A stretch of DNA of 64,000 nucleotides from Microbacterium sp. Gd 4-13 (GTDB taxonomy: Bacteria > Actinomycetota > Actinomycetes > Actinomycetales > Microbacteriaceae), in contig NZ_QEIJ01000005.1 in the NCBI RefSeq assembly GCF_003095395.1, positions 1-64,000 on the forward strand, given 5' to 3'. The notes under the pieces were generated by a model that was not told the origin of the DNA, did not search any database, and was given only the letters and a program-made list of their open reading frames with translations. Below, piece after piece: positions 1-64,000 of the stretch (positions are counted from its first letter, which is position 1; each line of letters opens with the position of its first letter). The translations under genes and the position numbers were made by a program.

Positions 1-432
1 CGGGAACTCTGCGGCGGCGCGGACGGGTGGATGCGGGTGCTCACCCACCCCGAGACGGGGATGGTGCTCTCCGTCGGACGTGACCAGTACCGCACCCCGG
101 CGGCGTTACGACGGCTCGTGGAATGGCGGGCCCCGACCTGCATGGCCCCCGGATGCGGAACCCCCGCCCGAAGGTGCCAGATCGACCACCAACTCGCCTG
201 GGAACACGGCGGCACCACCGAACTCACGAACCTCGGCCCCCTCTGCGTCGGGCATCACACGATCAAGCATCACGGCGGGTGGCGCGTGAGACAGATCCCC
301 GACAGCGGCGGCGCACTCGAATGGAAATCCCCCGGCGGGAGACGATTCGTGGTGCGACCGGAACGGAAAGTCCCCGTCTTCAGACCCGCACCCGACGACG
401 ACCGCACATCCGAAGCCACCGCACCCTTCTGA
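1..432 (+). CDS. HNH endonuclease domain protein, 3' part (DUF222/13E12-type)
   Basis: The frame is already open at base 1, so the start lies outside the window and only the last 143 residues are seen. The visible part is the C-terminal HNH nuclease domain of the DUF222-HNH (13E12 repeat-like) family common in actinobacteria. The zinc/HNH elements are visible: CMAPGCG (CxxxxC), CQIDHQLAWEHGGTT with the catalytic-type DH pair, then NLGPLCVGHHTIKHHGGW. The tail is basic and Pro-rich. Family members occur in many copies and their physiological role is not established; some sit in mobile elements, but nothing mobile is visible beside this one. Confidence 0.85.
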   Translation, partial: RELCGGADGWMRVLTHPETGMVLSVGRDQYRTPAALRRLVEWRAPTCMAPGCGTPARRCQIDHQLAWEHGGTTELTNLGPLCVGHHTIKHHGGWRVRQIPDSGGALEWKSPGGRRFVVRPERKVPVFRPAPDDDRTSEATAPF

Positions 433-507
433 CCCGCGCCCTCCTGACCCGCGCCCCCGCGACCCTTCGACAACCCCGGGGCGGACCGCGCCTCGAGCGC
501 GAGCGGA

Positions 508-541
508 GCGATGCGTCGAGCGGGGCGATGCGTCGAGCGGG
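508..541. repeat. Tandem 17-bp direct repeat (two copies)
   Basis: Two adjacent perfect copies (508-524 and 525-541) of a 17-bp unit beginning GCGATGCGTCGAG lie in the 188-bp space between the converging HNH gene and the membrane-protein gene. No hairpin terminator is apparent beside them. No function is evident. Confidence 0.6.
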
Positions 542-620
542 CGGGGCGACGGCCCAAGGCCGACGCCGGGCATGCGCCCTCGCCCGGCGCATCGCGCAGC
601 GAAACGCGCGAACTCCCGGC

Positions 621-1127
621 TCAGCCGACGGCCGCGCCCGCGAGAAGGAGGAGCGAGATCGCCATGCTGACGTACTGCACCCGCTCGAGCAGATGGGCGT
701 GATGCAGACGCGTCGCCGACCACGCCGCGTACACGGCGGTCGCGGCGACCAGCGGCAGCACGAGCGAGACCGCCGAACCGCCGTGGTGCGACCCGCTGGT
801 CGCGACCGGCCCACCCGACATCGCGAGCATGAGCCCCGCCATGAGGATGGCACCGATCGCGGAGTGCACGCGCATCCCCACGACCGCCGAGGGCTCGGTC
901 GAACGTCGCCGCCTCGCCCCGAGCGCCATCGCCAGGGCGACCGTCAGCGCACTCCACCCGACCACCGGCACGAGGTGCGCGGCGGTGACGACGTCGAGCA
1001 TCGCGAGGAACATCACGATCGACAGCGACAGCTCTCGCAGCCGCGGTCGCGGGCGGTCGAGGGCGACGCAGCAGGTTCCGAGGCCGGCGGCCCCCAACGC
1101 TCCCGCGTGCAGCAGTTCCGCCGGCAT
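621..1127 (-). CDS. Small polytopic membrane protein, last gene of the amine-oxidation operon
   Basis: 168 residues, mostly hydrophobic, with about five predicted membrane helices separated by short basic or His-containing loops (LDVVTAAHLVP, SGSHHGGSA, TRLHHAHLLERVQ). Conserved-looking Met and His residues inside or next to helices recall actinobacterial DUF5134-type membrane proteins, but I cannot assign it firmly. Its ATG overlaps the stop codon of the copper amine oxidase gene by one base (TGATG), so the two are translationally coupled. Being next to a copper enzyme with a His-rich tail, a role in copper handling is conceivable but is only inference. Confidence 0.7.
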   Translation of the reverse strand: MPAELLHAGALGAAGLGTCCVALDRPRPRLRELSLSIVMFLAMLDVVTAAHLVPVVGWSALTVALAMALGARRRRSTEPSAVVGMRVHSAIGAILMAGLMLAMSGGPVATSGSHHGGSAVSLVLPLVAATAVYAAWSATRLHHAHLLERVQYVSMAISLLLLAGAAVG

Positions 1128-3127
1128 CAGTGGTGATCGTGGTGGTCTGCGTGCGGGTCGTCGCTGCCGTGATGCACGTGGGCGTGACCGTCATGGTCGT
1201 GACCGTGCCCATCGTGACCGTGCCCACCCGAGGGCGCGTGACAGGCGGCCTCCTCGGACGGCGGAACGTCGAGCGACGGGTTGCGCACGAAGAAGCCGTC
1301 GGGCTCCAGGCGCAGGCCGATCTTGTGAGCCGGCATGATCGGCCACTCCTCGGGCTTCGGGTAGTGGTGCACACCGACGATCGGCCACACCACGAGCTCA
1401 GCCCCGTCGAGCGGGCGGTCGGCCTGCTGCCAGGCCGTGATGCCCTCGGCCTCGAGCGGGGCCTGGTTCGGGTACTCCCCCGCGATGAACCGCTCCGAGG
1501 CGTCGTACGCGGTGGCCCACAGGTGCTTGCCGACGAACGGCGCCTTGCGCGCCACGACGCTCCCGGGCTTGGCGAACAGGCGCGTGGTGTTGAGCACCGA
1601 CAGACGGTACGCCGTCGACTCACCGAAGCGGTTGGTGTTCTCCGTGTTCTCGATCCGCCAGTGCAGGGCGCGCGACGCATCCGCCAGGCGCGCCGCATCC
1701 TTCTCCGACGAGATGGTCTCCGACACCATCTTCACCGCGTTCCCCCACGGGTTCAGCTCGTCGTCCTCCTCGACCTCGGCGTGCACCTCGACGAGGCGGT
1801 TCAGCGGACCGTCGACGGCGGTGTCGAGACGGATGGCGAAGTAGTGCTGGTGGGTCGGAGCCTGCACGTTCGGACTCACCATGCGTCCGAACGGGGGCAT
1901 CTTGCCGTCGTCGATGCCCGAGACCGACAGGATGCCGGTGAGCTTGATCTCCAGCTCGATGTTGCCGTCCTGGTAGAGCGACCAGTAGAAGCCGTAGTCG
2001 TAGTTCGCCACGGTCGCGAAGAACGAGATCACCAGCCGGCGCGAGCGACGCACGTCGGCCTCGCCGGTGCGGGTGTTCACGTGCTTCCAGAGGATCGAGT
2101 GGTCCTCCTCGTGCAGACAGATGCCGTTGGAGATCGTCATCGCCTCGCCGTTACCGTCGAGCACGTGCGCGTCGAAGTAGCGGATCTCGCCGAGGCAGTC
2201 GCACCCGAGTTCGAGGGAGGCGGTGAGCGGTCCCGCGCCGTACTCGCCCCAGTCGAAGAAGTTCTTGCGGTACGCGGTCGGGTCGGAGTCGAGGTAGGGC
2301 ACGTACATCTCGTTGATCGACGCCCGGCGCATGACCGAACGGTCGACGTCGCCGTCCCGGTACGAGATGTCGTGCAGCACGAGCCCCTCGCGGTGGGTGA
2401 AACCGATGTTGAACGACCAGTTCTGCCAGGTGACGCGGTGCCCGTCGACGTCGAATCCGGGCCCCTGCGGTTGGGTGATCTCCAGCGGCGCGACCTCGCG
2501 GTCGGGGCCCCAGGTGCCCGAGCGGTAGTTGCCCGACTCGCTGGCCATCGGGATCACGCCGTGATCTTCGATGCGGATGACGTCGAGGGTCTCGAGATCG
2601 AGAATCGGCACGAGGCCCGCCACGGGCCGCGCGTAGCCGTTGTCGTCCACGCTCTCGCGGTACCAGACCGTTCCCCACGACAGTCGGCGGTCTGCGAGGT
2701 CCTCGGGCTCGAAGCCCGTGATCGACTCGGGGTCGACCCATACCAGCGAGGTGTCATGGATGCCGCGTTTGGCGAGTGCTTCGACGATGAGCGGGTGGTT
2801 GCGCGCCGCCTGGGCGATCGCCCGCGCCTCGTCGGAGGAGACGCCCGGACGCTTCGCGTCGACGTCGGCCCAGCCCGAGAGCACCGCGTCGCGGTCGGTA
2901 CCCGACGTCCAGCCGGTGACCTCCCACGCGGCGTGGGCGTCGGGGTTCATGACCACCAGTCGCACCGGGCGGCCCTGACCCGGCGCGAGAGCGCGGGCGA
3001 GTCCTTCCTCCACGGCGATGCCCCAGAACCGCGGTCGCTCGCCGATACGCGCGTCGGCGCGCACCAGGGCGGTGATCTCGTCGATCTCGGTGGGCGTGAG
3101 CGGGTCGCTCCAGATGCGTGAGGTCAT
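1127..3127 (-). CDS. Copper-containing primary amine oxidase with His-rich C-terminal tail
   Basis: 666 residues; oxidatively deaminates primary amines to aldehyde, ammonia and H2O2 using copper and a self-made topaquinone. The topaquinone motif is VANYDYGFYW with the modified Tyr at 376; the expected catalytic base is Asp292 in FFDWGEYG, 84 residues before it as in the Arthrobacter enzyme; copper ligands are His426 and His428 (HQH) and a later His in GVHHYPKPEEWPIMP. No signal peptide is seen. ATG at 3127 follows a strong GGAGGAG site; upstream extension in this frame would run inside the gamma-glutamyltransferase gene. The last ~30 residues are a Gly/Asp/His run (HGHDGHGHDHDGHAHVHH) beyond the catalytic fold, plausibly a metal store. 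Confidence 0.95.
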   Translation of the reverse strand: MTSRIWSDPLTPTEIDEITALVRADARIGERPRFWGIAVEEGLARALAPGQGRPVRLVVMNPDAHAAWEVTGWTSGTDRDAVLSGWADVDAKRPGVSSDEARAIAQAARNHPLIVEALAKRGIHDTSLVWVDPESITGFEPEDLADRRLSWGTVWYRESVDDNGYARPVAGLVPILDLETLDVIRIEDHGVIPMASESGNYRSGTWGPDREVAPLEITQPQGPGFDVDGHRVTWQNWSFNIGFTHREGLVLHDISYRDGDVDRSVMRRASINEMYVPYLDSDPTAYRKNFFDWGEYGAGPLTASLELGCDCLGEIRYFDAHVLDGNGEAMTISNGICLHEEDHSILWKHVNTRTGEADVRRSRRLVISFFATVANYDYGFYWSLYQDGNIELEIKLTGILSVSGIDDGKMPPFGRMVSPNVQAPTHQHYFAIRLDTAVDGPLNRLVEVHAEVEEDDELNPWGNAVKMVSETISSEKDAARLADASRALHWRIENTENTNRFGESTAYRLSVLNTTRLFAKPGSVVARKAPFVGKHLWATAYDASERFIAGEYPNQAPLEAEGITAWQQADRPLDGAELVVWPIVGVHHYPKPEEWPIMPAHKIGLRLEPDGFFVRNPSLDVPPSEEAACHAPSGGHGHDGHGHDHDGHAHVHHGSDDPHADHHDHH

Positions 3128-3144
3128 GGGGTTCTCCTCCAGTG

Positions 3145-4644
3145 TCAAAGGGTGACGACGCCGACACCGTCGGCTCGGGGATCGCTCGCGGCGTCGAGTA
3201 GGTGGTCGTCGCGTCGCCGCACGAGCTGCACGTGTCCGGCGACGTCCGCGCGAGCGGGAAGGTCGGCCACGGGAACGCCCGCGGCTCTCGCGCCGGCGAG
3301 CGCCTCGGGCGCGACACCGGGCTCGGCGGCCAGGGTGAGCCGATCGAATCCGAGGTCGACGTCTCCGACGATCCAGCGAGGCCGCGCGAGGATCGCGTCG
3401 AGCGGCTCTCGCATCGATGATCGGGCGGCGAAGAGCTGCGCGAGAATCCAGGGCTGCGCGCGACCGCCCTGGCAGCCGGCGATCACGAGGTTCGCGGCGT
3501 CTTCCACGATCAGGGGGCACAGGGTGTGGGGTGGGCGGGCACCGGCGCGCAGAAGGGCCGGCGATGCCGGGTCGGTGCTGAACGCACTCCCGCGGTTGTG
3601 GAACAGCACGCCCGTCGCGGGGTCGAGGAACCCCGCGCCGAAGGTGAAGTAGACGCTCTGCACGATCGTGATCGCCCACCCGTCGTCGTCGATCGCGACC
3701 ACCGAGGCCGTGTCGCCGCTCGCCCGAGACTCGCCGATCGTCGAACCGGCACCCGCGGCGAGATCGAGCAGGGAATCCACGTCGATCGGACCCATTCGCG
3801 GATCGCCGAGGTGTGCCCCGCGGGCAGCGACGCCGCGCACGCTCGCGGCCACGAGGGCCGCAGCATCCGCGTTGCCCTCCGCGTCGAGACCGCCCGCCAC
3901 CACACCCGGCACGAGGGCGCCCGCCGACGGCGGAGGCGCGACCGACCAGGTGCGACCGCCGAGGTCGGTCGACAGCGCGGGGGTCATCTCGGGGGCGTAG
4001 CCGGCGAAGTCGTCGAGGGTGTGCACGCCGCCCGCGCTGCGGAGGGCGGCGACGAGCAGGTCGGCGGTCGCACCGGAATAGAAGTCGGTCGGGTCGTCGG
4101 CGAGGCGGCCGAACGTGTCGGCGAGAGCCGGCTGCAGGTACGTGTCGCCCTCCGCCAGCAGGTCGCCCCTCGGCGCGAACACGGCCGACAGCCCGGGGTC
4201 GGCGAGAACCCCCTCCGCCCTCGACGCGATGGCGCGCGCGAGCCCCGCGCTGACCGTGACGCCGCCCCGCGCCACGTCTGCGGCGCCGCGGAGGGCCGGC
4301 GCGAGACCGAGCGCACCGCCGAGCGCGGCGATGGCCTCCCAGCCCGCGACCATCCCGGGCACCGTCACGGAGTGCGCTCCCTGACGCGGCACCGCCGCCC
4401 ACTCCCCCGACACGGTCTCGATGGCGGCGGGTGCGGTGCCCGCCGCGATCACGGCGGTCGTGACGCCCGCGGGGTCTCGGACCAGCGCGATGAGGTCGCC
4501 GCCGATCGCGCACTGGTGCGGATAGACCACCGTCAGCATCGCGGCGGCGGCGAGCGCCGCGTCGAGCGCGTTGCCGCCGGCGGCGACCGCGCGCTCACCG
4601 GCGGTGACGGCGGCGCGATGGGGGGCGGCGAGGGCGACGGCCAT
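3145..4644 (-). CDS. Gamma-glutamyltransferase family protein (Ntn hydrolase)
   Basis: 499 residues, a single precursor expected to self-cleave before a Thr nucleophile. The likely nucleophile is Thr312 in the GDTASVV motif, followed by the family pattern (VQSVYFTFGAGF, HNRGSAF, RPPHTLCPLIV); this is the GDT-type branch, not the classical TTHxSVVD branch. The N-terminus carries the typical AGGNALDAALAAAAML segment. No signal peptide is seen, so it is probably cytoplasmic. ATG at 4644 is chosen because it lies one base after the stop of the FAD oxidase gene; a longer start at 4737 would overlap that gene by 92 bases. Its operon places it with amine oxidases, which suggests gamma-glutamyl-amine or related substrates (inference). 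Confidence 0.9.
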   Translation of the reverse strand: MAVALAAPHRAAVTAGERAVAAGGNALDAALAAAAMLTVVYPHQCAIGGDLIALVRDPAGVTTAVIAAGTAPAAIETVSGEWAAVPRQGAHSVTVPGMVAGWEAIAALGGALGLAPALRGAADVARGGVTVSAGLARAIASRAEGVLADPGLSAVFAPRGDLLAEGDTYLQPALADTFGRLADDPTDFYSGATADLLVAALRSAGGVHTLDDFAGYAPEMTPALSTDLGGRTWSVAPPPSAGALVPGVVAGGLDAEGNADAAALVAASVRGVAARGAHLGDPRMGPIDVDSLLDLAAGAGSTIGESRASGDTASVVAIDDDGWAITIVQSVYFTFGAGFLDPATGVLFHNRGSAFSTDPASPALLRAGARPPHTLCPLIVEDAANLVIAGCQGGRAQPWILAQLFAARSSMREPLDAILARPRWIVGDVDLGFDRLTLAAEPGVAPEALAGARAAGVPVADLPARADVAGHVQLVRRRDDHLLDAASDPRADGVGVVTL

Positions 4645-4645
4645 C

Positions 4646-5740
4646 TCAGAGTCCTCGTCTCGCGGTCGAGATGAAGGAGAGGTCATCGCGCGAGCGTCCT
4701 TCGTGGAGGTCGGCGACGGCGTCGCCCACGGCGGCACCGAACTTGAACCCGTGTCCCGAGCACGCGGAGACGGCGATGACCTCGGGACCGTCGGCGAGCG
4801 GCCCGAGCACGAACCTCTTGTCTTCGGTCATCGTGTACAGGCACGCGGCGGCCTCGACGACAGTGGTGTCGATGCCCGGCACGTAGTCTGACATCAGCGC
4901 GCGCAGTTCGTCGACCTCGGCGGGGGTCGCGGGGGCGACGGGCTCTTCGGGGTCCCACACCGCTCCGGCGTCGACGCCGATCTTCAACCCGTTCCCGGCC
5001 GCGTCGGGGATGCCGAAGACGAGCCCCTCCGGGCGGTCGATCGAGAAGGCGCCGAGCTGCGGCGGCATCGCGACGGGCTGACCCGCGGCGACGGTGAGGG
5101 TGAGGATGCGCCAGACCTCGACGATCGGCGCGAGGGCCGGCAGCATCCGTGCCGCCCACGAGCCCGGCGCGACGACCAGGCGTCCGGCGCGGACCTCGTC
5201 GTCGCCCGCGCGCACGACGATCCCGGACGACGTCGTGTCCCAGCCGTCGACGCGCGCGCCGAAGCGCAGGTCGGCGCCGTTGCGTGTGGCACTCGCCCGG
5301 AGCGCGTCGAGCGCGGCCTCGGCCTCCAGCACCCCGGCGTTCGGGTCGTAGACGGCGCCGTAGCCCTCGGGGATCCGCAGGCCCGGGAAGACCCCGGCGA
5401 CAGCCGCCGCGTCGGCCAGTGCGACGCAGTCCGGGCCCTGCAGCTGCGAGGCGCCCTCGTGGGCGTACACCCCACCGGTGCGGTGGATCAGTGTGCGACC
5501 GCTCTCGCGCTCGAGCGCCGCCCACGCCTCGTAGGCCTCGGCCACGAAGCCGTTCCAGACGGGGTTCGGGTAGGCGCGTCGGATCATGCGGGTGCGGCCG
5601 TGCGACGACCCGCGCGCGTGGCCCGCCGCGAACCGCTCCAGTCCGACGACCCGGTGCCCCCGCCGCGCGAGGCTCGCGACCGCCGCGGAGCCGTGCACCC
5701 CGAGTCCGAGCACGACGACGTCGGCCTCCACCACGCTCAT
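4646..5740 (-). CDS. Monomeric sarcosine oxidase / N-methyltryptophan oxidase-like FAD enzyme
   Basis: 364 residues, the usual length for this family, which oxidises N-methyl or secondary amines and amino acids giving H2O2. Visible are the N-terminal FAD-binding GLGVHGSAAVASLARRG, the SSHGRTRMIRRAY segment, the covalent-flavin region with Cys300 in AACLYTMTEDKRF (equivalent to the flavin-linked Cys of Bacillus sarcosine oxidase), and the C-terminal SGHGFKFGAAVG. Start ATG at 5740 overlaps the stop of the upstream aminotransferase gene (ATGA). Substrate cannot be told from sequence; with a copper amine oxidase downstream, a secondary-amine or methylated amino-acid substrate fits. Confidence 0.9.
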   Translation of the reverse strand: MSVVEADVVVLGLGVHGSAAVASLARRGHRVVGLERFAAGHARGSSHGRTRMIRRAYPNPVWNGFVAEAYEAWAALERESGRTLIHRTGGVYAHEGASQLQGPDCVALADAAAVAGVFPGLRIPEGYGAVYDPNAGVLEAEAALDALRASATRNGADLRFGARVDGWDTTSSGIVVRAGDDEVRAGRLVVAPGSWAARMLPALAPIVEVWRILTLTVAAGQPVAMPPQLGAFSIDRPEGLVFGIPDAAGNGLKIGVDAGAVWDPEEPVAPATPAEVDELRALMSDYVPGIDTTVVEAAACLYTMTEDKRFVLGPLADGPEVIAVSACSGHGFKFGAAVGDAVADLHEGRSRDDLSFISTARRGL

Positions 5741-6999
5741 GCCCCTCCCGACCGATGCGTTCGAGCGATGTGCGCGACCCGGTCGATCAGGGCCGCGAGG
5801 TCATTCTCGTCGTTGTAGACGTGGACCGACGCACGCACGACCGCCGAGAGGCCGCGGTCGCCGAGATCCCACTGGCCGTGGGTCGCCGGTACCGACACCA
5901 CGCGGACGCGGTCGCGGGCGAGCTCGGTCACGACGGTCGCAGAGGGCACACCCTCGACGACGAAGGTCACGATCGCCGACGGGGTGTCGATCGCCTCGCC
6001 GAGCGCGACGCCGTCGATCTCGGCGAGCGCCGCACGGACGGTGCGCCCGGTCGCGGTGAGCCACTCCTGGGTCTGCGGGATGCCGCGTTCCAACGCTTCG
6101 TCGATGGCGACGCCGAGCCCCAGACGACCGGCGATCGACGCCTCCCAGGTCTCGAAGCGCCGGGCGGACTCGTCGACGTGCCAGTCGGACGCCGACGTCC
6201 ATTGCGCACCGCGCACGTCGGGTGCCGTGGGGAGGAGGCGTTCGAAGGCGCTCGCCCCGACGTAGGCGAACCCCGTCCCCCGGGGCGCCCGCAGGAACTT
6301 GCGACCGGTCGTCACGAGCACGTCGCAACCGATCTCCCGCACATCGGAGTCGAGGTGGCCGACCGACTGGGTGGCGTCGAGCAGGAAGAAGCCGCCGTAC
6401 GAGCGCACGAGCGCGCCGATCGCGGCGACGGGCTCGACCAGCCCCGACGAGGTGGGCACGTGTGCCGCCGTGACGATCGCCGGCGGCCCCTCGGCCAGCA
6501 TCCTCTCGAGCGCATCGAGGTCGAGGAGGCGGTCGGCTCCGGCCGACACGATCTCGAGGTCGACACCGTCTTCGCGGGCGAGGGTCATGAGGTGCAGGGC
6601 GTGGCTGACGTAGGTGCTGCGCGAGGCGATGATGCGGGATCCCGCGCGGGGGCGGAGGGCGTCGAGCACGACCCGCAGACCCGTCGACGCGCTGTCGAGG
6701 AGGGCGATCTCGTGGCGTTCGGCGCCGACGAGGCGCGCCGCGGAGTCGTAGACCGCCTCGATGCGGGGCTTGACCTCGATCGCCGCCTCATAGCCGCCGA
6801 TCGCCTCCTCGAGCCGCAGGTGTTCGACCGTGGTCGTCACGACCTGCAGCGACGGGAGGGCGGCGCCCGCGGCGTTGAAGTGCCGTGCGTTCCACGAGCC
6901 GGCCGTTCGAGCCCGCTCCCGCGCCACATCGATCGGCTGCGGGGCAGGGGGCTCGGCGGAGGTCGTCGACGGCGAATTCGCCACGGGCATCGAGTTCAT
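5737..6999 (-). CDS. Class V PLP-dependent aminotransferase / desulfurase-like enzyme
   Basis: 420 residues, fold type I PLP enzyme. Lys234 in TTGRKFLRAPRGTGF is the Schiff-base lysine; Asp208 and Gln211 (LLDATQSVGH) are the expected PLP contacts; DSASTGLRV is the phosphate-side loop. The family includes cysteine desulfurases, isopenicillin-N epimerases and the C-S lyase EgtE; no active-site Cys loop of a desulfurase is apparent, so the reaction is open. ATG at 6999 has a GGGAAGG site just upstream; a longer open frame to 7050 has no better signal. It is the promoter-proximal gene of the five-gene operon running to 621 and is divergent from the amidotransferase-like gene at 7065. Confidence 0.85.
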   Translation of the reverse strand: MNSMPVANSPSTTSAEPPAPQPIDVARERARTAGSWNARHFNAAGAALPSLQVVTTTVEHLRLEEAIGGYEAAIEVKPRIEAVYDSAARLVGAERHEIALLDSASTGLRVVLDALRPRAGSRIIASRSTYVSHALHLMTLAREDGVDLEIVSAGADRLLDLDALERMLAEGPPAIVTAAHVPTSSGLVEPVAAIGALVRSYGGFFLLDATQSVGHLDSDVREIGCDVLVTTGRKFLRAPRGTGFAYVGASAFERLLPTAPDVRGAQWTSASDWHVDESARRFETWEASIAGRLGLGVAIDEALERGIPQTQEWLTATGRTVRAALAEIDGVALGEAIDTPSAIVTFVVEGVPSATVVTELARDRVRVVSVPATHGQWDLGDRGLSAVVRASVHVYNDENDLAALIDRVAHIARTHRSGGA

Positions 7000-7021
7000 G
7001 GACCTTCCCAGGGGAGCAGTA

Positions 7022-7050
7022 GGATCCAAACGTAACATAACTGGATCCAA
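7022..7050. promoter_or_regulatory. Divergent intergenic region with two GGATCCAA repeats
   Basis: The 65-bp space between the divergent start codons at 6999 and 7065 is locally AT-rich and holds two direct copies of GGATCCAA (7022-7029 and 7043-7050), 21 bp apart, i.e. on the same helix face, each built on the palindrome TGGATCCA or close to it. This is the expected layout of a regulator site controlling both transcripts. No regulator gene is adjacent. Confidence 0.45.
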
Positions 7051-7064
7051 TGTGAGGCGGGCGG

Positions 7065-7838
7065 ATGTCGAGGATGCTGGGGACGATCGCTCCGCGGGCG
7101 ATGACGCCCCACGACGCCCTCGGCGCGACGCTTCTCAGCGCCTTCCTCGACCTCGCGACACTGCACTCCGACGGGTGGGGGTACGCCCGGGCCGACGCAT
7201 CCGATCACCCTCCCCACCTGCTCACCGGTCTCACCCCCGCTCGCGACGCTCCGCTCGTCGAGTCCTCCGCGGTCTCGCTGCTCTATCTGCGCTTCGCCAG
7301 CGCCGGCGCCGCTGTCGCCCCGGAGAACCTGCAGCCCTTCGTCGCGGAAGGCATCGCCTTCGCGCACAACGGAGCACTCACACCCCGCACGCTCGCGCTC
7401 GACGCCCTCACCGACCGCGAACGAGCGGGGCTGCGGGGCACGACCGACAGCGAGGTGTATTTCGCTCTCGTGCGGCGGGCGCTGCGCTCGCTCTCCCCGA
7501 CCGAGTCGGCCGTCGCGGCCGCGGCGGCCGACGTGCGGGCGCTCTACCCCTCCGCGTGCCTGAACGCGATGCTCATCGTCGACGGGGCGCTCGTCGTGGT
7601 GCACTCCCGGGGCACCGTCGAGCCGCCGCTCGCCGCCTTCGCGCGGCGCGGGGTCGCCGCGGACGACCTGCCGCCCGGCCACGGCGACGACTACAACGCT
7701 CTCGCGACGACGGTGCTCCCCACCGGCGCCAGGGTGGTGGCGACATCCGGCGTCGACACCACCGGCTGGCAACTCCTCGCCGAAAACGCGGTGCACGTCT
7801 TCGAGCGAAGCGGGGCCGCGCGCTCGATCCCGCTCTGA
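7065..7838 (+). CDS. Class II glutamine amidotransferase-like protein with Ser in place of the N-terminal Cys
   Basis: 257 residues of the Ntn glutamine-amidotransferase fold, closest in pattern to EgtC/YafJ-like proteins. Recognisable elements are SDGWGYAR, LYLRFASAG, AFAHNGAL and GTTDSEVYFALV. The family normally begins MCR(L/H)LG, with Cys2 the nucleophile after Met removal; here the start is MSRMLG, so residue 2 is Ser (TCG at 7068). A Ser-nucleophile hydrolase or a non-catalytic protein are both possible. It is transcribed divergently from the amine-oxidation operon and may share its control. No strong ribosome site is seen before ATG 7065, but GAGGCGGGCGG lies upstream. Confidence 0.8.
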   Translation: MSRMLGTIAPRAMTPHDALGATLLSAFLDLATLHSDGWGYARADASDHPPHLLTGLTPARDAPLVESSAVSLLYLRFASAGAAVAPENLQPFVAEGIAFAHNGALTPRTLALDALTDRERAGLRGTTDSEVYFALVRRALRSLSPTESAVAAAAADVRALYPSACLNAMLIVDGALVVVHSRGTVEPPLAAFARRGVAADDLPPGHGDDYNALATTVLPTGARVVATSGVDTTGWQLLAENAVHVFERSGAARSIPL

Positions 7839-7857
7839 CGCCGAGCACACGGGGTGC

Positions 7858-7903
7858 GCCCGAACGCACGGGCTGCGCGCGGACTCAGACCGTGCGTTCG
7901 GGC
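7858..7903. terminator. Hairpin between convergent genes
   Basis: Perfect 14-bp inverted repeat GCCCGAACGCACGG (7858-7871) and its complement (7890-7903), 18-nt loop. The right arm lies in the last codons of the DUF916 gene. Its position between converging stop codons suggests termination in one or both directions; no U-run is evident. Confidence 0.55.
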
Positions 7904-9003
7904 ACAGCCCGTGCGCTCGCGGGCTCGTCCACCAGCCCCGCATCGTTCGGCTGCGCAGCGGCAGCGGAGACGGCGGCGGCGATGCGGGCCTGCACGCGCG
8001 CCTCCGACCGTGCACGAGCGCGCACGATCAGCACGATGATGACGGCGGCCACCGCCAGCAGGGCGAGCTGCGACCACGGGATCGTCCACACCGTGAACGG
8101 CGTCGCCGCCGCCGCGAGGGAGGCCTGCACGGCGTCCTCGCCCACGATCGTCGGCACGGCGGCCACCTCGCCCCAGGCGAAGAAGACCGGCCACACCGCG
8201 ACCGTCGCCGAGGCGGCCGTCTGCTGAAGAGGCAGGATCTCGCGCTGCTCACCCGCCGCGCTCGCGCCGCCGATGCCGAACAGGCCCGCGGCCTGCGTCG
8301 TCGTGGTCGCACCCAGGCGCACGTTGCCCTCGTTGGAGATGACGTAGTCGACCGTCAGCGTGCCGGGGGCGAAGGGGTTCCACGACGGCGAATACGAGGT
8401 CGTGATCGAACCGGGAACGACGGATGCGACGACGTCGCCCGCCACGCGCAGGTGCAGGCGCACCCCGACGCGCGAGGCGACCTGCACCGACTCGTCGTCG
8501 CCGCGGGCGAGTTCGGCCACGACACCGGCCGGATGGTCGCCGGGCGTCGCCTCGTCGGGGACGTCGACGCGAAGAGGAACGAGCGTGGTCGCACCGGCCG
8601 GCACGTCGATGACGATTCCGCCACCATCGCGAGGGGTCGCCCCCTCCACCTCCCCGATGCTCACCCACGTGCCGCTGTCGACAGGGGTCTCGCCCGACGG
8701 CAGCAGGTCGAAGTTCCCGGCCTCGGTGACCACACCGTCGCTCGCGTAGATCGCGAACGGGGCGGCGGCGGCGCTGAAGTTGGTCACCGCGATGAACTCC
8801 TCCACCGATCCGCCGGGGTCGATCGTGTGCCGGAACGACACCCGCCCGTCCGGGCCCTCCGCCGACGCCGGGGCCACCGCCCAGGTCGTGCTGGTCTCGG
8901 CGGTCGCACTTGCGGGTGCATCGAGCGCGACCGCCGCCGGCGCGCCCCCGAGCAGGGTCGCGAGAGCGAGCGACGCGACGATCATCGGGCGGGTCCGCAG
9001 CAT
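7885..9003 (-). CDS. DUF916-type WxL-interacting membrane-anchored surface protein
   Basis: 372 residues. Signal peptide at about 1-28 (MIVASLALATLLGGAPAAVA), then a DUF916/WxL-protein peptidoglycan-type domain (about 45-160: RVSFRHTIDPGGSVEEFIAV, FAIYASDG, GNFDLLPSGETP), a second beta-rich domain (about 165-300), a membrane helix near 310-330 (LALLAVAAVIIVLIV) and a basic cytoplasmic tail. Known relatives bind WxL-domain proteins and anchor them at the cell wall. Ribosome site ACAGGAG precedes ATG 9003. It follows the ThuA/WxL-like gene by 58 bases, the expected partner arrangement. Confidence 0.85.
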   Translation of the reverse strand: MLRTRPMIVASLALATLLGGAPAAVALDAPASATAETSTTWAVAPASAEGPDGRVSFRHTIDPGGSVEEFIAVTNFSAAAAPFAIYASDGVVTEAGNFDLLPSGETPVDSGTWVSIGEVEGATPRDGGGIVIDVPAGATTLVPLRVDVPDEATPGDHPAGVVAELARGDDESVQVASRVGVRLHLRVAGDVVASVVPGSITTSYSPSWNPFAPGTLTVDYVISNEGNVRLGATTTTQAAGLFGIGGASAAGEQREILPLQQTAASATVAVWPVFFAWGEVAAVPTIVGEDAVQASLAAAATPFTVWTIPWSQLALLAVAAVIIVLIVRARARSEARVQARIAAAVSAAAAQPNDAGLVDEPASARAVPERTV

Positions 9004-9061
9004 CCGCGGTTCTCCTGTCTGTGCGGGGGTGAGGCCGAAGCCCCACCCCCGCGTCGGTCGA

Positions 9062-10666
9062 TCAGTCGGTCGGGAACAGCGACAGCGTCAGTCGCGCCGA
9101 GTAGTCGCCCTCGGGGGTTCCGAGCGGCGCGTCGAGGTACAACCACGCGTTCACGTCGGTCACCCCGCGGCGTCCGTCGGGCGTCGCCGAGGCGAGCACC
9201 GAAGCGACCGCGAGACCCGTGCCGCCGTCGACGGCGGTCGCGACCTGCGGCCCCGCCGACACCCCGTCGCGCGGGGTGACGAGGTTCGGGGCCCACCCGA
9301 GGTTCTCGGCGCCGATCGTGGAGTCGCCGGAGACGAACGCCGACGACTGGCCGGAGGCCGCCCACCCGCTGGTGCCGGCCTGCGTCGCGTTGCGCGAATC
9401 AGAGACCTTGACCGTCGGGAGCCCCGCGGTGAAGCGCCAGCGGTCGGTGAAGCCCGACTCCTGGTTGAGGCGCACCGACTCGCCGAAATCGGCGACGGTG
9501 AGCGCGAGAGCGCCCGGTGCGTCGACGATCGACACGTCGATCGGAACGCCGTCGGCGTCGGTCGGGCCGTCGGCGGTCAGACCGCGCTGCCACTCGAGGA
9601 GGTCGGCGATCTTCGCGTCGAGCACGTCGTCGTCGAGAGCGCCCGCGGCGCGCTGCGCCTGCAGCAGCGACGCGATCGCGTCGGCGTGGGCGTCGGCGGC
9701 GTCTGCCGTCTTGGCCCCGGCGAGGTGTCCCTGCACCGTGGCCTTGACCGCCTCGTCACCGGTCGCGGCCGCCAGCACTCCGGCGACCTCGGGGAAGGTG
9801 ACGCAGTCGCCGCCGCCCGAGACGAGCCCCGCGGTCCATTCCAGCCCGCGCAGGATGTGCTCGAGGAAGACGGGGTCGGTCCACGAAGCATCCGTGTGGC
9901 CGGCACCCTCGTACCAGGAGCGTCCGCCCTCGAAGTTCTGGCACCACGCGAGCGGGTGGTCTTCGCCCATGCGGCCGTTGCCCGGGTTGTACGTCGTCTC
10001 ATCGAGCGTGATGAGCACGTGCACGTCTTCACGCGGGTTGGTGGTGAAGTTGTACCACTCGTCGTAGCGCGACCACGCCTCGGGAAGCATCGTCGTCGAC
10101 GGGTGGCCCGGGTTCTCGACCCGCATCGTGGCCTGCTGCTGCGCGGGGTGGTTGCGGAAGCGCGCCCCACCGCCGGTCAGCTCGCTGTACCAGGGCACGG
10201 TGTGCATCGCGTCGGTCGCGGCGTGCAGGCCGACGTAGCCGCCGCCGCCGCGGATGTAACCCTGGAAGGCGGCCAGCTCGGTGTCGTCGAGCAGGCGCGG
10301 GGTCGCGGGGTCCTGGCGGTTGGTGCCGTCGACGGGCGACGCGAAGACGATCGTGGCGTACTGGTCGAGGTCGGCGGTGCTGGTGAACGGCGTCGACGCC
10401 ATGGTCAGTGCCGGCTGGCCGGGCGAGTTCCCGATCGCCGGATCCCACACATCGACCGTGAAGCCGTTCTGCTCCCCGAGCAGGATGAGCGCATTGGTCG
10501 TGTCGTCGATGTGCGAGTGCCGGAACCCGAGGGTCTTCCCGACGACGAGAACCTTGTAGTCCTCTTCCTCCGGTTCCGCGAAGGCGGCGGTCGGCGTGAC
10601 GCCGAGGCTGATGGCGACGCCGGCGGCGGCTGCCACGGCCCCCCACCGGTAGACGGGTTGCTTCAT
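9062..10666 (-). CDS. Secreted ThuA-domain protein with C-terminal WxL-like domain
   Basis: 534 residues. Signal peptide about 1-27 (VAAAAGVAISLGVTPTAAFA). A ThuA (class I amidotransferase-like, trehalose-utilisation) domain spans about 32-285: YKVLVVGKTLGFRHSHIDD, GGGYVGLHAATDAMHTVPWY, DEWYNFTTNPREDVHVL, HPLAWCQ. A helical linker follows, then from about 370 a beta-rich WxL-like domain (PGALALTVA, FTAGLPTVKVSDSR, SGWAASG, LGWAP, final YSARLTLSLF). This C-terminal domain is clearly related to the protein at 60383. ATG 10666 is preferred because GGGAG lies 8-9 bases upstream; a TTG at 10672 is also in frame. ThuA proteins are thought to act in sugar isomerisation or catabolism. Confidence 0.85.
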   Translation of the reverse strand: MKQPVYRWGAVAAAAGVAISLGVTPTAAFAEPEEEDYKVLVVGKTLGFRHSHIDDTTNALILLGEQNGFTVDVWDPAIGNSPGQPALTMASTPFTSTADLDQYATIVFASPVDGTNRQDPATPRLLDDTELAAFQGYIRGGGGYVGLHAATDAMHTVPWYSELTGGGARFRNHPAQQQATMRVENPGHPSTTMLPEAWSRYDEWYNFTTNPREDVHVLITLDETTYNPGNGRMGEDHPLAWCQNFEGGRSWYEGAGHTDASWTDPVFLEHILRGLEWTAGLVSGGGDCVTFPEVAGVLAAATGDEAVKATVQGHLAGAKTADAADAHADAIASLLQAQRAAGALDDDVLDAKIADLLEWQRGLTADGPTDADGVPIDVSIVDAPGALALTVADFGESVRLNQESGFTDRWRFTAGLPTVKVSDSRNATQAGTSGWAASGQSSAFVSGDSTIGAENLGWAPNLVTPRDGVSAGPQVATAVDGGTGLAVASVLASATPDGRRGVTDVNAWLYLDAPLGTPEGDYSARLTLSLFPTD

Positions 10667-10737
10667 GTGCAATCTCCCTTGAGTGCGTGGCTGGAACGGC
10701 CGGGCATAAATGTTGTCCGTCCCGACATATCGAGGTG

Positions 10738-10766
10738 AGGCTATCCGGGTTTCTGTGAACCGTCAA
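10738..10766 (-). promoter_or_regulatory. Sigma70-like promoter of the ThuA-DUF916 pair
   Basis: Minus-strand TTGACG (10761-10766), 17-base spacer, TAGCCT (10738-10743), about 65 bases before the ATG at 10666. The -35 region begins TTGACGGTT, the same nine bases as the promoter at 60154 upstream of the other WxL-like gene. Confidence 0.5.
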
Positions 10767-11326
10767 TGAATCGGATGCCGCGCGTGAGTGCTCTTATGCC
10801 GGACCCGCACGACGAACCAGCCCCTGGGAGAGAGAAACTCTCGCTCTGGAACGCCCGGACTTCCGCTGAGCGGAACAGGGCGCACCTTGTTCGGGGAGTT
10901 TTGCGCAAAGAGCAGACAAAAGAGCGGCCGGCTCTGGTTGCGAATCGCGGAACTTCGACCGAAAGCCGCACGGGTGACCCGGGGGAAGAATCATGGCGCC
11001 GCGTCACGGCGGCCCGCCCGCGCCCTTCCGGCACACGGAAAGGCGACACCGCGGAGCCACGGCCCGACACCCGGAAACCCGCCAGCTTCGACCGCGCAAC
11101 GCGCGCGTAACACCGCCCGTGCAGACTCGATCTCGCAACGTAAGCCGTTGCGGGCCGCCGGGCCAAAAGATCTCGGTGGTGTGGGAGACCTGGACAAGCG
11201 CTCGGCAGCGACCGCGCCGCATCCCGTCTCCGTTATTCCTGGCACTCGGACCGGACGAGACCGGCGCGCACGAGCCGCGCCCCCTCTCGCCGGCGTCGAT
11301 TGCGCTCATCGATAGGAGGAAACACC
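10767..11326. other. 560-bp region without a recognisable gene
   Basis: Lies between the ThuA promoter and the flavin reductase gene. Several open frames cross it but none shows a family, a good start site or convincing codon pattern; local G+C is lower than in the flanking genes. A short hairpin GAGAG-AAA-CTCTC is near 10831-10843. It may be a decayed gene or a long regulatory region. Confidence 0.4.
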
Positions 11327-11842
11327 ATGTCCGATTCGCTCATCGCTCCCCCCGCCATCGACGCCCGCGTCTTCCGCGACACCCTCGGGCACTACGCATC
11401 CGGGATCACCGTGGTCAGCGCGATCGCCGACGGCGAACCCGTCGGCTTCACGTGCCAGTCGTTCTACAGCGTCTCGGTCGACCCGCCACTGGTCTCGTTC
11501 AGCGTGATGCGCACCTCGACGACGTACCCGCGCATCGCCGCCGGCGGCCGTTTCACGGTCAACGTGCTCGCGCACGACCAGCACCACATCTCCACCCAGT
11601 TCGCACGAAAGGGCACCGATAAGTGGGCGGGCATCGCATGGCACCCGGCCCGGTCGGGCAACCCGGTCATCGACGCCACGCTCATGTGGGTCGACTGCGA
11701 GGCCTGGGCGGAGTACGAGGCGGGCGACCACCTCGTGATCATCGGCCGCGTGGTCGAGATGAGCGCACCCGAGTGGCACACCGGGTCACCCCTGCTCTAC
11801 TTCAAGGGCGGATACCGGCACCTGCAGGAGCTCGCGGGCTGA
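11327..11842 (+). CDS. Flavin reductase family protein
   Basis: 171 residues, the standard size of the FMN-binding split-barrel flavin:NAD(P)H reductases that feed reduced flavin to partner monooxygenases. Visible family elements are DTLGHYASGITVVSA, GFTCQSFYSVSVDPPLVSFSV, FTVNVLAHDQ and DHLVIIGRVVE. ATG 11327 follows AGGAGGA by 7 bases, an excellent ribosome site, so the longer frame from 11300 is rejected. No monooxygenase is adjacent, so its partner is unknown; it is followed by a convergent small gene whose 3' end overlaps it by 57 bases. Confidence 0.92.
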   Translation: MSDSLIAPPAIDARVFRDTLGHYASGITVVSAIADGEPVGFTCQSFYSVSVDPPLVSFSVMRTSTTYPRIAAGGRFTVNVLAHDQHHISTQFARKGTDKWAGIAWHPARSGNPVIDATLMWVDCEAWAEYEAGDHLVIIGRVVEMSAPEWHTGSPLLYFKGGYRHLQELAG

Positions 11843-12061
11843 GGCGGGAGCGGCCGGCACGCTGACCGCTCCGGGCGGGACGCACGGGCTCGACTGCAGG
11901 TCGACACGTCTCGCGCCGCAGCCGAGGCAACGCACGTAGAGCAGCCGCCCCTCGCTGGTGCAGTGCGCGGACTCCGTCGCCCAGCCGTGCTCGTGCGCGG
12001 CGACGGGCGAGGGTGCGGGTGAGGGCGGCTGACGGTCGGAATCGAGCGGCGGGGCATCCAT
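11786..12061 (-). CDS. Small zinc-ribbon-like protein
   Basis: 91 residues. The core HGWATESAHCTSEGRLLYVRCLGCGARRVDLQ has the look of a conserved small actinobacterial protein with a CxxC knuckle (Cys-Leu-Gly-Cys) and flanking His. The N-terminus is Pro/Ser-rich. The 3' end overlaps the convergent flavin reductase gene by 57 bases, so the last ~19 residues could be dispensable. Start ATG 12061 is followed back-to-back by the divergent CGNR gene (25-bp gap), suggesting shared control. Function unknown. Confidence 0.6.
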   Translation of the reverse strand: MDAPPLDSDRQPPSPAPSPVAAHEHGWATESAHCTSEGRLLYVRCLGCGARRVDLQSSPCVPPGAVSVPAAPASARELLQVPVSALEVEQG

Positions 12062-12086
12062 GCCTCCACTGTGATGTCATGGTCTT

Positions 12087-12641
12087 ATGCATCTCAACCC
12101 TTACGGGGAGTACGCGGTGTTGCTCGCCGCATCCCTCGCCAACGACTGGCCCCGCAACCGGTCGGAGATCGAGGAGCGCACCCGCGACCACGGCATGACG
12201 ATGGCCTTCCGCGTCGCCGCCGACGATCATGCCCGGACCCGAGCGGTGATCGACGCGTGGCTCACCGTGGTCGACGCTCCCACACCGACCGCGAGAGCGG
12301 CTCTGCTCAACGCCCGGATGGCGGCGATCGCCGCCTACCCGCGCCTGACCGACCATGACGGTGAGGGATGGCACCTCCACTACCGCGATGAGGAGCAGTC
12401 GCTCGCCCCCGTGCTCGACGCCGTGATCTCGGTGGGCACGGCGATGCACCTGACGACCCGAGGCATGAGCCGTCTTCGTCGGTGCGAGGCCGGCGCCGAA
12501 CCCGGCGACGCGTGCGTCAACGTCGTCGTCGACGTGACCCGCAACGGCCGCCAGCGCTACTGCTCCGTCCGCTGCGCGAACCGCGCCGCCGTCCGGAGGC
12601 ACCGGCGCCGCACCGCCGCGCCGCCGCCTCGGGGGACCTAG
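12087..12641 (+). CDS. CGNR zinc-finger (ABATE-type) putative regulator
   Basis: 184 residues. N-terminal helical domain (about 1-125: [21 protein letters not shown] is the usual opening) followed by a CGNR-type zinc finger (about 130-172: [21 protein letters not shown], then [19 protein letters not shown]). The finger has C...C...CSxRCANR in place of the classical CGNR, with the same Cys spacing. Such proteins are thought to bind DNA or RNA as regulators. There is little space before the ATG, so the message may be leaderless. Divergent from the zinc-ribbon gene at 12061. Confidence 0.8.
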
Positions 12642-12762
12642 GCCCCTACCGGCGGAGCGGCCCGTGTGCTGGGGTGGGGTCACGCACGCATGGGCTTCGG
12701 TCGGGGCATCCCCCGGGAGACCGCTGAAGCCGGCGCACGCACCGTCGAGAAGGGATCACGCC

Positions 12763-13383
12763 ATGACAGCGGAAACCGTAGCAGGAGGAGGCGGATCCAC
12801 GGGGTTCGCGTTCCGCACCGACAGCGTCACCGACCGGACGCTCGACGAACTGGACGCATGGTGGCGAGCGGCGAACTACCTCTCCATCGGACAGATCTAT
12901 CTGCTCGACAATCCGCTGCTGCGCGAGCCGCTCGCCCCCGCGCACATCAAGTCGAGACTGCTCGGGCACTGGGGCACCACGCCGGGGCTGAACTTCGTCT
13001 ACGCCCACCTCAACAGGGTCATCCGCGACCGGGACCTCCACACGATCTTCATCGCCGGACCCGGCCACGGCGGGCCCGGGATGGTCGCGAACACCTATCT
13101 CGACGGGACCTATAGCGAGATCTACGACGACATCGACCACACGACCGACGGGGTCAGGAAGCTCTTCCGGCAGTTCTCGTTCCCCGGCGGGATCCCCAGC
13201 CACGTCGCCCCGGAAACCCCCGGCTCGATCCACGAGGGCGGCGAGCTCGGTTACTCGCTCTCCCACGCGTACGGCGCCGTCTTCGACAATCCCGATCTTC
13301 TCGTCGCCGCGGTCGTGGGCGACGGCGAAGCGGAGACGGGGCCGTTGGCGACGAGTTGGCACTCGAACAAGTTCATCGATCCG
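12763..13383 (+). pseudogene. Phosphoketolase (XFP), 5' fragment only
   Basis: Encodes the first 207 residues of a xylulose-5-phosphate/fructose-6-phosphate phosphoketolase, ending in [10 protein letters not shown]. Family landmarks are intact: [84 protein letters not shown]. Full enzymes are near 790-820 residues, so about three quarters, including most thiamine-diphosphate and partner-domain residues, is missing. After 13383 the frame stays open to 14304 but is antisense to a glycosyltransferase gene. ATG 12763 has an AGAAGGG site. The fragment looks unmutated, so the loss is recent or the join is an assembly artefact. Confidence 0.85.
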
Positions 13384-13392
13384 CTTCACGAG
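13384..13392. other. Junction between truncated phosphoketolase and truncated glycosyltransferase
   Basis: Recognisable phosphoketolase coding ends at 13383 (plus strand) and recognisable glycosyltransferase coding, read from the other strand, ends at 13393. Only nine bases separate them and both genes lose their 3' ends here, as expected for one deletion between two convergent genes. Confidence 0.75.
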
Positions 13393-14286
13393 AGCAACGA
13401 CCGGCACGCCCGCGGCGAGCGCCTCCATCGCGGCGAGACCGAAGCCCTCTTTCGTCGAGACGAAGCCCAGCACGGTGGCCCCCGCCACGAGAGACGGCAC
13501 GTCGCCATCGGCAAGCGTGCCGAGGATGGTCGGCTCGATCCCGAGCTCGACCGCGCGCCGCTCGAATTCCCGGCGGTAGGAGCGGTAGTCGAAGAGAGTC
13601 TCCCCACCCCCGAAGACGAGACGCAGTTCCGGCCTCCTGCTCCGCAGCGTCGCGAAAGCCTCGAGCAGATCGAGCGAACCCTTGCGCGGCTCGATCCCGC
13701 CCAGAGCGAGCACGTAGTCCCCCAGGTCGGCGCGCCAGCGCGCGCGCAGCGCTTCTCCGGCCGGCCCCGCAGCATCCGCGAAACGTTCGGCGTCGACGCC
13801 GTTCGAGATCACGGTGGGCGCGTACCCGTACTCGGCCTCGACTTCGGCGGCGACGGCACGCGAGACGCAGATGCGGGCCGCCGGTCGATGGATGGCGAGT
13901 TCGTGACACTCGACGAGTCTCGGTGTGGTGAACGCGTCGAGGTGATGGATGGTCCGGATGCACTCACGGCCCGCCGCGATCACCGCGTTCGCCGAGATGC
14001 AGTCCTGCGCGTGCACCACATCGGCGCTGCTCGAGAAGTGCCGTGCCATGGCGCCGATCGAGCGCTCGATGCGCTCACCGACGCCTTCGCCCTCACGCGA
14101 CTCGAAGGGAACGACGCGAACGCGCACCGCCGGGTCGACCTCTCGGAAGAAGGCCGTGTCGGACCCGCGGCCGAGAGTCCACACCTCGACGTCGTTGCCG
14201 CGGGCGGCGAGAGCCTCCGCCAGGGCCAGAGTGTGAACGACGCCGCCGCGCGGCTTGGTCGAGTACGTGACCTGGGCGATCTTCAT
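13393..14286 (-). pseudogene. MSMEG_0565-family glycosyltransferase (GT4-like), 3'-truncated
   Basis: The first 298 residues match the glycosyltransferase family that accompanies Nit1C-type nitrilase clusters: [122 protein letters not shown]. Relatives are about 390 residues, so roughly the last 90 (rest of the nucleotide-sugar-binding half) are gone. The frame continues to a stop at 12646 antisense to the phosphoketolase fragment, giving a possible chimeric tail. ATG 14286 overlaps the stop of the upstream gene (ATGA). Last gene of the operon starting at 20773. Confidence 0.85.
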
Positions 14287-15137
14287 GGCGCGGTCAGCCG
14301 GTAGGCGTGCTCCGCGCGCTGGTCGAGGTGGTTGAGGCTGCGACGAGCTCGTGCACGGGATGCTGCGACATCCGCCTCGGCGACGGCGAGACCCCCCTTC
14401 GCCCACGTCTTCGCGATGATCTCGCCGGCCGGGTCGACGATCTTCGCCTGGCCGAGGAATCGCAGGCCGCCCATGACGCCCGTCTGGTTGGACGACACGA
14501 GATAGACCTGGTTCTCGGCCGCCCGCGCGCAGTCGTACAGATCGAACAGGTGGGCCTGCCGGTCGTTGCGGATGCGATCGGAGCGGTCGGTGACACTCGC
14601 GGGCCACGCGCTCAAGCAGGCGAGGATCTCGGCGCCGTCGAGCGCGAGCGATCGCGCGGACTCGGGGAAGGTCTTGTCGAAGTCGATAAGCATGCCCAGC
14701 CGCCCGACGGGGGTGTCGAACGCCGAGAACTCGTCGCCCGCGCGATAGACGTCGGACTCGCCGAGCGGAAGATGCACCTTGCGGTGCGCACCCAGGATGC
14801 CGTCGCCCGTCACACAGACGGCGGTGTTGTACCTGACCTCGGCACCGTCGATGACCGCGCGCTCGGCCACCCCGAAGCACACCGTCATCTGCCCGGCCAT
14901 GGCGGCGACGGCCGCGACCTCCGGCCCGTCGAGGTCGACCGACCGCGGCGCGCTGTCGACGGCGTGCGAGGGGTGCTCGAGCTCGAGCAGATATCCGCCG
15001 ATCGTCGCATCGGGAAGGACGAGCAGATCCACACCTCTCTCACGAGCGTGATCGATGATGCCGGGCAGCTTGGCGAGGGTGCGATCGACGTCGCGGCCGA
15101 AGTGCGCCGCGACCCCCGCCATCGTCACTGTGCCCAT
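14283..15137 (-). CDS. Nitrilase-superfamily paralog with altered Glu-Lys-Cys triad (MSMEG_0566-like)
   Basis: 284 residues, alignable along its length with the nitrilase at 17620 of the same operon. The triad of the superfamily is changed: the Glu of PEAAIGGY is Asp43 here ([10 protein letters not shown]), the Lys is kept (Lys120, [10 protein letters not shown]), and the nucleophilic Cys of QICYDK is Asp152 ([11 protein letters not shown]). It therefore should not act as a Cys-dependent nitrilase; it may be a regulatory or structural partner or use another chemistry. ATG 15137 is preceded by CTGAGGCA. It is translationally coupled to the glycosyltransferase downstream and follows the flavin oxidoreductase by 32 bases. 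Confidence 0.85.
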
Positions 15138-15169
15138 TGCCTCAGGGTATAGCTCGGTGCCCGCTCGCC

Positions 15170-16429
15170 TCAGGCGACGGGAATCTGCTGCTGTTCGCGC
15201 ACGGCGATCCTGCCCGCGACGTGCTCGGCATCACGGGCGATCGCGTGGAAGCGACCGGATCCCCACGTATGCATCCAGGGGAGGCCGATGAAGAAGAACC
15301 CGGGCACCTTCGACTCCCCGTACGTGTGCAGGGGATGACCCTGGTGGTCGAGGACGTCGAGGTTGCCGAGCCAGGACCAGTCCGCGCGGAAGCCGATCGC
15401 CCAGATCACTGATGCGACGTCGGCGGTTGCAAGCTGGCGAGGCACCTCGGTCGGCTGCCACACCGCGCTGTACCGTTCCTCTTCCGGGGCGTGGATCTCC
15501 TCACGCTCGATGTACCGGTCGATGTCGTTCTTGATCGACTCGGCTACCGAGTCGGCGTAGTCGAGATTGTCGGGCAGAGTGTCGTCGAACAGGAAGGCGC
15601 TGTCCGTGAGACCGACGGCGCGGCCGTAGAGACGTACACCGCGCACGGCGAACTGGCGCAGATCGATGTCACGACCGCCGTCGCGGCCGGTGACGTAGTG
15701 GTTCGTCGATTCGCGCTTGGCGAGCCCGTGGGCCGAGACCGGCACGTCGTAGATGCCCATCTCGGCGAGCCACGTCATGCAGTCCTTCCCGCGGTAGAAG
15801 CGGGCGACCCGGGGCGCGCGACCCAGCGCGAGGTGAACGTCGCGACCCTCGAGCAGGAGGTCCTCCGCGATCTGCGTGCCGGACTGACCCGACCCGACCA
15901 CCAGGACGGGGCCCTCGGGCAGTTGAGCGGCGTTGCGGTACTCGTGCGAGTGCAGCTGGAAGACGTCGCCGGGGATCTCGCGCGCCCACGCGGGCGTGAC
16001 GGGAAGGTGATATCCGCCCGTGGCGGAGGTGACCGTGTCGGCGGTGAGGGTGCCCGCGCTCGTGCGCACCGTGAACCCCCCGCCGGGGCGCTCCTCGACC
16101 AGAGAGACCGAGACCCCCTCCGCGACCGGCGCATCGAACGTGTCGGCGTAGTTCCTCGTCCACGCGTAGACCTCATCGCGTGCCATGAAGCCGTCGGGGT
16201 CGGGGCCGTCGTAGGGATAGCCGGGCAGACGGCACTGCCAGTTCGGTGTCACCAGGGTGAAGTTGTCCCAGCGGCCGTCTCGCCACTCGTGCACGAGCGT
16301 GTCACGCTCGATCACCACGTGACGGACGCCCTGCTGGACGAGATGCCAGCTCAGGGCGAGACCCGCCTGGCCCCCGCCGACGATGACGGCCTCGAAGTGA
16401 TCGCCGTCGTTCAGCGCGACCGGGATCAC
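15170..16429 (-). CDS. nitH: MSMEG_0569-family flavin-dependent oxidoreductase
   Basis: 419 residues, flavin monooxygenase-like. Two Rossmann motifs: VGGGQAGLALSWHL near the N-terminus for FAD and VVGSGQSGTQIAEDLL near 190 for NADPH; further family features are WDNFTLVTPNWQCRLPGYPY, ATGGYHLPVTP and VIWAIGFRADWSWL. This is the flavoprotein of Nit1C clusters (nitH). GTG start at 16429 overlaps the stop of the preceding small gene (GTGA). In these clusters it is presumed to oxidise a substrate or product of the nitrilase; the reaction is not established. Confidence 0.9.
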   Translation of the reverse strand: MIPVALNDGDHFEAVIVGGGQAGLALSWHLVQQGVRHVVIERDTLVHEWRDGRWDNFTLVTPNWQCRLPGYPYDGPDPDGFMARDEVYAWTRNYADTFDAPVAEGVSVSLVEERPGGGFTVRTSAGTLTADTVTSATGGYHLPVTPAWAREIPGDVFQLHSHEYRNAAQLPEGPVLVVGSGQSGTQIAEDLLLEGRDVHLALGRAPRVARFYRGKDCMTWLAEMGIYDVPVSAHGLAKRESTNHYVTGRDGGRDIDLRQFAVRGVRLYGRAVGLTDSAFLFDDTLPDNLDYADSVAESIKNDIDRYIEREEIHAPEEERYSAVWQPTEVPRQLATADVASVIWAIGFRADWSWLGNLDVLDHQGHPLHTYGESKVPGFFFIGLPWMHTWGSGRFHAIARDAEHVAGRIAVREQQQIPVA

Positions 16430-16725
16430 GATGCGGCTCCCTCGAGGCCGGGCTGCATAGCGACGACCACGACCTCGCCGGCCGCGTACGCGGAAGCGGC
16501 GGTCGCGATGGTCTCCTCCGAGTGCATCGCCGAGGTGCAGGCGAATCCGTACCTGGCCCGCACCCGCTCACTGGCGATGGCGAGTGCCTCACTCGTGCGA
16601 CCGACGAAGTCCGAGAGCGTGTACCGCTCCCCCACCCGCAGATAGTCGTGCATGACGAGACTCGGTGAATAGTGCGACGTCTGTTGGCCGTCGGGCCAAC
16701 GCACGGCGAAAGTCATCTCAGGCAT
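16426..16725 (-). CDS. nitG: MSMEG_0570-family nitrogen starvation response protein
   Basis: 99 residues; MPEMTFAVRWPDGQQ and YSPSLVMHDYLRVGERY with ASERVRARYGFACTSAMHS are characteristic of the small conserved protein (nitG) found only with Nit1C-type clusters. The start ATG 16725 lies 8 bases inside the end of the nitrilase gene, so the two are coupled; the longer open frame to 17484 would run inside that gene. Function unknown; no catalytic motif beyond a single Cys is seen. Confidence 0.88.
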   Translation of the reverse strand: MPEMTFAVRWPDGQQTSHYSPSLVMHDYLRVGERYTLSDFVGRTSEALAIASERVRARYGFACTSAMHSEETIATAASAYAAGEVVVVAMQPGLEGAAS

Positions 16726-17620
16726 GAGCCAGCTCCCTCCAGCGTGTCGCGCTGTCACCGTCGGTCGCGGTGACCGGGCCATAGACGTCGGGCCGGCGGT
16801 CGCGCAGATGGAACATCCCCCCGCGCATCGCTCGGAACGTGTCGTCGATGTCGATCTCGGCGACGGCGAGGCCCGCGCCGAGCAGCGTCGTGGCGATGAT
16901 GTTGCCGCCGGGGTCGACGACCTTCGCGTTGCCGACGTAGCGCAGCGACCCGAACGTGCCCGACTGGTTGGACGCCATCCAGAACACCTGGTTGTCCAGC
17001 GCCCGGGCGATGTCGAACTGGTTGAACCGGTAGGTCCAGCGGTCGTCCTGCAGGTTCTCCGCCGTCGCGGTGCGTGCGGCCGGCCAGGCCGACATGCTGA
17101 CGACGATCTCGGCGCCGTCGAGTGCCAGCATCCGCGCAGCCTCAGGGAACGCCTTGTCGTAGCAGATCTGCATCCCCACCCGACCCACCGGGGTGTCGAA
17201 CGCGGTGTACGTCGAGCCGGCCGAGTACGACATGTTCTCGCCCAGGGGCTGATGCACCTTGCGGTACGAACCGTAGATGCGCTCGCCGTCGAGGCAGACC
17301 GCGGCGTTGTACCGCGTCTGCCCGTCATCATCCAGCTCGCAGAACCCGATGGTGAGGATCGTGTCGCCGGCGAGCTCCTGCACCCGCCTGATCTCGGGTC
17401 CGTCCAACCGGATCGCAGGCGGGAGAGAGCGTCGGGTGTTCTGGATGGTATCGCCGTGGTTGCCGAGCGAGGAGAGGTAGCCACCGATGGCGGCTTCGGG
17501 GAACGCGACGAGGCGGGCTCCCTGAGCTCGCGCGTCTTCGAGCAGCTGCTCGATCAGCGCGTAGTTCTGAGCGAGGTCCCGCGTGAAGTTCGCCGAGACC
17601 GATGCGACGGTGACAGACAT
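16718..17620 (-). CDS. nitC: Nit6803/Nit1C-type nitrilase
   Basis: 300 residues; converts nitriles to carboxylate and ammonia. The superfamily triad is complete: Glu42 (AFPEAAIGGYL), Lys121 (SYRKVHQPLGE), Cys153 (MQICYDKAFPE). The close match to the cyanobacterial Nit6803 pattern and the gene neighbours identify it as nitC, the enzyme linked in other bacteria to growth on cyanide or nitriles as nitrogen source. ATG 17620 is seven bases after the stop of nitB, with TAAGG upstream. It is the probable core activity of the operon. Confidence 0.93.
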   Translation of the reverse strand: MSVTVASVSANFTRDLAQNYALIEQLLEDARAQGARLVAFPEAAIGGYLSSLGNHGDTIQNTRRSLPPAIRLDGPEIRRVQELAGDTILTIGFCELDDDGQTRYNAAVCLDGERIYGSYRKVHQPLGENMSYSAGSTYTAFDTPVGRVGMQICYDKAFPEAARMLALDGAEIVVSMSAWPAARTATAENLQDDRWTYRFNQFDIARALDNQVFWMASNQSGTFGSLRYVGNAKVVDPGGNIIATTLLGAGLAVAEIDIDDTFRAMRGGMFHLRDRRPDVYGPVTATDGDSATRWRELAHA

Positions 17621-17627
17621 CCGTGCC

Positions 17628-18155
17628 TTAGAGGTTGTAGGTGGAGTTGATGATCGCGCCCTTGCGGGCGTAGTAGATCAGCGCGTCCTGCACGTCCAGC
17701 GGGTGCGCGGGGACGACACCCTCGATGAGGTCTTCCTCGCGCATGCCGTGCAGCGCCATGCCGAAGCGGCAGCAGTAGACCGTGCCGCCCTCCTTGATGA
17801 AGGTCTCGAGCGAGCCGTTCATGTTCAACTCCCCCGGGAAGCCGGAGTCGCCCGTCGTCGGGAAGCCGCGATTCGCCGTGCAGGCGAGCGTGCCCGGGCC
17901 GTAGAAGTAGATCGCCGACTCGAAGCCCTTTCGAAGGGCCCGCGTGGCCTGCAGGATCGCGACGAAGCTGACCGAAGACTCGTGCGGGATGCCGTGGATC
18001 AAGGTGAAGTAGGTCTCGCCGTCCTCGGCCTGGAAGTCGGGGAAGATCTTGGTCGACCCGTAGATGTTGGTCCCCTTGGGGAGCGAGGGGTGGGGGATCT
18101 CGCCGAGGGACGTGGCGATGTTCTCGGCGATCTGGGCGTCGATGTCTTCAGGCAT
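17628..18155 (-). CDS. nitB: MSMEG_0572-family nitrogen starvation response protein
   Basis: 175 residues, matching the conserved nitB protein that normally precedes the nitrilase gene. Segments such as GTNIYGSTKIFPDFQAEDG, FTLIHGIPHESSVSFVAILQ, GFPTTGDSGFPGELN and GTVYCCRFGMALHGM are highly conserved-looking; the central part has the feel of a DsrE-like fold with a CC pair. No signal peptide. Start ATG 18155 has only a weak purine stretch (AAAGAG) upstream. The 106-bp gap before it contains a repeated ATCGAA word and may hold an internal promoter. Confidence 0.88.
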   Translation of the reverse strand: MPEDIDAQIAENIATSLGEIPHPSLPKGTNIYGSTKIFPDFQAEDGETYFTLIHGIPHESSVSFVAILQATRALRKGFESAIYFYGPGTLACTANRGFPTTGDSGFPGELNMNGSLETFIKEGGTVYCCRFGMALHGMREEDLIEGVVPAHPLDVQDALIYYARKGAIINSTYNL

Positions 18156-18261
18156 GGTTCATCTCTTTCGTGGGGTGGAGCACGGGATGGAGCTGAAGGG
18201 AGCGTGTATCCACACTCCCCATTCGATGTTTCGATGTGGTTTCATCCGGAATGAGGTCGTG

Positions 18262-19677
18262 TTACGAAGCGGCGGAACCGAGGCCGGTCGCTGCACCATC
18301 GCACGCCACGGTCTCGACGCCGTCGGGCCACCGCAGCCGCACGTCCGTCCCGGTGTCGAGCGTTCCGATGACGGCGGTCTCGGCGATGCGCGACGCCGTG
18401 CGAGAGCGTCCCGGACGGTCGGCCGTCAGCATCCCGAACCCGGGAAAACATGTCAGCCAGTCGCCGAACGCGACGTCATCGGGCGCGGGGATCGCGGAGA
18501 CGTCGAGCGTGAGGCCGGTACCCGATGCCTCGGCGAGCATCGCGGCGCTGCCGACGATGCCGCCCATGCTGACGTCCTTCGCCGCGGCGGGGCGGGCTCG
18601 ACGGACGATCGCGCCGAGCTCGCGCAGCTCGGCCCCGGTGCGTGCCGAAGTGGTGTCCCACTGCTTGCCCTCGAACCCTCGGCGCCAGCGCCCGCGGAGA
18701 TCGACGGTGAGACTGAGGTCGTCGCCCGCGCGTCCGCCGCCTCCCGGCACCGGCCGCTTGGTTCGTCCGAGTGCGGTCACCGAGAGCGACGACGCGACGC
18801 CGAGCTGGGTGTGTCCGCCGAGGATAGGAACGCCCCAGGCGTCCGCCCCGCTGCGCAGACCCCCGAGGATGCGACGGGCGAACGACGCGGTCGGTGCCGC
18901 GACCGCGTCGAGCAGCCCGACCGGCTTCGCACCCATCGCCGACAGATCGTTCATGTTGACCAGCACGGCGCACCATCCCGCCCACTCGGGGTCGCGCTCG
19001 ACCATCGCCGGCAGAATCGCGTCGCACGCGGCGACCACGTCTGTTCCGTGGAGGGGGACCCCATCGTCGCCGACGTAGCCGGAACCGCCGAGAGCACCCG
19101 GGTCATCGCCGCGCAGCGCGCCGATGAGCTCGCCGAGCGGGCCCTTGGTCGCCTGCAGGAGTCGCTGGATGCGGTCGATGGGCCAGCGCATGCGCACGTG
19201 GGCGGATCCGCCGATCGATGCGCGCCCCCAGGTCTGCCATCCGAGGTGACGGAACAGCGGTTCGTTGCGCTCCTGCACGGTCGCCTCGAATCGGAGCACC
19301 CCCTGGGAGAGTGCGGTGGCGCAGGCCTCTCGTACGAGCGCGGAGCCGATGCCGCCCGCTCCGCGGGCGTCACGCCGCACCACGAGACGGCTGCCCGTCC
19401 ACCACCCGATGTCGCGTCCTTCGACCGCCGGAGCGATTCGCACGCCCCCCAGAACGACTCCCTCCCGGTCGATGCAGACGAGCACGATGGTGCGCGGGTC
19501 GTCGTCGATCCGGTCCGCGTCATCGGCGTCGAAGATGCCCTGCTCGGCGACGAAGACCTCGCGCCGGATCGCACGGTAGTCGTCGATCTGGCCGCTCGTC
19601 GCCCGCGCAATGCGCCAGGCGGTCCGGTCACGAGCCGCCTCGGGGGCGAGGCCGGTGATGAGCGGGACGTCGAGCAT
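18262..19677 (-). CDS. nitEF: GNAT acetyltransferase-AIR synthase fusion (MSMEG_0567 / sll0787 families)
   Basis: 471 residues in two parts. Residues about 18-170 are a GNAT N-acetyltransferase (AIRREVFVAEQGIF, GSRLVVRRDARGAGGIGSALVREA, ERNEPLFRHLGW). Residues about 175-471 resemble AIR-synthase (PurM)-type ATP-binding enzymes (HGTDVVAACDAILPAM, VNMNDLSAMGAKPVGLLDAV, ILGGHTQLGV, AAAKDVSMGGIVGSAAML). In many Nit1C clusters these are separate genes, nitE and nitF; here they are fused. ATG 19677 is one base after the stop of the radical SAM gene. Substrates unknown. Confidence 0.9.
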   Translation of the reverse strand: MLDVPLITGLAPEAARDRTAWRIARATSGQIDDYRAIRREVFVAEQGIFDADDADRIDDDPRTIVLVCIDREGVVLGGVRIAPAVEGRDIGWWTGSRLVVRRDARGAGGIGSALVREACATALSQGVLRFEATVQERNEPLFRHLGWQTWGRASIGGSAHVRMRWPIDRIQRLLQATKGPLGELIGALRGDDPGALGGSGYVGDDGVPLHGTDVVAACDAILPAMVERDPEWAGWCAVLVNMNDLSAMGAKPVGLLDAVAAPTASFARRILGGLRSGADAWGVPILGGHTQLGVASSLSVTALGRTKRPVPGGGGRAGDDLSLTVDLRGRWRRGFEGKQWDTTSARTGAELRELGAIVRRARPAAAKDVSMGGIVGSAAMLAEASGTGLTLDVSAIPAPDDVAFGDWLTCFPGFGMLTADRPGRSRTASRIAETAVIGTLDTGTDVRLRWPDGVETVACDGAATGLGSAAS

Positions 19678-19678
19678 G

Positions 19679-20773
19679 TCAGGCGCCCGCCGTCTTCAGC
19701 GCGCTGCAGGCGCCGCACGCCACGCAGCCCGCCCGCTGGTCCTCGCCGCGCATCCCCGCCGCGGTGAGCAGGTCCGCGACGCGCGTCGTCACCGAGTCGA
19801 GCACGGATCGGTGCGGGGCCGGCACCTTGTCGACGTCGGTGGCGAGGGTGCCTTTGAGGGGACGGAAGGGCACGACGAAGGGGTACACCCCCATCTCGAT
19901 GAGCTCGCGCGCGCCGTCGACGAGTTCGTCGGGGTCCTCCCCCATGCCGACGAGGAGATAGGTGGAGACCTGGTTGAAGCCGAACACGCGCACCGCCTCG
20001 CGCCACGCCGCCCGATACTCGTCCATGCTCACGCGCGACTTGCCCGGCATCCACTTCCGGCGTACGTCGTCGTCCATCGATTCGACGTGGATGCCGATCG
20101 AGCGGGCTCCCGCGTCGTACAGGTCGGTGATCGCCCGCAGATCGGCGGGCGGCTCGCACTGCACCTGGATCTCGAGCCCCGGAACCGCCTTCTTGACCGC
20201 GCGCACGCATCGCGCGAGGTGCTTGGCGCCGCGGTCCCAGCCGTTGGAGGTACCCGTGGTCATGACCATGCTCGTGATGCCGTCCAGCCGCACAGCCGCC
20301 TCGGCGACCTCGGCGAGCATCGCGGGGGTCTTCACCGCGATCGTGAGTCCGGCATCGAGCGATGCTTCGATCGCACAGAACCGGCACCGTTCGCTCTCGT
20401 CATAACGTACGCAGGTCTGCACGACGGTCGTCGCCAGCACGTTGCGCCCGTGGAGCTTGGCGATCTTCTCGTAGTTGACCCCGTCGGCCGTCTCGAGATC
20501 GTAGAACTTCGGCCTCACCACGGGCTGCACATCGAAGCCGAGGTCGGCGCCCTCGAAGGTGAGCCTGCCACTGGAGCTCACGACATAGGGGCTCGAAGGA
20601 TTGAGCGGGATCGCAGCGCCCTCGCCGTTTATGATGAAGTGGCCGTCGTCACTGGGCCCCGCACCCCCGGATCGCCGGACCGGCGCGTCACTGCGTACGC
20701 CGAGCAGCGCGATGTTCACGCGTGTCGAGACGTGGGCGGCGGTGTCGGTCGGAGCAGCCGATGCGGGAGTCAT
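19679..20773 (-). CDS. nitD: MSMEG_0568-family radical SAM protein
   Basis: 364 residues, first gene of the Nit1C operon. The putative iron-sulfur motif is atypical: Cys121-x8-Cys130-x2-Cys133 (TCVRYDESERCRFC) rather than Cx3Cx2C, as is usual for this family. Later elements VMTTGTSNGWDRGAKHL, QCEPPADLRAI, GIHVESMDDDVRRKWMPG and STYLLVGMGEDPDELV fit a radical SAM barrel. A C-terminal Cys350-x2-Cys353-x2-Cys356 (CVACGACS) could hold a second cluster. ATG 20773 follows CTGGAG. The 240 bp upstream, up to the divergent gene at 21017, must contain the operon promoter. Confidence 0.9.
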   Translation of the reverse strand: MTPASAAPTDTAAHVSTRVNIALLGVRSDAPVRRSGGAGPSDDGHFIINGEGAAIPLNPSSPYVVSSSGRLTFEGADLGFDVQPVVRPKFYDLETADGVNYEKIAKLHGRNVLATTVVQTCVRYDESERCRFCAIEASLDAGLTIAVKTPAMLAEVAEAAVRLDGITSMVMTTGTSNGWDRGAKHLARCVRAVKKAVPGLEIQVQCEPPADLRAITDLYDAGARSIGIHVESMDDDVRRKWMPGKSRVSMDEYRAAWREAVRVFGFNQVSTYLLVGMGEDPDELVDGARELIEMGVYPFVVPFRPLKGTLATDVDKVPAPHRSVLDSVTTRVADLLTAAGMRGEDQRAGCVACGACSALKTAGA

Positions 20774-21016
20774 GACTCCAGTAGACGGACATCCTGTTTC
20801 GGTGTGGCTACGAACGGATAGCGACCGTGTTTCCGCCCGAGAAGTTTGCGTTTCGTCGAGGCGAGCCGTCGCGCCTGTGGAGGACTCGTCGCGCTCCCGC
20901 CGAGATGCGGGCAATCGGTCGGCGCGCGGGCCGATCCCCCGCCTCCCAACGAGGCCCGCGCCTTCCTCCCCCGCGCGACGGATGTGGGCCCCGGTGCCGC
21001 TGGCTAGCGTGAAGGC

Positions 21017-21247
21017 ATGAGCGATTCCTCGAACAGCAACCGGGCGTACCTCGCCGTCGGAATCTCGTTCCTCGCGGTCGCGGCGACGATGTGGCTCGCG
21101 ATGGACAGCTGGGCCATCGCGCTGCCGTTCGCGGCCTCGGCGATCACGTTCATCATCTTGGGCACCCGCCCCGCAGCCCCGCCCGAGACGGACGAGAAGG
21201 ATGCGGGGCTCGACGGCGGCCCCGGAACGAAGAAATCCCCCGAGTGA
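21017..21247 (+). CDS. Small two-helix membrane protein
   Basis: 76 residues: a short polar N-terminus, two hydrophobic segments (AYLAVGISFLAVAATMWLAM and AIALPFAASAITFIILG) and a polar acidic/basic tail. ATG 21017 has GAAGG six bases upstream. It is divergent from the Nit1C operon and ends just before a tRNA gene. Size and layout are typical of uncharacterised actinobacterial membrane proteins; function unknown. Confidence 0.7.
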   Translation: MSDSSNSNRAYLAVGISFLAVAATMWLAMDSWAIALPFAASAITFIILGTRPAAPPETDEKDAGLDGGPGTKKSPE

Positions 21248-21260
21248 TCGGGGGATTCTC

Positions 21261-21352
21261 TGGCGGAGACGGAGGGATTTGAACCCTCGGTCCCCGTGAG
21301 GGGACTCCACCTTAGCAGGGTGGTGCACTAGGCCGAACTATGCGACGTCTCC
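21261..21352 (-). tRNA. tRNA-Ser (GCT)
   Basis: On the minus strand the 92-base sequence begins GGAGACGTCGCATAG and ends CCGTCTCCGCCA. Acceptor GGAGACG pairs with CGTCTCC, discriminator G, CCA encoded. The anticodon loop CTGCTAA gives anticodon GCT (serine AGC/AGT codons). The long variable arm (GTCCCCTCACGGGGACC region) and the GGTTCAAATCC T-loop are those of a class II serine tRNA. Confidence 0.95.
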
Positions 21353-21459
21353 AGGCTTCCGTCGCCGAAACGGCGGACGCACCCACCCATAGTAACGGGT
21401 GCCGCAGGTCTCACCGAACCCGCGCCGCCCGCCGCATCCGGGCGTCTCTCCGGCGCGGG

Positions 21460-22767
21460 TCAGCCGATCCCGGTCAGGTTGCCGTTCGAGCACGTCTCCT
21501 GCGCCGCCGTCACACCGGCGATCGAGTCGGGAAGAGCGACGGCCGACTCGGTCGGCGCCGGAACCCCGGTGGCGCTCTCGGTCGGAGCGGGCGCCTCGGG
21601 CGCGGCATCCGTCGGTTCTGCCGTGGGCTCTGCTGTCGGAGCCCCCGTCGGGTCGACCACGACGACGCCGTCGCCCTGGCTGGCCTCGCCGGTCAGCTCG
21701 AGCGGCTGGTTGGTGGCGAGGGCGTCCCAGAGCGCCGTCGCGGCCGACCTGTTCGGGATCACGCGGTTCGCGTCGACGGGGTCGGCCACGGTCGGGTACT
21801 GGATGAACGTGATCTCGTCGAACGGCACGTCCTTCACCGCGAGGGCGATCTGCGCGAGCGTCAGCGGGTTCGTGAGCGACGTCGACGGGTCGATGCTGTT
21901 GAGCGCCGTCGACGCGAGCTTGTAGAGCGTGCCCGGGTTCGACAGCACATCCTCGCTCACGAGCTTCTTCACCAGGCGCGACATGTACTGCTGCTGGTTC
22001 GAGATGCGACCCAGGTCTCCGCCGTCGCCGACGCCGTGGCGGGTGCGCAGGAACTGCAGCGCTTCGACGCCCTGGATCGTGTGCACGCCCGGGGTGAGAT
22101 CGAGACCGGTGTACCGGTCGCGGATGCCGCCGGAGACGCAGACGTCGACGCCGCCGATCGCGTTGGTGATCTCGATGACCCCGCCCCACGTCACGGTGGC
22201 GGCGAAGGGGATGTCCTGCCCGCTCAGCTCGGAGATCGTCTTCACGGTGCACGAGAGGCCGCCGTAGGAGAAGGTCGTGTTGATCTGCTGCTTGGTCATC
22301 GCCGGCGACGTCGTGCCGTCGGCGTCGGTGCACGACGGGATGGGCACCATGAGGTCGCGCGGGAAGGAGATGACCGTCACCCGACGCGGCTCATCGGAGA
22401 TGTGCACGAGCATGTTCACGTCGTTGAGCTCGCTGGCCGAGTCGGGCCCGGTGCAGCGATCGCCGAAGATGTCGGCGTACTCGGGCTCGCACTTGTCGGT
22501 GCCGGCGATGAAGAGATTCACGCCCCCCTCGATCGCGCCGATGTCGGGCGGAACATCCGACTGCCCCTCGAGCTCGATCGCGTCGGCGGTGTAGCTCTGC
22601 GTCAGGTCGTACAGCACGTAGCCGCCGACCCCGAGGCCCGCGACGAGCACCACCGCCACCGCGACGGCCACCACCTTCATCAGCTGCGCGAACGGATGCG
22701 GCGAGGTGAGGCGTCCGTGACGCGCCACCGTGCGGCGGCCGCGCTTGGCGGGCTTGATCGTACTCAC
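21460..22767 (-). CDS. LCP family (LytR-CpsA-Psr) cell-wall glycopolymer ligase
   Basis: 435 residues. Basic cytoplasmic N-terminus, one membrane helix (about 30-52: VVAVAVAVVLVAGLGVGGYVLY), then the extracellular LCP domain (about 85-320) that transfers lipid-linked polymers to peptidoglycan: DVNMLVHISDEPRRVTVISFPRDLMVPIP, VKTISELSG, ALQFLRTRHGVGDGGDLGRISNQQQYMSRL. The C-terminal 80 residues are Ala/Pro/Thr-rich, a wall-spanning type linker. GTG start at 22767 has GAGAGG seven bases upstream; the open frame continuing to 23760 has no support because it crosses a tRNA gene. It lies between two tRNA-Ser genes. Confidence 0.9.
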   Translation of the reverse strand: MSTIKPAKRGRRTVARHGRLTSPHPFAQLMKVVAVAVAVVLVAGLGVGGYVLYDLTQSYTADAIELEGQSDVPPDIGAIEGGVNLFIAGTDKCEPEYADIFGDRCTGPDSASELNDVNMLVHISDEPRRVTVISFPRDLMVPIPSCTDADGTTSPAMTKQQINTTFSYGGLSCTVKTISELSGQDIPFAATVTWGGVIEITNAIGGVDVCVSGGIRDRYTGLDLTPGVHTIQGVEALQFLRTRHGVGDGGDLGRISNQQQYMSRLVKKLVSEDVLSNPGTLYKLASTALNSIDPSTSLTNPLTLAQIALAVKDVPFDEITFIQYPTVADPVDANRVIPNRSAATALWDALATNQPLELTGEASQGDGVVVVDPTGAPTAEPTAEPTDAAPEAPAPTESATGVPAPTESAVALPDSIAGVTAAQETCSNGNLTGIG

Positions 22768-22834
22768 TCGGGTCCTCTCGGGGCGGATCGTTCTCGCCGA
22801 CCCCCAGGTCCGGCGGAGTGTGCAGATGCTCTTG

Positions 22835-22919
22835 CGGAGGGTGTGGGATTCGAACCCACGGGACATCTCTGCCCACTGGTTTTCAAGACCAGGTCCATCG
22901 GCCGCTCGGACAACCCTCC
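22835..22919 (-). tRNA. tRNA-Ser (TGA)
   Basis: Minus strand, 85 bases, from GGAGGGTTGTCCGAGCGG to ACCCTCCG. Acceptor GGAGGGT pairs with ACCCTCC, discriminator G; CCA is not encoded. The anticodon loop is CTTGAAA, anticodon TGA (serine TCA/TCG codons). It has a long variable arm as expected for tRNA-Ser. Confidence 0.95.
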
Positions 22920-23153
22920 CGACAGCGTGCTTCGCAGCACCGTCGAACGGCGTCGAGTCTATCGAGTACCTGGCCGCCATTCTGACGCGCCGGTCTGGAC
23001 AAGCCCTGATAGACGCGCCAAACGGATGCGGCGCGCCGCGCCATCGGCCCCCGGCCGATTTGGGGCGCCCTTCTCCCGTTGGGGCGCGGAATTCCACGCC
23101 CCAGTCAGAAGATTGCGCCCCGAACGCACGGAGACGGATGCGGCGCGGGTGCC

Positions 23154-24041
23154 CTACAGCGCGCGGAGGATCGCGGCGACGCCGCCCTCGTCGACCGAGA
23201 GGCCGATCTCGCTGGCCGCCGCGTGCACCTCGGTGGGCCCCTGGCGCATGGCGATGGCGCGGCCGCCGTGCTGGACGGCCCACTCGAACATCCCGATGTC
23301 GTTGCGCCCGTCGCCCATGACGAGAACGCGCTCGGGGGCGATGCCCAGCCAGCCCCGCACGAGCTCCAGCGCCGTGGACTTGTCGACGCCCATCGGGGCG
23401 ATGTCGAGCCACGCGGTCCACCCGATGGCGTACGACACCTGGTTCAGGCCGATACGCGCGACGAGGTCGACGAAGTCTTCGTCGCTCTTGCCGGGCGAGA
23501 CGACGACCACGCGGCAGACGGGCTGGTGGCTGAGCTGTTCGAACGTGACGTGCCCCGCGCCGCGCAGGTTCCAGTCCTCGAGGTACTCGGTGTACAGGCG
23601 GGTGCCGTCGGGCAGCTCGACCATGTAGCGCGCGTCGGAGAGGTGCTCGCCCAGCAGCGTCAGCACCTCCGACGCATCGAACGTCTCGGTGTGGGCGCGC
23701 TCGTATCCGTCGGCGCCACCGCCGCCGACGCGCTTCATCACGATCGCACCGTTGGAGCACACCGCGTACTCGGGCCAGATGCCCAGGCGCTCCATGATCG
23801 TATGCGTGCTGTCCCAGCTGCGGCCGGTCGCGAGCATCACCTCGTGACCGCGCGACCGCGCGAGCTCAACGGCTTCGACGACCCCGGGAGAGAGCGTCTC
23901 GTCTTCGAGGATGACGGTTCCGTCGACGTCGAGGGCGATCAGCATCCGCTCGGCGAGACCGTCTTCGGCGAGATCCTCCACCAGCTCGGCGGCGTCCTCC
24001 TGCTCGACGATGTCGACGCTGCCCGTGTCGGGGATCGTCAT
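23154..24041 (-). CDS. HAD-superfamily (Cof/type IIB) phosphatase
   Basis: 295 residues. Haloacid-dehalogenase motifs: nucleophile region [18 protein letters not shown] (D-x-D), motif II LATGRSW, motif III Lys in GVDKSTAL, motif [14 protein letters not shown]. The large central cap (about 120-215) marks the Cof-like sugar-phosphate phosphatase class. ATG 24041 overlaps the serS stop (ATGA), so it is made together with seryl-tRNA synthetase. Substrate unknown. Confidence 0.9.
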
Positions 24042-25303
24042 TCGACGGGCTCCATGACCTCGAGGCCTCCGAGGTAGGGCCGCAGCACCTCGGGCACCGT
24101 CACCGAGCCGTCGGCGCGCTGGTGCGTCTCGAGCAGGGCGACGATCCAGCGGGTGGTCGCGAGCGTGCCATTGAGGGTCGCGACCGGCGAGGTCTTGCCG
24201 CCCTCGGGACGGAAGCGGATGTCGAGGCGCCGCGCCTGGTAGGTCGTGCAGTTGGAGGTCGAGGTGAGCTCGCGGTACGCGCCCTGGGTCGGCACCCACG
24301 CCTCGATGTCGTACTTGCGCGCGGCGCTCGATCCGAGGTCGCCGGCGGCCACGTCGATCACCCGGTACGACAGACCGAGGTCCTGCAGCATCCCCTCCTG
24401 CATCGCCACGAGACGCAGGTGCTCGGCCTCGGCTTCTTCGGGGGTCGTGTAGACGAACATCTCGAGCTTGTTGAACTGGTGCACGCGGATGATGCCGCGC
24501 GTGTCCTTGCCGTACGACCCGGCCTCGCGGCGGTAGCAGGTCGACCAGCCGGCGTAGCGTTTGGCGCCCCGCTCGAAGTCGAGGATCTCGTCCATGTGGT
24601 ACCCGGCGAGGGGCACCTCGCTCGTGCCCACGAGGTAGAGGTCATCGTCTTCGAGGTGGTAGACCTCGTCGCCGTGCTGGCCGAGGAAGCCGGTGCCGCG
24701 CATGACCTCGGGGCGCACGAGGGTCGGCGGGATGATCGGAGTGAACCCGGAGGCGAGCGCCCGGTCGAGGGCGAGCGTCATGAGGGCGAGCTCGAGGCGC
24801 GCCCCGATGCCGGTGAGGAAGTAGAAGCGACTGCCCGAGACCTTCGTGCCGCGTTCCATGTCGATCGCGCCGAGCTTCTCGCCGAGGGCGAGGTGGTCGA
24901 GCGGCACGAAGTCGTAGGCGGGCACGTCGCCGTGCGTGCGGAGGGTGACGAAGTTGTCCTCGCCACCGGCGGGCACGCCGTCGATGACGATGTTCTCGAT
25001 CTTCGACAGCGCGAGATCGGCGGATGCTTCGGCCTCGGTCACCGCGTGCTGAGCGGCTTTCACGCGCTCGCTCAGCTGCTTCGCCTCGGCCACGAGGGCG
25101 GCCTTCTCCTCTTTGGGTGCCTGGGCGACGCGCTTGCCGTGGGCGTTCTGCGAGGCCCTTAGCTCCTCGAAGGCCGTGATCGCGGCGCGGCGACCCCGAT
25201 CGGCCGCCAGGGCATCGTCGACGGTCTCCGGAGACTCGCCCCGGGCCACCTGGGAGCGCTTGACGAGCTCGGGATCTTCACGCAGCAGGGTCACGTCGAT
25301 CAC
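24038..25303 (-). CDS. serS: Seryl-tRNA synthetase
   Basis: 421 residues, normal length. N-terminal coiled-coil arm (about 1-105) binds tRNA-Ser; class II catalytic core follows with motif 1 region [35 protein letters not shown] for serine, motif 2 [28 protein letters not shown] and motif 3 near [20 protein letters not shown] start at 25303. Two tRNA-Ser genes lie 1-4 kb away on the same strand. First gene of a pair with the HAD phosphatase. Confidence 0.97.
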
Positions 25304-25389
25304 GCGATCAGTCTAGAGTCCGCGAGCGCCGACCTCACCCGCGGCCGACCCCGTCCGCGCCGAGAGCCCCCGCCCCTAGGGTGGGAGCC

Positions 25390-26622
25390 ATGGCCCCAGC
25401 CCCGGCAGTCCCCGGCGACGACGATCCCGGCGCGGGCGAGCACGACCCGGTCTCCGCGGCATCCGATGCCCCGGGTCCTCGCGGCGCCGACGACGACTCT
25501 CCCGCGCCCGCGGACGCCGCCGCACCCGACGGCGTCATCCGCCAGCCTGACGACGTCGCGCCCGACTCGTCGGCCGAGGCGGCGGGCGAGGCCCGCCGCG
25601 TCGACGCGCTGGGCAATCCCGCCCCGCTCGCAGCGCCGCGGGGAACGGGGAAGCGCGCGGCCCTGGTGTACAACCCGACCAAGGTGAGCCCCGCGACCCT
25701 GCGTGCGAAGGTCGTCGCGTTGTCGTCGGAGGCGGGGTGGGACGCCCCCCTCTTCTTCGAAACGACCGTCGACGACCTCGGCGACGACGCCACGCGCGCC
25801 GCGGTCGACGACGGCGTCGACGCGGTGCTCGTGGCCGGCGGTGACGGCACGGTCCGCGCGGCGGCCGAGACCCTGACCGACACGGGCATGCCGCTGTCGA
25901 TCATCCCGAGCGGCACGGGCAACCTGCTCGCGCGCAACCTCAACCTGCCGCTGACCGACCCCGACGCGATGATCCGCGCCACGTTCCACGGCGACATCCA
26001 CCCCACCGACGCCGGCGTCGCGCGCCTGCGACGCCCCGACGGCACGACCGAGGAACACGGCTTCGTCGTCATGGCCGGCATGGGGCTGGATGCGGCGATG
26101 ATCGCGAACACGAACTCGCAGCTGAAGAAGACCGTCGGCTGGGTCGCCTACGTCGACGGAGCGGCGCGTTCTCTCGTGAAGGCGCAGCCGTTCCGCATCA
26201 TGTACCAGCTCGACGACCGGCGCCTCCACGGGGCGAAGATCCAGAGCATCCTGTTCGCGAACTGCGGCACCCTGCCGGCCGGCATCTCGCTCATCCCGGG
26301 CGCCTCGATCGGCGACGGCCTCATGGACGTCGCGATCATTCAGCCCACCGGCCCGTTCGGCTGGCTCGGCGTCTGGCGCAAGGTCGCCTGGGACAACTCG
26401 GTGCTCCGGCGCTTCCGCGCCGGGCGCCGGGTGCTCGAGCGTCGGCGCGATTCGTCCGTGCGCTACCTGCGCGGTCATGAGATCGAGACCGCCACCTCCC
26501 CCGCCCAGCCCGTCGAGCTCGACGGCGACGAATTCGGCGAGGCCACCCGCATCCACTGCCGCATCGTGGCGGGCGGTCTGCAGCTCGTCGTGCCGAAGGG
26601 CCACGACACCTCCAGGCTGTAA
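25390..26622 (+). CDS. Diacylglycerol/sphingosine kinase-family lipid kinase
   Basis: 410 residues. The first ~85 are a disordered acidic Ala/Pro/Asp tail; the DAGK catalytic domain follows with GGDGT at 150-154 (LVAGGDGTVRAAAE), IIPSGTGNLLARNLNLPL and a C-terminal beta-sandwich (VVMAGMGLDAAMI, SLIPGASIGDGLMDVAII, VELDGDEFGEATRI). The family phosphorylates lipid hydroxyls such as diacylglycerol or phosphatidylinositol precursors at the membrane. ATG 25390 has GGGAG just upstream; a GTG at 25381 is the alternative. Divergent from serS. Confidence 0.9.
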   Translation: MAPAPAVPGDDDPGAGEHDPVSAASDAPGPRGADDDSPAPADAAAPDGVIRQPDDVAPDSSAEAAGEARRVDALGNPAPLAAPRGTGKRAALVYNPTKVSPATLRAKVVALSSEAGWDAPLFFETTVDDLGDDATRAAVDDGVDAVLVAGGDGTVRAAAETLTDTGMPLSIIPSGTGNLLARNLNLPLTDPDAMIRATFHGDIHPTDAGVARLRRPDGTTEEHGFVVMAGMGLDAAMIANTNSQLKKTVGWVAYVDGAARSLVKAQPFRIMYQLDDRRLHGAKIQSILFANCGTLPAGISLIPGASIGDGLMDVAIIQPTGPFGWLGVWRKVAWDNSVLRRFRAGRRVLERRRDSSVRYLRGHEIETATSPAQPVELDGDEFGEATRIHCRIVAGGLQLVVPKGHDTSRL

Positions 26623-26694
26623 CACGACACCTTCACGCTGTAAGGGGGTGTCAAGCCCGACGATCACGGTCGGCGCCGCCGATAGCGTGGCGGG

Positions 26695-28065
26695 ATGGTG
26701 AGTCCCTCCGTCGTCTGGTTCCGCGACGATCTGCGGATCGCCGACAACCCGGCGCTGCGCGCCGCCGTCGACCGCGGCGAGCCGGTGATCTGCCTCTACG
26801 TGCTCGAGGGCGACGCCGACGGGATGCGCGAGCTCGGCGGGGCGGCGAAGTGGTGGCTGCACCACAGCCTCGACTCGCTCGGCGAGCGCCTGCGCGAGCG
26901 CGGTGGCGCCCTCGTGCTGCGCCGCGGCCGAGCGGCCGACATCGTTCCCGCGGTGGTGGCGGATGCGTCTGCCGGGGCCGTCTTCTGGAACCGTCGCTAT
27001 GGCGGGGCCGAGCGCGAGATCGACGCCGGGATCAAGGCCGCCCTGCGCGATGACGGGGTCGAGGTGGCATCCTTCGCCGCATCCGTGCTGTTCGAGCCGT
27101 GGACCGTGCAGACCGGATCGGGCACCCCGTACTCGGTGTTCACCCCCTTCTGGCGCGCATGCCAAGACCTCCCGGCGCCGCGGGCGCCGCTGTCGGCGCC
27201 CCGCGAGATCGACGCTCCCGGGACCCTGCCCGACTCCGACGACCTCGGCACGTGGGAGCTGCTGCCCACGAAGCCCGATTGGGCCGGCGGATTGCGCGAG
27301 GCGTGGGAACCCGGAGAGCCCGCCGCCCTCAGACGACTGAAGGGCTTCCTCGACGACGACCTCGGCGACTACGACCGCTCGCGCGACGAACCGGCGGGCG
27401 AGGCGACCTCGCACCTGTCCCCTTATCTGCGGTGGGGCGAGGTCAGCCCGTACCAGGTGTGGCACGAGACGGTGAAGCAGCGCAGCACGGGCGCCCACGC
27501 GGCATCCGCCTCGCGATTCCTCTCCGAGATCGGCTGGCGCGAGTTCGCCTGCCACACGCTCTTCCACTTCCCCGATCTGGCCACGAAGAACTGGCGCAGC
27601 GGCTTCGACGCCTTCCCGTGGCCGCGGCTGAACCCCGAGCACCTCGAGGCGTGGCAGCAGGGACGCACCGGGGTGGCCCTCGTCGATGCCGGCATGCGGG
27701 AGCTCTGGCACTCGGGCGCGATGCACAATCGCGTGCGCATGGTGACGGCGTCGTACCTCGTGAAGAACCTGATGATCGACTGGCGCCTCGGCGAGCAGTG
27801 GTTCTGGGACACGCTGGTCGACGCAGACGGGGCGAGCAACCCGTTCAACTGGCAATGGGTCGCCGGCTCCGGCGCGGACGCCGCCCCGTACTTCCGCATC
27901 TTCAACCCCGAGCTGCAGCGCAAGAAGTTCGACGCGCACGACGAGTACGTCCGTCGGTGGGCACCGGATCATCTCGACGGGAACGCCCCCGAACCGCTCG
28001 TCGACCTCGGCGACACACGCCGCCAGGCCCTCGCCGCGTACGAGGACGTCAAGCGGGCGCGCTGA
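26695..28065 (+). CDS. phrB: Deoxyribodipyrimidine photolyase
   Basis: 456 residues, repairs UV pyrimidine dimers using light. N-terminal photolyase alpha/beta domain (VVWFRDDLRIADNPAL, FWNRRYGGAEREID) for the antenna chromophore, then the FAD-binding helical domain: TSHLSPYLRWGEVSPYQVW, FLSEIGWREFACHTLFHFP, GMRELWHSGAMHNRVRMVTA, NPFNWQWVAGSGADAAPYFRIFNP. The Trp-rich segments fit a class I CPD photolyase. ATG 26695 starts directly after GGCGGG. Single-gene unit. Confidence 0.95.
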   Translation: MVSPSVVWFRDDLRIADNPALRAAVDRGEPVICLYVLEGDADGMRELGGAAKWWLHHSLDSLGERLRERGGALVLRRGRAADIVPAVVADASAGAVFWNRRYGGAEREIDAGIKAALRDDGVEVASFAASVLFEPWTVQTGSGTPYSVFTPFWRACQDLPAPRAPLSAPREIDAPGTLPDSDDLGTWELLPTKPDWAGGLREAWEPGEPAALRRLKGFLDDDLGDYDRSRDEPAGEATSHLSPYLRWGEVSPYQVWHETVKQRSTGAHAASASRFLSEIGWREFACHTLFHFPDLATKNWRSGFDAFPWPRLNPEHLEAWQQGRTGVALVDAGMRELWHSGAMHNRVRMVTASYLVKNLMIDWRLGEQWFWDTLVDADGASNPFNWQWVAGSGADAAPYFRIFNPELQRKKFDAHDEYVRRWAPDHLDGNAPEPLVDLGDTRRQALAAYEDVKRAR

Positions 28066-28147
28066 GCGGCACCGGGGCCGAAGAACACGCCCCAAACCCG
28101 GCGCGCGACCCGGAATGCGAGCGGATGCTGCGTCGTTGCATCCGGCG

Positions 28148-29209
28148 ATGACTACTCCGCCGCTCGCCCTCTCCGTTCTCGATCTCATCCCGGTCCGAGC
28201 CGGCCAGTCGAGCGCGCAGGCCGTTTCCGCCTCCCTCGACCTCGTCGCCCGTGCCGAAGAGCTCGGCTACCGCCGATACTGGTTCGCCGAGCACCACAAC
28301 ATGCCCGCCGTCGCCTCGACGACGCCGCCGGTGCTGATCGCGGCAGCCGCCGGACGCACCAGCCGCATCCGCGTCGGGTCGGGCGGCGTCATGCTGCCGA
28401 ACCACTCCCCGCTGGTCGTGGCCGAGCAGTTCGCCGCGCTCGAGGCGGTCGCACCGGGGCGGGTCGACCTCGGGATCGGTCGCGCCCCCGGCTCCGACCC
28501 CGTGATCACGCAGCTGCTCTTCCGGTCGGGCACGACGAGCGACGTCGACCGCTTCCCCGAGCACATCCGCGACATTCTCGCGCTCACCTCCCCGGAGGGC
28601 GCCACCGTGCGCTTCAGCTCCGGCGGCGAGTACACGGTGCACGCGACACCCGCAGCATCCGGCTCGCCCGAGGTCTGGCTGCTCGGATCGAGCGACTATT
28701 CCGCATCGCTCGCGGCCGCACTGGGCCTGCCGTACGTCTTCGCGAACCACTTCTCGGGCCACGGGCTCGAGCGAGCGCTCGACCTCTACCGCACCGGGTT
28801 CCAGCCGAGTGAGACCCTCGCCGCGCCGCGCACGTTCCTCACGGTGAACGCGGTGGCCGCCCCGACCGCCGACGAGGCCGAGGCGCGGGCGCTGCCGCAG
28901 CTGCGCATGATGGCGCGTCTGCGCTCGAACATGCCTCTCGTGCCGCTCGAGACCGTCGAGCAGGCGCGCGCGCTGCCGTTCGATGCGATGGCCGAGTCGC
29001 TGATGTCGCAGACGCGCGCGACGTGGTTCGTGGGCACGGGCGACTCCGTCGCCGCCGAGCTCACCGCATTCGCCGCCCGCCACGGGGTCGACGAGGTCAT
29101 GCTCTCACCGATCGCCGGCGCCTTCGACGGTGAGCCGCTCGACGCGGCCGACGGACGGGTGCAGACGCTGTCGCAGGTCGCCGGCGCGCTCGTTCCCGTC
29201 GCCGCCTGA
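28148..29209 (+). CDS. LLM-class flavin-dependent oxidoreductase (MsnO8-type)
   Basis: 353 residues, luciferase-like TIM barrel using FMN or F420. The pattern LSVLDLIPVRAGQSSAQAV, YWFAEHHNMPAVAST, RIRVGSGGVMLPNHSPLVVAEQFAALEAVAPGR and GIGRAPGSDP is typical of the MsnO8 subgroup. ATG 28148 is chosen over the 28115 start because the extra residues are not family-like. It converges with pheA across a strong hairpin. Substrate unknown. Confidence 0.9.
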   Translation: MTTPPLALSVLDLIPVRAGQSSAQAVSASLDLVARAEELGYRRYWFAEHHNMPAVASTTPPVLIAAAAGRTSRIRVGSGGVMLPNHSPLVVAEQFAALEAVAPGRVDLGIGRAPGSDPVITQLLFRSGTTSDVDRFPEHIRDILALTSPEGATVRFSSGGEYTVHATPAASGSPEVWLLGSSDYSASLAAALGLPYVFANHFSGHGLERALDLYRTGFQPSETLAAPRTFLTVNAVAAPTADEAEARALPQLRMMARLRSNMPLVPLETVEQARALPFDAMAESLMSQTRATWFVGTGDSVAAELTAFAARHGVDEVMLSPIAGAFDGEPLDAADGRVQTLSQVAGALVPVAA

Positions 29210-29240
29210 CGCGCCGCATCCGGCCGTCGACACACCCCAT

Positions 29241-29279
29241 CCGGCCGAGACACCCCGCCTGGCGCGGTGTCTCGGCCGG
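29241..29279. terminator. Hairpin between convergent LLM and pheA genes
   Basis: Perfect 14-bp inverted repeat CCGGCCGAGACACC (29241-29254) with its complement (29266-29279) and an 11-nt loop, placed between the two converging stop codons. A related GGTGTCTC word recurs just after it. Likely bidirectional terminator. Confidence 0.7.
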
Positions 29280-29299
29280 TCGCGGTGTCTCAGAGGTCG

Positions 29300-30253
29300 C
29301 TACGCCTCGGGCTCGCCGCTGATGAGCGAGCGCAGCCAGTCGCGCGCCTCGACGAAGACGTCGTCGGAGTAGCGATCGGGGTAGCGGACGATCGCGCGAT
29401 CGGCGCGGGCGTACGAGCCGAGGAAGATCATCTTCGGGCTGAAGCGGCGCAGCCCGAGGAGGGCGTCGGCCATGCGCTCGTCGTACACGTGGCCGTCGGC
29501 GTCGATGACGAAGCGGTAGCGCCCGAGTGCATCGCCGATCGGGCGCGACGCCAGCAGGCTCAGGTTGATGCCGCGCGTCGCGAACTGCTCGAGGAGCTCG
29601 AGCAGGGCACCCGGGTGGTCCTCGGGCAGCTCGACGATCAGAGAGGTCTTGTCGGCACCGGTCGGCGGTGCCGGCGCGACCGTGCGGCTGACGAGCACGA
29701 ACCGGGTCACGGCATTCGGGTTGTCGCCGATGCTCTCGGCGAGCACGGCGAGATCGTGATGGGCCACGATGCCGGGGGCCGCGATCGCGGCGTCGGCGTC
29801 GCTCGTGCCGTCGAGGATCCCGAGGGCGCTGGCGACGTTGCTGGCCGCGGGGATGTGCGCGTGCGCGGGCAGGGCGTCGGTCAGCCAGCCGAGGCACTGG
29901 GCGTAGGCCACCGGATGGCCCGCCACGAGCGACACATCCTCGAGCCGGGTGCCGGGTCGCCCGACGAGCACGAAGTTGACCGGCACCAGATACTCGCCGA
30001 CGATCCGAAGACCGGGCATCGTGGCCAGCGCGTCCTGTGCGGTCGAGACCCCGCCGTCGACGGAGTTCTCGATCGCGATCATCGCGGCATCCGATCGTCC
30101 CTCGACGACGTCGGCGAGCGCCTCACCGACGTTCCTCACTGCGCGCCAGTGCTGATCGCGGGCCTCGGGCACCTGTGCGAGCGCGGCCTCCGTGAAGGTT
30201 CCCGCCGGCCCGAGGTAGCTGTATGTGCGGCGGGTGGGGGCGGTCTCGGGCAT
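29300..30253 (-). CDS. pheA: Prephenate dehydratase
   Basis: 317 residues; makes phenylpyruvate from prephenate in phenylalanine synthesis. The N-terminal dehydratase domain shows YLGPAGTFTEAAL, AMIAIENSVDGGVSTAQDAL and the TRF motif (NAVTRFVLVSR); the C-terminal ACT domain (about 200-290: KTSLIVELPEDHPGALLELLEQFATRGINLSLLASRPI) binds phenylalanine for feedback control. No chorismate mutase domain. ATG 30253 has no clear ribosome site, but TAGGCTGAT ends a few bases upstream, consistent with a leaderless message. Confidence 0.95.
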   Translation of the reverse strand: MPETAPTRRTYSYLGPAGTFTEAALAQVPEARDQHWRAVRNVGEALADVVEGRSDAAMIAIENSVDGGVSTAQDALATMPGLRIVGEYLVPVNFVLVGRPGTRLEDVSLVAGHPVAYAQCLGWLTDALPAHAHIPAASNVASALGILDGTSDADAAIAAPGIVAHHDLAVLAESIGDNPNAVTRFVLVSRTVAPAPPTGADKTSLIVELPEDHPGALLELLEQFATRGINLSLLASRPIGDALGRYRFVIDADGHVYDERMADALLGLRRFSPKMIFLGSYARADRAIVRYPDRYSDDVFVEARDWLRSLISGEPEA

Positions 30254-30756
30254 CACGGCGATCAGCCTAGCCCCCACCGACCACCCCACCCGCCCACCGG
30301 AGGCCCCCCTGAGCTCCGGGAGAAGCAGCATCTCGGCGCGGGTCCGCGATGACGTATCCGTGGTGCCGACGGCTGCGCCTGCGGCACCGGGGTGCTGCTT
30401 CGTCCGATCCTCGGCGCGAGGTCGTCCGCGCCGTGGGAGTATGCGTCGCATCCGGCGTCCGAGTCCCGAGGGCGCACAGCAGGTTGCTGCGGGAAGGTGG
30501 TCGCGCCCCCAGGGCTCGAGCATCGGTGCGACTCGATACACGCTACGCAAGCCCGTGGGCCGCGTCCGTGGACGCCGACCACCGAAAATGGTGGTTTTCC
30601 GCATCCGGCCACAACCCCCCGAAACAGTGGCCCGAGGGGGTCTCGTGCCCGGGGGTGCGGGTCGACAATGTGTGCGGCCTCCTCCCCGAGGGCCAGCCGT
30701 CCGACAGATCCGCGCTGAAGCGTTCTCGTACCGCGCGGACGAAAGGTCCCGCCGCC

Positions 30757-33006
30757 ATGACCCGATCAGCACCCGGCCGCTCGCGCACCGCATCCACGCG
30801 CCACCGCCGACGCGAACGCACGAACACCGCCCGCACGCAGCCGGCGATGCACGCACGCCCGGGCCGGGCCGTGATCGTGCGCGCCCGATTCGCGGTGGCC
30901 CTGTGCGCGGGACTGTGGGCGCTGTATATGACCACCGTCGCCGTCACGCTCGCGCGCGGCGAGGCGCTGACCTCGGTGTGGCATCTCCTCGGCACGATCG
31001 TGTTCCTGGTCTCGGTGACCGCCCTCACCTTCTCGGCATGCATGTACCTCCTCGCCCGCGCCGGCGCGCTGCCGCGTTTCGAGCGCCACCGCCGCGCACG
31101 TCGGGCCGACATCGACGCGTTCTTCGCCGAGAACCCGGTGCGCGTGCTCGCGCTCGTGCCCTCCTACGCCGAGGATCCGGCCGTTGTGCGCATGAGCCTC
31201 TGGTCGGCGGCCCTGCAGGAGGTGCCCCACCTGCGCGTGGTGCTGCTGCTCGACGATCCTCCGGCGCCCTCCGATCCGACCGTCGCCGCGCGTCTCGATG
31301 CGACCCGAGCGGTCGCCGTCGAGATCACCGAGGCCCTGCAGCCCGTCCGCAGCGAAGCTCGGGCGGTGATCGACGACATCGTCCGGCACCCCGCTGCCGT
31401 CGTCGACGTCGCACGGGTGGCCGACGTCTACGACCAGGCGACCGCCTGGTTGCGGCGGATGGCCGACTCCGAACCGACCGGGACCAACGTCGAGCTGTTC
31501 TTCGTCGAGCGCGTGCTGCGCTCCCTGGCCGACGACCTCGACGCATCGGCGTCGGCGCTGCGCGAGGCCGGCGAAGACGCGAGCTACGCGCTCGATCAGG
31601 GACGCGCCCTGCAGCTGCTGCGCCGGGTGTCGTCGATCTTCTCCGTGGAGACCGACGTCTTCGAACGCAAGCGGTACGCGTCGTTGTCGCACGAGGCCAC
31701 GAAGGCGATGAACCTCAACGCCTACCTCGGTCTGATCGGCGGGCGCCACCGGCTGCGTGTCGCCGGCGCCACCGCGACTGAATCGCTCCGCTCCCCCGAG
31801 GAACGGTACGAGATCGTCGAGGTTCCGGAGTGCGATCTCGTGCTCACCCTCGACGCCGACTCCCAGCTGCTGCCCGAGTACGCGCTACGGCTGGCCCACC
31901 AGCTCCACCAGCCCGGCTCCGAGCGGGTGGCCGTCATCCAGACTCCCTACTCGGCCTACCGGGGCACCCAGACGCGGATCGAACGCCTGGCCGGCGCGAC
32001 GACCGACCTGCAGCACGTCGTGCACCAGGGGCTCACCGCCTTCTCCGCGACCTTCTGGGTCGGGGCCAACGCGATCATCCGCCGCGCCGCCCTCGAAGAC
32101 CTCCGACGCACCACGGTGGAGGACGGCGTCGAGGTCGTCCGGTTCATCCAGGGCGTGACCGTCATCGAAGACACCGAGTCGAGCATCGACATCGTCGATC
32201 ACGGCTGGAGCCTGTGGAACTACCCCGAGCGGCTGAGTTACAGCACCACCCCTTCCGATTTCGGCTCGCTCGTCATCCAGCGCCGCCGATGGGCGAACGG
32301 CGGGCTTCTGGTGCTGCCCCGCCTCCACGCCCTCACCGTCCGACGTCGCGGAACCGGCCATCCCCTCACACTGGTGGAGCGGATGCTGCGCGCCAACTAC
32401 CTCGGCTCCATCGCCTGGGTGACGGTGGGGTTGCTGGTGCTCATGACCGTCTTCCCGCTCGACGGCGAGCTGGTCAGCATCGTCCTGCTCCTGATCGCAT
32501 TGCCCTACTTCATCGAGATGGCCCGCGACCTGCGCTACCTCGGGTACCGGCGGATCGACGTGCTCGGGATCTACGGGCTGAACCTCCTGCTCGTCGCCGT
32601 CAACCTCGCCGGCACGATGGCCTCCATCGCGCAGGCGCTCTCCGGTGGGACGTCGGCCTTCGCCCGCACCCCGAAGGTGCACACCCGCACTCCCGCGGGT
32701 GCCCTCTACGTCGTCGCACCGTTGGCCATCGCCGTCGGCGCCGCGCTCATCGGCCTCCGCGCAGCATCCGAGGGCGCCTGGCCGGCCGCGGCGTTCGCCG
32801 CCTTCACGGCGCTGTGCATCGCCGGGGCCGTGGTGCGGCTGATCGGCGTCCGGAACGCGATCTCCGACATCTGGAACGGGTGGTTGGAATGGATCTGGGT
32901 GGACGCTCCCGCGGCGACCCGTGAGCCTCGAGGCGAGCACGCCGCACAGCCCTGGCGTCGCGTGCTCGAAGACGGCGTGCTCGAGCCGACCGGGGCACTC
33001 CGATGA
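30757..33006 (+). CDS. Membrane glycosyltransferase family 2 (cellulose/chitin-synthase-like)
   Basis: 749 residues. Two membrane helices near the N-terminus (about 48-95), a large cytoplasmic GT2 domain (about 130-530) and four to six C-terminal helices. Processive-type motifs: ALVPSYAED, LVLTLDADSQLLPEY (DxD), FWVGANAIIRR, VIEDTESSIDI (TED-like) and QRRRW (QxxRW). The extra ~200 residues between the first motif and DxD are unusual. ATG 30757 follows GAAAGG; the open frame from 30349 has no upstream support. Stop overlaps the start of the GH18 gene (ATGA), so polymer synthesis and a secreted hydrolase are coupled. Polymer identity unknown. Confidence 0.88.
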   Translation: MTRSAPGRSRTASTRHRRRERTNTARTQPAMHARPGRAVIVRARFAVALCAGLWALYMTTVAVTLARGEALTSVWHLLGTIVFLVSVTALTFSACMYLLARAGALPRFERHRRARRADIDAFFAENPVRVLALVPSYAEDPAVVRMSLWSAALQEVPHLRVVLLLDDPPAPSDPTVAARLDATRAVAVEITEALQPVRSEARAVIDDIVRHPAAVVDVARVADVYDQATAWLRRMADSEPTGTNVELFFVERVLRSLADDLDASASALREAGEDASYALDQGRALQLLRRVSSIFSVETDVFERKRYASLSHEATKAMNLNAYLGLIGGRHRLRVAGATATESLRSPEERYEIVEVPECDLVLTLDADSQLLPEYALRLAHQLHQPGSERVAVIQTPYSAYRGTQTRIERLAGATTDLQHVVHQGLTAFSATFWVGANAIIRRAALEDLRRTTVEDGVEVVRFIQGVTVIEDTESSIDIVDHGWSLWNYPERLSYSTTPSDFGSLVIQRRRWANGGLLVLPRLHALTVRRRGTGHPLTLVERMLRANYLGSIAWVTVGLLVLMTVFPLDGELVSIVLLLIALPYFIEMARDLRYLGYRRIDVLGIYGLNLLLVAVNLAGTMASIAQALSGGTSAFARTPKVHTRTPAGALYVVAPLAIAVGAALIGLRAASEGAWPAAAFAAFTALCIAGAVVRLIGVRNAISDIWNGWLEWIWVDAPAATREPRGEHAAQPWRRVLEDGVLEPTGALR

Positions 33007-34538
33007 GCCCGCGCAGCGCTCGCTCCGGAACGCGGTTCGCCGGCCGTCGCCTCTCGCCGATCCGGGCGGTGTCGACGGTCGCGGCCGCGCTCGCCGCCGG
33101 AGCGGTGGCCGTCGGCGCCGCGATCACGCCGTTCCTGCCGACCGACGTGGCGGCAGCGAACGACCACCGATGGTTCGCCGGGTACTACGACGTCACCCTC
33201 GAGGACGGTGAGAAGCTCGCCCGCAGCAACCTCGCCGACAGCGCGGGTGGCGTCGTGCTCGCGTTCGTCGTCGCGGCCGACGAGCACGACTGCACGCCGA
33301 CGTGGGGGAAGGCCTACGGACTCGACGACGCGGCCGGTCGATTCGAACTCGACCGTCGCGTCGCCCGCCTGGTCGGCGAGGGGCGGCCGGTGGCGGTCTC
33401 GTTCGGCGGCGCCGTCAACACCGAGCTCGCCGTCGCGTGCACCGACACCGACGATCTCGTCGGCGCCTACCGCGACGTCGTCGATCGGTACGGGGTCGAC
33501 ACGATCGACCTCGACATCGAAGGAGACACCCTCTCCGACACGGCGGCCTCGACGCGGCGGGCCGAGGCGATCGCCGCGCTGCAGCAGGAGCGCGCGGCCG
33601 ATGATCGAGTGCTGACGGTCTGGCTGACGCTCCCCGTGGCGCCCGACGGGCTCACCTCCGAAGGGCTCGCCCTGGTGGAGGACATGCTCGATGCGGGTGT
33701 GGAGATCGCGGGCGTCAACGCGATGACCATGAACTACGGCAGCGGGGGAACCGCCTCGCTCATCGATCTCAGCACGGGTGCTCTCGACGCGACCGCCGCG
33801 CAGCTGCGCGAGACCTGGACCGCGCGCGACCTCGCACTGCCGCCGGGAGGCGTGTGGAGCATGCTCGGAGCGACGCCGATGATCGGGCGCAACGACGTCC
33901 CTGGAGAGGTGTTCTCGACCGACGACGCCCGCGCACTGAACGCCTTCGCCACGGAGCGTGGCATGGCCCGGCTATCGATGTGGTCGATCAACCGGGATCG
34001 CACGTGCGGCTCGAACTACGTCTACACGGGTGTCGTGTCGAACGAGTGCAGCGGCGTGGAGCAGGTCGGAGAGCGGTTCGCCGACCTTCTCGCCGAGGGA
34101 TACGTCTCCCCCGCGACAGCCACCGCCGCACCCCGAACTCCCGGGGTCCCCGACGATCCCGAGACCAGCCCCTACCCGATCTGGACGTCGACGACGTATT
34201 ACTCCGCCGGAGTGACGGTGGTCTGGAACGGGTCGGTCTATATCTCGAAATGGTGGAACGAGGACGGCGCAGCGCCCGACGACCCGAGCCTGGACGCCGC
34301 AGCATCCGCGTGGACGTACCTCGGACCGGTCCTCGCGACCGACCACCCGTTCACCCTGCCGACCCTCCCCGAGGGCACCTACCCCGGCTGGGATCCGGCG
34401 ACCCTGTACGACCAGGGCGATCGGGTCATGTGGGAGGGGACGGGATACGAGGCCCGGTGGTGGTCGCAGGGGAAACGACCGGACCGCTCGGTGCTCGACC
34501 GCGACTACTCGCCGTGGAAGGTGCTCACCGAGCCCTGA
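33003..34538 (+). CDS. Secreted GH18-like glycosidase with two CBM5/12-like modules
   Basis: 511 residues. Signal peptide about 1-52 (long basic n-region, [18 protein letters not shown]). A GH18 barrel (about 55-365) holds the catalytic signature DTIDLDIE with Glu173 as acid/base, VAVSFGGA, VNAMTMNYG and SMWSINRDRTC. Two similar C-terminal carbohydrate-binding modules of the CBM5/12 type follow (YPIWTSTTYYSAGVTVVWNG and YPGWDPATLYDQGDRVMWEG, each ending in WWxxG/D). Chitin-like beta-1,4-GlcNAc polymers are the usual substrate. The gene overlaps the GT2 gene by four bases, so it may trim or release the polymer that GT makes. Confidence 0.88.
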   Translation: MSPRSARSGTRFAGRRLSPIRAVSTVAAALAAGAVAVGAAITPFLPTDVAAANDHRWFAGYYDVTLEDGEKLARSNLADSAGGVVLAFVVAADEHDCTPTWGKAYGLDDAAGRFELDRRVARLVGEGRPVAVSFGGAVNTELAVACTDTDDLVGAYRDVVDRYGVDTIDLDIEGDTLSDTAASTRRAEAIAALQQERAADDRVLTVWLTLPVAPDGLTSEGLALVEDMLDAGVEIAGVNAMTMNYGSGGTASLIDLSTGALDATAAQLRETWTARDLALPPGGVWSMLGATPMIGRNDVPGEVFSTDDARALNAFATERGMARLSMWSINRDRTCGSNYVYTGVVSNECSGVEQVGERFADLLAEGYVSPATATAAPRTPGVPDDPETSPYPIWTSTTYYSAGVTVVWNGSVYISKWWNEDGAAPDDPSLDAAASAWTYLGPVLATDHPFTLPTLPEGTYPGWDPATLYDQGDRVMWEGTGYEARWWSQGKRPDRSVLDRDYSPWKVLTEP

Positions 34539-36641
34539 TCACCCTCCGAACGTCGACGAACGCCCATCCACGAGCGCCTGCGCGCGATGCGGGCGGTCCG
34601 CCGGCAGGAGGCGTCCGACGAACTTGCGCTCGGCGCGCGCGAGCTCCCCGGACATCCAGTCGGTGATGGACGGGAGGTCGGCGTCGGCGGGGGTCGCATC
34701 GCCCGCGTCGTCGAGGAGCACCACGTCGACCCCGCGGATGCGAGCGGCCATGGCTGCGTCGATCACGGCCTCGCTCAGCAGACGCCCGGCACGGTAACCA
34801 TCGCGCAATCTGCCCTCGACCGCCCGCGCCAGCGCCCGGTCGGCGTCGGCGAGCTGCTCCCCTCTCGCAACACGCTCGAGAAGGGGGCGCGCATAGCGGT
34901 CGACCTCGTGGGCGTGGATGTCGAGTTCGCGCTGCACGGCGGCGTCCCACGCTCCGCGCCGTGCGACCTGCAACACCTTGTCGGCCACCGCGATCGTGGA
35001 ACGCCGGAGGCGCGCGAGCGCGAACGCCGCGGTGGCCCCGAGACCGACGACGACGGCCGTGCGCACACCGGCGCTGACCAGTTGCACCGGCGCTCCCCCG
35101 CGCACGGAGGCGTCGGCGGCGAGGACCAGCAGCATCGCCGCGGCGCCGCCCAGGGCGATCATGGGCCTGCCGCGCAGCGCGACGAAGACGAGCACGAATC
35201 CCGCCGCGGGCAGGAACCACCCCGTGCCATAGGTGATGGGGGCCGGGGTCGCGACGAGGGCGACGGCCACCACCACCCACAGGAGGGCGGCCGTGACCGA
35301 GGCCCGAACGACGGACAACACCGAGCGCGGGGCGCGACGGACCACCTCGGCGGCGGCGAGCACCCCGGCGAGGGTGAAGAGAGTCGGCAGCGGCCAGCTG
35401 CTCCCGAGCGCCGCGGCTATCGCGATGAACGACTGGGCGACGAGGAACAGCCCCGCGGCCGCCGTCATCCGCAGCCGGAGCGCGCCCCGGGTGCGGTCGC
35501 TCGGGTCGGGGGCGGGGAGAGGCGGTCGCCAGGTGAGCTGCACCGTCGTGCCGTCGCCGGGCGTCGACAGCACCACCGCATCGCCGCCGGGAACCGCCCG
35601 CATGACGCCGATGATGCTCAGCGCGATGCCCAACCGGTCGGCGGCGACCGCCGAGGGGTCGAACCCCGACCCGTCGTCGCTGATCTCGACGCGCGCGCCG
35701 TCCGCGTCGAGCGAGACACTCACGCGGCGACGGCTCCCGTCGGCATGTCGGATGCTGTTGTCGAGCGCTTGTCGCGCGGCCGTCACCAGGGCGCGCGCCA
35801 CGTCGTCCTCCGCGGTGACCGCATCGGCGGTCGCAGACACATCGACCCGCGCGTCGGCGCGGAGGGCCGCCCCACGAAGATCCGCGAGCCAGTCCGTCTC
35901 CCCGTCGCGGTGATCGACGATCCCCGTCGCCCGCAGCGCCTGACGGCGAACGGCATCCGCCGTCAAGGGGAGTGCGTCCGCCGCGCCGCGGAGAGCGGCC
36001 AGCACCTCATCGTGAACGAAAGCGGCGCCACGCGCACGGGCAGCCAGGCGACCCCGCTCCGTCGCCTCGCGGCGGATGGCGGCCTCGGCGCGGTCGGTCG
36101 CCGCGTCCAGCTCCACCGCGGCGCGCAGGACGCTCGCACCGACCACGCACAGCAGACCCGCCGAGAGCATCGCCTGCGCGTCGTTCACGAAGCCGTTGAG
36201 CGAGTACCCGCCCAGCACCACCCGGTACACCGCGATCATGACCGACCACGAGGCGATGACCACCCACCCGAGGCGCTCGCCTCCCGCCACGACCGTCGCC
36301 AGAGCGACGACGCCGATGCTCGTCATCGACCATGGCACGGTCCCCCCGCCGCTGACCAGACCCGTCGCCGGCGCGAAGGAGAACATACCGACCGCGTAGG
36401 CCGCCACACCGATACCGGCTCCCACCCGCACCACCCGCGCCGACGACCACGGCGCCGCAGCCGCGACGAGGGTCAGCACGGCGTACGCCGCGCCGCTCAG
36501 CATCAGATGCCAGAACGGCACCCCCGCCCGCCCCGACGGGTCGGCGACCAGGGTGCCGACGAGCATCGACACGACCGCCGAGATGCCGACGGCGACCATC
36601 AGCAGGCGCAGAGTGGCCAGCTCCGCGCGGCCGACGTTCAT
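34539..36641 (-). CDS. Histidine kinase with catalytic domain between two membrane blocks
   Basis: 700 residues. Membrane block 1 (about 10-175, six helices), then a cytoplasmic kinase of the NarL-partner type: possible phospho-acceptor His210 in AAFVHDEVLAAL, N-box LVTAARQALDNSIRHAD (Asn295), G-box EISDDGSGFDPS and LGIALSIIGVM. A second membrane block (about 385-560) follows and the last 140 residues are helical and soluble (ADKVLQVARRGAWDAAVQRELDIHAHEVD and after). The gene begins seven bases after the LuxR-type regulator stop, so the two form a two-component pair. The stop codon abuts the convergent GH18 gene. Confidence 0.85.
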   Translation of the reverse strand: MNVGRAELATLRLLMVAVGISAVVSMLVGTLVADPSGRAGVPFWHLMLSGAAYAVLTLVAAAAPWSSARVVRVGAGIGVAAYAVGMFSFAPATGLVSGGGTVPWSMTSIGVVALATVVAGGERLGWVVIASWSVMIAVYRVVLGGYSLNGFVNDAQAMLSAGLLCVVGASVLRAAVELDAATDRAEAAIRREATERGRLAARARGAAFVHDEVLAALRGAADALPLTADAVRRQALRATGIVDHRDGETDWLADLRGAALRADARVDVSATADAVTAEDDVARALVTAARQALDNSIRHADGSRRRVSVSLDADGARVEISDDGSGFDPSAVAADRLGIALSIIGVMRAVPGGDAVVLSTPGDGTTVQLTWRPPLPAPDPSDRTRGALRLRMTAAAGLFLVAQSFIAIAAALGSSWPLPTLFTLAGVLAAAEVVRRAPRSVLSVVRASVTAALLWVVVAVALVATPAPITYGTGWFLPAAGFVLVFVALRGRPMIALGGAAAMLLVLAADASVRGGAPVQLVSAGVRTAVVVGLGATAAFALARLRRSTIAVADKVLQVARRGAWDAAVQRELDIHAHEVDRYARPLLERVARGEQLADADRALARAVEGRLRDGYRAGRLLSEAVIDAAMAARIRGVDVVLLDDAGDATPADADLPSITDWMSGELARAERKFVGRLLPADRPHRAQALVDGRSSTFGG

Positions 36642-36648
36642 CGAGAGG

Positions 36649-37305
36649 TCAGCCGCGACTCGGGACAGGCACGAAGCCGTCCTCGATACCGCGTCGGTAG
36701 AGATCGACCTTCGTCGTGGCCGGGCGCCCGATCAGGCGATAGACCGACCGGATGCGGCGCAGATGATCGTTGACGGTGTTCTCGCTCACGAAGAGCGCCG
36801 CGGCGACCTCTCGCGCACCCATCCCGGAGGCGTAGAGCGACAGCACCTCGCGCTCGCGAAGAGTCAGCGGCGCCGCGTGGAGGGTCGGGTCGGTGTCCAG
36901 CGCCGACGCCCACTCCGTGCTCGGCACATGCTCGCCGGCCGCGGCCGCGGTCATGACGGCCACCAGTTCGTCACCCGGAGTCGACTTTCGCGCGATCCCG
37001 AGCGCCTCGGTGCGCGAGGCCTCGCGGATGAGGAAGGGGTTCTCCGCCGACGTGAGAACAAGAACGTGCGCGCCCCAGGCCCGCAGCGTGTCGACATTGC
37101 GGTCGGGCGTCGTGTCGTCTCTCAGGCTGAGATCGAGCAGCACCAGATCCGCGTCGCGCGTCTGAGCGACCATGTCGGCGACCGATCGCTCGTGCCGGGC
37201 GAAGACGAGCCCCTCGGCCCCTTCGACCAGGCTGCGAACGGCAAGCCCCACCAGTTCATGATCGTCGACGATCGCGATGCGCGCCGGCCCCGCCCCTTGC
37301 CCCAT
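36649..37305 (-). CDS. LuxR/NarL-family response regulator
   Basis: 218 residues. Receiver domain (about 8-125) with the acidic pair in IAIVDDHELVGLAV, probable phospho-Asp in DLVLLDLSL, the Thr/Ser switch in VLVLTSAENP and the Lys in GIARKSTPGDEL. C-terminal LuxR helix-turn-helix: LTLREREVLSLYASGMGAREVAAAL followed by VSENTVNDHLRRIRSVY. ATG 37305. Directly upstream of the histidine kinase gene on the same strand; its targets may include the neighbouring polymer genes, which is inference from position. Confidence 0.92.
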   Translation of the reverse strand: MGQGAGPARIAIVDDHELVGLAVRSLVEGAEGLVFARHERSVADMVAQTRDADLVLLDLSLRDDTTPDRNVDTLRAWGAHVLVLTSAENPFLIREASRTEALGIARKSTPGDELVAVMTAAAAGEHVPSTEWASALDTDPTLHAAPLTLREREVLSLYASGMGAREVAAALFVSENTVNDHLRRIRSVYRLIGRPATTKVDLYRRGIEDGFVPVPSRG

Positions 37306-37406
37306 CTGACTGAGTATGGCCTAACCCGAGGGTCGGCAGGGGTGCGAAACCAGCAGTTCGTGTCAAAGGCGTCCCGCAACGGGCTCTCACCGGGCAGACT
37401 GGGGGA

Positions 37407-39053
37407 ATGAGCAGTCGCGCAGGACGCCCCGCCGAAGCATCCGATCTCATCGACATCGATGAACTGATCTCGGCCTATTACGACCGCAAGCCCGATGTGA
37501 CGATCCCGGAGCAGCGCGTCGCCTTCGGCACGAGCGGCCACCGCGGCTCGTCGTTGTCGACGAGCTTCACCGAGAACCACATCCTCGCCACCACCCAGGC
37601 GATCGTCGACTACCGTGCGGCGCAGGGGATCCGCGGGCCGCTGTTCCTCGGCCGCGACACGCACGGGCTGTCGCTGCCCGCCGAGCGCAGCGCGATCGAG
37701 GTGCTCGTCGCGAACGGCGTCGACGTGCGCATCGACGCACGCGACTCGTGGGTGCCCACCCCGGCGCTGAGCCTGGCGATCCTCAACCACAACCGCGGCA
37801 AGGCGCTCGATGACCCGACCCGCGGCGACGGCATCGTCGTCACCCCCAGCCACAACCCTCCCCGTGACGGCGGCTTCAAGTACAACCCGCCCCACGGCGG
37901 CCCCGCCGACACCGACGCGACGAGCTGGATCGCCGACCGCGCGAACGAGCTCATCGCCGCCGACCTCGAGGGCGTGCAGCGCACGCGTTACGCCGACATC
38001 GACGGCGAGGCGCTCGGCGAGTACGACTTCCGCGAAGCGTACGTGCGCGACCTCGAGGGGATCATCGACATCGAGGCGATCAAGCGCGCCGGCGTGCGCA
38101 TCGGCGCCGACCCGCTCGGCGGCGCATCGGTGGAGTACTGGCAGCTCATCGGCGAGCACTACGGCCTCGACCTCACGGTCGTGAACCCCGATGTCGACCC
38201 GACGTGGCGCTTCATGACGCTCGACTGGGACGAGAAGATCCGCATGGATCCCTCGTCTCCGTCCGCGATGGCCGCGCTCGTCGCCCGCCGCGAGGAGTAC
38301 GACATCCTCACCGGCAACGACGCCGACGCCGACCGCCACGGCATCGTCACCCCCGACGCGGGCCTGATGAACCCGAACCACTACCTCGCCGTCGCGATCG
38401 ACTACCTCTTCGCGCACCGGCCGGGCTGGCCTGCGGATGCCGCGGTCGGAAAGACGCTCGTGTCGTCGATGATCATCGACAAGGTCGCCGCGTCGCTCGG
38501 CCGCACCCTCCTCGAGGTGCCGGTGGGCTTCAAGTGGTTCGTGCCGGGCCTCCTCGACGGTTCGGTCGCGTTCGGCGGCGAAGAATCGGCCGGGGCGTCG
38601 TTCCTGCGCACCGACGGAACGGTCTGGACGACCGACAAGGACGGCATCCTGCTCGCCCTGCTCGCCGCCGAGATCCTCGCGGTGACCGGCAAGACTCCGT
38701 CGCAGCGCTACGCGGAGCTCGAAGACACCTACGGCTCGTCGGCGTACCAGCGGGTCGATGCGCCCGCCTCCCCCGCGCAGAAGGCGGCCCTCGCGAAGCT
38801 CTCGCCCGACGCGGTCACCGCGACCGAGCTCGCCGGCGAGCCCATCACGGCCAAGCTCTCGCACGCTCCGGGCAACGGCGCGGCGATCGGCGGCCTGAAG
38901 GTGCAGACCGAAGACGCGTGGTTCGCCGCGCGCCCCTCCGGCACCGAAGACGTCTACAAGCTCTACGCGGAATCGCTCCGCGGCGAAGGCCACCTCCGCG
39001 AGGTGCAGGAGCAGGCGCGCGCGGTCGTCGCCGAGGCCCTCGGCGGGTCCTGA
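37407..39053 (+). CDS. pgm: Alpha-phosphoglucomutase
   Basis: 548 residues, the normal length of the bacterial alpha-D-glucose-phosphate-specific enzyme interconverting glucose-1-P and glucose-6-P. The catalytic phospho-Ser is Ser148 in VVTPSHNPP; the metal loop is GNDADADRHGI; sugar-binding GGEESAG and the phosphate loop RPSGTEDVYKLYAES are present. ATG 37407 has a G-rich stretch upstream. It links the galactose operon at 46 kb (which yields glucose-1-P) to central metabolism. Confidence 0.96.
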   Translation: MSSRAGRPAEASDLIDIDELISAYYDRKPDVTIPEQRVAFGTSGHRGSSLSTSFTENHILATTQAIVDYRAAQGIRGPLFLGRDTHGLSLPAERSAIEVLVANGVDVRIDARDSWVPTPALSLAILNHNRGKALDDPTRGDGIVVTPSHNPPRDGGFKYNPPHGGPADTDATSWIADRANELIAADLEGVQRTRYADIDGEALGEYDFREAYVRDLEGIIDIEAIKRAGVRIGADPLGGASVEYWQLIGEHYGLDLTVVNPDVDPTWRFMTLDWDEKIRMDPSSPSAMAALVARREEYDILTGNDADADRHGIVTPDAGLMNPNHYLAVAIDYLFAHRPGWPADAAVGKTLVSSMIIDKVAASLGRTLLEVPVGFKWFVPGLLDGSVAFGGEESAGASFLRTDGTVWTTDKDGILLALLAAEILAVTGKTPSQRYAELEDTYGSSAYQRVDAPASPAQKAALAKLSPDAVTATELAGEPITAKLSHAPGNGAAIGGLKVQTEDAWFAARPSGTEDVYKLYAESLRGEGHLREVQEQARAVVAEALGGS

Positions 39054-39069
39054 CCCGCAGCATCCGCTC

Positions 39070-39110
39070 ACGACGACACCCCGGCCTCATCGAGACCGGG
39101 GTGTCGTCGT
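39070..39110. terminator. Hairpin between convergent pgm and alcohol dehydrogenase genes
   Basis: Perfect 15-bp inverted repeat ACGACGACACCCCGG (39070-39084) and complement (39096-39110), 11-nt loop, shortly after the pgm stop and before the end of the opposing gene. Likely bidirectional terminator. Confidence 0.75.
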
Positions 39111-39138
39111 TCGTCGCTGCGCACGCAGCGGCGGCGGG

Positions 39139-40179
39139 TCAGATGGTGGCGGCGTCGATCACGAAGCGGTACCGCACGTCGCTGGCGAGCACGCGCTCGT
39201 AGGCCTCGTTGATCTGCGCGGCGTCGATGAGCTCGACCTCGGGCGCGATGCCGTGCTCGGCGCAGAAGTCGAGCATCTCCTGCGTCTCACGGATGCCTCC
39301 GATGCTGGAGCCGGCGAACGAGCGGCGGTTCGAGAACAGCGTGAACACCTGGATCGGCAGCGGCTCGGGCGGCGCGCCGACGTTGACCATCGTGCCGTCG
39401 AGCGAGAGCAGACCGAGGTACTGCTTCAGGTCGAGCGGTGCGCTCACGGTGTTGACGATGAGGTCGAGGCTGTTCTTGAGCGTCTCGAACGTCTCGGGGT
39501 CGCTCGTGGCGTAATAATGGTCGGCGCCCATGGCGAGGCCGTCGTCCTTCTTGCGCAGGCTCTGCGACAGCACGGTCACCTCGGCGCCCATCGCGTGCGC
39601 GATCTTGACCGCCATGTGCCCGAGCCCGCCGAGGCCCACGACGGCGACCTTCTTGCCGGGTCCGGCGTTCCAGTGGTGCAGCGGCGAATACGTCGTGATG
39701 CCGGCGCAGAGCAGGGGAGCCGCCTTCTCGTACGGGATCGCCTCGGGCACACGCAGAACGAAGTCCTCGTCGACGACCACCTTCTGCGCGTAGCCGCCCT
39801 GGGTGATCGAGCCGTCGCGGTCGACGTTGGCGTAGGTTCCGACATTGCCCTTCAGGCAGTACTGCTCCTCGCCGGCGAGGCAGTTCTCGCACTCGCGGCA
39901 GGAGTTGACCATGCATCCGACGCCCACGCGGTCGCCGACGGCGTGGCGGGTGACGTCGGAGCCGACCTCGGCGACGGTGCCGACGATCTCGTGCCCGACC
40001 GTGAGCGGGTAGGCGACCTCGCCCCACTCGCCGCGGATCGTGTGGATGTCGGAGTGGCAGATGCCCGCGTAGGCGATGTCGATGAGCACGTCGCGCGGGC
40101 CGACCTCGCGGCGGTCGATCGTCGTGGGCTCGAGGGGGGAGGTGGCGGATGCGGCGGCGTACGCGCGAACGGTGGTCAT
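39139..40179 (-). CDS. Zinc-dependent NAD(P) alcohol dehydrogenase (cinnamyl-type)
   Basis: 346 residues, medium-chain dehydrogenase. Catalytic zinc site: Cys in [15 protein letters not shown], and the later Cys of [13 protein letters not shown]; structural zinc: the four Cys in [17 protein letters not shown]. Cofactor site [11 protein letters not shown]. The C-GHE and SDIH patterns are those of the YahK/AdhC group that reduces aldehydes with NADPH. ATG 40179 overlaps the stop of the glycerate kinase gene (ATGA). Confidence 0.93.
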
Positions 40180-41303
40180 GTGACTCCTCGGGGATGGAGT
40201 TCGAGCGTATCCGCGAGCCGGGCCCCCGCGGCGCGGATTGACACGACGGGATCGAGCACTGCCGCCGCGGCCGACCCCGCGAGCTCGGCCAGCGACACGG
40301 TCGCCGTGAAGGCCGACACGTCGGCGTCGGCGGAGAGGCGACCGCAGACGAGCGCCGTGCGGCCGGGAGCCAGCGCCGCGACGAGCGCCGGCACCTTGCC
40401 CGCGGCCGACTGCCGGTCGTACGCACCCTCGCCCGTGACGACGTGGTCGGCGGATGCGGCGGACTCGACCAGTCCCGTCAACGCGGCGATCTCCGGCGCG
40501 CCCGCGACCAGGTCGCCACCCCAGGCGAGAAGCGCCCAGCCCGTACCGCCCGCGGCCCCGGCGCCCGGAGCGGCCGCGTCGACCGCGGGCGCGAACGACG
40601 CCAGGCGTGCCAGGCCCGCGTCGGCGCGGGCGAGGCCCGCAGCATCCATCCCCTTCTGCGGACCGAACACCCGGGCCGCACCCCGTGCGCCCAGCAGGGG
40701 GTTCTCGACGTCGGTGAGCACGCGCACTCCCCCGGGCGGGAGCGGCGCGAGTGCGGCGAGGTCGACGGCCGCGAGACGCTGCAGCCCCTCGGCCCCCGCG
40801 GGGATCGGGTCGCCCGCCGCATCGGTGAACCTCGCCCCGAGCGCGCGGAGGAGGCCGACCCCGCCGTCGGTCGAGGCGCTCGAGCCGATCGCGAGCACGA
40901 GCTGCGAGACCCCCGCGGCGAGAGCGGCGGCCACGGCGCGGCCGAACCCGAGGGTGGACGCCGTCCACGGGCGAAGCGCCCCGTGCAGCAGCTCGATGCC
41001 CGACGTCTGCGCGAGCTCGACCACCCCGATCCCCGCCGGCGCATCGGCTGTGGCGGGGAGGCGGAGCCATACCGCGCCGACGGGTTCACCCGCCGGACCG
41101 GGCACGGTGACGGGCACGCGCACGGCCCCCCGAACGGCCGCCGCCACGGCATCGAGCGTGCCCTCCCCACCGTCGGCCATCGGCGAGAGCACGATCTCGT
41201 CGCGGGGGCGCACCGCGCGCCAGCCCGCGGCGAGCGCGGCCGCCGCATCCGGTGCCGTGACGGTGCCCTTGAAGCTGTCGGGTGCCATCACGATGCGGGC
41301 CAT
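40176..41303 (-). CDS. Glycerate kinase
   Basis: 375 residues, glycerate kinase type 1 (GarK/GlxK-like), phosphorylating D-glycerate. Family elements: [12 protein letters not shown] at the N-terminus, [41 protein letters not shown] and [21 protein letters not shown] 41303 starts the conserved [13 protein letters not shown]; the longer frame to 41519 overlaps the repressor gene. Coupled to the alcohol dehydrogenase downstream, giving a small glycerate/aldehyde metabolic pair. Confidence 0.94.
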
Positions 41304-41328
41304 GCCACCATCCTGGCGCCGCACCCGC

Positions 41329-43393
<2,065 letters not shown>

Positions 43394-43403
43394 AGGTCCC
43401 ATG

Positions 43404-43419
43404 ATACCCCCGGGGGTAT
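43404..43419. promoter_or_regulatory. CsoR/CstR-type operator
   Basis: Perfect 16-bp palindrome ATACCCCCGGGGGTAT, the G-tract operator type bound by CsoR-family repressors. It lies ten bases upstream of the flavoprotein ATG and between the divergent small Cys-rich gene and the flavoprotein-cstR transcript, so it can repress both. Confidence 0.8.
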
Positions 43420-43428
43420 ATTGCTCGC

Positions 43429-43472
43429 AGCAGACACCGCGTCTGCGATGAGCAGACACCGCGTCTGCGATG
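43429..43472. repeat. 22-bp tandem duplication, each copy an inverted repeat
   Basis: Two perfect adjacent copies (43429-43450, 43451-43472). Each contains GCAGAC-ACCGC-GTCTGC, a 6-bp-arm palindrome, and ends GCGATG. They lie between the operator and the small Cys-rich gene, in its untranslated leader or promoter. Confidence 0.75.
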
Positions 43473-43484
43473 AAAGGGGTTGCG

Positions 43485-43658
43485 ATGTGCCGTCAAGTGA
43501 CGTGCCGAACGTGCGGCAAGACGAGTTGGGCCGGCTGCGGCCAGCACGTCGACGAAGTGATGCGCGGAGTGCCGCGGGCCGATCGCTGCCCGGGCCACCC
43601 GAAGTCCGAGACCTCGGGCGGCGTTTTCGCGCGGCTGTTCGGGCGCGTCTCGAACTGA
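43485..43658 (+). CDS. Small Cys-rich zinc-binding-type protein
   Basis: 57 residues: MCRQVTCRTCGKTSWAGCG, then HVDEVMRGVPRADRCPGHP and a basic tail. Four or five Cys plus His (CxxxxCxxC...CxxH...CPGH) suggest a zinc site. Homologous short proteins are widespread in actinobacteria without known function. ATG 43485 is chosen because AAAGGGG lies 6 bases upstream; 43470 is an alternative. Divergent from the persulfide-handling flavoprotein across the CsoR-type operator. Confidence 0.75.
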   Translation: MCRQVTCRTCGKTSWAGCGQHVDEVMRGVPRADRCPGHPKSETSGGVFARLFGRVSN

Positions 43659-43809
43659 ACCCCCCGACGTCGCCCGATTCCCGTGCACTGCGGAGGAGAT
43701 GTGCACACCGGAGGGAGCTCTGGCTCACAGCATCCTCCGTACCGCACATCGCCTCCCGTGTGTGCGGGAGCGGCGCTCCGCGAGAGCGCCGCTCGTGGGA
43801 GAGTGGGGC

Positions 43810-44661
43810 ATGCGCTGGGGACGTCGCCGAGAGATGGCTCACGACACCTTCGATAAGGCCGGGCTGCCGGGCTTCTCCCGCGTCGACGGACTGCTCCTGC
43901 GCGAAGGGCCCGGGGACGCCGTTCCGATGGCCGTCTTCGAGGACGCGATCCCCACGGTCACCGAACGCCGACGGATACTCGAGCGCGGCTACGGCCTGCA
44001 TGTGCTGGGCGTTCCGGCCGCACATCGAGATCTCACGTTCCTGAGCGACTTCCTGGGATTGACCGCTCTCAGCGTGACCGGGGTCGACTACGACACCCGG
44101 CCCGTCAGTGAGATCACGACGCTCGAGCATCTGTCGCTGGAGGTCTTCGGTGCGCCCGAAACGGACCTCCGTCCGCTCACCTCGCTGACGTCTTTCGCGG
44201 GCGCATGGGAGACCAACCAATCGGTCTTCGAGATCGCCACTCTTGAGCGGGCGTCTTTCCATGACGTGGAGGCGAGTGCTGTGACCGAGATCCCGGCTCA
44301 CCTCCTCGAGCTCGACCTGGCGAGCGCACCGCGCATCCGCTCGCTCCACGGCACCCGGGACGGCGACGCGGCGCTGCGCCGACTCTCGATCGACCGGGCC
44401 CGCCTCTTCGATGCGACCAGTCTCACGACATTCCCCCACCTCTCTGCCCTCGCGATCAGCGATGTCACTCGGCTCGTCGGCACGGCGGCCCTCGCCGACC
44501 TTCCGCTTCGAGAGCTGGGGCTCCTGAACTGTCGCCACATCGCGGACATGGCGGAACTCGCCCGGCTGACGAACGTCCGCGCGACGGTGACGGGCAGGTT
44601 GGCCGCCTCGATAGCCGAGATACGCACCGGCTGCGAACCACCGTGGGAGTACACGACCTAG
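43810..44661 (+). CDS. Leucine-rich-repeat-like hypothetical protein
   Basis: 283 residues with no recognised catalytic motif. From about residue 60 there is an irregular run of about 20-25-residue segments with Leu/Ile patterns (FLSDFLGLTALSVTGVDYD, ISEITTLEHLSLEVFGAPE-like, FPHLSALAISDVTRL, LADLPLRELGLLNCRHI), compatible with a leucine-rich repeat solenoid. No signal peptide or membrane helix. ATG 43810 has GGGAGAGTGG upstream. A small acidic gene follows 23 bases later. Protein-binding role is plausible; nothing more can be said. Confidence 0.65.
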   Translation: MRWGRRREMAHDTFDKAGLPGFSRVDGLLLREGPGDAVPMAVFEDAIPTVTERRRILERGYGLHVLGVPAAHRDLTFLSDFLGLTALSVTGVDYDTRPVSEITTLEHLSLEVFGAPETDLRPLTSLTSFAGAWETNQSVFEIATLERASFHDVEASAVTEIPAHLLELDLASAPRIRSLHGTRDGDAALRRLSIDRARLFDATSLTTFPHLSALAISDVTRLVGTAALADLPLRELGLLNCRHIADMAELARLTNVRATVTGRLAASIAEIRTGCEPPWEYTT

Positions 44662-44684
44662 CGGCGGCGGCTATCGTGTCCGGC

Positions 44685-45026
44685 ATGATGCCCTCGCCCC
44701 AGGCTCCGCCGGAGCGTCGGGTGATCCGCATGTTCTGCGACTACGGACGGCGCCACCCGCTATGGGAGAGCTCGACCCCGACCTGGGACGTCGACTACAC
44801 CACGACGCCGGAGACGTACGGCCTGTCTCCGGAGCTGGCCGAGAATCTCGAGGGATGGCAGGCCTTCTTCGAGAGCCACGGCGATCCTTTCGAGGGATGG
44901 GACAGCGATGCCAACCTGCAGAAGTGGCTGCGCGACGGCGCCTGGCTCGCCGACCGCCTCCAGGCGGAGGTTCAGTCGTTCGCCGATGTCAGACGCGAGT
45001 TCGGTCCGCTGAACGATCGCGAATGA
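44685..45026 (+). CDS. Small acidic hypothetical protein
   Basis: 113 residues, rich in Asp, Glu, Trp and aromatic residues (MFCDYGRRHPLWESSTPTWDVDY, LEGWQAFFESHGDPFEGWDSD, WLRDGAWLADRLQAEV). No family is recognised. It follows the LRR-like gene by 23 bases and is probably cotranscribed. Acidic small partners of this kind are often immunity or adaptor proteins, but there is no toxin gene beside it. Start chosen at the first of two ATG codons (44685, 44688). Confidence 0.6.
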   Translation: MMPSPQAPPERRVIRMFCDYGRRHPLWESSTPTWDVDYTTTPETYGLSPELAENLEGWQAFFESHGDPFEGWDSDANLQKWLRDGAWLADRLQAEVQSFADVRREFGPLNDRE

Positions 45027-45030
45027 TCGG

Positions 45031-45171
45031 TCAGGCCGGCTCGGTGGTGCGGATCAGACCGCAGTTCACGCACGACCACGCCACGAGGAACCGCTCATCG
45101 TCGAGGATCTCGAACGTGAGCGGATCGCCGCAGGTCGGACACGACCGCGGGTCGGGGGCCTGCGCGCTCAT
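45031..45171 (-). CDS. 46-residue zinc-ribbon protein
   Basis: Very short frame with a clear double CxxC zinc ribbon: SCPTCGDPLTF near the start and WSCVNCGLIRT 19 residues later, separated by a beta-hairpin-like ILDDERFLVA. ATG 45171 to TGA 45033-45031. It converges with the acidic hypothetical gene, with four bases between stop codons. Such mini zinc ribbons are common and mostly unannotated; function unknown. Confidence 0.75.
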   Translation of the reverse strand: MSAQAPDPRSCPTCGDPLTFEILDDERFLVAWSCVNCGLIRTTEPA

Positions 45172-45265
45172 CCGCCCAGCCTAGGGATCCGCCGAGTTGC
45201 CGCAGTCTGGGGCGTCAGAGCCGGGCGTGACCCCGGGTTGTGGCACCTCACCAGCGAGCGCGCGG

Positions 45266-46237
45266 TCAGACCGCTGAGCTCGACCGCACCACGAGGGCGG
45301 GCGGGAGCGACACCAGGGGCGCGGCCTCTCGGCCCTCGATCAGTGCGATCAGGGTCGCGACGGCGCGCGCGCCGAGCTCGTCGAAGTCCTGACGGACGGT
45401 CGTGAGGGGCGGGCGGAACTCCGCCGCATCCACGATGTCGTCGAAGCCCACCACCGCGACGTCGTCGGGCACCCGCCGGCCGGCATCGGCGAAGGCGCGC
45501 AGGGCACCCAGCGCCATCTGGTCGTTCGCCACGAACACGGCCGTGGAATCGACAAGACCGGATGCTGCGGCGTGCCCCGACCGCGACGTCCAGTCGCCGC
45601 GGGCAACCGGCGGCGGGGTGACCCCCGCAGAGGAGAGCACCTCTCGCCAGCCGCGCTCGCGCTCGACGGCGGCGAAGGAGTCGGCGGGCCCCGCGAGATG
45701 GTGCACCGTCGGGTGCCCGAGATCGAGCAGGTGCCGGGTGGCCGCGGCCGCACCCGCGGCGTGGTCGGTCTGCACGAGGGCGAAGCGGTCGTCGGGGGCA
45801 GAGTCCACGGCGACGAGTCGCATGCCCTCGGGCACCGCGGCTTCGCGCGTGAGGGGGGTCGCTTCGTTCAGCACGATGGCACCGCCCACTCCCTCGTCGT
45901 GGAGCCGGGCGAACGCCTCGAGCATGCCCCGCTCGCCGCGGGCGGTGGCGACCGTGAGGGCGTAGTCGCCGGCGGCCGCGACCTCGGCGATGGACTGCAG
46001 CATCCGGGAATTGCCGACGGTCGCGAGCGTCGAGACGATGAGCCCGATCGTGCGGCTCTGCCCCGTGCGCAGCGCGCGAGCCGCGCGGTGCATGCGGTAG
46101 CCCAGATCGCTCATCGCGCGCTCGACGCGGGCACGGGTCTCAGGATCGACCCGCGGACTGTCGTTCGCCACCCGCGAGACGGTCTGCGCCGATACCCCCG
46201 CGCGCTCGGCGACATCCGCCATCGACACTCGCAGCAT
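45266..46237 (-). CDS. LacI/GalR-family transcriptional regulator
   Basis: 323 residues. N-terminal helix-turn-helix with hinge (SMADVAERAGVSAQTVSRVAND, ERAMSDLGYRMHRAARALRTG), then a periplasmic-binding-protein-like sensor (about 60-320: IGLIVSTLATV, VVGFDDIVDAAEFRPPLTTVRQDFDELG). ATG 46237 is chosen because GGGAGGTCAGG precedes it; 46255 is an alternative. Divergent from galT-galK with two near-identical operator-like sites between them, so it is very likely the galactose repressor, controlling itself and galTK. Confidence 0.92.
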   Translation of the reverse strand: MLRVSMADVAERAGVSAQTVSRVANDSPRVDPETRARVERAMSDLGYRMHRAARALRTGQSRTIGLIVSTLATVGNSRMLQSIAEVAAAGDYALTVATARGERGMLEAFARLHDEGVGGAIVLNEATPLTREAAVPEGMRLVAVDSAPDDRFALVQTDHAAGAAAATRHLLDLGHPTVHHLAGPADSFAAVERERGWREVLSSAGVTPPPVARGDWTSRSGHAAASGLVDSTAVFVANDQMALGALRAFADAGRRVPDDVAVVGFDDIVDAAEFRPPLTTVRQDFDELGARAVATLIALIEGREAAPLVSLPPALVVRSSSAV

Positions 46238-46255
46238 CCTGACCTCCCTGGTCAT

Positions 46256-46299
46256 GTTGACGATATCACGCGCGCAAGCTAGCGTGTTATCGTGAACAC
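46256..46299. promoter_or_regulatory. Twin LacI-type operators in the gal divergent promoter
   Basis: GTTGACGATATCAC (46256-46269) and the complement of 46284-46297 (GTTCACGATAACAC) agree at 12 of 14 positions and are 28 bp apart. The second is part of the near-palindrome GTGTTATCGTGAACAC (46284-46299), which overlaps the GTG start of galT at 46292. Confidence 0.65.
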
Positions 46300-47467
46300 G
46301 CAACGCATCGACGCGGTCCCCCTCGGCGGGGGAGTCGCGAAGCGCTCCACCCGCCTCGCCGACGGTCGGGAGCTCATCTACTTCGACGACCCGGGCACTG
46401 CCCTGGGCCCCGATCGCGCGATCGACGAGCGCACCCTCGACCCGAGGCCGGCGACGGCGACGATGCGGCAGGACGTGCTCACCGGCGACTGGATCTCGAT
46501 CGCCTCCGCCCGGCAGAACCGTGCGTTCCTTCCGCCGGCGAACCTCGACCCGCTGGCACCGCAGACGCCGACCAACCCGTCGGAGATCCCCTCGCTCTAC
46601 GACGTCGCCGTGTTCGAGAACAAGTCGCCCTCCTTCGGCCCCGCGCTCGCGCAGGCCACCGGCGACGCCCCCGCCGGAGACGATGCTCCGGCCGGCGACG
46701 ACGACCTCGTCGAGCTCGGCCTCGGACGCAGCCGCACCTCGGTCGGCCGCTGCGAGGTCGTGTGCTTCAGCCCGGCCCACGAAGGGTCGTTCGGCTCACT
46801 GGGCGTCGTCCGTGCCCGCACCGTCATCGAGGCGTGGGCCGACCGGACCGCCGCACTGTCGGCGCTCCCGGGCATCGAGCAGGTGTTCCCGTTCGAGAAC
46901 CGCGGCGAGCAGATCGGCGTCACCCTCGCGCACCCGCACGGCCAGATCTACTCCTACCCCTACGTCACCCCGCGCACGCGCCGTCAGCTCGAGGCCGTCG
47001 AGAAGGTCGGCGGCGACCTGTTCGCCCGCATCCTCGAGTCGGAGCAGTCGTCCGAACGCGTGGTCGTGCGGGGCGAGCATTGGACGGCGTTCGTGCCGTT
47101 CGCCGCGCGCTGGCCGATCGAGGTGCATCTGCTCCCCCACCGCCATATCCCCGACCTCGCCGCGACCAGCGACGCCGAGCGCGACGAACTCGCCCCGCTC
47201 TACCTGCGGCTGCTCCGCGGCATCGACGCTCTCTACGACACCCCGACCCCCTACATCGCCGCCTGGCACCAGGCGCCCGTACGTGTCGGTCGCGACGGCA
47301 TCCGCCTGCACCTGCAGCTGACGTCGCCGCGGCGCGCGGCCGACAAGCTCAAGTTCCTCGCCGGCAGCGAATCGGCCATGGGTGCGTGGATCGCCGACGT
47401 CACCCCCGAGTCCCAGGCCGAGCGCATCCGCGCGGCCATCGCATCCGTTCCCGAGGTGTGCGAATGA
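46292..47467 (+). CDS. galT: Galactose-1-phosphate uridylyltransferase
   Basis: 391 residues; second step of the Leloir pathway. The HIT-like active site LAHPHGQIYSYPY holds the nucleophilic His; further elements are RQDVLTGDWISIASARQNRAF, FENKSPSF, CEVVCFSPAHEGSF and WHQAPVRV. Residues about 128-142 carry a short acidic repeat (GDDAPAGDD) not needed by the fold. GTG start at 46292 lies inside the operator and has no ribosome site, so the message is probably leaderless. Stop overlaps galK (ATGA). Confidence 0.95.
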   Translation: MNTQRIDAVPLGGGVAKRSTRLADGRELIYFDDPGTALGPDRAIDERTLDPRPATATMRQDVLTGDWISIASARQNRAFLPPANLDPLAPQTPTNPSEIPSLYDVAVFENKSPSFGPALAQATGDAPAGDDAPAGDDDLVELGLGRSRTSVGRCEVVCFSPAHEGSFGSLGVVRARTVIEAWADRTAALSALPGIEQVFPFENRGEQIGVTLAHPHGQIYSYPYVTPRTRRQLEAVEKVGGDLFARILESEQSSERVVVRGEHWTAFVPFAARWPIEVHLLPHRHIPDLAATSDAERDELAPLYLRLLRGIDALYDTPTPYIAAWHQAPVRVGRDGIRLHLQLTSPRRAADKLKFLAGSESAMGAWIADVTPESQAERIRAAIASVPEVCE

Positions 47468-48630
47468 CCGTGTCGCTCTCCGCAGCATCCGCCCTGCTGG
47501 CCACCCTCACCGATCGCGCTCCCGAGGGGGTGTGGTCGGCTCCGGGCCGTGTCAACCTCATCGGTGAGCACACCGACTACAACGAGGGCTTCGTGCTGCC
47601 GTTCGCGATCGGGCACCGCACGGCCGCGGCCCTCGCGGTGCGCGACGACGACGTCATCCGGGTAGCCAGCACGTTCGCCGACGGACCCGTCGAGGTCGCG
47701 CTCTCCCAGCTCGACGCGGCGATCGACGCCGGCGGGCTCGGGTGGGCCGCCTACCCGCTGGGCGTCGCGTGGGCGCTGCGCGCCGCGTCGACCGCGGGCA
47801 TCGCGCGCGGTGTCGACATCGCCATCGCGTCCGACGTGCCCGTCGGCGCCGGGCTGTCGTCGTCGGCGGCCATCGAGAGCTCGGTCGCCTCGGCCCTCAA
47901 CGACGTGTGGGGCGCGGGCCTCGACCTCGTCGCGCTCGCCCGCGTCGGGCGGATCGCCGAGAACGACGCGGTCGGGGCTCCCACCGGCATCATGGACCAG
48001 ATGGCGTCGATGCTCGGCCGCCCGGATGCGGCGACCTTCCTCGACTGCCGCACGCTCGAGGCCGACTCCGTCGACCTCGGGTTCGACGCGGCAGGGCTCG
48101 AGATCCTCGTCGTCGACACCCGCGTCGAGCACGCGCACTCGTCGGGCGGGTACCGCGAGCGTCGCGCGTCGTGCGAAGCGGGCGCCGCCGCGCTCGGCGT
48201 CACCTGGCTGCGCGACGTCTCGGTCGCCGACCTCGACCGCGCACGCGAGATCCTCGACGACGAGACCTTCCGCCGAGTGCGTCACATCGTGACCGAGAAC
48301 CAGCGCGTCCTCGACACGGTGGCGACCCTGCGCGCAGACGGACCGACGGCGATCGGCGAGCTGCTGACGGCGTCGCACGCGTCGATGCGAGACGACTTCG
48401 AGATCTCGGTGCCCGAGCTCGACCTCGCCGTCGACACGGCGCTCGAGGCCGGCGCCCTCGGCGCGCGGATGACCGGCGGCGGGTTCGGCGGGTCGGCGAT
48501 CGCACTTCTGCCGCGCGAGAAGATCGCGGATGCTGCGGCCGCGGTCGAGCGCGCCTTCACCGCCGCGGGCTACACCGCCCCGCACCTGTTCACCGTCGCC
48601 GCCTCGGAGGGCGCCCGGCGCGACGCCTGA
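47464..48630 (+). CDS. galK: Galactokinase
   Basis: 388 residues, GHMP kinase; phosphorylates galactose. Signature APGRVNLIGEHTDYNEGFVLPFAI at the N-terminus, ATP-binding PVGAGLSSSAAIESSVA, catalytic Asp region GAPTGIMDQMASMLG, and ARMTGGGFGGSAIAL at the C-terminus. ATG 47464 overlaps the galT stop by four bases. Together with galT and pgm it makes a route from galactose to glucose-6-P; galE is not seen in the window. Confidence 0.97.
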   Translation: MTVSLSAASALLATLTDRAPEGVWSAPGRVNLIGEHTDYNEGFVLPFAIGHRTAAALAVRDDDVIRVASTFADGPVEVALSQLDAAIDAGGLGWAAYPLGVAWALRAASTAGIARGVDIAIASDVPVGAGLSSSAAIESSVASALNDVWGAGLDLVALARVGRIAENDAVGAPTGIMDQMASMLGRPDAATFLDCRTLEADSVDLGFDAAGLEILVVDTRVEHAHSSGGYRERRASCEAGAAALGVTWLRDVSVADLDRAREILDDETFRRVRHIVTENQRVLDTVATLRADGPTAIGELLTASHASMRDDFEISVPELDLAVDTALEAGALGARMTGGGFGGSAIALLPREKIADAAAAVERAFTAAGYTAPHLFTVAASEGARRDA

Positions 48631-48797
48631 CCCGATCTCTCGACGCTCCGAGGATGCCGCCGCGTTCGGCGGGATCGCGTCTGCGAAGCCTCCGGTGGGC
48701 GTGAGCGCCGCAGCATCCGTTCTTCGACGCATGGTCGGTCTGCGGCGTCGAGCGCAAGCGGGCCTCCCACCGAGGGGCGGCGTGCCACTGTGGAGCC

Positions 48798-49643
48798 ATG
48801 CGTATCGCACTGACGGGATCATCGGGAAAATTGGGCACGGTCGTCGCCCGCGAACTGCGCGAGCACGGGCACGAGGTGATCGGCCTCGACGTGGTCGGCA
48901 CCCGCGGACCGGGGTTCGTCCAGGTCGACCTCACCGACTACGGGCAGGTGATCGATGCCCTCGCCGGCGTGGGCGACCAGCACGACGGGGTCGATGCGCT
49001 CGTGCACCTCGGGGCGATCCCGGCACCCGGCATCCGCTCCGACATCGCGACGTTCCACAACAACATCACCGCGAGCTTCAACGTGTTCTGGGCGGCCGTC
49101 CGGCTCGGCATCGACCGGATCGTGTACGCCTCGAGCGAGACGGTGCTGGGGCTGCCGTTCGACGTGCCGCCGCCGTACATCCCCGTCGACGAGGAGTACC
49201 CGGCTCGTCCAGAATCGGTGTACTCCCTCGTGAAGCACCTCGAGGAGCAGCTCGCGATCGAGCTCGTGCGCTGGAACCCGCAGCTGTCGATCACCGCGCT
49301 GCGCTTCTCGAACGTCATGGTGCCCGACGACTACGACGAGTTCCCGTCGTTCGACGCCGACGCGACGACCCGCAAGTGGAACCTGTGGGGCTACATCGAT
49401 GCCCGCGACGGCGCCCAGGCGGTCGAGCGTGCGCTCGAGATCGCCCCGCCCGGATTCGACCGCTTCATCATCGCCGCAGCCGACACCGTGATGGATCGCC
49501 CGAACGCCGAGCTCATCGCCGAGGTGTTCCCCGGGGTGGAGCTGCGCGGCGAGTTCGGCGACCACGACACCCTGCTGTCGATCGACAAGGCACGTCGCCT
49601 CCTCGGCTACGCCCCGCAGCACTCCTGGCGCGACCCCCGCTGA
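48798..49643 (+). CDS. NAD-dependent epimerase/dehydratase family protein
   Basis: 281 residues, extended SDR fold. N-terminal NAD motif LTGSSGKLGTVVAREL, VHLGAIPAPG, Ser in YASSETVLG and the catalytic YSLVK (Tyr-x3-Lys). After the fold come FSNVM, WNLWGYIDARDGAQAVERAL and a short C-terminus. It lies 167 bases after galK, but the N-terminus and the loop GVGDQHDGVDALVHLG are not those of a classical UDP-galactose 4-epimerase, so galE activity is only a possibility. Confidence 0.88.
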   Translation: MRIALTGSSGKLGTVVARELREHGHEVIGLDVVGTRGPGFVQVDLTDYGQVIDALAGVGDQHDGVDALVHLGAIPAPGIRSDIATFHNNITASFNVFWAAVRLGIDRIVYASSETVLGLPFDVPPPYIPVDEEYPARPESVYSLVKHLEEQLAIELVRWNPQLSITALRFSNVMVPDDYDEFPSFDADATTRKWNLWGYIDARDGAQAVERALEIAPPGFDRFIIAAADTVMDRPNAELIAEVFPGVELRGEFGDHDTLLSIDKARRLLGYAPQHSWRDPR

Positions 49644-49677
49644 CCCCGGATGCCGGGGCGGCTCCGCCGCATCCGAT

Positions 49678-49746
49678 CAACACTCTCCCGCTCGAACCCA
49701 CACGCCCGCGCTGCCGCGGGGTGTGGATTCGAGCAGTTGAGTGTGG
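49678..49746. terminator. Large nested inverted repeat between convergent genes
   Basis: Inner stem CTCGAACCCACAC (49691-49703) with GTGTGGATTCGAG (49721-49733), one mismatch, and an outer complement CAACACTC (49678-49685) with GAGTGTGG (49739-49746). Located between converging epimerase and LLM genes; probable bidirectional terminator. Confidence 0.65.
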
Positions 49747-49777
49747 AGCGGATGCTGCGCCCCGACGCGAGGCGCGC

Positions 49778-50764
49778 TCAGCGCAGCGCCGGCACGACCT
49801 CGCGCTCGAAGAGGTCCACACCGGAGCGGTCGTAGGCCGCCTCGGGGAAGTAGTGGATGGCGTAGCCGAGGCCCGCGGCGGCCCGTTCGGAGAGACGCTC
49901 GACGATCTGCTCGGGGGTGCCGAACGCGGGCGACTCGCGGTAGTCGCGTTCCATCTGCGCGGCCCGCTCGGCTCCGACGTGGGGCGTCAGGCGGGCGATG
50001 ACCGCGTCGAGCCGATCGGACGCTTCCGCCTCGGTCGCAGCGACGATCGTGTTGAAGTTCGTCGATCGGGTGATCTCGTCGAAGTCGCGGCCGAGCGCGT
50101 CGGTGTGACCGCGCAACACCTCGGACTTGTGGGCGAACTCCTCGATCGAGCTGCCGAAGTTCGTGTACGAGGCGTACTTGGCCGCGATCTTGAGCGTGAC
50201 CTTCTCGCCGCCACCGGCGATCCAGAGCGGGATGCCGCCCTCCTGCAGCGGGAGCGGCCGGACGATCGCACCGTCCGCCTGGTAGTAGGTGCCGTCGAGG
50301 GTCGCCGAACCGGTCGTCCACGCCTGGTGCATGATCTCCACGCCCTCGCGGAGACGCCCGAGCCGCTCGGCGATCGGCGGGAAGCCGTAACCGTACGCCC
50401 GCCACTCGTGCTCGTACCAGCCGCCGCCGATGCCCATCTCGGCGCGCCCGCCCGAGATCAGGTCGACGGTCGCGGCGACCTTGGCGAGGTAGGCCGGGTT
50501 GCGGTAGCCCATGCACGTGCACATCTGACCGAGGCGGATGCGGTCGGTCGAGGCGGCGAACGCCGACATGAGCGTCCACGCTTCGTGCGTGGCTTCCTCG
50601 CTCGGCACGGGGGTCGTGTGGAAGTGGTCGTACACCCACAGCGACTCCCACGGACCCTCGTCGGCGTCCTGCGCGAGAGAGGCCATGACGCGCCAGTGGT
50701 CGGCGGGGGCGATGTCGACGAGGTCGAAGCGCCAGCCCTGGGGAATGAAGAGTCCGAATCGCAT
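49778..50764 (-). CDS. LLM-class (F420-type) flavin-dependent oxidoreductase
   Basis: 328 residues, luciferase-like barrel of the F420-dependent type (MRFGLFIPQGWRFDLVDI, ESLWVYDHFHTTPVPS, LGQMCTCMGYRNPAYLAKVAATVDLISGGRAEMGIGGGWYEHEWRAYGYGFP, LWIAGGGEKVTLKIAAKYA). The SGGRAE and GGGW patterns are those of TIGR03560-like F420 proteins. ATG 50764. It is four bases downstream of the methyltransferase stop on the same strand; the grouping has no obvious metabolic logic. Substrate unknown. Confidence 0.9.
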   Translation of the reverse strand: MRFGLFIPQGWRFDLVDIAPADHWRVMASLAQDADEGPWESLWVYDHFHTTPVPSEEATHEAWTLMSAFAASTDRIRLGQMCTCMGYRNPAYLAKVAATVDLISGGRAEMGIGGGWYEHEWRAYGYGFPPIAERLGRLREGVEIMHQAWTTGSATLDGTYYQADGAIVRPLPLQEGGIPLWIAGGGEKVTLKIAAKYASYTNFGSSIEEFAHKSEVLRGHTDALGRDFDEITRSTNFNTIVAATEAEASDRLDAVIARLTPHVGAERAAQMERDYRESPAFGTPEQIVERLSERAAAGLGYAIHYFPEAAYDRSGVDLFEREVVPALR

Positions 50765-50768
50765 GGAC

Positions 50769-51845
50769 TCAGGCTACGGGGGCGGAGGCGACCTCGACCA
50801 CGGTCGCGTGCGGTATCCGCTCGCGCATGACCGCGACGGCGGCGGGATTGTCGTCGACGAGCACCGCGTGCCGACCGAGGGCCGCGGCGACCGCCCCGGT
50901 GGTGCCGCTGCCGGCGAAGAGGTCGAGCACGTGATCGCCCTCGCGGCTCGACGCCTGCACGATGCGTCGGAGGATGCCCTCCGGCTTCTGCGTCGGATAA
51001 CCGGTCTTCTCGCGCCCGGTCGTCGGCACGATCGTGTGCCACCACACGTCGGTGGGGAGCTTGCCCCGCGCCACCTTCTCGGCGGTGACCAGACCCGGCG
51101 CCATATAGGGCTCGCGGTCGACCGATTCGGAGTCGAAGTGGTAGCGCTGCGGGTTCTTCACGTAGACGAGGATCGTGTCGTGCTTCGTCGGCCACCGCCG
51201 GCGGGTCTTCGCCCCGTAGTCGTAGGCCCAGATGAGTTCGTTCAGGAACCGCTCGCGCCCGAACAGGGCATCCATCAGCACCTTGGCGTAGTGCGCCTCG
51301 CGGTAGTCGAGGTGGAGGTAGAGGGTGCCGTCGTCGGCGAGCAGCCGCCATGCCTCGACCAGCCGCGGCTCCAGAAACCCCCAGTAGTCGTCGAACCGGT
51401 CGTCGTAGGCCCGCAGATCTCCGCGCAGCCGCTCGTACTCGCGCCCGTGGAACCCGCGCCACACGATGGTCTGCGCGGCATCCTCGCCCGTACTCAGGAC
51501 GGATGCTGCGACCTCGGCGTCGCGCTCGCGTGATTCCGCGGTCTCTGCCGCTGCCGCCCCGGGTTCATCCTGAGTTGTGACTGCAGACGACGCCGCAGCC
51601 GTACCGGACGCAGCCGCAGCCGTACCGGGCGCAGCCGCAGCCGTATCGGGCGCAGCCTCGTCGGGGGTGGGCGCCGGCGCCCACGTGCGGGCGGTCTCGA
51701 CCGCGCGCTCGCGCGTGCGCCCGGTGTTGAAGGGCGGGTCGAGGTAGACCAGCGTGAAGGCGCCGTCGGCCAGGGCCGCGGCGGCGGCGAGGTTGTCTCC
51801 CGAGTAGATCTGCACCGATCCGGGGAGGGCGGCGCCGGAGGTCAC
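50769..51845 (-). CDS. Site-specific DNA methyltransferase (beta class), orphan
   Basis: 358 residues. Catalytic motif IV LVYLDPPFNTG (DPPF at 36-39) comes before the SAM-binding motif I LDLFAGSGTTG (about 308-317), the order of beta-class amino-methyltransferases (N6-adenine or N4-cytosine). The region between, with KHDTILVYVKNPQRYHF and GYPTQKPEGILRRIV, contains the target-recognition part. Residues about 48-110 are a low-complexity Ala-rich insert encoded partly by a 21-bp repeat. GTG start 51845 overlaps the stop of the lipoate ligase gene (GTGA). No restriction endonuclease gene is nearby. Confidence 0.88.
   Translation of the reverse strand: MTSGAALPGSVQIYSGDNLAAAAALADGAFTLVYLDPPFNTGRTRERAVETARTWAPAPTPDEAAPDTAAAAPGTAAAASGTAAASSAVTTQDEPGAAAAETAESRERDAEVAASVLSTGEDAAQTIVWRGFHGREYERLRGDLRAYDDRFDDYWGFLEPRLVEAWRLLADDGTLYLHLDYREAHYAKVLMDALFGRERFLNELIWAYDYGAKTRRRWPTKHDTILVYVKNPQRYHFDSESVDREPYMAPGLVTAEKVARGKLPTDVWWHTIVPTTGREKTGYPTQKPEGILRRIVQASSREGDHVLDLFAGSGTTGAVAAALGRHAVLVDDNPAAVAVMRERIPHATVVEVASAPVA
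51592..51654. repeat. Three tandem 21-bp repeats inside the methyltransferase gene
   Basis: Units at 51592-51612, 51613-51633 and 51634-51654, each beginning GCCGCAGCCGTA, differing by one or two bases. In frame they add a seven-residue Ala-rich unit (GTAAAAP/S-like) per copy, so copy-number change would not shift the frame. Confidence 0.8.
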
Positions 51846-52891
51846 GGCACCCGGTGCAGCCAGGCGTCGCTCGAGAACTTCGATGCCACGAGCGCCTCGG
51901 CCTCGGCGTACTCCTCGTCGCTGATGCGGCCGGGTACGGCTCCGTACAGGGTGGAGAACGTCGAGATGAAGCGGTCGATGATCTGCTCGCGCGGAAGGCC
52001 GGTTTGGCTGCGCAGCGGATCGACCCGCTTGGCGGCCGAGACCGTGCCCTTGTCGCTGAGCTTCTCGCGGCCGATCCGCAGCACCTCGGTCAGCGTCTGG
52101 CCGTCCATGTCGTAGCTGAGGGTCGCGTGGTGCAGGACGCCGCCGTTGGCGAGTCGCTTCTGCGCGGCACCGCCGATCTTGCCGTGGGGCCCGGCGATGT
52201 CGTTGAGCGGTTGGTAGGTCGCGTCGATGCCGAGCGACTGCAACGCCTGCAGCACCCAGTCGTCGAGGAACGCGTAGGAGTCGGCGAAGGTCATGCCGGC
52301 GACGAGCGAGGCCGGCACGTAGAGCGAGTACGTCACGATCGAGTTCGCGGCCATGAGCATCGCCCCGCCACCCGAGATCCGTCGCACGACGTCGAAGCCG
52401 TGGCGGGCGGCGGCCGCCGGGTCGACCTCGTTGCGATACGACTGAAACGAACCGATGACGACGGCGCTCTCGTCCCACTCCCACAGGCGCAGGCTGGGCC
52501 GGCGCCGGCCGTCGCCGACGCGAGTGGTGAGCACCTCATCGAGGGCGAGATTCATGCGCGGCGAGACGGGCTTGTCGTGCAGCACCTCCCACTCGAAGTC
52601 CTTCCACCCGGGGGCGGTGATGAGGGCGCGGCGGACGGCCGTGGCGACCGACTCCGGCGTGAAGCCGAGCAGCTGAGCGCCCTCGGGCAACGCCGCGCGG
52701 ATCGCGGCGGCGATCGTCGGCACGTCGGACTCGACGGCGAGGCCGTTCACCGCCGCGTCGATGTCGTCGAGCGCGGAGTCGGGCTCGAGGAAGAAGTCGC
52801 CTGCGAGGTGGAACCCCGAGATGCGGCCGTTGACGTTGTCGAGGTCGACGACGACGAGCTTGCCGCCGGGTACCTTGTATTCGCCGTGCAT
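51842..52891 (-). CDS. Lipoate-protein ligase family protein with accessory domain at the N-terminus
   Basis: 349 residues. The first ~90 residues (HGEYKVPGGKLVVVDLDN, GRISGFHLAGDFFLEPDSAL) match the small accessory domain that in E. coli LplA lies at the C-terminus and in some archaea is a separate LplB protein. The catalytic domain follows (about 100-345): RMNLALDEVL, VVIGSFQSYRNEVD, VVRRISGGGAMLM and the Lys of HGKIGGAAQKR that contacts lipoyl-AMP. It attaches lipoate (or octanoate) to dehydrogenase E2 domains. ATG 52891. Methyltransferase gene follows with a four-base overlap. Confidence 0.9.
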   Translation of the reverse strand: MHGEYKVPGGKLVVVDLDNVNGRISGFHLAGDFFLEPDSALDDIDAAVNGLAVESDVPTIAAAIRAALPEGAQLLGFTPESVATAVRRALITAPGWKDFEWEVLHDKPVSPRMNLALDEVLTTRVGDGRRRPSLRLWEWDESAVVIGSFQSYRNEVDPAAAARHGFDVVRRISGGGAMLMAANSIVTYSLYVPASLVAGMTFADSYAFLDDWVLQALQSLGIDATYQPLNDIAGPHGKIGGAAQKRLANGGVLHHATLSYDMDGQTLTEVLRIGREKLSDKGTVSAAKRVDPLRSQTGLPREQIIDRFISTFSTLYGAVPGRISDEEYAEAEALVASKFSSDAWLHRVP

Positions 52892-53025
52892 AGGGAGAGC
52901 CTACGCACCCGGCGGCGGGGACGTCAGCGGGCGGGACGTGGGGCTCCGCCCCGGGGTCGCGGTCGACGAGGTCGTGGCGGCGACGGAGCCCGCCTCATCG
53001 TCGCCGACGCGCTTAGGGTGAACGC

Positions 53026-54210
53026 ATGACCACGGACGACGTCGTTCTCGTTTCCGCCGCTCGCACCCCGCAGGGGCGCCTGAAAGGGCAGCTGTCTTCG
53101 CTCTCCGCCACCGAGCTCGGCTCGATCGCGATACGCGCGGCCCTCGAGCGCGGCTCCGTGCCCGCCGACGCGGTCGACGCGGTACTCGCCGGCCAGGTGC
53201 TGCAGGCGGGAGCGGGGCAGAATCCTGCCCGCCAGGCGGCGCGGGGGGCCGGCATCCCCTGGGGCGTCCACGCCGCGACGATCAACAAGGTGTGCCTGTC
53301 GGGGCTCACCGCCGTGATCGACGCCAAACGCATGATCGACGCCGGAGACGCGAAGGTGGTGGTCGCGGCCGGCATGGAGTCGATGAGCCGCGCGCCGCAC
53401 CTGCTGATGGGCTCGCGCGAGGGGTGGGCCTACGGGTCGGTCGAGGCTCTCGACCACATGGCGCACGACGGGCTCACCGACGCGACCGACAACGAGAGCA
53501 TGGGCGCCTCCACCGAGCGCGCGAACGAGCGGTTCGCCGTGAGCCGCGAGGCTCAGGATGCTGTCGCCGCCCGCTCGCACCAGCGCGCGGCCGCGGCGCA
53601 GGAGGCCGGAGTGTTCGACGCGGAGATCGCGGTCGTCGAAGTGCCGCAGCGCAAGGGCGCCCCGGTCGTCGTGTCGCGCGACGAGGGCATCCGCCCCGAC
53701 ACCACCGTCGAGACGCTCGCGGGCCTGCGCCCCGCCTTCGCCGCCGGCGGGTCGCTCACCGCCGGCAACTCCTCCCCGATCTCCGACGGGGCGTCGGCGG
53801 TCGTGCTGACGACCCGCTCGCACGCCGCCGAGAACGGCTGGCCGGTCCTGGCCGTCGTCGGCGCCCACGGGCAGGTGGCCGGACCCGACAACTCCCTGCA
53901 CGAACAGCCCGCGCGTGCCATCGAGGCGGCGATGGCGAGGCAGGGCATCGTCGCCGCCGACCTCGACGTCGTCGAGATCAACGAGGCGTTCGGCGCCGTC
54001 GTCGCGCGCTCGCAGGCCGAGCTCGGTCTCTCCGACGACGTCGTGAACATCCACGGCGGCGGGATCGCGATCGGTCACCCGATCGGCGCATCGGGCAACC
54101 GCCTCGTCGTGCACGCCGCGCACGAGCTCGTCCGTCGCGGCTCGGGCACTGCCGCCGTCGCCCTCTGCGGCGGGGGCGGCCAGGGCGACGCCCTCATCCT
54201 CACGCGGTAG
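53026..54210 (+). CDS. Acetyl-CoA C-acetyltransferase (thiolase)
   Basis: 394 residues, thiolase fold. Nucleophilic Cys90 in NKVCLSGLTAV, then INEAFGAVV, the His of GGGIAIGHPIGASGNR and the second Cys in ALCGGGGQGDAL. N-terminal SAARTPQGRLKG and ESMSRAPHLL are typical of biosynthetic acetoacetyl-CoA thiolases. ATG 53026. Divergent from the lipoate ligase gene and isolated from other fatty-acid genes in the window; ends before a strong terminator. Confidence 0.95.
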   Translation: MTTDDVVLVSAARTPQGRLKGQLSSLSATELGSIAIRAALERGSVPADAVDAVLAGQVLQAGAGQNPARQAARGAGIPWGVHAATINKVCLSGLTAVIDAKRMIDAGDAKVVVAAGMESMSRAPHLLMGSREGWAYGSVEALDHMAHDGLTDATDNESMGASTERANERFAVSREAQDAVAARSHQRAAAAQEAGVFDAEIAVVEVPQRKGAPVVVSRDEGIRPDTTVETLAGLRPAFAAGGSLTAGNSSPISDGASAVVLTTRSHAAENGWPVLAVVGAHGQVAGPDNSLHEQPARAIEAAMARQGIVAADLDVVEINEAFGAVVARSQAELGLSDDVVNIHGGGIAIGHPIGASGNRLVVHAAHELVRRGSGTAAVALCGGGGQGDALILTR

Positions 54211-54241
54211 CGGAGCCCCGCCGCATCCGCTCGGCCCCGAG

Positions 54242-54291
54242 AGCCCAGAACACCCGGACGCGCATCCCGCGTGCTCCGGGTGTTCTGGGCT
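54242..54291. terminator. Strong hairpin between convergent thiolase and MMPL genes
   Basis: Perfect 17-bp inverted repeat AGCCCAGAACACCCGGA (54242-54258) with its complement (54275-54291), 16-nt loop, followed on the plus strand by TTTC. Rho-independent-type terminator for the thiolase, probably bidirectional. Confidence 0.85.
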
Positions 54292-54317
54292 TTCGACGTG
54301 GGTGGGAGGGGGGAGGG

Positions 54318-56480
54318 TCACATCTTGGCGGGTTCCGGTACGCGGATGACGCGCGCATCGGGATCATGCCTGCGGGCACCGGCGGACGGCCACCAGTTCC
54401 CGCGGCCGAGGAGCGTCATGGCCGCCGGCAGCAGCAGCCCGCGGATGAGCGTCACGTCCAAGAGCACGGCCACCAGCATCCCGATGCCGATCTCCTTCAT
54501 CGCGACGAGCTCGCCGACCGCGAAGCCCAGGAACACGATGCAGATCGCCAGAGCGGCGGTGGTCACCACGGGGCCGGTCTGCGTGATCCCGTACCTCACG
54601 GCCTCGGCGTTCGCCGCGCGCGGATCGACGGCGGGGTCACGCTCGACCCACCTCTCGCGGATGCGCGCGAGCAGGAAGACCTCGTAGTCCATCGTGAGTC
54701 CGAACGCGAGAAGCCCGATGAACAGCGGCGTGGTCACGTCGAGGGTGCCCACCGGCTCGAACCCGAGGAGCGCACTCCCCCAGCCCCACTGGAAGATCAT
54801 GACGAGCACCCCCAGCGTCGCCGTCATGGTGAGGATGCTGAGAAGCAGCGCCTTCACCGGAACGATGACCGACCGGGTCAGGGCGAACAGCAGCGCGAAG
54901 CTGGCCACGGCGACGACGCCGACGGCGAGCGGGATGCGCTGCAGCAGATGCTCCTGCGTGTCGACGAGGGCCGCCGCGGGGCCGGTCACCTGCACGGTCA
55001 GGTCGGTGTCGACCGCCCGCGCCTCGTGCACCAGGCGTTGCGCGGCCGCGCTCGTCGCGCTGTCGCCGACCGGGGTGAAATCGACGGCGGTGACGTCCCC
55101 CGGAAGGTCGGCGACGAGATCGGCGTCGGCGACATCGGGCGACGCGGCGATGCGGTCGAGGACGGCGACGACGGCGGGGTCGCCGACCGCGCCGTCGACG
55201 ACGACCGTCACCGGCTCGACGCCGAACCCGGCGAAGCCCGTCGTCGTCGCCTCGTAGGCGCGGCGCTCCTCGGCCGCCGGCGGCAGCGAGCGGATGTCGG
55301 AGCTGTCGAGTGCGAGGGAGGAGAGGGGGGCGGCCAGGGCGAGGAGGACGACAACGGCGCCGATGACGACCGCGACCGGCCGACGCTGGGCGAGACCGGC
55401 GGAGCGTGCGAGCCAGCCCCGCGATGCCGACGCGTCCGGGCGCGACCACGGCCGCGCCCACGTGCGGACCCCCCGGGCCGGAAGGTGCCGGTGCACCACG
55501 GCGAGCGCCGGCGGAAGCAGCGCGAGACCCGCCGCGGTGGACAACACCACCACGATCGCGCCGCCCAGCGCCATACCCGACAGCAGGGGGTCACCCAGGA
55601 GGAGCACGCCGACGAGGGCGATGAACACGGCGAGACCCGAGATGAGGACGGCCCTGCCGGCGGAGGCCACCGTGCGGGTCATCAGGAGCTCGAGCGGCGC
55701 ATCGGGGTCGTTCTGCCGCTCCTCGCGGAAGCGCATGATCACGAGCAGGCTGTAATCCACTGCCAGGCCCAGACCCAGGATCGTGACGATGTTGACCGCG
55801 AACTCGTTGACGGGCATGACCGCGACCACGGCCCCGAGCACCAGGAGCGTCACCACGATGGACGCCAGAGCGACCACGATGGGCAGGATGCCGACGCGGA
55901 AGCCGCCCAGCACGATGACGAGGACGACGAGCAGGACGACGATGGCGATCCCCTCGCCGATCGCGGCGTCGGTGAGGGCGCGATCGACGAAGGCCTGCTC
56001 GGCGAGCAGCTGCCCTCCGACGAGCACCTCGGGGGCGGCGATCGTGTGGAGACGCTCGGAGACCTCCGCGGCCACCGCGAGGGCGGCCTCCCCCTCGAGT
56101 GCGCGGTCGATTTCGACCACCACGAGCGACGATCGACCGTCATCTCCGATCGCGCCACCGGAGGTGTAGGCGTCTGAGACGTCGACCACTCCCGGAACCT
56201 CCCGGATGCCGGTCAGCACCGACGTCGCGCTCTCGCGCAGCGCGGGAGAGAAGAAGTCCTCCCCCGCGATCACGGCCGTGACGAGCTCTCCTTCGGGGTC
56301 AAGCTGGTCCAGGCGCTCCTGGGCGATCAGCGACTCGGCGCCGGCGGGTGCGTCGTCGACCGACGTCATCCGATCGAAGACGTCACCGGCGAAGACCGCC
56401 CCGATGACGATGAGGAGACCCCACACGCCCAGGAAGAGGAAACGGCGCCGAACGGTGGCGCGGCCGAGGGTGGCGAGCAT
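54318..56480 (-). CDS. MMPL/RND-family membrane transporter
   Basis: 720 residues. One N-terminal helix, an extracytoplasmic domain (about 40-170), five helices (about 170-335), a second extracytoplasmic domain (about 400-545) and a final helix bundle: the duplicated RND layout. Family motifs: GLGLAVDYSLLVIMRFREE (first half) and AFGLTMDYEVFLLARIRERWVE (second half), holding the Asp-Tyr pairs of the proton relay. MMPL proteins export lipids or drugs. ATG 56480 has GGGAGG upstream. It lies downstream of the large secreted protein but is separated by a terminator. Confidence 0.93.
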   Translation of the reverse strand: MLATLGRATVRRRFLFLGVWGLLIVIGAVFAGDVFDRMTSVDDAPAGAESLIAQERLDQLDPEGELVTAVIAGEDFFSPALRESATSVLTGIREVPGVVDVSDAYTSGGAIGDDGRSSLVVVEIDRALEGEAALAVAAEVSERLHTIAAPEVLVGGQLLAEQAFVDRALTDAAIGEGIAIVVLLVVLVIVLGGFRVGILPIVVALASIVVTLLVLGAVVAVMPVNEFAVNIVTILGLGLAVDYSLLVIMRFREERQNDPDAPLELLMTRTVASAGRAVLISGLAVFIALVGVLLLGDPLLSGMALGGAIVVVLSTAAGLALLPPALAVVHRHLPARGVRTWARPWSRPDASASRGWLARSAGLAQRRPVAVVIGAVVVLLALAAPLSSLALDSSDIRSLPPAAEERRAYEATTTGFAGFGVEPVTVVVDGAVGDPAVVAVLDRIAASPDVADADLVADLPGDVTAVDFTPVGDSATSAAAQRLVHEARAVDTDLTVQVTGPAAALVDTQEHLLQRIPLAVGVVAVASFALLFALTRSVIVPVKALLLSILTMTATLGVLVMIFQWGWGSALLGFEPVGTLDVTTPLFIGLLAFGLTMDYEVFLLARIRERWVERDPAVDPRAANAEAVRYGITQTGPVVTTAALAICIVFLGFAVGELVAMKEIGIGMLVAVLLDVTLIRGLLLPAAMTLLGRGNWWPSAGARRHDPDARVIRVPEPAKM

Positions 56481-56513
56481 GGGGTCCTCCCGGACTGACG
56501 GGGCAAAAGGAGA

Positions 56514-56550
56514 CCCTCCGGTGGCGGACACGAGGTCCGCCACCGGAGGG
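56514..56550 (-). terminator. Rho-independent terminator of the large secreted dehydrogenase gene
   Basis: Perfect 16-bp stem CCCTCCGGTGGCGGAC (56514-56529) and complement (56535-56550), 5-nt loop. On the minus strand the hairpin comes 16 bases after the stop at 56566 and is followed by TCTCCTTTTG, a classical U-rich run. Confidence 0.9.
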
Positions 56551-56565
56551 CGAGGTTCTCTGCGC

Positions 56566-59500
56566 CTAGCGGCAGCTCTTCGCGGCGTAGGCGGTCGTCG
56601 CCTCGCCGGTCCTGCTGTCGCCTGTCGCTGCGACCGTCGCCGATCCTGCCGGGACGGAGGCCTGGCGGGTGGTGAAGGTGTGAGCCACCGTGGCGCCGGG
56701 CTTCACCGCCTTGACGACCTTCTCGCCGTACGCGGACGTCAGCGTGACGTCCACAGGAACCGTATCGGAGTTCGTGGCACGAACCGTCAGCGATCCCTTC
56801 CCGGCGATGCAGCGGACCTCGCTGGTCGCGCTCACCGACAGGGGCGCCGGAGCGGTCAGATCCTTGACGCGGATGTTGCGGTACGACACCGCCTCACCGC
56901 CGCCGTGGTTCTGGACGCCGATGAAGCGGTCCTCGAGAAGGCGGTTCGGATCCGTGCTCGTGAAGTCGTTCACGAGGGTGCCGTTGAGGTAGATCTTGAT
57001 GTTCTTCCCCTTCACGACGATCTCGTAGCCGTTCCACGAACCGACGGGGTTCAGCGACGCCTCGACGGCCTCCGCGTTCGCCCCCTGGAAGGTGTAGATC
57101 GCGCCCGTGGTGCGATCCGCCGCATCCGTCGCGTCGATCTGGATCTCGTACCCCTGGTTCACCGCGACCCACGGGTCGTTGCCCGGGTTCGGGAACCCGA
57201 CGAACACGCCACCGTTGTGGTCGGCGACGAGCTTCCAGTCCAGCTTCAGGCTGTAGTCGGTCAACTGCTCGGTGCGGTTCCACAGCAGACCCAGGCCGCC
57301 TTCACCACGGATGCTGCAGTCGTCCTGGCGTCCGAACCCACCGGGTCCGGCCATGCGCCAGTCGTCGAGGCTCGCGAGCGTGCCGTCGAACATGCCGCGG
57401 TAGCCGTCTTCGATCTGTGCCGGGGCGCAGATGTCGGTGGCCGAGCCGATCGACAGGACGTCGACGTTGATGTTTCCCTTGTTACCCGTCTCGTACTTGA
57501 GGGCGATGCTGTTCGCCCCCGCGACGAGGTCGAGGTTGCGGGTGATCGTGCTCCAGGTCTTCCAGTCACCGGTCGACGGGAACGTCCAGTTGTCGACCTT
57601 GGTGCCGTTGACGTAGAGACCGACGTCCTTCGCCCCGGGTGCGGGGTTGGGCCCGTTCGAGTACCGCACGTTCACGGGGAAGTTGCCCGCCGTCTCGGAG
57701 TCCACGGTGAACGTGAAGGCCGATCCCGCGTTCCACATGCCGCCAGCGAAACCGGCACCGGAGTATCCGCTGTGCTCCCAGTCGACCTTGGCGCCGCCGG
57801 TGAGCGTCGCCTCCTCGGCCTCGTACCAGCCGCGGTCGGCCGGCGAGACGTAGCCCGGCAGCGAGTTCAGCGTGTACCAGGCCTCGGTGCTCCACAGGTC
57901 GTTGCCCGAGGCCGCCTCGAACGGACGCGGCGAACGGATGTAGACCACGCGGTCCTGCTTCAGTCCCTCGATCTGCAGCGTGACCGTGCGCTTGTCGTCG
58001 GAGACCTGGGCGCCGGAGACGCTCAGCACCTCCTCGTCGAGCTTGGGTCCGCCGTAGGTGGAGGTGGGCAGGTAGCGCCACTGCTTGGCCTGGTAGGCCT
58101 TCGAGATGTTGGCGACCGTCTCGTCCGAGATGGGCTCGGTGTACTCGATCTGGAATCCGCCTTCGACGACCTTCATCGAGGTCATGTCGAACGCGCTCGG
58201 GGTCGTGTTCGGAACCAGCTTCTGGAGGCCGTAGGTGAGCTTGCCCGCCTCACCCCAGTTGCCGCCCTCGCCGGTGCCGCCGATGTAGAGCGACTTGTCC
58301 GGGCCCTCGATGACGCGGTTGACCCCGACCTCGAACCCGGCGGAGTGACGGAACACCGCACCCTGGAACTCACCGTCGACCTTCTCGAGGAAGGCGCGCT
58401 GCAGACCGCCGTAGGTCACGTCGCCGAACATCATCTGGCCGGCGAAAGGACCGTCCTTGAGCATGATCGGCGTGCTCGGGGAGTTGCCGATCTCGTTCTG
58501 CGGGATCCAGACGACGGGCTGGGTGACGGGCTGGTCGTCGAACAGGCCCGGCTTGCCGTCGATGTCGGTGGTGAAGTGGTTGAAGAAGCGACCCGGCTTG
58601 ATGTTCACCAGCTTGTTGGACGGAAGCCATGCGCCCTGGTTGTCCATCGCGAACAGCTCGTTCTCGGGGCCGAAGGCGACGCCGTTAGGCGTGCGCAGTC
58701 CACCGGCGATATAGGTGAGCTCCCCCGTGGTGCGGTTGATCGCGACCGACGTGCCGCGGTTCTTCGCCGGCTGCGGGTTGGTGGTGGCCCCGCCGTTGTT
58801 GATGGCGACCGAGAGGTTCACGTAGAAGTTCTCGTCGTCGTGGATGAGGCCGAACGCGAACTCGTGGAAGTTGTTGCCCGAGGGGTACTCGGCGACCTTC
58901 CGCTTGGCGTCGAAGAGGCCGTCACCGTCGGGGTCGCTGAGCTCGGTGAGCTGGTAGCGCTCCGATACGTAGATCTTGTCGTCGATCACATCGATGCCCA
59001 TGGGGTTGAGCAGTCCGTCGGCGACCTTCTTGTAGGTCACGTCCTGGGGGCCGGCGGCCGTCTGGACGCCGTCGAGGAGGTACACCTCGCCGGGCTTCGA
59101 CGTGTCCCAGCCGCCCGAGTTGACCGAGCCGGTGGTGAGGACGGCCAGCTTGTCGCCGAGGAACGCCAGGCCCGAGACCTTCGGGGTGAAGCCCTCCGGG
59201 CGCAGGTTCACGAGGGAGTAGTTGGGGTTGACCGCGTCGAGGCGCAGACCGTCTCCGGCGGAGTCGGTGCTGCCCTCGCAGTACTTGGTGCCGGGGGCGG
59301 TCACCCGCACGACACCGGCCTCTGTGCTCAGAGCGCTGGTGGGCACGAGAACGAACGAAGACGTCCCGGGGACCTTCCATTCGAGCTTCAGCGCCTGGCC
59401 GTTCGTGGCCTCGAACATCTCGACGAAGAGGTCGTGGACGCCGACGTCGAGGGTGGTGGTGCCCTCGACCGCTTCGGTGCCGTGCAGGCCGTCGTTGTCG

Positions 59501-59898
59501 ATCAGCAGCTTGCCGTCGAGCGTCATGCGCGATCCGTCGTCGCTGCTCAGGCGGAACGTGTAGGCCCCGGGGGTCTCGACGGTGAGGTTCGCCGTCACGT
59601 GGGAGATGAAGTTGTCGTTGCCGCCGAAGTCCTCGTCGGTCGAGTAGTTGATGTTCGACATCAGCTTGTCGACGTTCGGGGTCTGGCCGGACTTCAGCGT
59701 GCAGAGCTGGGTGAGGGGCGGGGTGTAGTAGGTCCGCAGCGTCACACCCTGGTCCTGGCGAGGCAGGTCCGCCGCGGAGGCGGGAACGATCGCGCCGGCG
59801 GCGACCAGCACGCTGCCGAGCGCCACCGCGATCAGGGATCTCGCCGCTCGGCGAGTGCTGCGCCGGCGAGTGCCGGACAAGACAGCAGATTCGGGCAT
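56566..59898 (-). CDS. Large secreted PA14 / PQQ-type dehydrogenase / DUF1080 multidomain protein
   Basis: 1110 residues. Signal peptide about 1-43 with TRRAARSLIAVAL (two adjacent Arg, weak Tat resemblance). PA14 sugar-binding domain about 50-185 (FRLSSDDGSRMTLDGKLLID); beta-propeller resembling PQQ/membrane-bound dehydrogenase N-terminal domains about 215-560 (GLAFLGDKLAVLTTG, GGLRTPNGVAFGPENELFAMDNQG); a CBM35/CBM6-type module about 687-825 (WYEAEEATLTGGA); DUF1080 (3-keto-disaccharide hydrolase-like) about 830-1015; a C-terminal Ig-like end with paired Cys. Suggests oxidation and cleavage of an extracellular glycan or disaccharide. ATG 59898 follows AAAGGAG. Confidence 0.9.
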   Translation of the reverse strand: MPESAVLSGTRRRSTRRAARSLIAVALGSVLVAAGAIVPASAADLPRQDQGVTLRTYYTPPLTQLCTLKSGQTPNVDKLMSNINYSTDEDFGGNDNFISHVTANLTVETPGAYTFRLSSDDGSRMTLDGKLLIDNDGLHGTEAVEGTTTLDVGVHDLFVEMFEATNGQALKLEWKVPGTSSFVLVPTSALSTEAGVVRVTAPGTKYCEGSTDSAGDGLRLDAVNPNYSLVNLRPEGFTPKVSGLAFLGDKLAVLTTGSVNSGGWDTSKPGEVYLLDGVQTAAGPQDVTYKKVADGLLNPMGIDVIDDKIYVSERYQLTELSDPDGDGLFDAKRKVAEYPSGNNFHEFAFGLIHDDENFYVNLSVAINNGGATTNPQPAKNRGTSVAINRTTGELTYIAGGLRTPNGVAFGPENELFAMDNQGAWLPSNKLVNIKPGRFFNHFTTDIDGKPGLFDDQPVTQPVVWIPQNEIGNSPSTPIMLKDGPFAGQMMFGDVTYGGLQRAFLEKVDGEFQGAVFRHSAGFEVGVNRVIEGPDKSLYIGGTGEGGNWGEAGKLTYGLQKLVPNTTPSAFDMTSMKVVEGGFQIEYTEPISDETVANISKAYQAKQWRYLPTSTYGGPKLDEEVLSVSGAQVSDDKRTVTLQIEGLKQDRVVYIRSPRPFEAASGNDLWSTEAWYTLNSLPGYVSPADRGWYEAEEATLTGGAKVDWEHSGYSGAGFAGGMWNAGSAFTFTVDSETAGNFPVNVRYSNGPNPAPGAKDVGLYVNGTKVDNWTFPSTGDWKTWSTITRNLDLVAGANSIALKYETGNKGNINVDVLSIGSATDICAPAQIEDGYRGMFDGTLASLDDWRMAGPGGFGRQDDCSIRGEGGLGLLWNRTEQLTDYSLKLDWKLVADHNGGVFVGFPNPGNDPWVAVNQGYEIQIDATDAADRTTGAIYTFQGANAEAVEASLNPVGSWNGYEIVVKGKNIKIYLNGTLVNDFTSTDPNRLLEDRFIGVQNHGGGEAVSYRNIRVKDLTAPAPLSVSATSEVRCIAGKGSLTVRATNSDTVPVDVTLTSAYGEKVVKAVKPGATVAHTFTTRQASVPAGSATVAATGDSRTGEATTAYAAKSCR

Positions 59899-60382
59899 CT
59901 TTGCTCCTTTGGGTCATTGCCGCCCCGCGCGCGAGTGCCGAGACAAACAGCGGCGAGAACGGGCGTCGTCATCGTAGGCAACTTTTGCCGCGTTGTCTAC
60001 AAAACCTGTCAGGTGAATGGTGTTTCGCTCCCGGCTGCGAGGTCGGACCGAGGATCTGCAGACGACGATCCTTCGCTCAGAGGCGGATCGAGACCTGTGT
60101 TTTCGGCATTCCGCGACCAGAAGAACATTTGATGCCATTCCGGCAACTTCTGCTTGACGGTTGTCAGTCTGCCGACTACTGTCACATCGAACCCGAGTAC
60201 ACCGACCTTCGTGACAGCGCGGCCACGAGACGATTTCGTCATCGATGCCCACCGTCTCGACGGTCGGCATCCCGTTCACCGGGCTGCGCACCGCTGCCCC
60301 GCCCATCGAACACATCGCGGCCGACCCGTCGGTCGCACCCTCGCGGGCCGTCGTCGCGACGACCGCAGAACGGAGCTGAACC
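59899..60382. promoter_or_regulatory. Divergent regulatory region with repeated GGCAACTT-type sites
   Basis: 484 bp without a supported gene. Contains GGCAACTTTTGCC (59977-59989) close to the large dehydrogenase gene and GGCAACTTCTGC (60142-60153) directly upstream of the plus-strand -35 box: 11 of 12 shared bases. Also the palindrome TTGTCTACAA (59993-60002), a GntR-operator-like form. The repeat at both ends suggests common control of the divergent genes. Confidence 0.5.
60154..60182 (+). promoter_or_regulatory. Sigma70-like promoter of the WxL-like gene
   Basis: TTGACG (60154-60159), 17-base spacer, TACTGT (60177-60182). Predicted leader is about 195 bases. The -35 starts TTGACGGTT as at the ThuA promoter (10761). 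Confidence 0.6.
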
Positions 60383-61003
60383 ATGATGACCTCCACCCGC
60401 AACGGGCTGGGCGCACGCATCGGCGTCGCCGCGCTCGGCATCGGCATCCTCACCGCCCTCGGCTCCGGTGCAGCCATCGCCGCGACCGAGGACTCCGTCG
60501 ACGTCAGCGTCGAGATCGAACCGAACGCTGAACCGGGAGCCCTCGCCCTGACCGTGGCCGGCGAGTCCGCCGCCCTCACCGAGACGGATTCGATCGGAAC
60601 CGACCGGGTCTTCACCGGGACGCTCCCGACGGTCACGGTCACCGATACCCGCCTCGCCGAGGACGTCGATCCCGAGGCGTTCTGGTACGTGCTCGGCTCG
60701 ATCACCGACTTCACCGGTGACGCCGACCAGCCCGACATCCTCGCGGCCGACGCCTTCGGCTGGGCTCCGGCGATCACCGCGGGCGACCCCGCGCTCGTCA
60801 GCGAGGGCGACGAAGTGCTCCCCGGCGCACCGTTCGGCTCCGGGTTCGGCGACGACCAGGAGCTGCTCGCCCTGGCCGACAACGCCGCCGCGGCCGCGCC
60901 CGGCTCCTACTCCGCCAACGCCGAGCTGACGCTGCGCACCCCCGGCACGGTCGCCCCCGGCAGCTACGCCGCGACGATCACGCTGTCGCTCTTCGAGGGC
61001 TGA
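60383..61003 (+). CDS. Secreted WxL-like domain protein
   Basis: 206 residues: signal peptide about 1-33 (IGVAALGIGILTALGSGAAIA) and a single beta-rich domain. PGALALTVAGESAAL, FTGTLPTVTVTDTR, WYVLG, FGWAP and the ending GSYAATITLSLFEG match, in order, the C-terminal domain of the ThuA protein at 9062-10666. The pattern resembles WxL domains, which attach non-covalently to the cell wall or to DUF916-type partners; the W-x-V-x-G and G-W motifs are here degenerate. ATG 60383 follows CGGAGCTGAACC. Divergent from the large dehydrogenase gene. Confidence 0.8.
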   Translation: MMTSTRNGLGARIGVAALGIGILTALGSGAAIAATEDSVDVSVEIEPNAEPGALALTVAGESAALTETDSIGTDRVFTGTLPTVTVTDTRLAEDVDPEAFWYVLGSITDFTGDADQPDILAADAFGWAPAITAGDPALVSEGDEVLPGAPFGSGFGDDQELLALADNAAAAAPGSYSANAELTLRTPGTVAPGSYAATITLSLFEG

Positions 61004-61100
61004 CACGCACCACACGGTGAAGGGCGGGGCGAGACGATCTCGTCCCGCCCTTCGTCGTTCCGGCCGACCTCCGCACGCCTGGTCTGACGGATGCGTCGAC

Positions 61101-61463
61101 TCAGGCCCGCGTGTCGCCCTCGCCGACGGCCCGCCGACCCGCCGACGGCTCCACCGGCACCGGGGCGGCGCCCCGATGCCGACCCTCCGCCGCCGACGGC
61201 GCCTCCGTCTCGGCGATGAGGGCTTCGCGCACGATGCGACGCGGGTCGAACCGACGGGGATCGAGCTGACGCCAATCGCTGTCGGTGAACTCGGGTCCGA
61301 GCTCCTCTCGGAGGCGGCCCTCGGCGGATCGCGCGAACACCGTGGCGCGGTCGACGACACGGCGAAGGCCTGCCGCGTAGACGGGCAGTCGAGCGGGACC
61401 GATGAGCATCGCGGCGAGGAAACCGATCAGGATGAGCTTCTCGAACGTCAGGCCGAAGGTCAT
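61101..61463 (-). CDS. tatB: Twin-arginine translocase TatB-family protein
   Basis: 120 residues. One N-terminal helix with FGLTFEKLILIGFLAAMLIGPARLP, the TatA/B hinge Pro, an amphipathic stretch (AAGLRRVVDRATVFARSAEG) and REELGPEFTDSDWRQLDPRRFDPRRIVREAL, a pattern specific to actinobacterial TatB. TatB helps TatC recognise folded, twin-Arg-signal proteins. ATG 61463 overlaps the tatC stop (ATGA). Third gene of the tatA-tatC-tatB operon. Confidence 0.9.
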   Translation of the reverse strand: MTFGLTFEKLILIGFLAAMLIGPARLPVYAAGLRRVVDRATVFARSAEGRLREELGPEFTDSDWRQLDPRRFDPRRIVREALIAETEAPSAAEGRHRGAAPVPVEPSAGRRAVGEGDTRA

Positions 61464-62281
61464 GCCTGAAGCTCCGAACGATCGGGCACGACGGGCAGCG
61501 CCTTCGCCTTCCGGCGATCGAGGATCAGCGAGACCCCCACCGCCGCGAAGAAGAGAGCACTCAGCACTCCCGCCAGCATCAGCATCGAGATGACATCGGC
61601 TGCGGGTGTGGCCAGGGCCGCGAAGAGCGTGGCCACGAGGATGGCGATGCGCCAGCCGCGAAGGATCTCACGCCCGCTCATCACGCCGGCGAGGTTCAGA
61701 GCGACGAGGAACACCGGCAGCACGTACGCGACTCCGACGACGATCAGGAGCTTGAACACGAAGTCGTAGTAGAAGGACGCCGTATAGAACTGAGCCCCCT
61801 GCTCGGGCACGAAGGTGGCCATGAGCTCGACGATGTGCGGAACGATCGCCAGACCCGAGGCGCAGCCGGCGAAGAAGAGCGGGATCGCGGCGGCGAGGAA
61901 ACCGACGGTGTAGCGAACCTCCGACCGGCTCAGCCCGGGCATGATGAACGCCCAGATCTGCCACAGCCAGATGGGCGCCGAGGCGAGGATGCCGATGGCG
62001 AAGGCGATCCGCATGCGCAGATCGAACCCGCTCGTCACAGTGTCGAAGTTCAAGACGGCGAAGTCATCGCCCCGCGATGCCGCGACGACGCGGATCGGTT
62101 CGGTGATGAGGTGGATCACGGCGTCGGTGAAGATGAAGGCGCCGACCATCCCGAGCACGAGGGCGAACGCGGCGATCATGAGCCGCTTGCGCAGTTCGAC
62201 CAGGTGGCCGCCCAGCGACATGCGCCGATCGCGGCGGTGCGCCTTCTTCTCGGCGGCCGACGCCCGCAGGGGCGCGGACAC
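61460..62281 (-). CDS. tatC: Twin-arginine translocase subunit TatC
   Basis: 273 residues, six membrane helices. Conserved cytoplasmic N-terminus MSLGGHLVELRKRLMIA with the signal-binding Glu, FDLRMRIAFAIGILASAPIWLWQIWAFIMPGLSRSEVRY, YYDFVFKLLIVVGVAYVLPVFLVAL and the C-terminal PAADVISMLML. It forms the receptor of the Tat export system. ATG 62281, eight bases after the tatA stop, in a compact three-gene operon. Confidence 0.95.
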   Translation of the reverse strand: MSAPLRASAAEKKAHRRDRRMSLGGHLVELRKRLMIAAFALVLGMVGAFIFTDAVIHLITEPIRVVAASRGDDFAVLNFDTVTSGFDLRMRIAFAIGILASAPIWLWQIWAFIMPGLSRSEVRYTVGFLAAAIPLFFAGCASGLAIVPHIVELMATFVPEQGAQFYTASFYYDFVFKLLIVVGVAYVLPVFLVALNLAGVMSGREILRGWRIAILVATLFAALATPAADVISMLMLAGVLSALFFAAVGVSLILDRRKAKALPVVPDRSELQA

Positions 62282-62289
62282 CTCTTATC

Positions 62290-62535
62290 TCAGCGCGTCG
62301 ACGCGCGGTCGCCGGCGTCGGAGGCGGCGTGCGGGGCCGCCGCCACTCCAGGCGCAGGCGCAGGTGCGGCCGCGACGCTCTCATCCTCCGACTTCATCGC
62401 CTTCATCTCACCCTTGAAGACGCGGGCGGACTGCCCGACGCTCTTCGCGAGCGCCGGCAGTTTGGCCGCGCCGAAGAGGAGAAGGATGACGGCGAGAACG
62501 ATGAGCAGATGCCATCCGGTCAGTCCGTGAAGCAT
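62290..62535 (-). CDS. tatA: Twin-arginine translocase subunit TatA
   Basis: 81 residues. Single N-terminal helix (WHLLIVLAVILLLFGAAKLPALAKSVG) with the FGxxKLP hinge, amphipathic helix QSARVFKGEMKAMKSED and an Ala/Pro tail. Forms the Tat pore. ATG 62535 follows AAAGGAGGGCCCC, an ideal ribosome site. Operon promoter must lie in the AT-richer region up to 62700. Confidence 0.94.
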   Translation of the reverse strand: MLHGLTGWHLLIVLAVILLLFGAAKLPALAKSVGQSARVFKGEMKAMKSEDESVAAAPAPAPGVAAAPHAASDAGDRASTR

Positions 62536-62963
62536 GGGGCCCTCCTTTGGGCTGCGGGCGACATCGCCCGAAAGATCGAGACGGCGACGGAGCGTTGGGA
62601 GGCTCCGACGGCAACGGGGCCGATGCTATGCGCGACGACGGACATTTACAAGATACGAGTAGATGAGAGTCTTGTTACCGGTTATTCGTCACCTTTTGAT
62701 TGACCGCTGTTGGAACATCCGTCATGATGACGACTGAGCAGCTCGCTCATAGACGGACCGAGCGCTCGACCCCCCGCAGGCCCCACGGTTCGTTTCGCTG
62801 CGTCCCGCGGCCCGGCCTGCCCCAACTCGACGAGGAGTGGAGGACATGGCGCGCGGAGGACTCCGCGCGGGCTTAGGCCCGGGTCGCCACGCGAAGCCGT
62901 TGGACCGGCTGGTGACGACCCGGTGAAAACAACTCGAACTCGCAAAACAGGAGCTGTTTCACG
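62536..62963. promoter_or_regulatory. Divergent promoter region between tatA and the sugar dehydrogenase gene
   Basis: 428 bp. The segment 62640-62730 is the most AT-rich of the window's end. It holds an inverted repeat ACAAGA (62648-62653) / TCTTGT (62670-62675), and a plus-strand promoter-like TTGACC (62700-62705), 17-base spacer, CATGAT (62723-62728). The downstream 230 bases form a long leader with a possible short reading frame (see next). Confidence 0.5.
62846..62926 (+). CDS. Possible 26-residue upstream reading frame
   Basis: ATG 62846 with a good ribosome site (GTGGAGG) opens 26 basic residues (MARGGLRAGLGPGRHAKPLDR then LVTTR) ending at TGA 62926, 37 bases before the dehydrogenase ATG. 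It may be a leader peptide, or chance. No homolog is recognised. Confidence 0.3.
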   Translation: MARGGLRAGLGPGRHAKPLDRLVTTR

Positions 62964-64000
62964 ATGAATCTTATTTCCCGGCGGCAGAGCCGGCGCCAGC
63001 GCGCCGTAGCCTCTTTCGCCATCGGCGCCCTCGCGCTGACGGCCCTGGGTGCGGGCGCTCTGCCCGCGTACGCCCACGAGGGCGATGACCACCCGCCCGT
63101 CACGGAAGAACCAGGCACCACTCCCCCCGTCACGACCCCCGATGACACCGCAGCAGCGCTCGACTGGTCGAACTACGAGAAGGTGCTGCTGACGAAGAAC
63201 GTCGGCGAGCCCATCGACCTCGCGGTGATGCCCGACAAGAAGGTGCTCCACACCGCTCGTAACGGCGATCTGCGTCTGACAGACCCCGCCACCGGTGTCA
63301 CGAAGACGGTCAACACGATCCCCGTCTACATCAACTCCGAGGACGGCCTTCAGACCGTCGCACTCGACCCCGACTTCGAGAACAACAACTGGGTCTACCT
63401 GGTCTACTCGCCCATCGACGCCGACGGCGACGGAGTCGCCGACACCCCGGTGGGCAACGCGCCCAACAGCCTGCCCGCAGGAGCCGACGAGTCGTACTGG
63501 GATCGGTGGGTGGGCGTGAACCGCCTCTCCCGCTTCACCTGGAACGGCTCCAGTCTCGACATCGCCAGCGAGCAGAAGATCCTCGACGTCGAGGTGCAGC
63601 GCGGCCAGTGCTGCCACGTCGGGGCCGATATCGACTTCGACGCCGACGGCAACCTCTACCTCTCCACGGGTGACAACACCCCGGCGAGCACCCCGGGTTC
63701 GAACGGCTTCGCGCCGAACAACGACGCGCCCGGAATGAACCCCGGGTTCGACTCCCGTCGCGGCGCCGGCAACACCAACGACCTGCGCGGCAAGATCCTC
63801 CGCATCCACGTGGAGCCCGACGGCACGTACACGATCCCCGAGGGCAACCTGTTCGCCCCGGGAACCGAGCTGACCCGTCCCGAGATCTTCGTGATGGGTG
63901 TGCGCAACCCGTTCCGCATCGAGGTCGACCCCGAGACGAACTCCCTCAGCTGGGGCGACTACGGCCCCGACGCCTCCAAGGCCGTCGCGGCCGGCGCCGG
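62964..64000 (+). CDS. Secreted PQQ-dependent glucose/sorbosone dehydrogenase-type protein, 5' part
   Basis: Runs off the window; the first 345 residues are seen. Signal peptide about 1-37 with an Arg-rich start (SRRQSRRQRAVASFAIGALALTALG) and AYA cleavage; then a Pro/Thr linker and a GSDH six-bladed propeller: KNVGEPIDLAVMPDKKVLHTARNGDL, GLQTVALDPDFENNNWVYLVYSP, VNRLSRFTW, QCCHVGADIDFDADGNLYLSTGDN, NDLRGKILRIHVEPDG and MGVRNPFRIEVDP. Such proteins oxidise sugars outside the membrane with PQQ. ATG 62964 follows ACAGGAG by 9 bases. Divergent from the tat operon; relatives often carry further ThuA or binding domains downstream. Confidence 0.9.
   Translation, partial: MNLISRRQSRRQRAVASFAIGALALTALGAGALPAYAHEGDDHPPVTEEPGTTPPVTTPDDTAAALDWSNYEKVLLTKNVGEPIDLAVMPDKKVLHTARNGDLRLTDPATGVTKTVNTIPVYINSEDGLQTVALDPDFENNNWVYLVYSPIDADGDGVADTPVGNAPNSLPAGADESYWDRWVGVNRLSRFTWNGSSLDIASEQKILDVEVQRGQCCHVGADIDFDADGNLYLSTGDNTPASTPGSNGFAPNNDAPGMNPGFDSRRGAGNTNDLRGKILRIHVEPDGTYTIPEGNLFAPGTELTRPEIFVMGVRNPFRIEVDPETNSLSWGDYGPDASKAVAAGA

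Follow-up and report, generated by a model that had tools for sequence, protein, structure and literature searches.

A nitrilase-fold paralogue without the catalytic cysteine, possibly a ligand-binding accessory, in actinobacterial Nit1C-type gene clusters

Introduction

Nitrilases and amidases work through a thioimidate or thioester intermediate and need a catalytic Cys to form it. One operon in which such proteins occur is Nit1C, which in the available portions of the reports comprises seven genes, one of them a nitrilase (PMC1199592), and whose NitC has been tied to cyanide assimilation in Pseudomonas (PMC11049912). A related arrangement is the gpr operon of Mycobacterium smegmatis (MSMEG_0565-0572), which the accessible text of PMC6039565 describes as GlnR-induced and needed for peroxide resistance, and which has a published phenotype but no known chemistry. 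In the same text MSMEG_0566 figures as a putative aliphatic amidase with a possible part in nitrogen assimilation, and both MSMEG_0571 and MSMEG_0566 are given as induced on nitrogen limitation in the portions available of two further reports (PMC4617892, PMC4222082).

Here we describe a cluster of this kind from Microbacterium sp. Gd 4-13, in a stretch of 64,000 nucleotides (contig NZ_QEIJ01000005.1, positions 1 to 64,000; hereafter the window) that holds two paralogous CN hydrolases, A and B. In many actinobacteria B accompanies an ordinary-looking enzyme of the nitrilase type within a gene cluster for nitrogen starvation. It is clearly kept for some purpose, and we ask here what that purpose might be.

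Results

The gene cluster in the window

The cluster genes lie on the minus strand in the order 0568, 0567, 0572, A, 0570, 0569, B and 0565 (Table 1). Six Nit1C neighbour families (TIGR04044, 04043, 04045, 04050, 04042 and 04046) all score above their cut-offs in the window, and the sll0787-type AIRS model TIGR04049 scores below its own; by these profile matches the cluster is of the actinobacterial Nit1C type, built from the MSMEG_0565-0572 families. The label MSMEG_0566 that an earlier note on this DNA had given to B agrees with synteny, as Mycobacterium sp. Root135 (L196) shows the order 0572-A-0570-0569-0568-0567-B-0565, with a B of the D-K-D type. The naming of A as NitC in that note is not supported, since A reaches 34.1 bits against the Nit6803/NitC model TIGR04048, whose cut-off is 502.6 (B, 33.7 bits), and the window cluster holds no subfamily 1 (Nit6803-type) nitrilase, one of the marks of Nit1C.

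Table 1. Cluster genes and key codons of B, in window coordinates
Feature	Position	Strand	Basis
MSMEG_0565 family glycosyltransferase, truncated	13393..14286	-	TIGR04047 positions 1-305 of 373
B: CN-hydrolase paralogue lacking the catalytic Cys (D43/K120/E127/D152), at the MSMEG_0566 position	14283..15137	-	ORF; PF00795 132.3 bits; residues; predicted fold
D152 codon of B, replacing catalytic Cys	14682..14684	-	D 123, S 2 of 125
K120 codon of B, invariant among B	14778..14780	-	125/125
D43 codon of B; Glu in A and in EKC relatives	15009..15011	-	residue comparison
MSMEG_0569 family flavin-dependent oxidoreductase	15170..16429	-	TIGR04046 582.5 bits, cut-off 498.35
MSMEG_0570 family small protein	16429..16725	-	TIGR04042 121.1 bits, cut-off 79.85
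A: paralogous CN hydrolase, intact E42/K121/C153, MSMEG_0571 position	16718..17620	-	ORF, profiles, residues
MSMEG_0572/Sll0783 family protein	17628..18155	-	TIGR04044 243.1 bits, cut-off 109.85
MSMEG_0567: GNAT and AIR-synthase-like fusion	18262..19677	-	TIGR04050 437.5 and TIGR04045 108.6 bits, both above cut-off
MSMEG_0568 family radical SAM protein, start putative	19679..20908	-	TIGR04043 501.7 bits, cut-off 303.7; stretch scored begins at 20908

Two details of the cluster concern gene ends. The TGA stop of A sits within the start of the 0570 gene (window 16718-16725), and TGA is the stop codon in 116 of the 123 A genes; overlapping start and stop codons are a simpler reading of this TGA than the selenocysteine proposed for MSMEG_0571 in the accessible text of PMC6039565. 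The glycosyltransferase breaks off at profile position 305 of 373, at window 13392/13393, and a convergent phosphoketolase gene ends at the same junction, at XFP_N position 190 of 364. Five relatives of the glycosyltransferase span 367-380 aa between the aligned start and their stop, no second XFP_N match was found in this genome, and the junction common to the two truncated genes has the look of a deletion or of a join made during assembly.

Catalytic positions of B across the family

B encodes 284 aa, is 46% identical to A and belongs by profile to the nitrilase (CN hydrolase) superfamily, far above the PF00795 gathering cut-off of 23.2 bits. Direct residue comparison bears out the reading of its active site in the earlier note: B has D43/K120/D152 where A has E42, K121 and C153 (contexts LVAFPEAAIGG, YGSYRKVHQPL and VGMQICYDKAF, respectively), so that the Glu-Lys-Cys triad of catalytic superfamily members is absent. 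For a family-wide view we assigned sequences to A or B by which window protein each resembles more, without use of the residues in question, and pooled them. Left out of the pool were duplicates, sequences interrupted by stops or shorter than 200 aa, the short loci L006-L077 and six relatives set apart as basal (L102-L107).

Asp occupies position 152 in 123 of the 125 distinct B sequences, and the other two (L093 and L094) have Ser there. Position 43 is Asp in 113, Gly in seven, His in four and Gln in one, Lys120 is found in all and Glu127 in 124; neither Cys152 nor Glu43 occurs in any of them, so the Cys in close relatives that the earlier note had named as the sign of a sequencing error was not found. 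With these states in B, and with Glu, Lys, Glu and Cys at the four positions in all 126 distinct A sequences, the substitution lies far beyond chance. Among the short loci, His43 occurs in six of family f87 and Ser152 in two of g17, and Cys in none of the B type. A search of 299 genomes from the family of the window at E 1e-60 finds matches to B in 22, with two copies apiece; 20 of these genomes carry a D-K-D version of the B copy and the other two a D-K-S version. At E 1e-50 we found B matches in 9/396 genomes of a phylum sample and 19/396 of an order sample, the genome of the window being counted in each. Named species genomes scanned with a profile built from 26 B proteins yielded 562 pattern matches, of which 492 are relatives; the best 80 matches are all from Actinomycetota records. 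On a tree built without both columns, parsimony counts six changes at position 43 and three at position 152, changes towards six outgroup rows included, which indicates that position 43 of B drifts more. As a refinement of the reading in the earlier note, Asp is very nearly fixed across the family at position 152, and position 43 holds Gly, His or Gln in some B sequences.

Selection and predicted fold

Within Microbacteriaceae and near relatives the median dN/dS is 0.177 for B (153 pairs) and 0.139 for A (135 pairs), values that place B under purifying selection. The pocket set, consisting of sequence neighbourhoods of the catalytic residues chosen by hand and not from coordinates, has a pocket-to-rest entropy ratio of 0.61 in B and 0.65 in A, and only 11 of 10000 random position sets were as conserved as that of B; by this measure the pocket region of B is as constrained as that of A. 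A structure model of B (pLDDT 89.0, pTM 0.90) confidently predicts the alpha-beta-beta-alpha nitrilase fold, its best match being the Pyrococcus amidase 6ypa (Z 34.8, rmsd 1.7 A over 255 residues). As regards the spiral nitrilase filament envisaged in the earlier note, a helical oligomer that would form through extra interface loops, median lengths are 285 aa for B (105 genes) and 298 aa for A (123 genes), and the solved chains of 3wuy and NIT4 have 349 and 361 residues. Together the dN/dS values, the pocket constraint and the confident model support the view, put forward in the earlier note, of a predicted fold retained without the thiol nucleophile, and speak against decay.

Distribution of A, B and Nit6803-type nitrilases

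The 0572 marker is present in 60 of 394 genomes of the class, of which 32 have A and B, 16 have A alone, 12 have neither and none has B alone; in the A-only genomes that were examined, all 16 except G1264, A has the Cys. For the 12 with neither gene, the eight whose locus was examined (L257-L264) have few or no other cluster genes nearby. Locus counts refer to 129 distinct loci, with 11 repeats dropped. A accompanies B in 95 of the 96 distinct B-bearing loci of at least 14 kb. The exception, L191, has its A on a different contig, beside an oxidoreductase gene, and A was found in seven of the seven genomes checked in this way. No Nit6803-type nitrilase above the TIGR04048 cut-off occurs in the 60 marker-positive genomes, nine of which have a weaker relative. 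This suggests that actinomycete clusters of this kind use A, or A and B, in place of Nit6803/NitC (48 of the 60). As to a possible link of B with the flavin oxidoreductase, that gene is present in 91/96 distinct loci with B and in 3/14 without, 11 of the loci without B being of one cluster kind from family f106; two B-bearing genomes (G667 and G1088) lack it genome-wide at E 1e-20, and some clusters without B have it.

Origin of the two paralogues

B forms one clade in two trees (support 98/94 and 100/96), and A forms a separate clade (96/89 and 94/90), or together with the single-nitrilase clusters L103 and L105 one supported at 92/92 and 92/89. Support for the deepest root is low (48/60). 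L105 and L106 score nearer to B than to A, yet fall outside the B clade in the tree. Because the six basal relatives (L102-L107) all have Glu, Lys and Cys, Glu/Cys is likely the ancestral state and Asp the derived one. A and B are found as neighbours in the order core genes-A-B-glycosyltransferase (for example in L177 and L188), and in several clusters without B (L238-L245) A directly precedes the glycosyltransferase, an arrangement that fits a tandem duplication as the origin of the pair. The single-A clusters might represent the state before this duplication, but in the tree they fall within the A clade, if weakly supported there (82/69), and loss of B in these clusters is likelier.

Is B a partner of A?

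Over the whole set the A-B distance correlation, 0.786, is the highest of 21 gene pairs, and it rises to 0.90 once the mycobacterial-type loci are left out. In 500 subsamples of 30 loci each, A came first among the partners of B 426 times by raw and 496 times by partial correlation. Within the two subgroups, however, the best raw partner of B is the oxidoreductase in one (0.83) and the radical SAM protein in the other (0.81), with A at 0.77 and 0.69. Moreover, in the clusters of L196 (Mycobacterium), L190 (Gordonia) and L099, A is of the Microbacteriaceae type, being 81-85% identical to that of L079, while B, at 62-66%, is not; here B, the glycosyltransferase, the radical SAM protein, the oxidoreductase and the GNAT/AIRS proteins lie at 57-70%, and the 0572 protein, which is conserved everywhere, at 78-81%. 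In the tree the A of these three loci is nested among A of Microbacteriaceae and Cellulomonas. It seems from these comparisons that in mycobacterial-type clusters A alone was swapped for a Microbacteriaceae-type xenologue, with B and the other genes native. L100 and L266 seem to show this replacement of A as well, the identities to Microbacteriaceae being given for the former three loci. With A of the Microbacteriaceae type and B not in L196, L190 and L099, a tightly co-adapted A-B interface is unlikely, and we therefore set aside the distance correlation as an argument for co-adaptation; given the swap and the better partners within subgroups, it is proof neither way. All 16 A proteins from clusters without B have R197, L207 and V228 (B numbering), which are specific to A, and these residues thus do not depend on the presence of B. 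Direct contact between A and B may nevertheless occur, and B may be a regulatory subunit as the earlier note suggested, the evidence being mixed.

Discussion

Without the Cys, B can form neither a thioimidate nor a thioester, which leaves no route to the hydrolysis of nitriles or amides by the established mechanism. In B an Asp has replaced the nucleophilic Cys, and the general-base Glu has given way to Asp or, in places, to Gly, His or Gln; the relaxation at position 43 fits the loss of the general-base role. The region around the pocket, where Lys120 is invariant and Glu127 and Asp152 are nearly so, remains under selection, and B therefore most likely continues to bind a pathway ligand; Asp152 would most simply pair with Lys120 in a salt bridge or with the ligand itself. 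That B occurs in no genome without A (0/60), together with the pocket constraint, suggests a non-hydrolytic accessory of A's pathway, its likeliest physical form being a subunit or companion that would bind the substrate or product of A and tune A or pass the compound on. This is our preferred explanation, in which B, an old and specialised paralogue of A, would act as a thiol-dead, ligand-binding accessory and possibly as a partner of A; we hold it about as likely as not. The near-fixed Asp152 counts against it, as an Asp in particular, and not just any residue other than Cys, exceeds what loss of function needs.

This same feature is what draws attention to B as a neofunctionalised enzyme, in which Asp152, with Lys120 and Glu127, would act as nucleophile or acid-base in the nitrilase fold. 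The conservation of all three residues, a pocket constraint equal to that of A, and the variation at position 43, whose role in thiol activation is needless for a carboxylate nucleophile, all speak for a new chemistry. However, two genomes have Ser152, an Asp152-Lys120 salt bridge would account for the conservation without any chemistry, and the literature searched, mostly in less than its full text, shows no superfamily member with an Asp nucleophile. Nor did this literature turn up a report of Asp substitution in a nitrilase or a study of the active-site residues in MSMEG_0566. We regard this alternative as a tentative possibility, and more doubtful still is its strong form, that B represents the first nitrilase-fold family with a natural Asp for the catalytic Cys and carries out novel chemistry on A's substrate or product; if true, the actinobacterial Nit1C/gpr pathway would have a step that nobody looked for.

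Two further explanations are weaker. B could be a ligand-binding carrier or sensor tied to the adjacent glycosyltransferase MSMEG_0565 and not to A, as its stop codon overlaps the glycosyltransferase ATG in the window (ATGA), in 89 of the 101 distinct loci where both are called the gene immediately downstream of B, on its strand and no more than 150 bases away, is the glycosyltransferase, and the partial distance correlation of the two is 0.28 overall and 0.47 and 0.32 in the two subgroups. Against this, the glycosyltransferase is kept in 13 of 14 distinct clusters without B, and the loci L113 and L251 contain B but lack the glycosyltransferase, which lies on other contigs of these genomes (G745 and G1342), and we think the link unlikely. 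That B is a decaying pseudogene, or the substitution a sequencing error, is hardly credible: nothing but the lost residues speaks for it, a change from Cys (TGC/TGT) to Asp (GAC/GAT) takes two base changes, and the purifying selection on B and the absence of Cys from 125 distinct sequences of many assemblies rule it out.

Taken as a fixed, pocket-conserved and thiol-dead paralogue, B would redirect experiments from an amidase assay towards a ligand trap for a metabolite of the pathway.

Comparison with known systems

MSMEG_0566 of the M. smegmatis gpr operon (PMC6039565) lies, like B, next to the glycosyltransferase, and L196 shows an identical gene order. One gene of this operon is termed an amidase though all B relatives examined are without the nucleophile, and if the M. 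smegmatis protein matches these relatives, the missing nucleophile contradicts the label. With Nit6803/NitC of Nit1C, A and B have in common the superfamily, the fold (3wuy matches the B model at Z 31.1) and the neighbouring Nit1C gene families, but by score they are not members (34 against 502.6 bits). The solved folds closest to B are the Pyrococcus amidase PH0642 and the hyperthermophilic nitrilase (1j31, 6ypa and 3ivz; 29-31% identity), which unlike B have a catalytic Cys, C146 by the title of 6ypa, where it was mutated in the laboratory. NIT4A and NIT4B of Poaceae are plant NIT4 proteins, unlike A and B, and no family-wide Cys loss is known among them. As far as the available portions of the reports go, these isoforms are active only as heteromers (PMC3537687, PMC6214922), and two paralogues working together in this way may serve, by analogy, as a precedent for paired nitrilase subunits.
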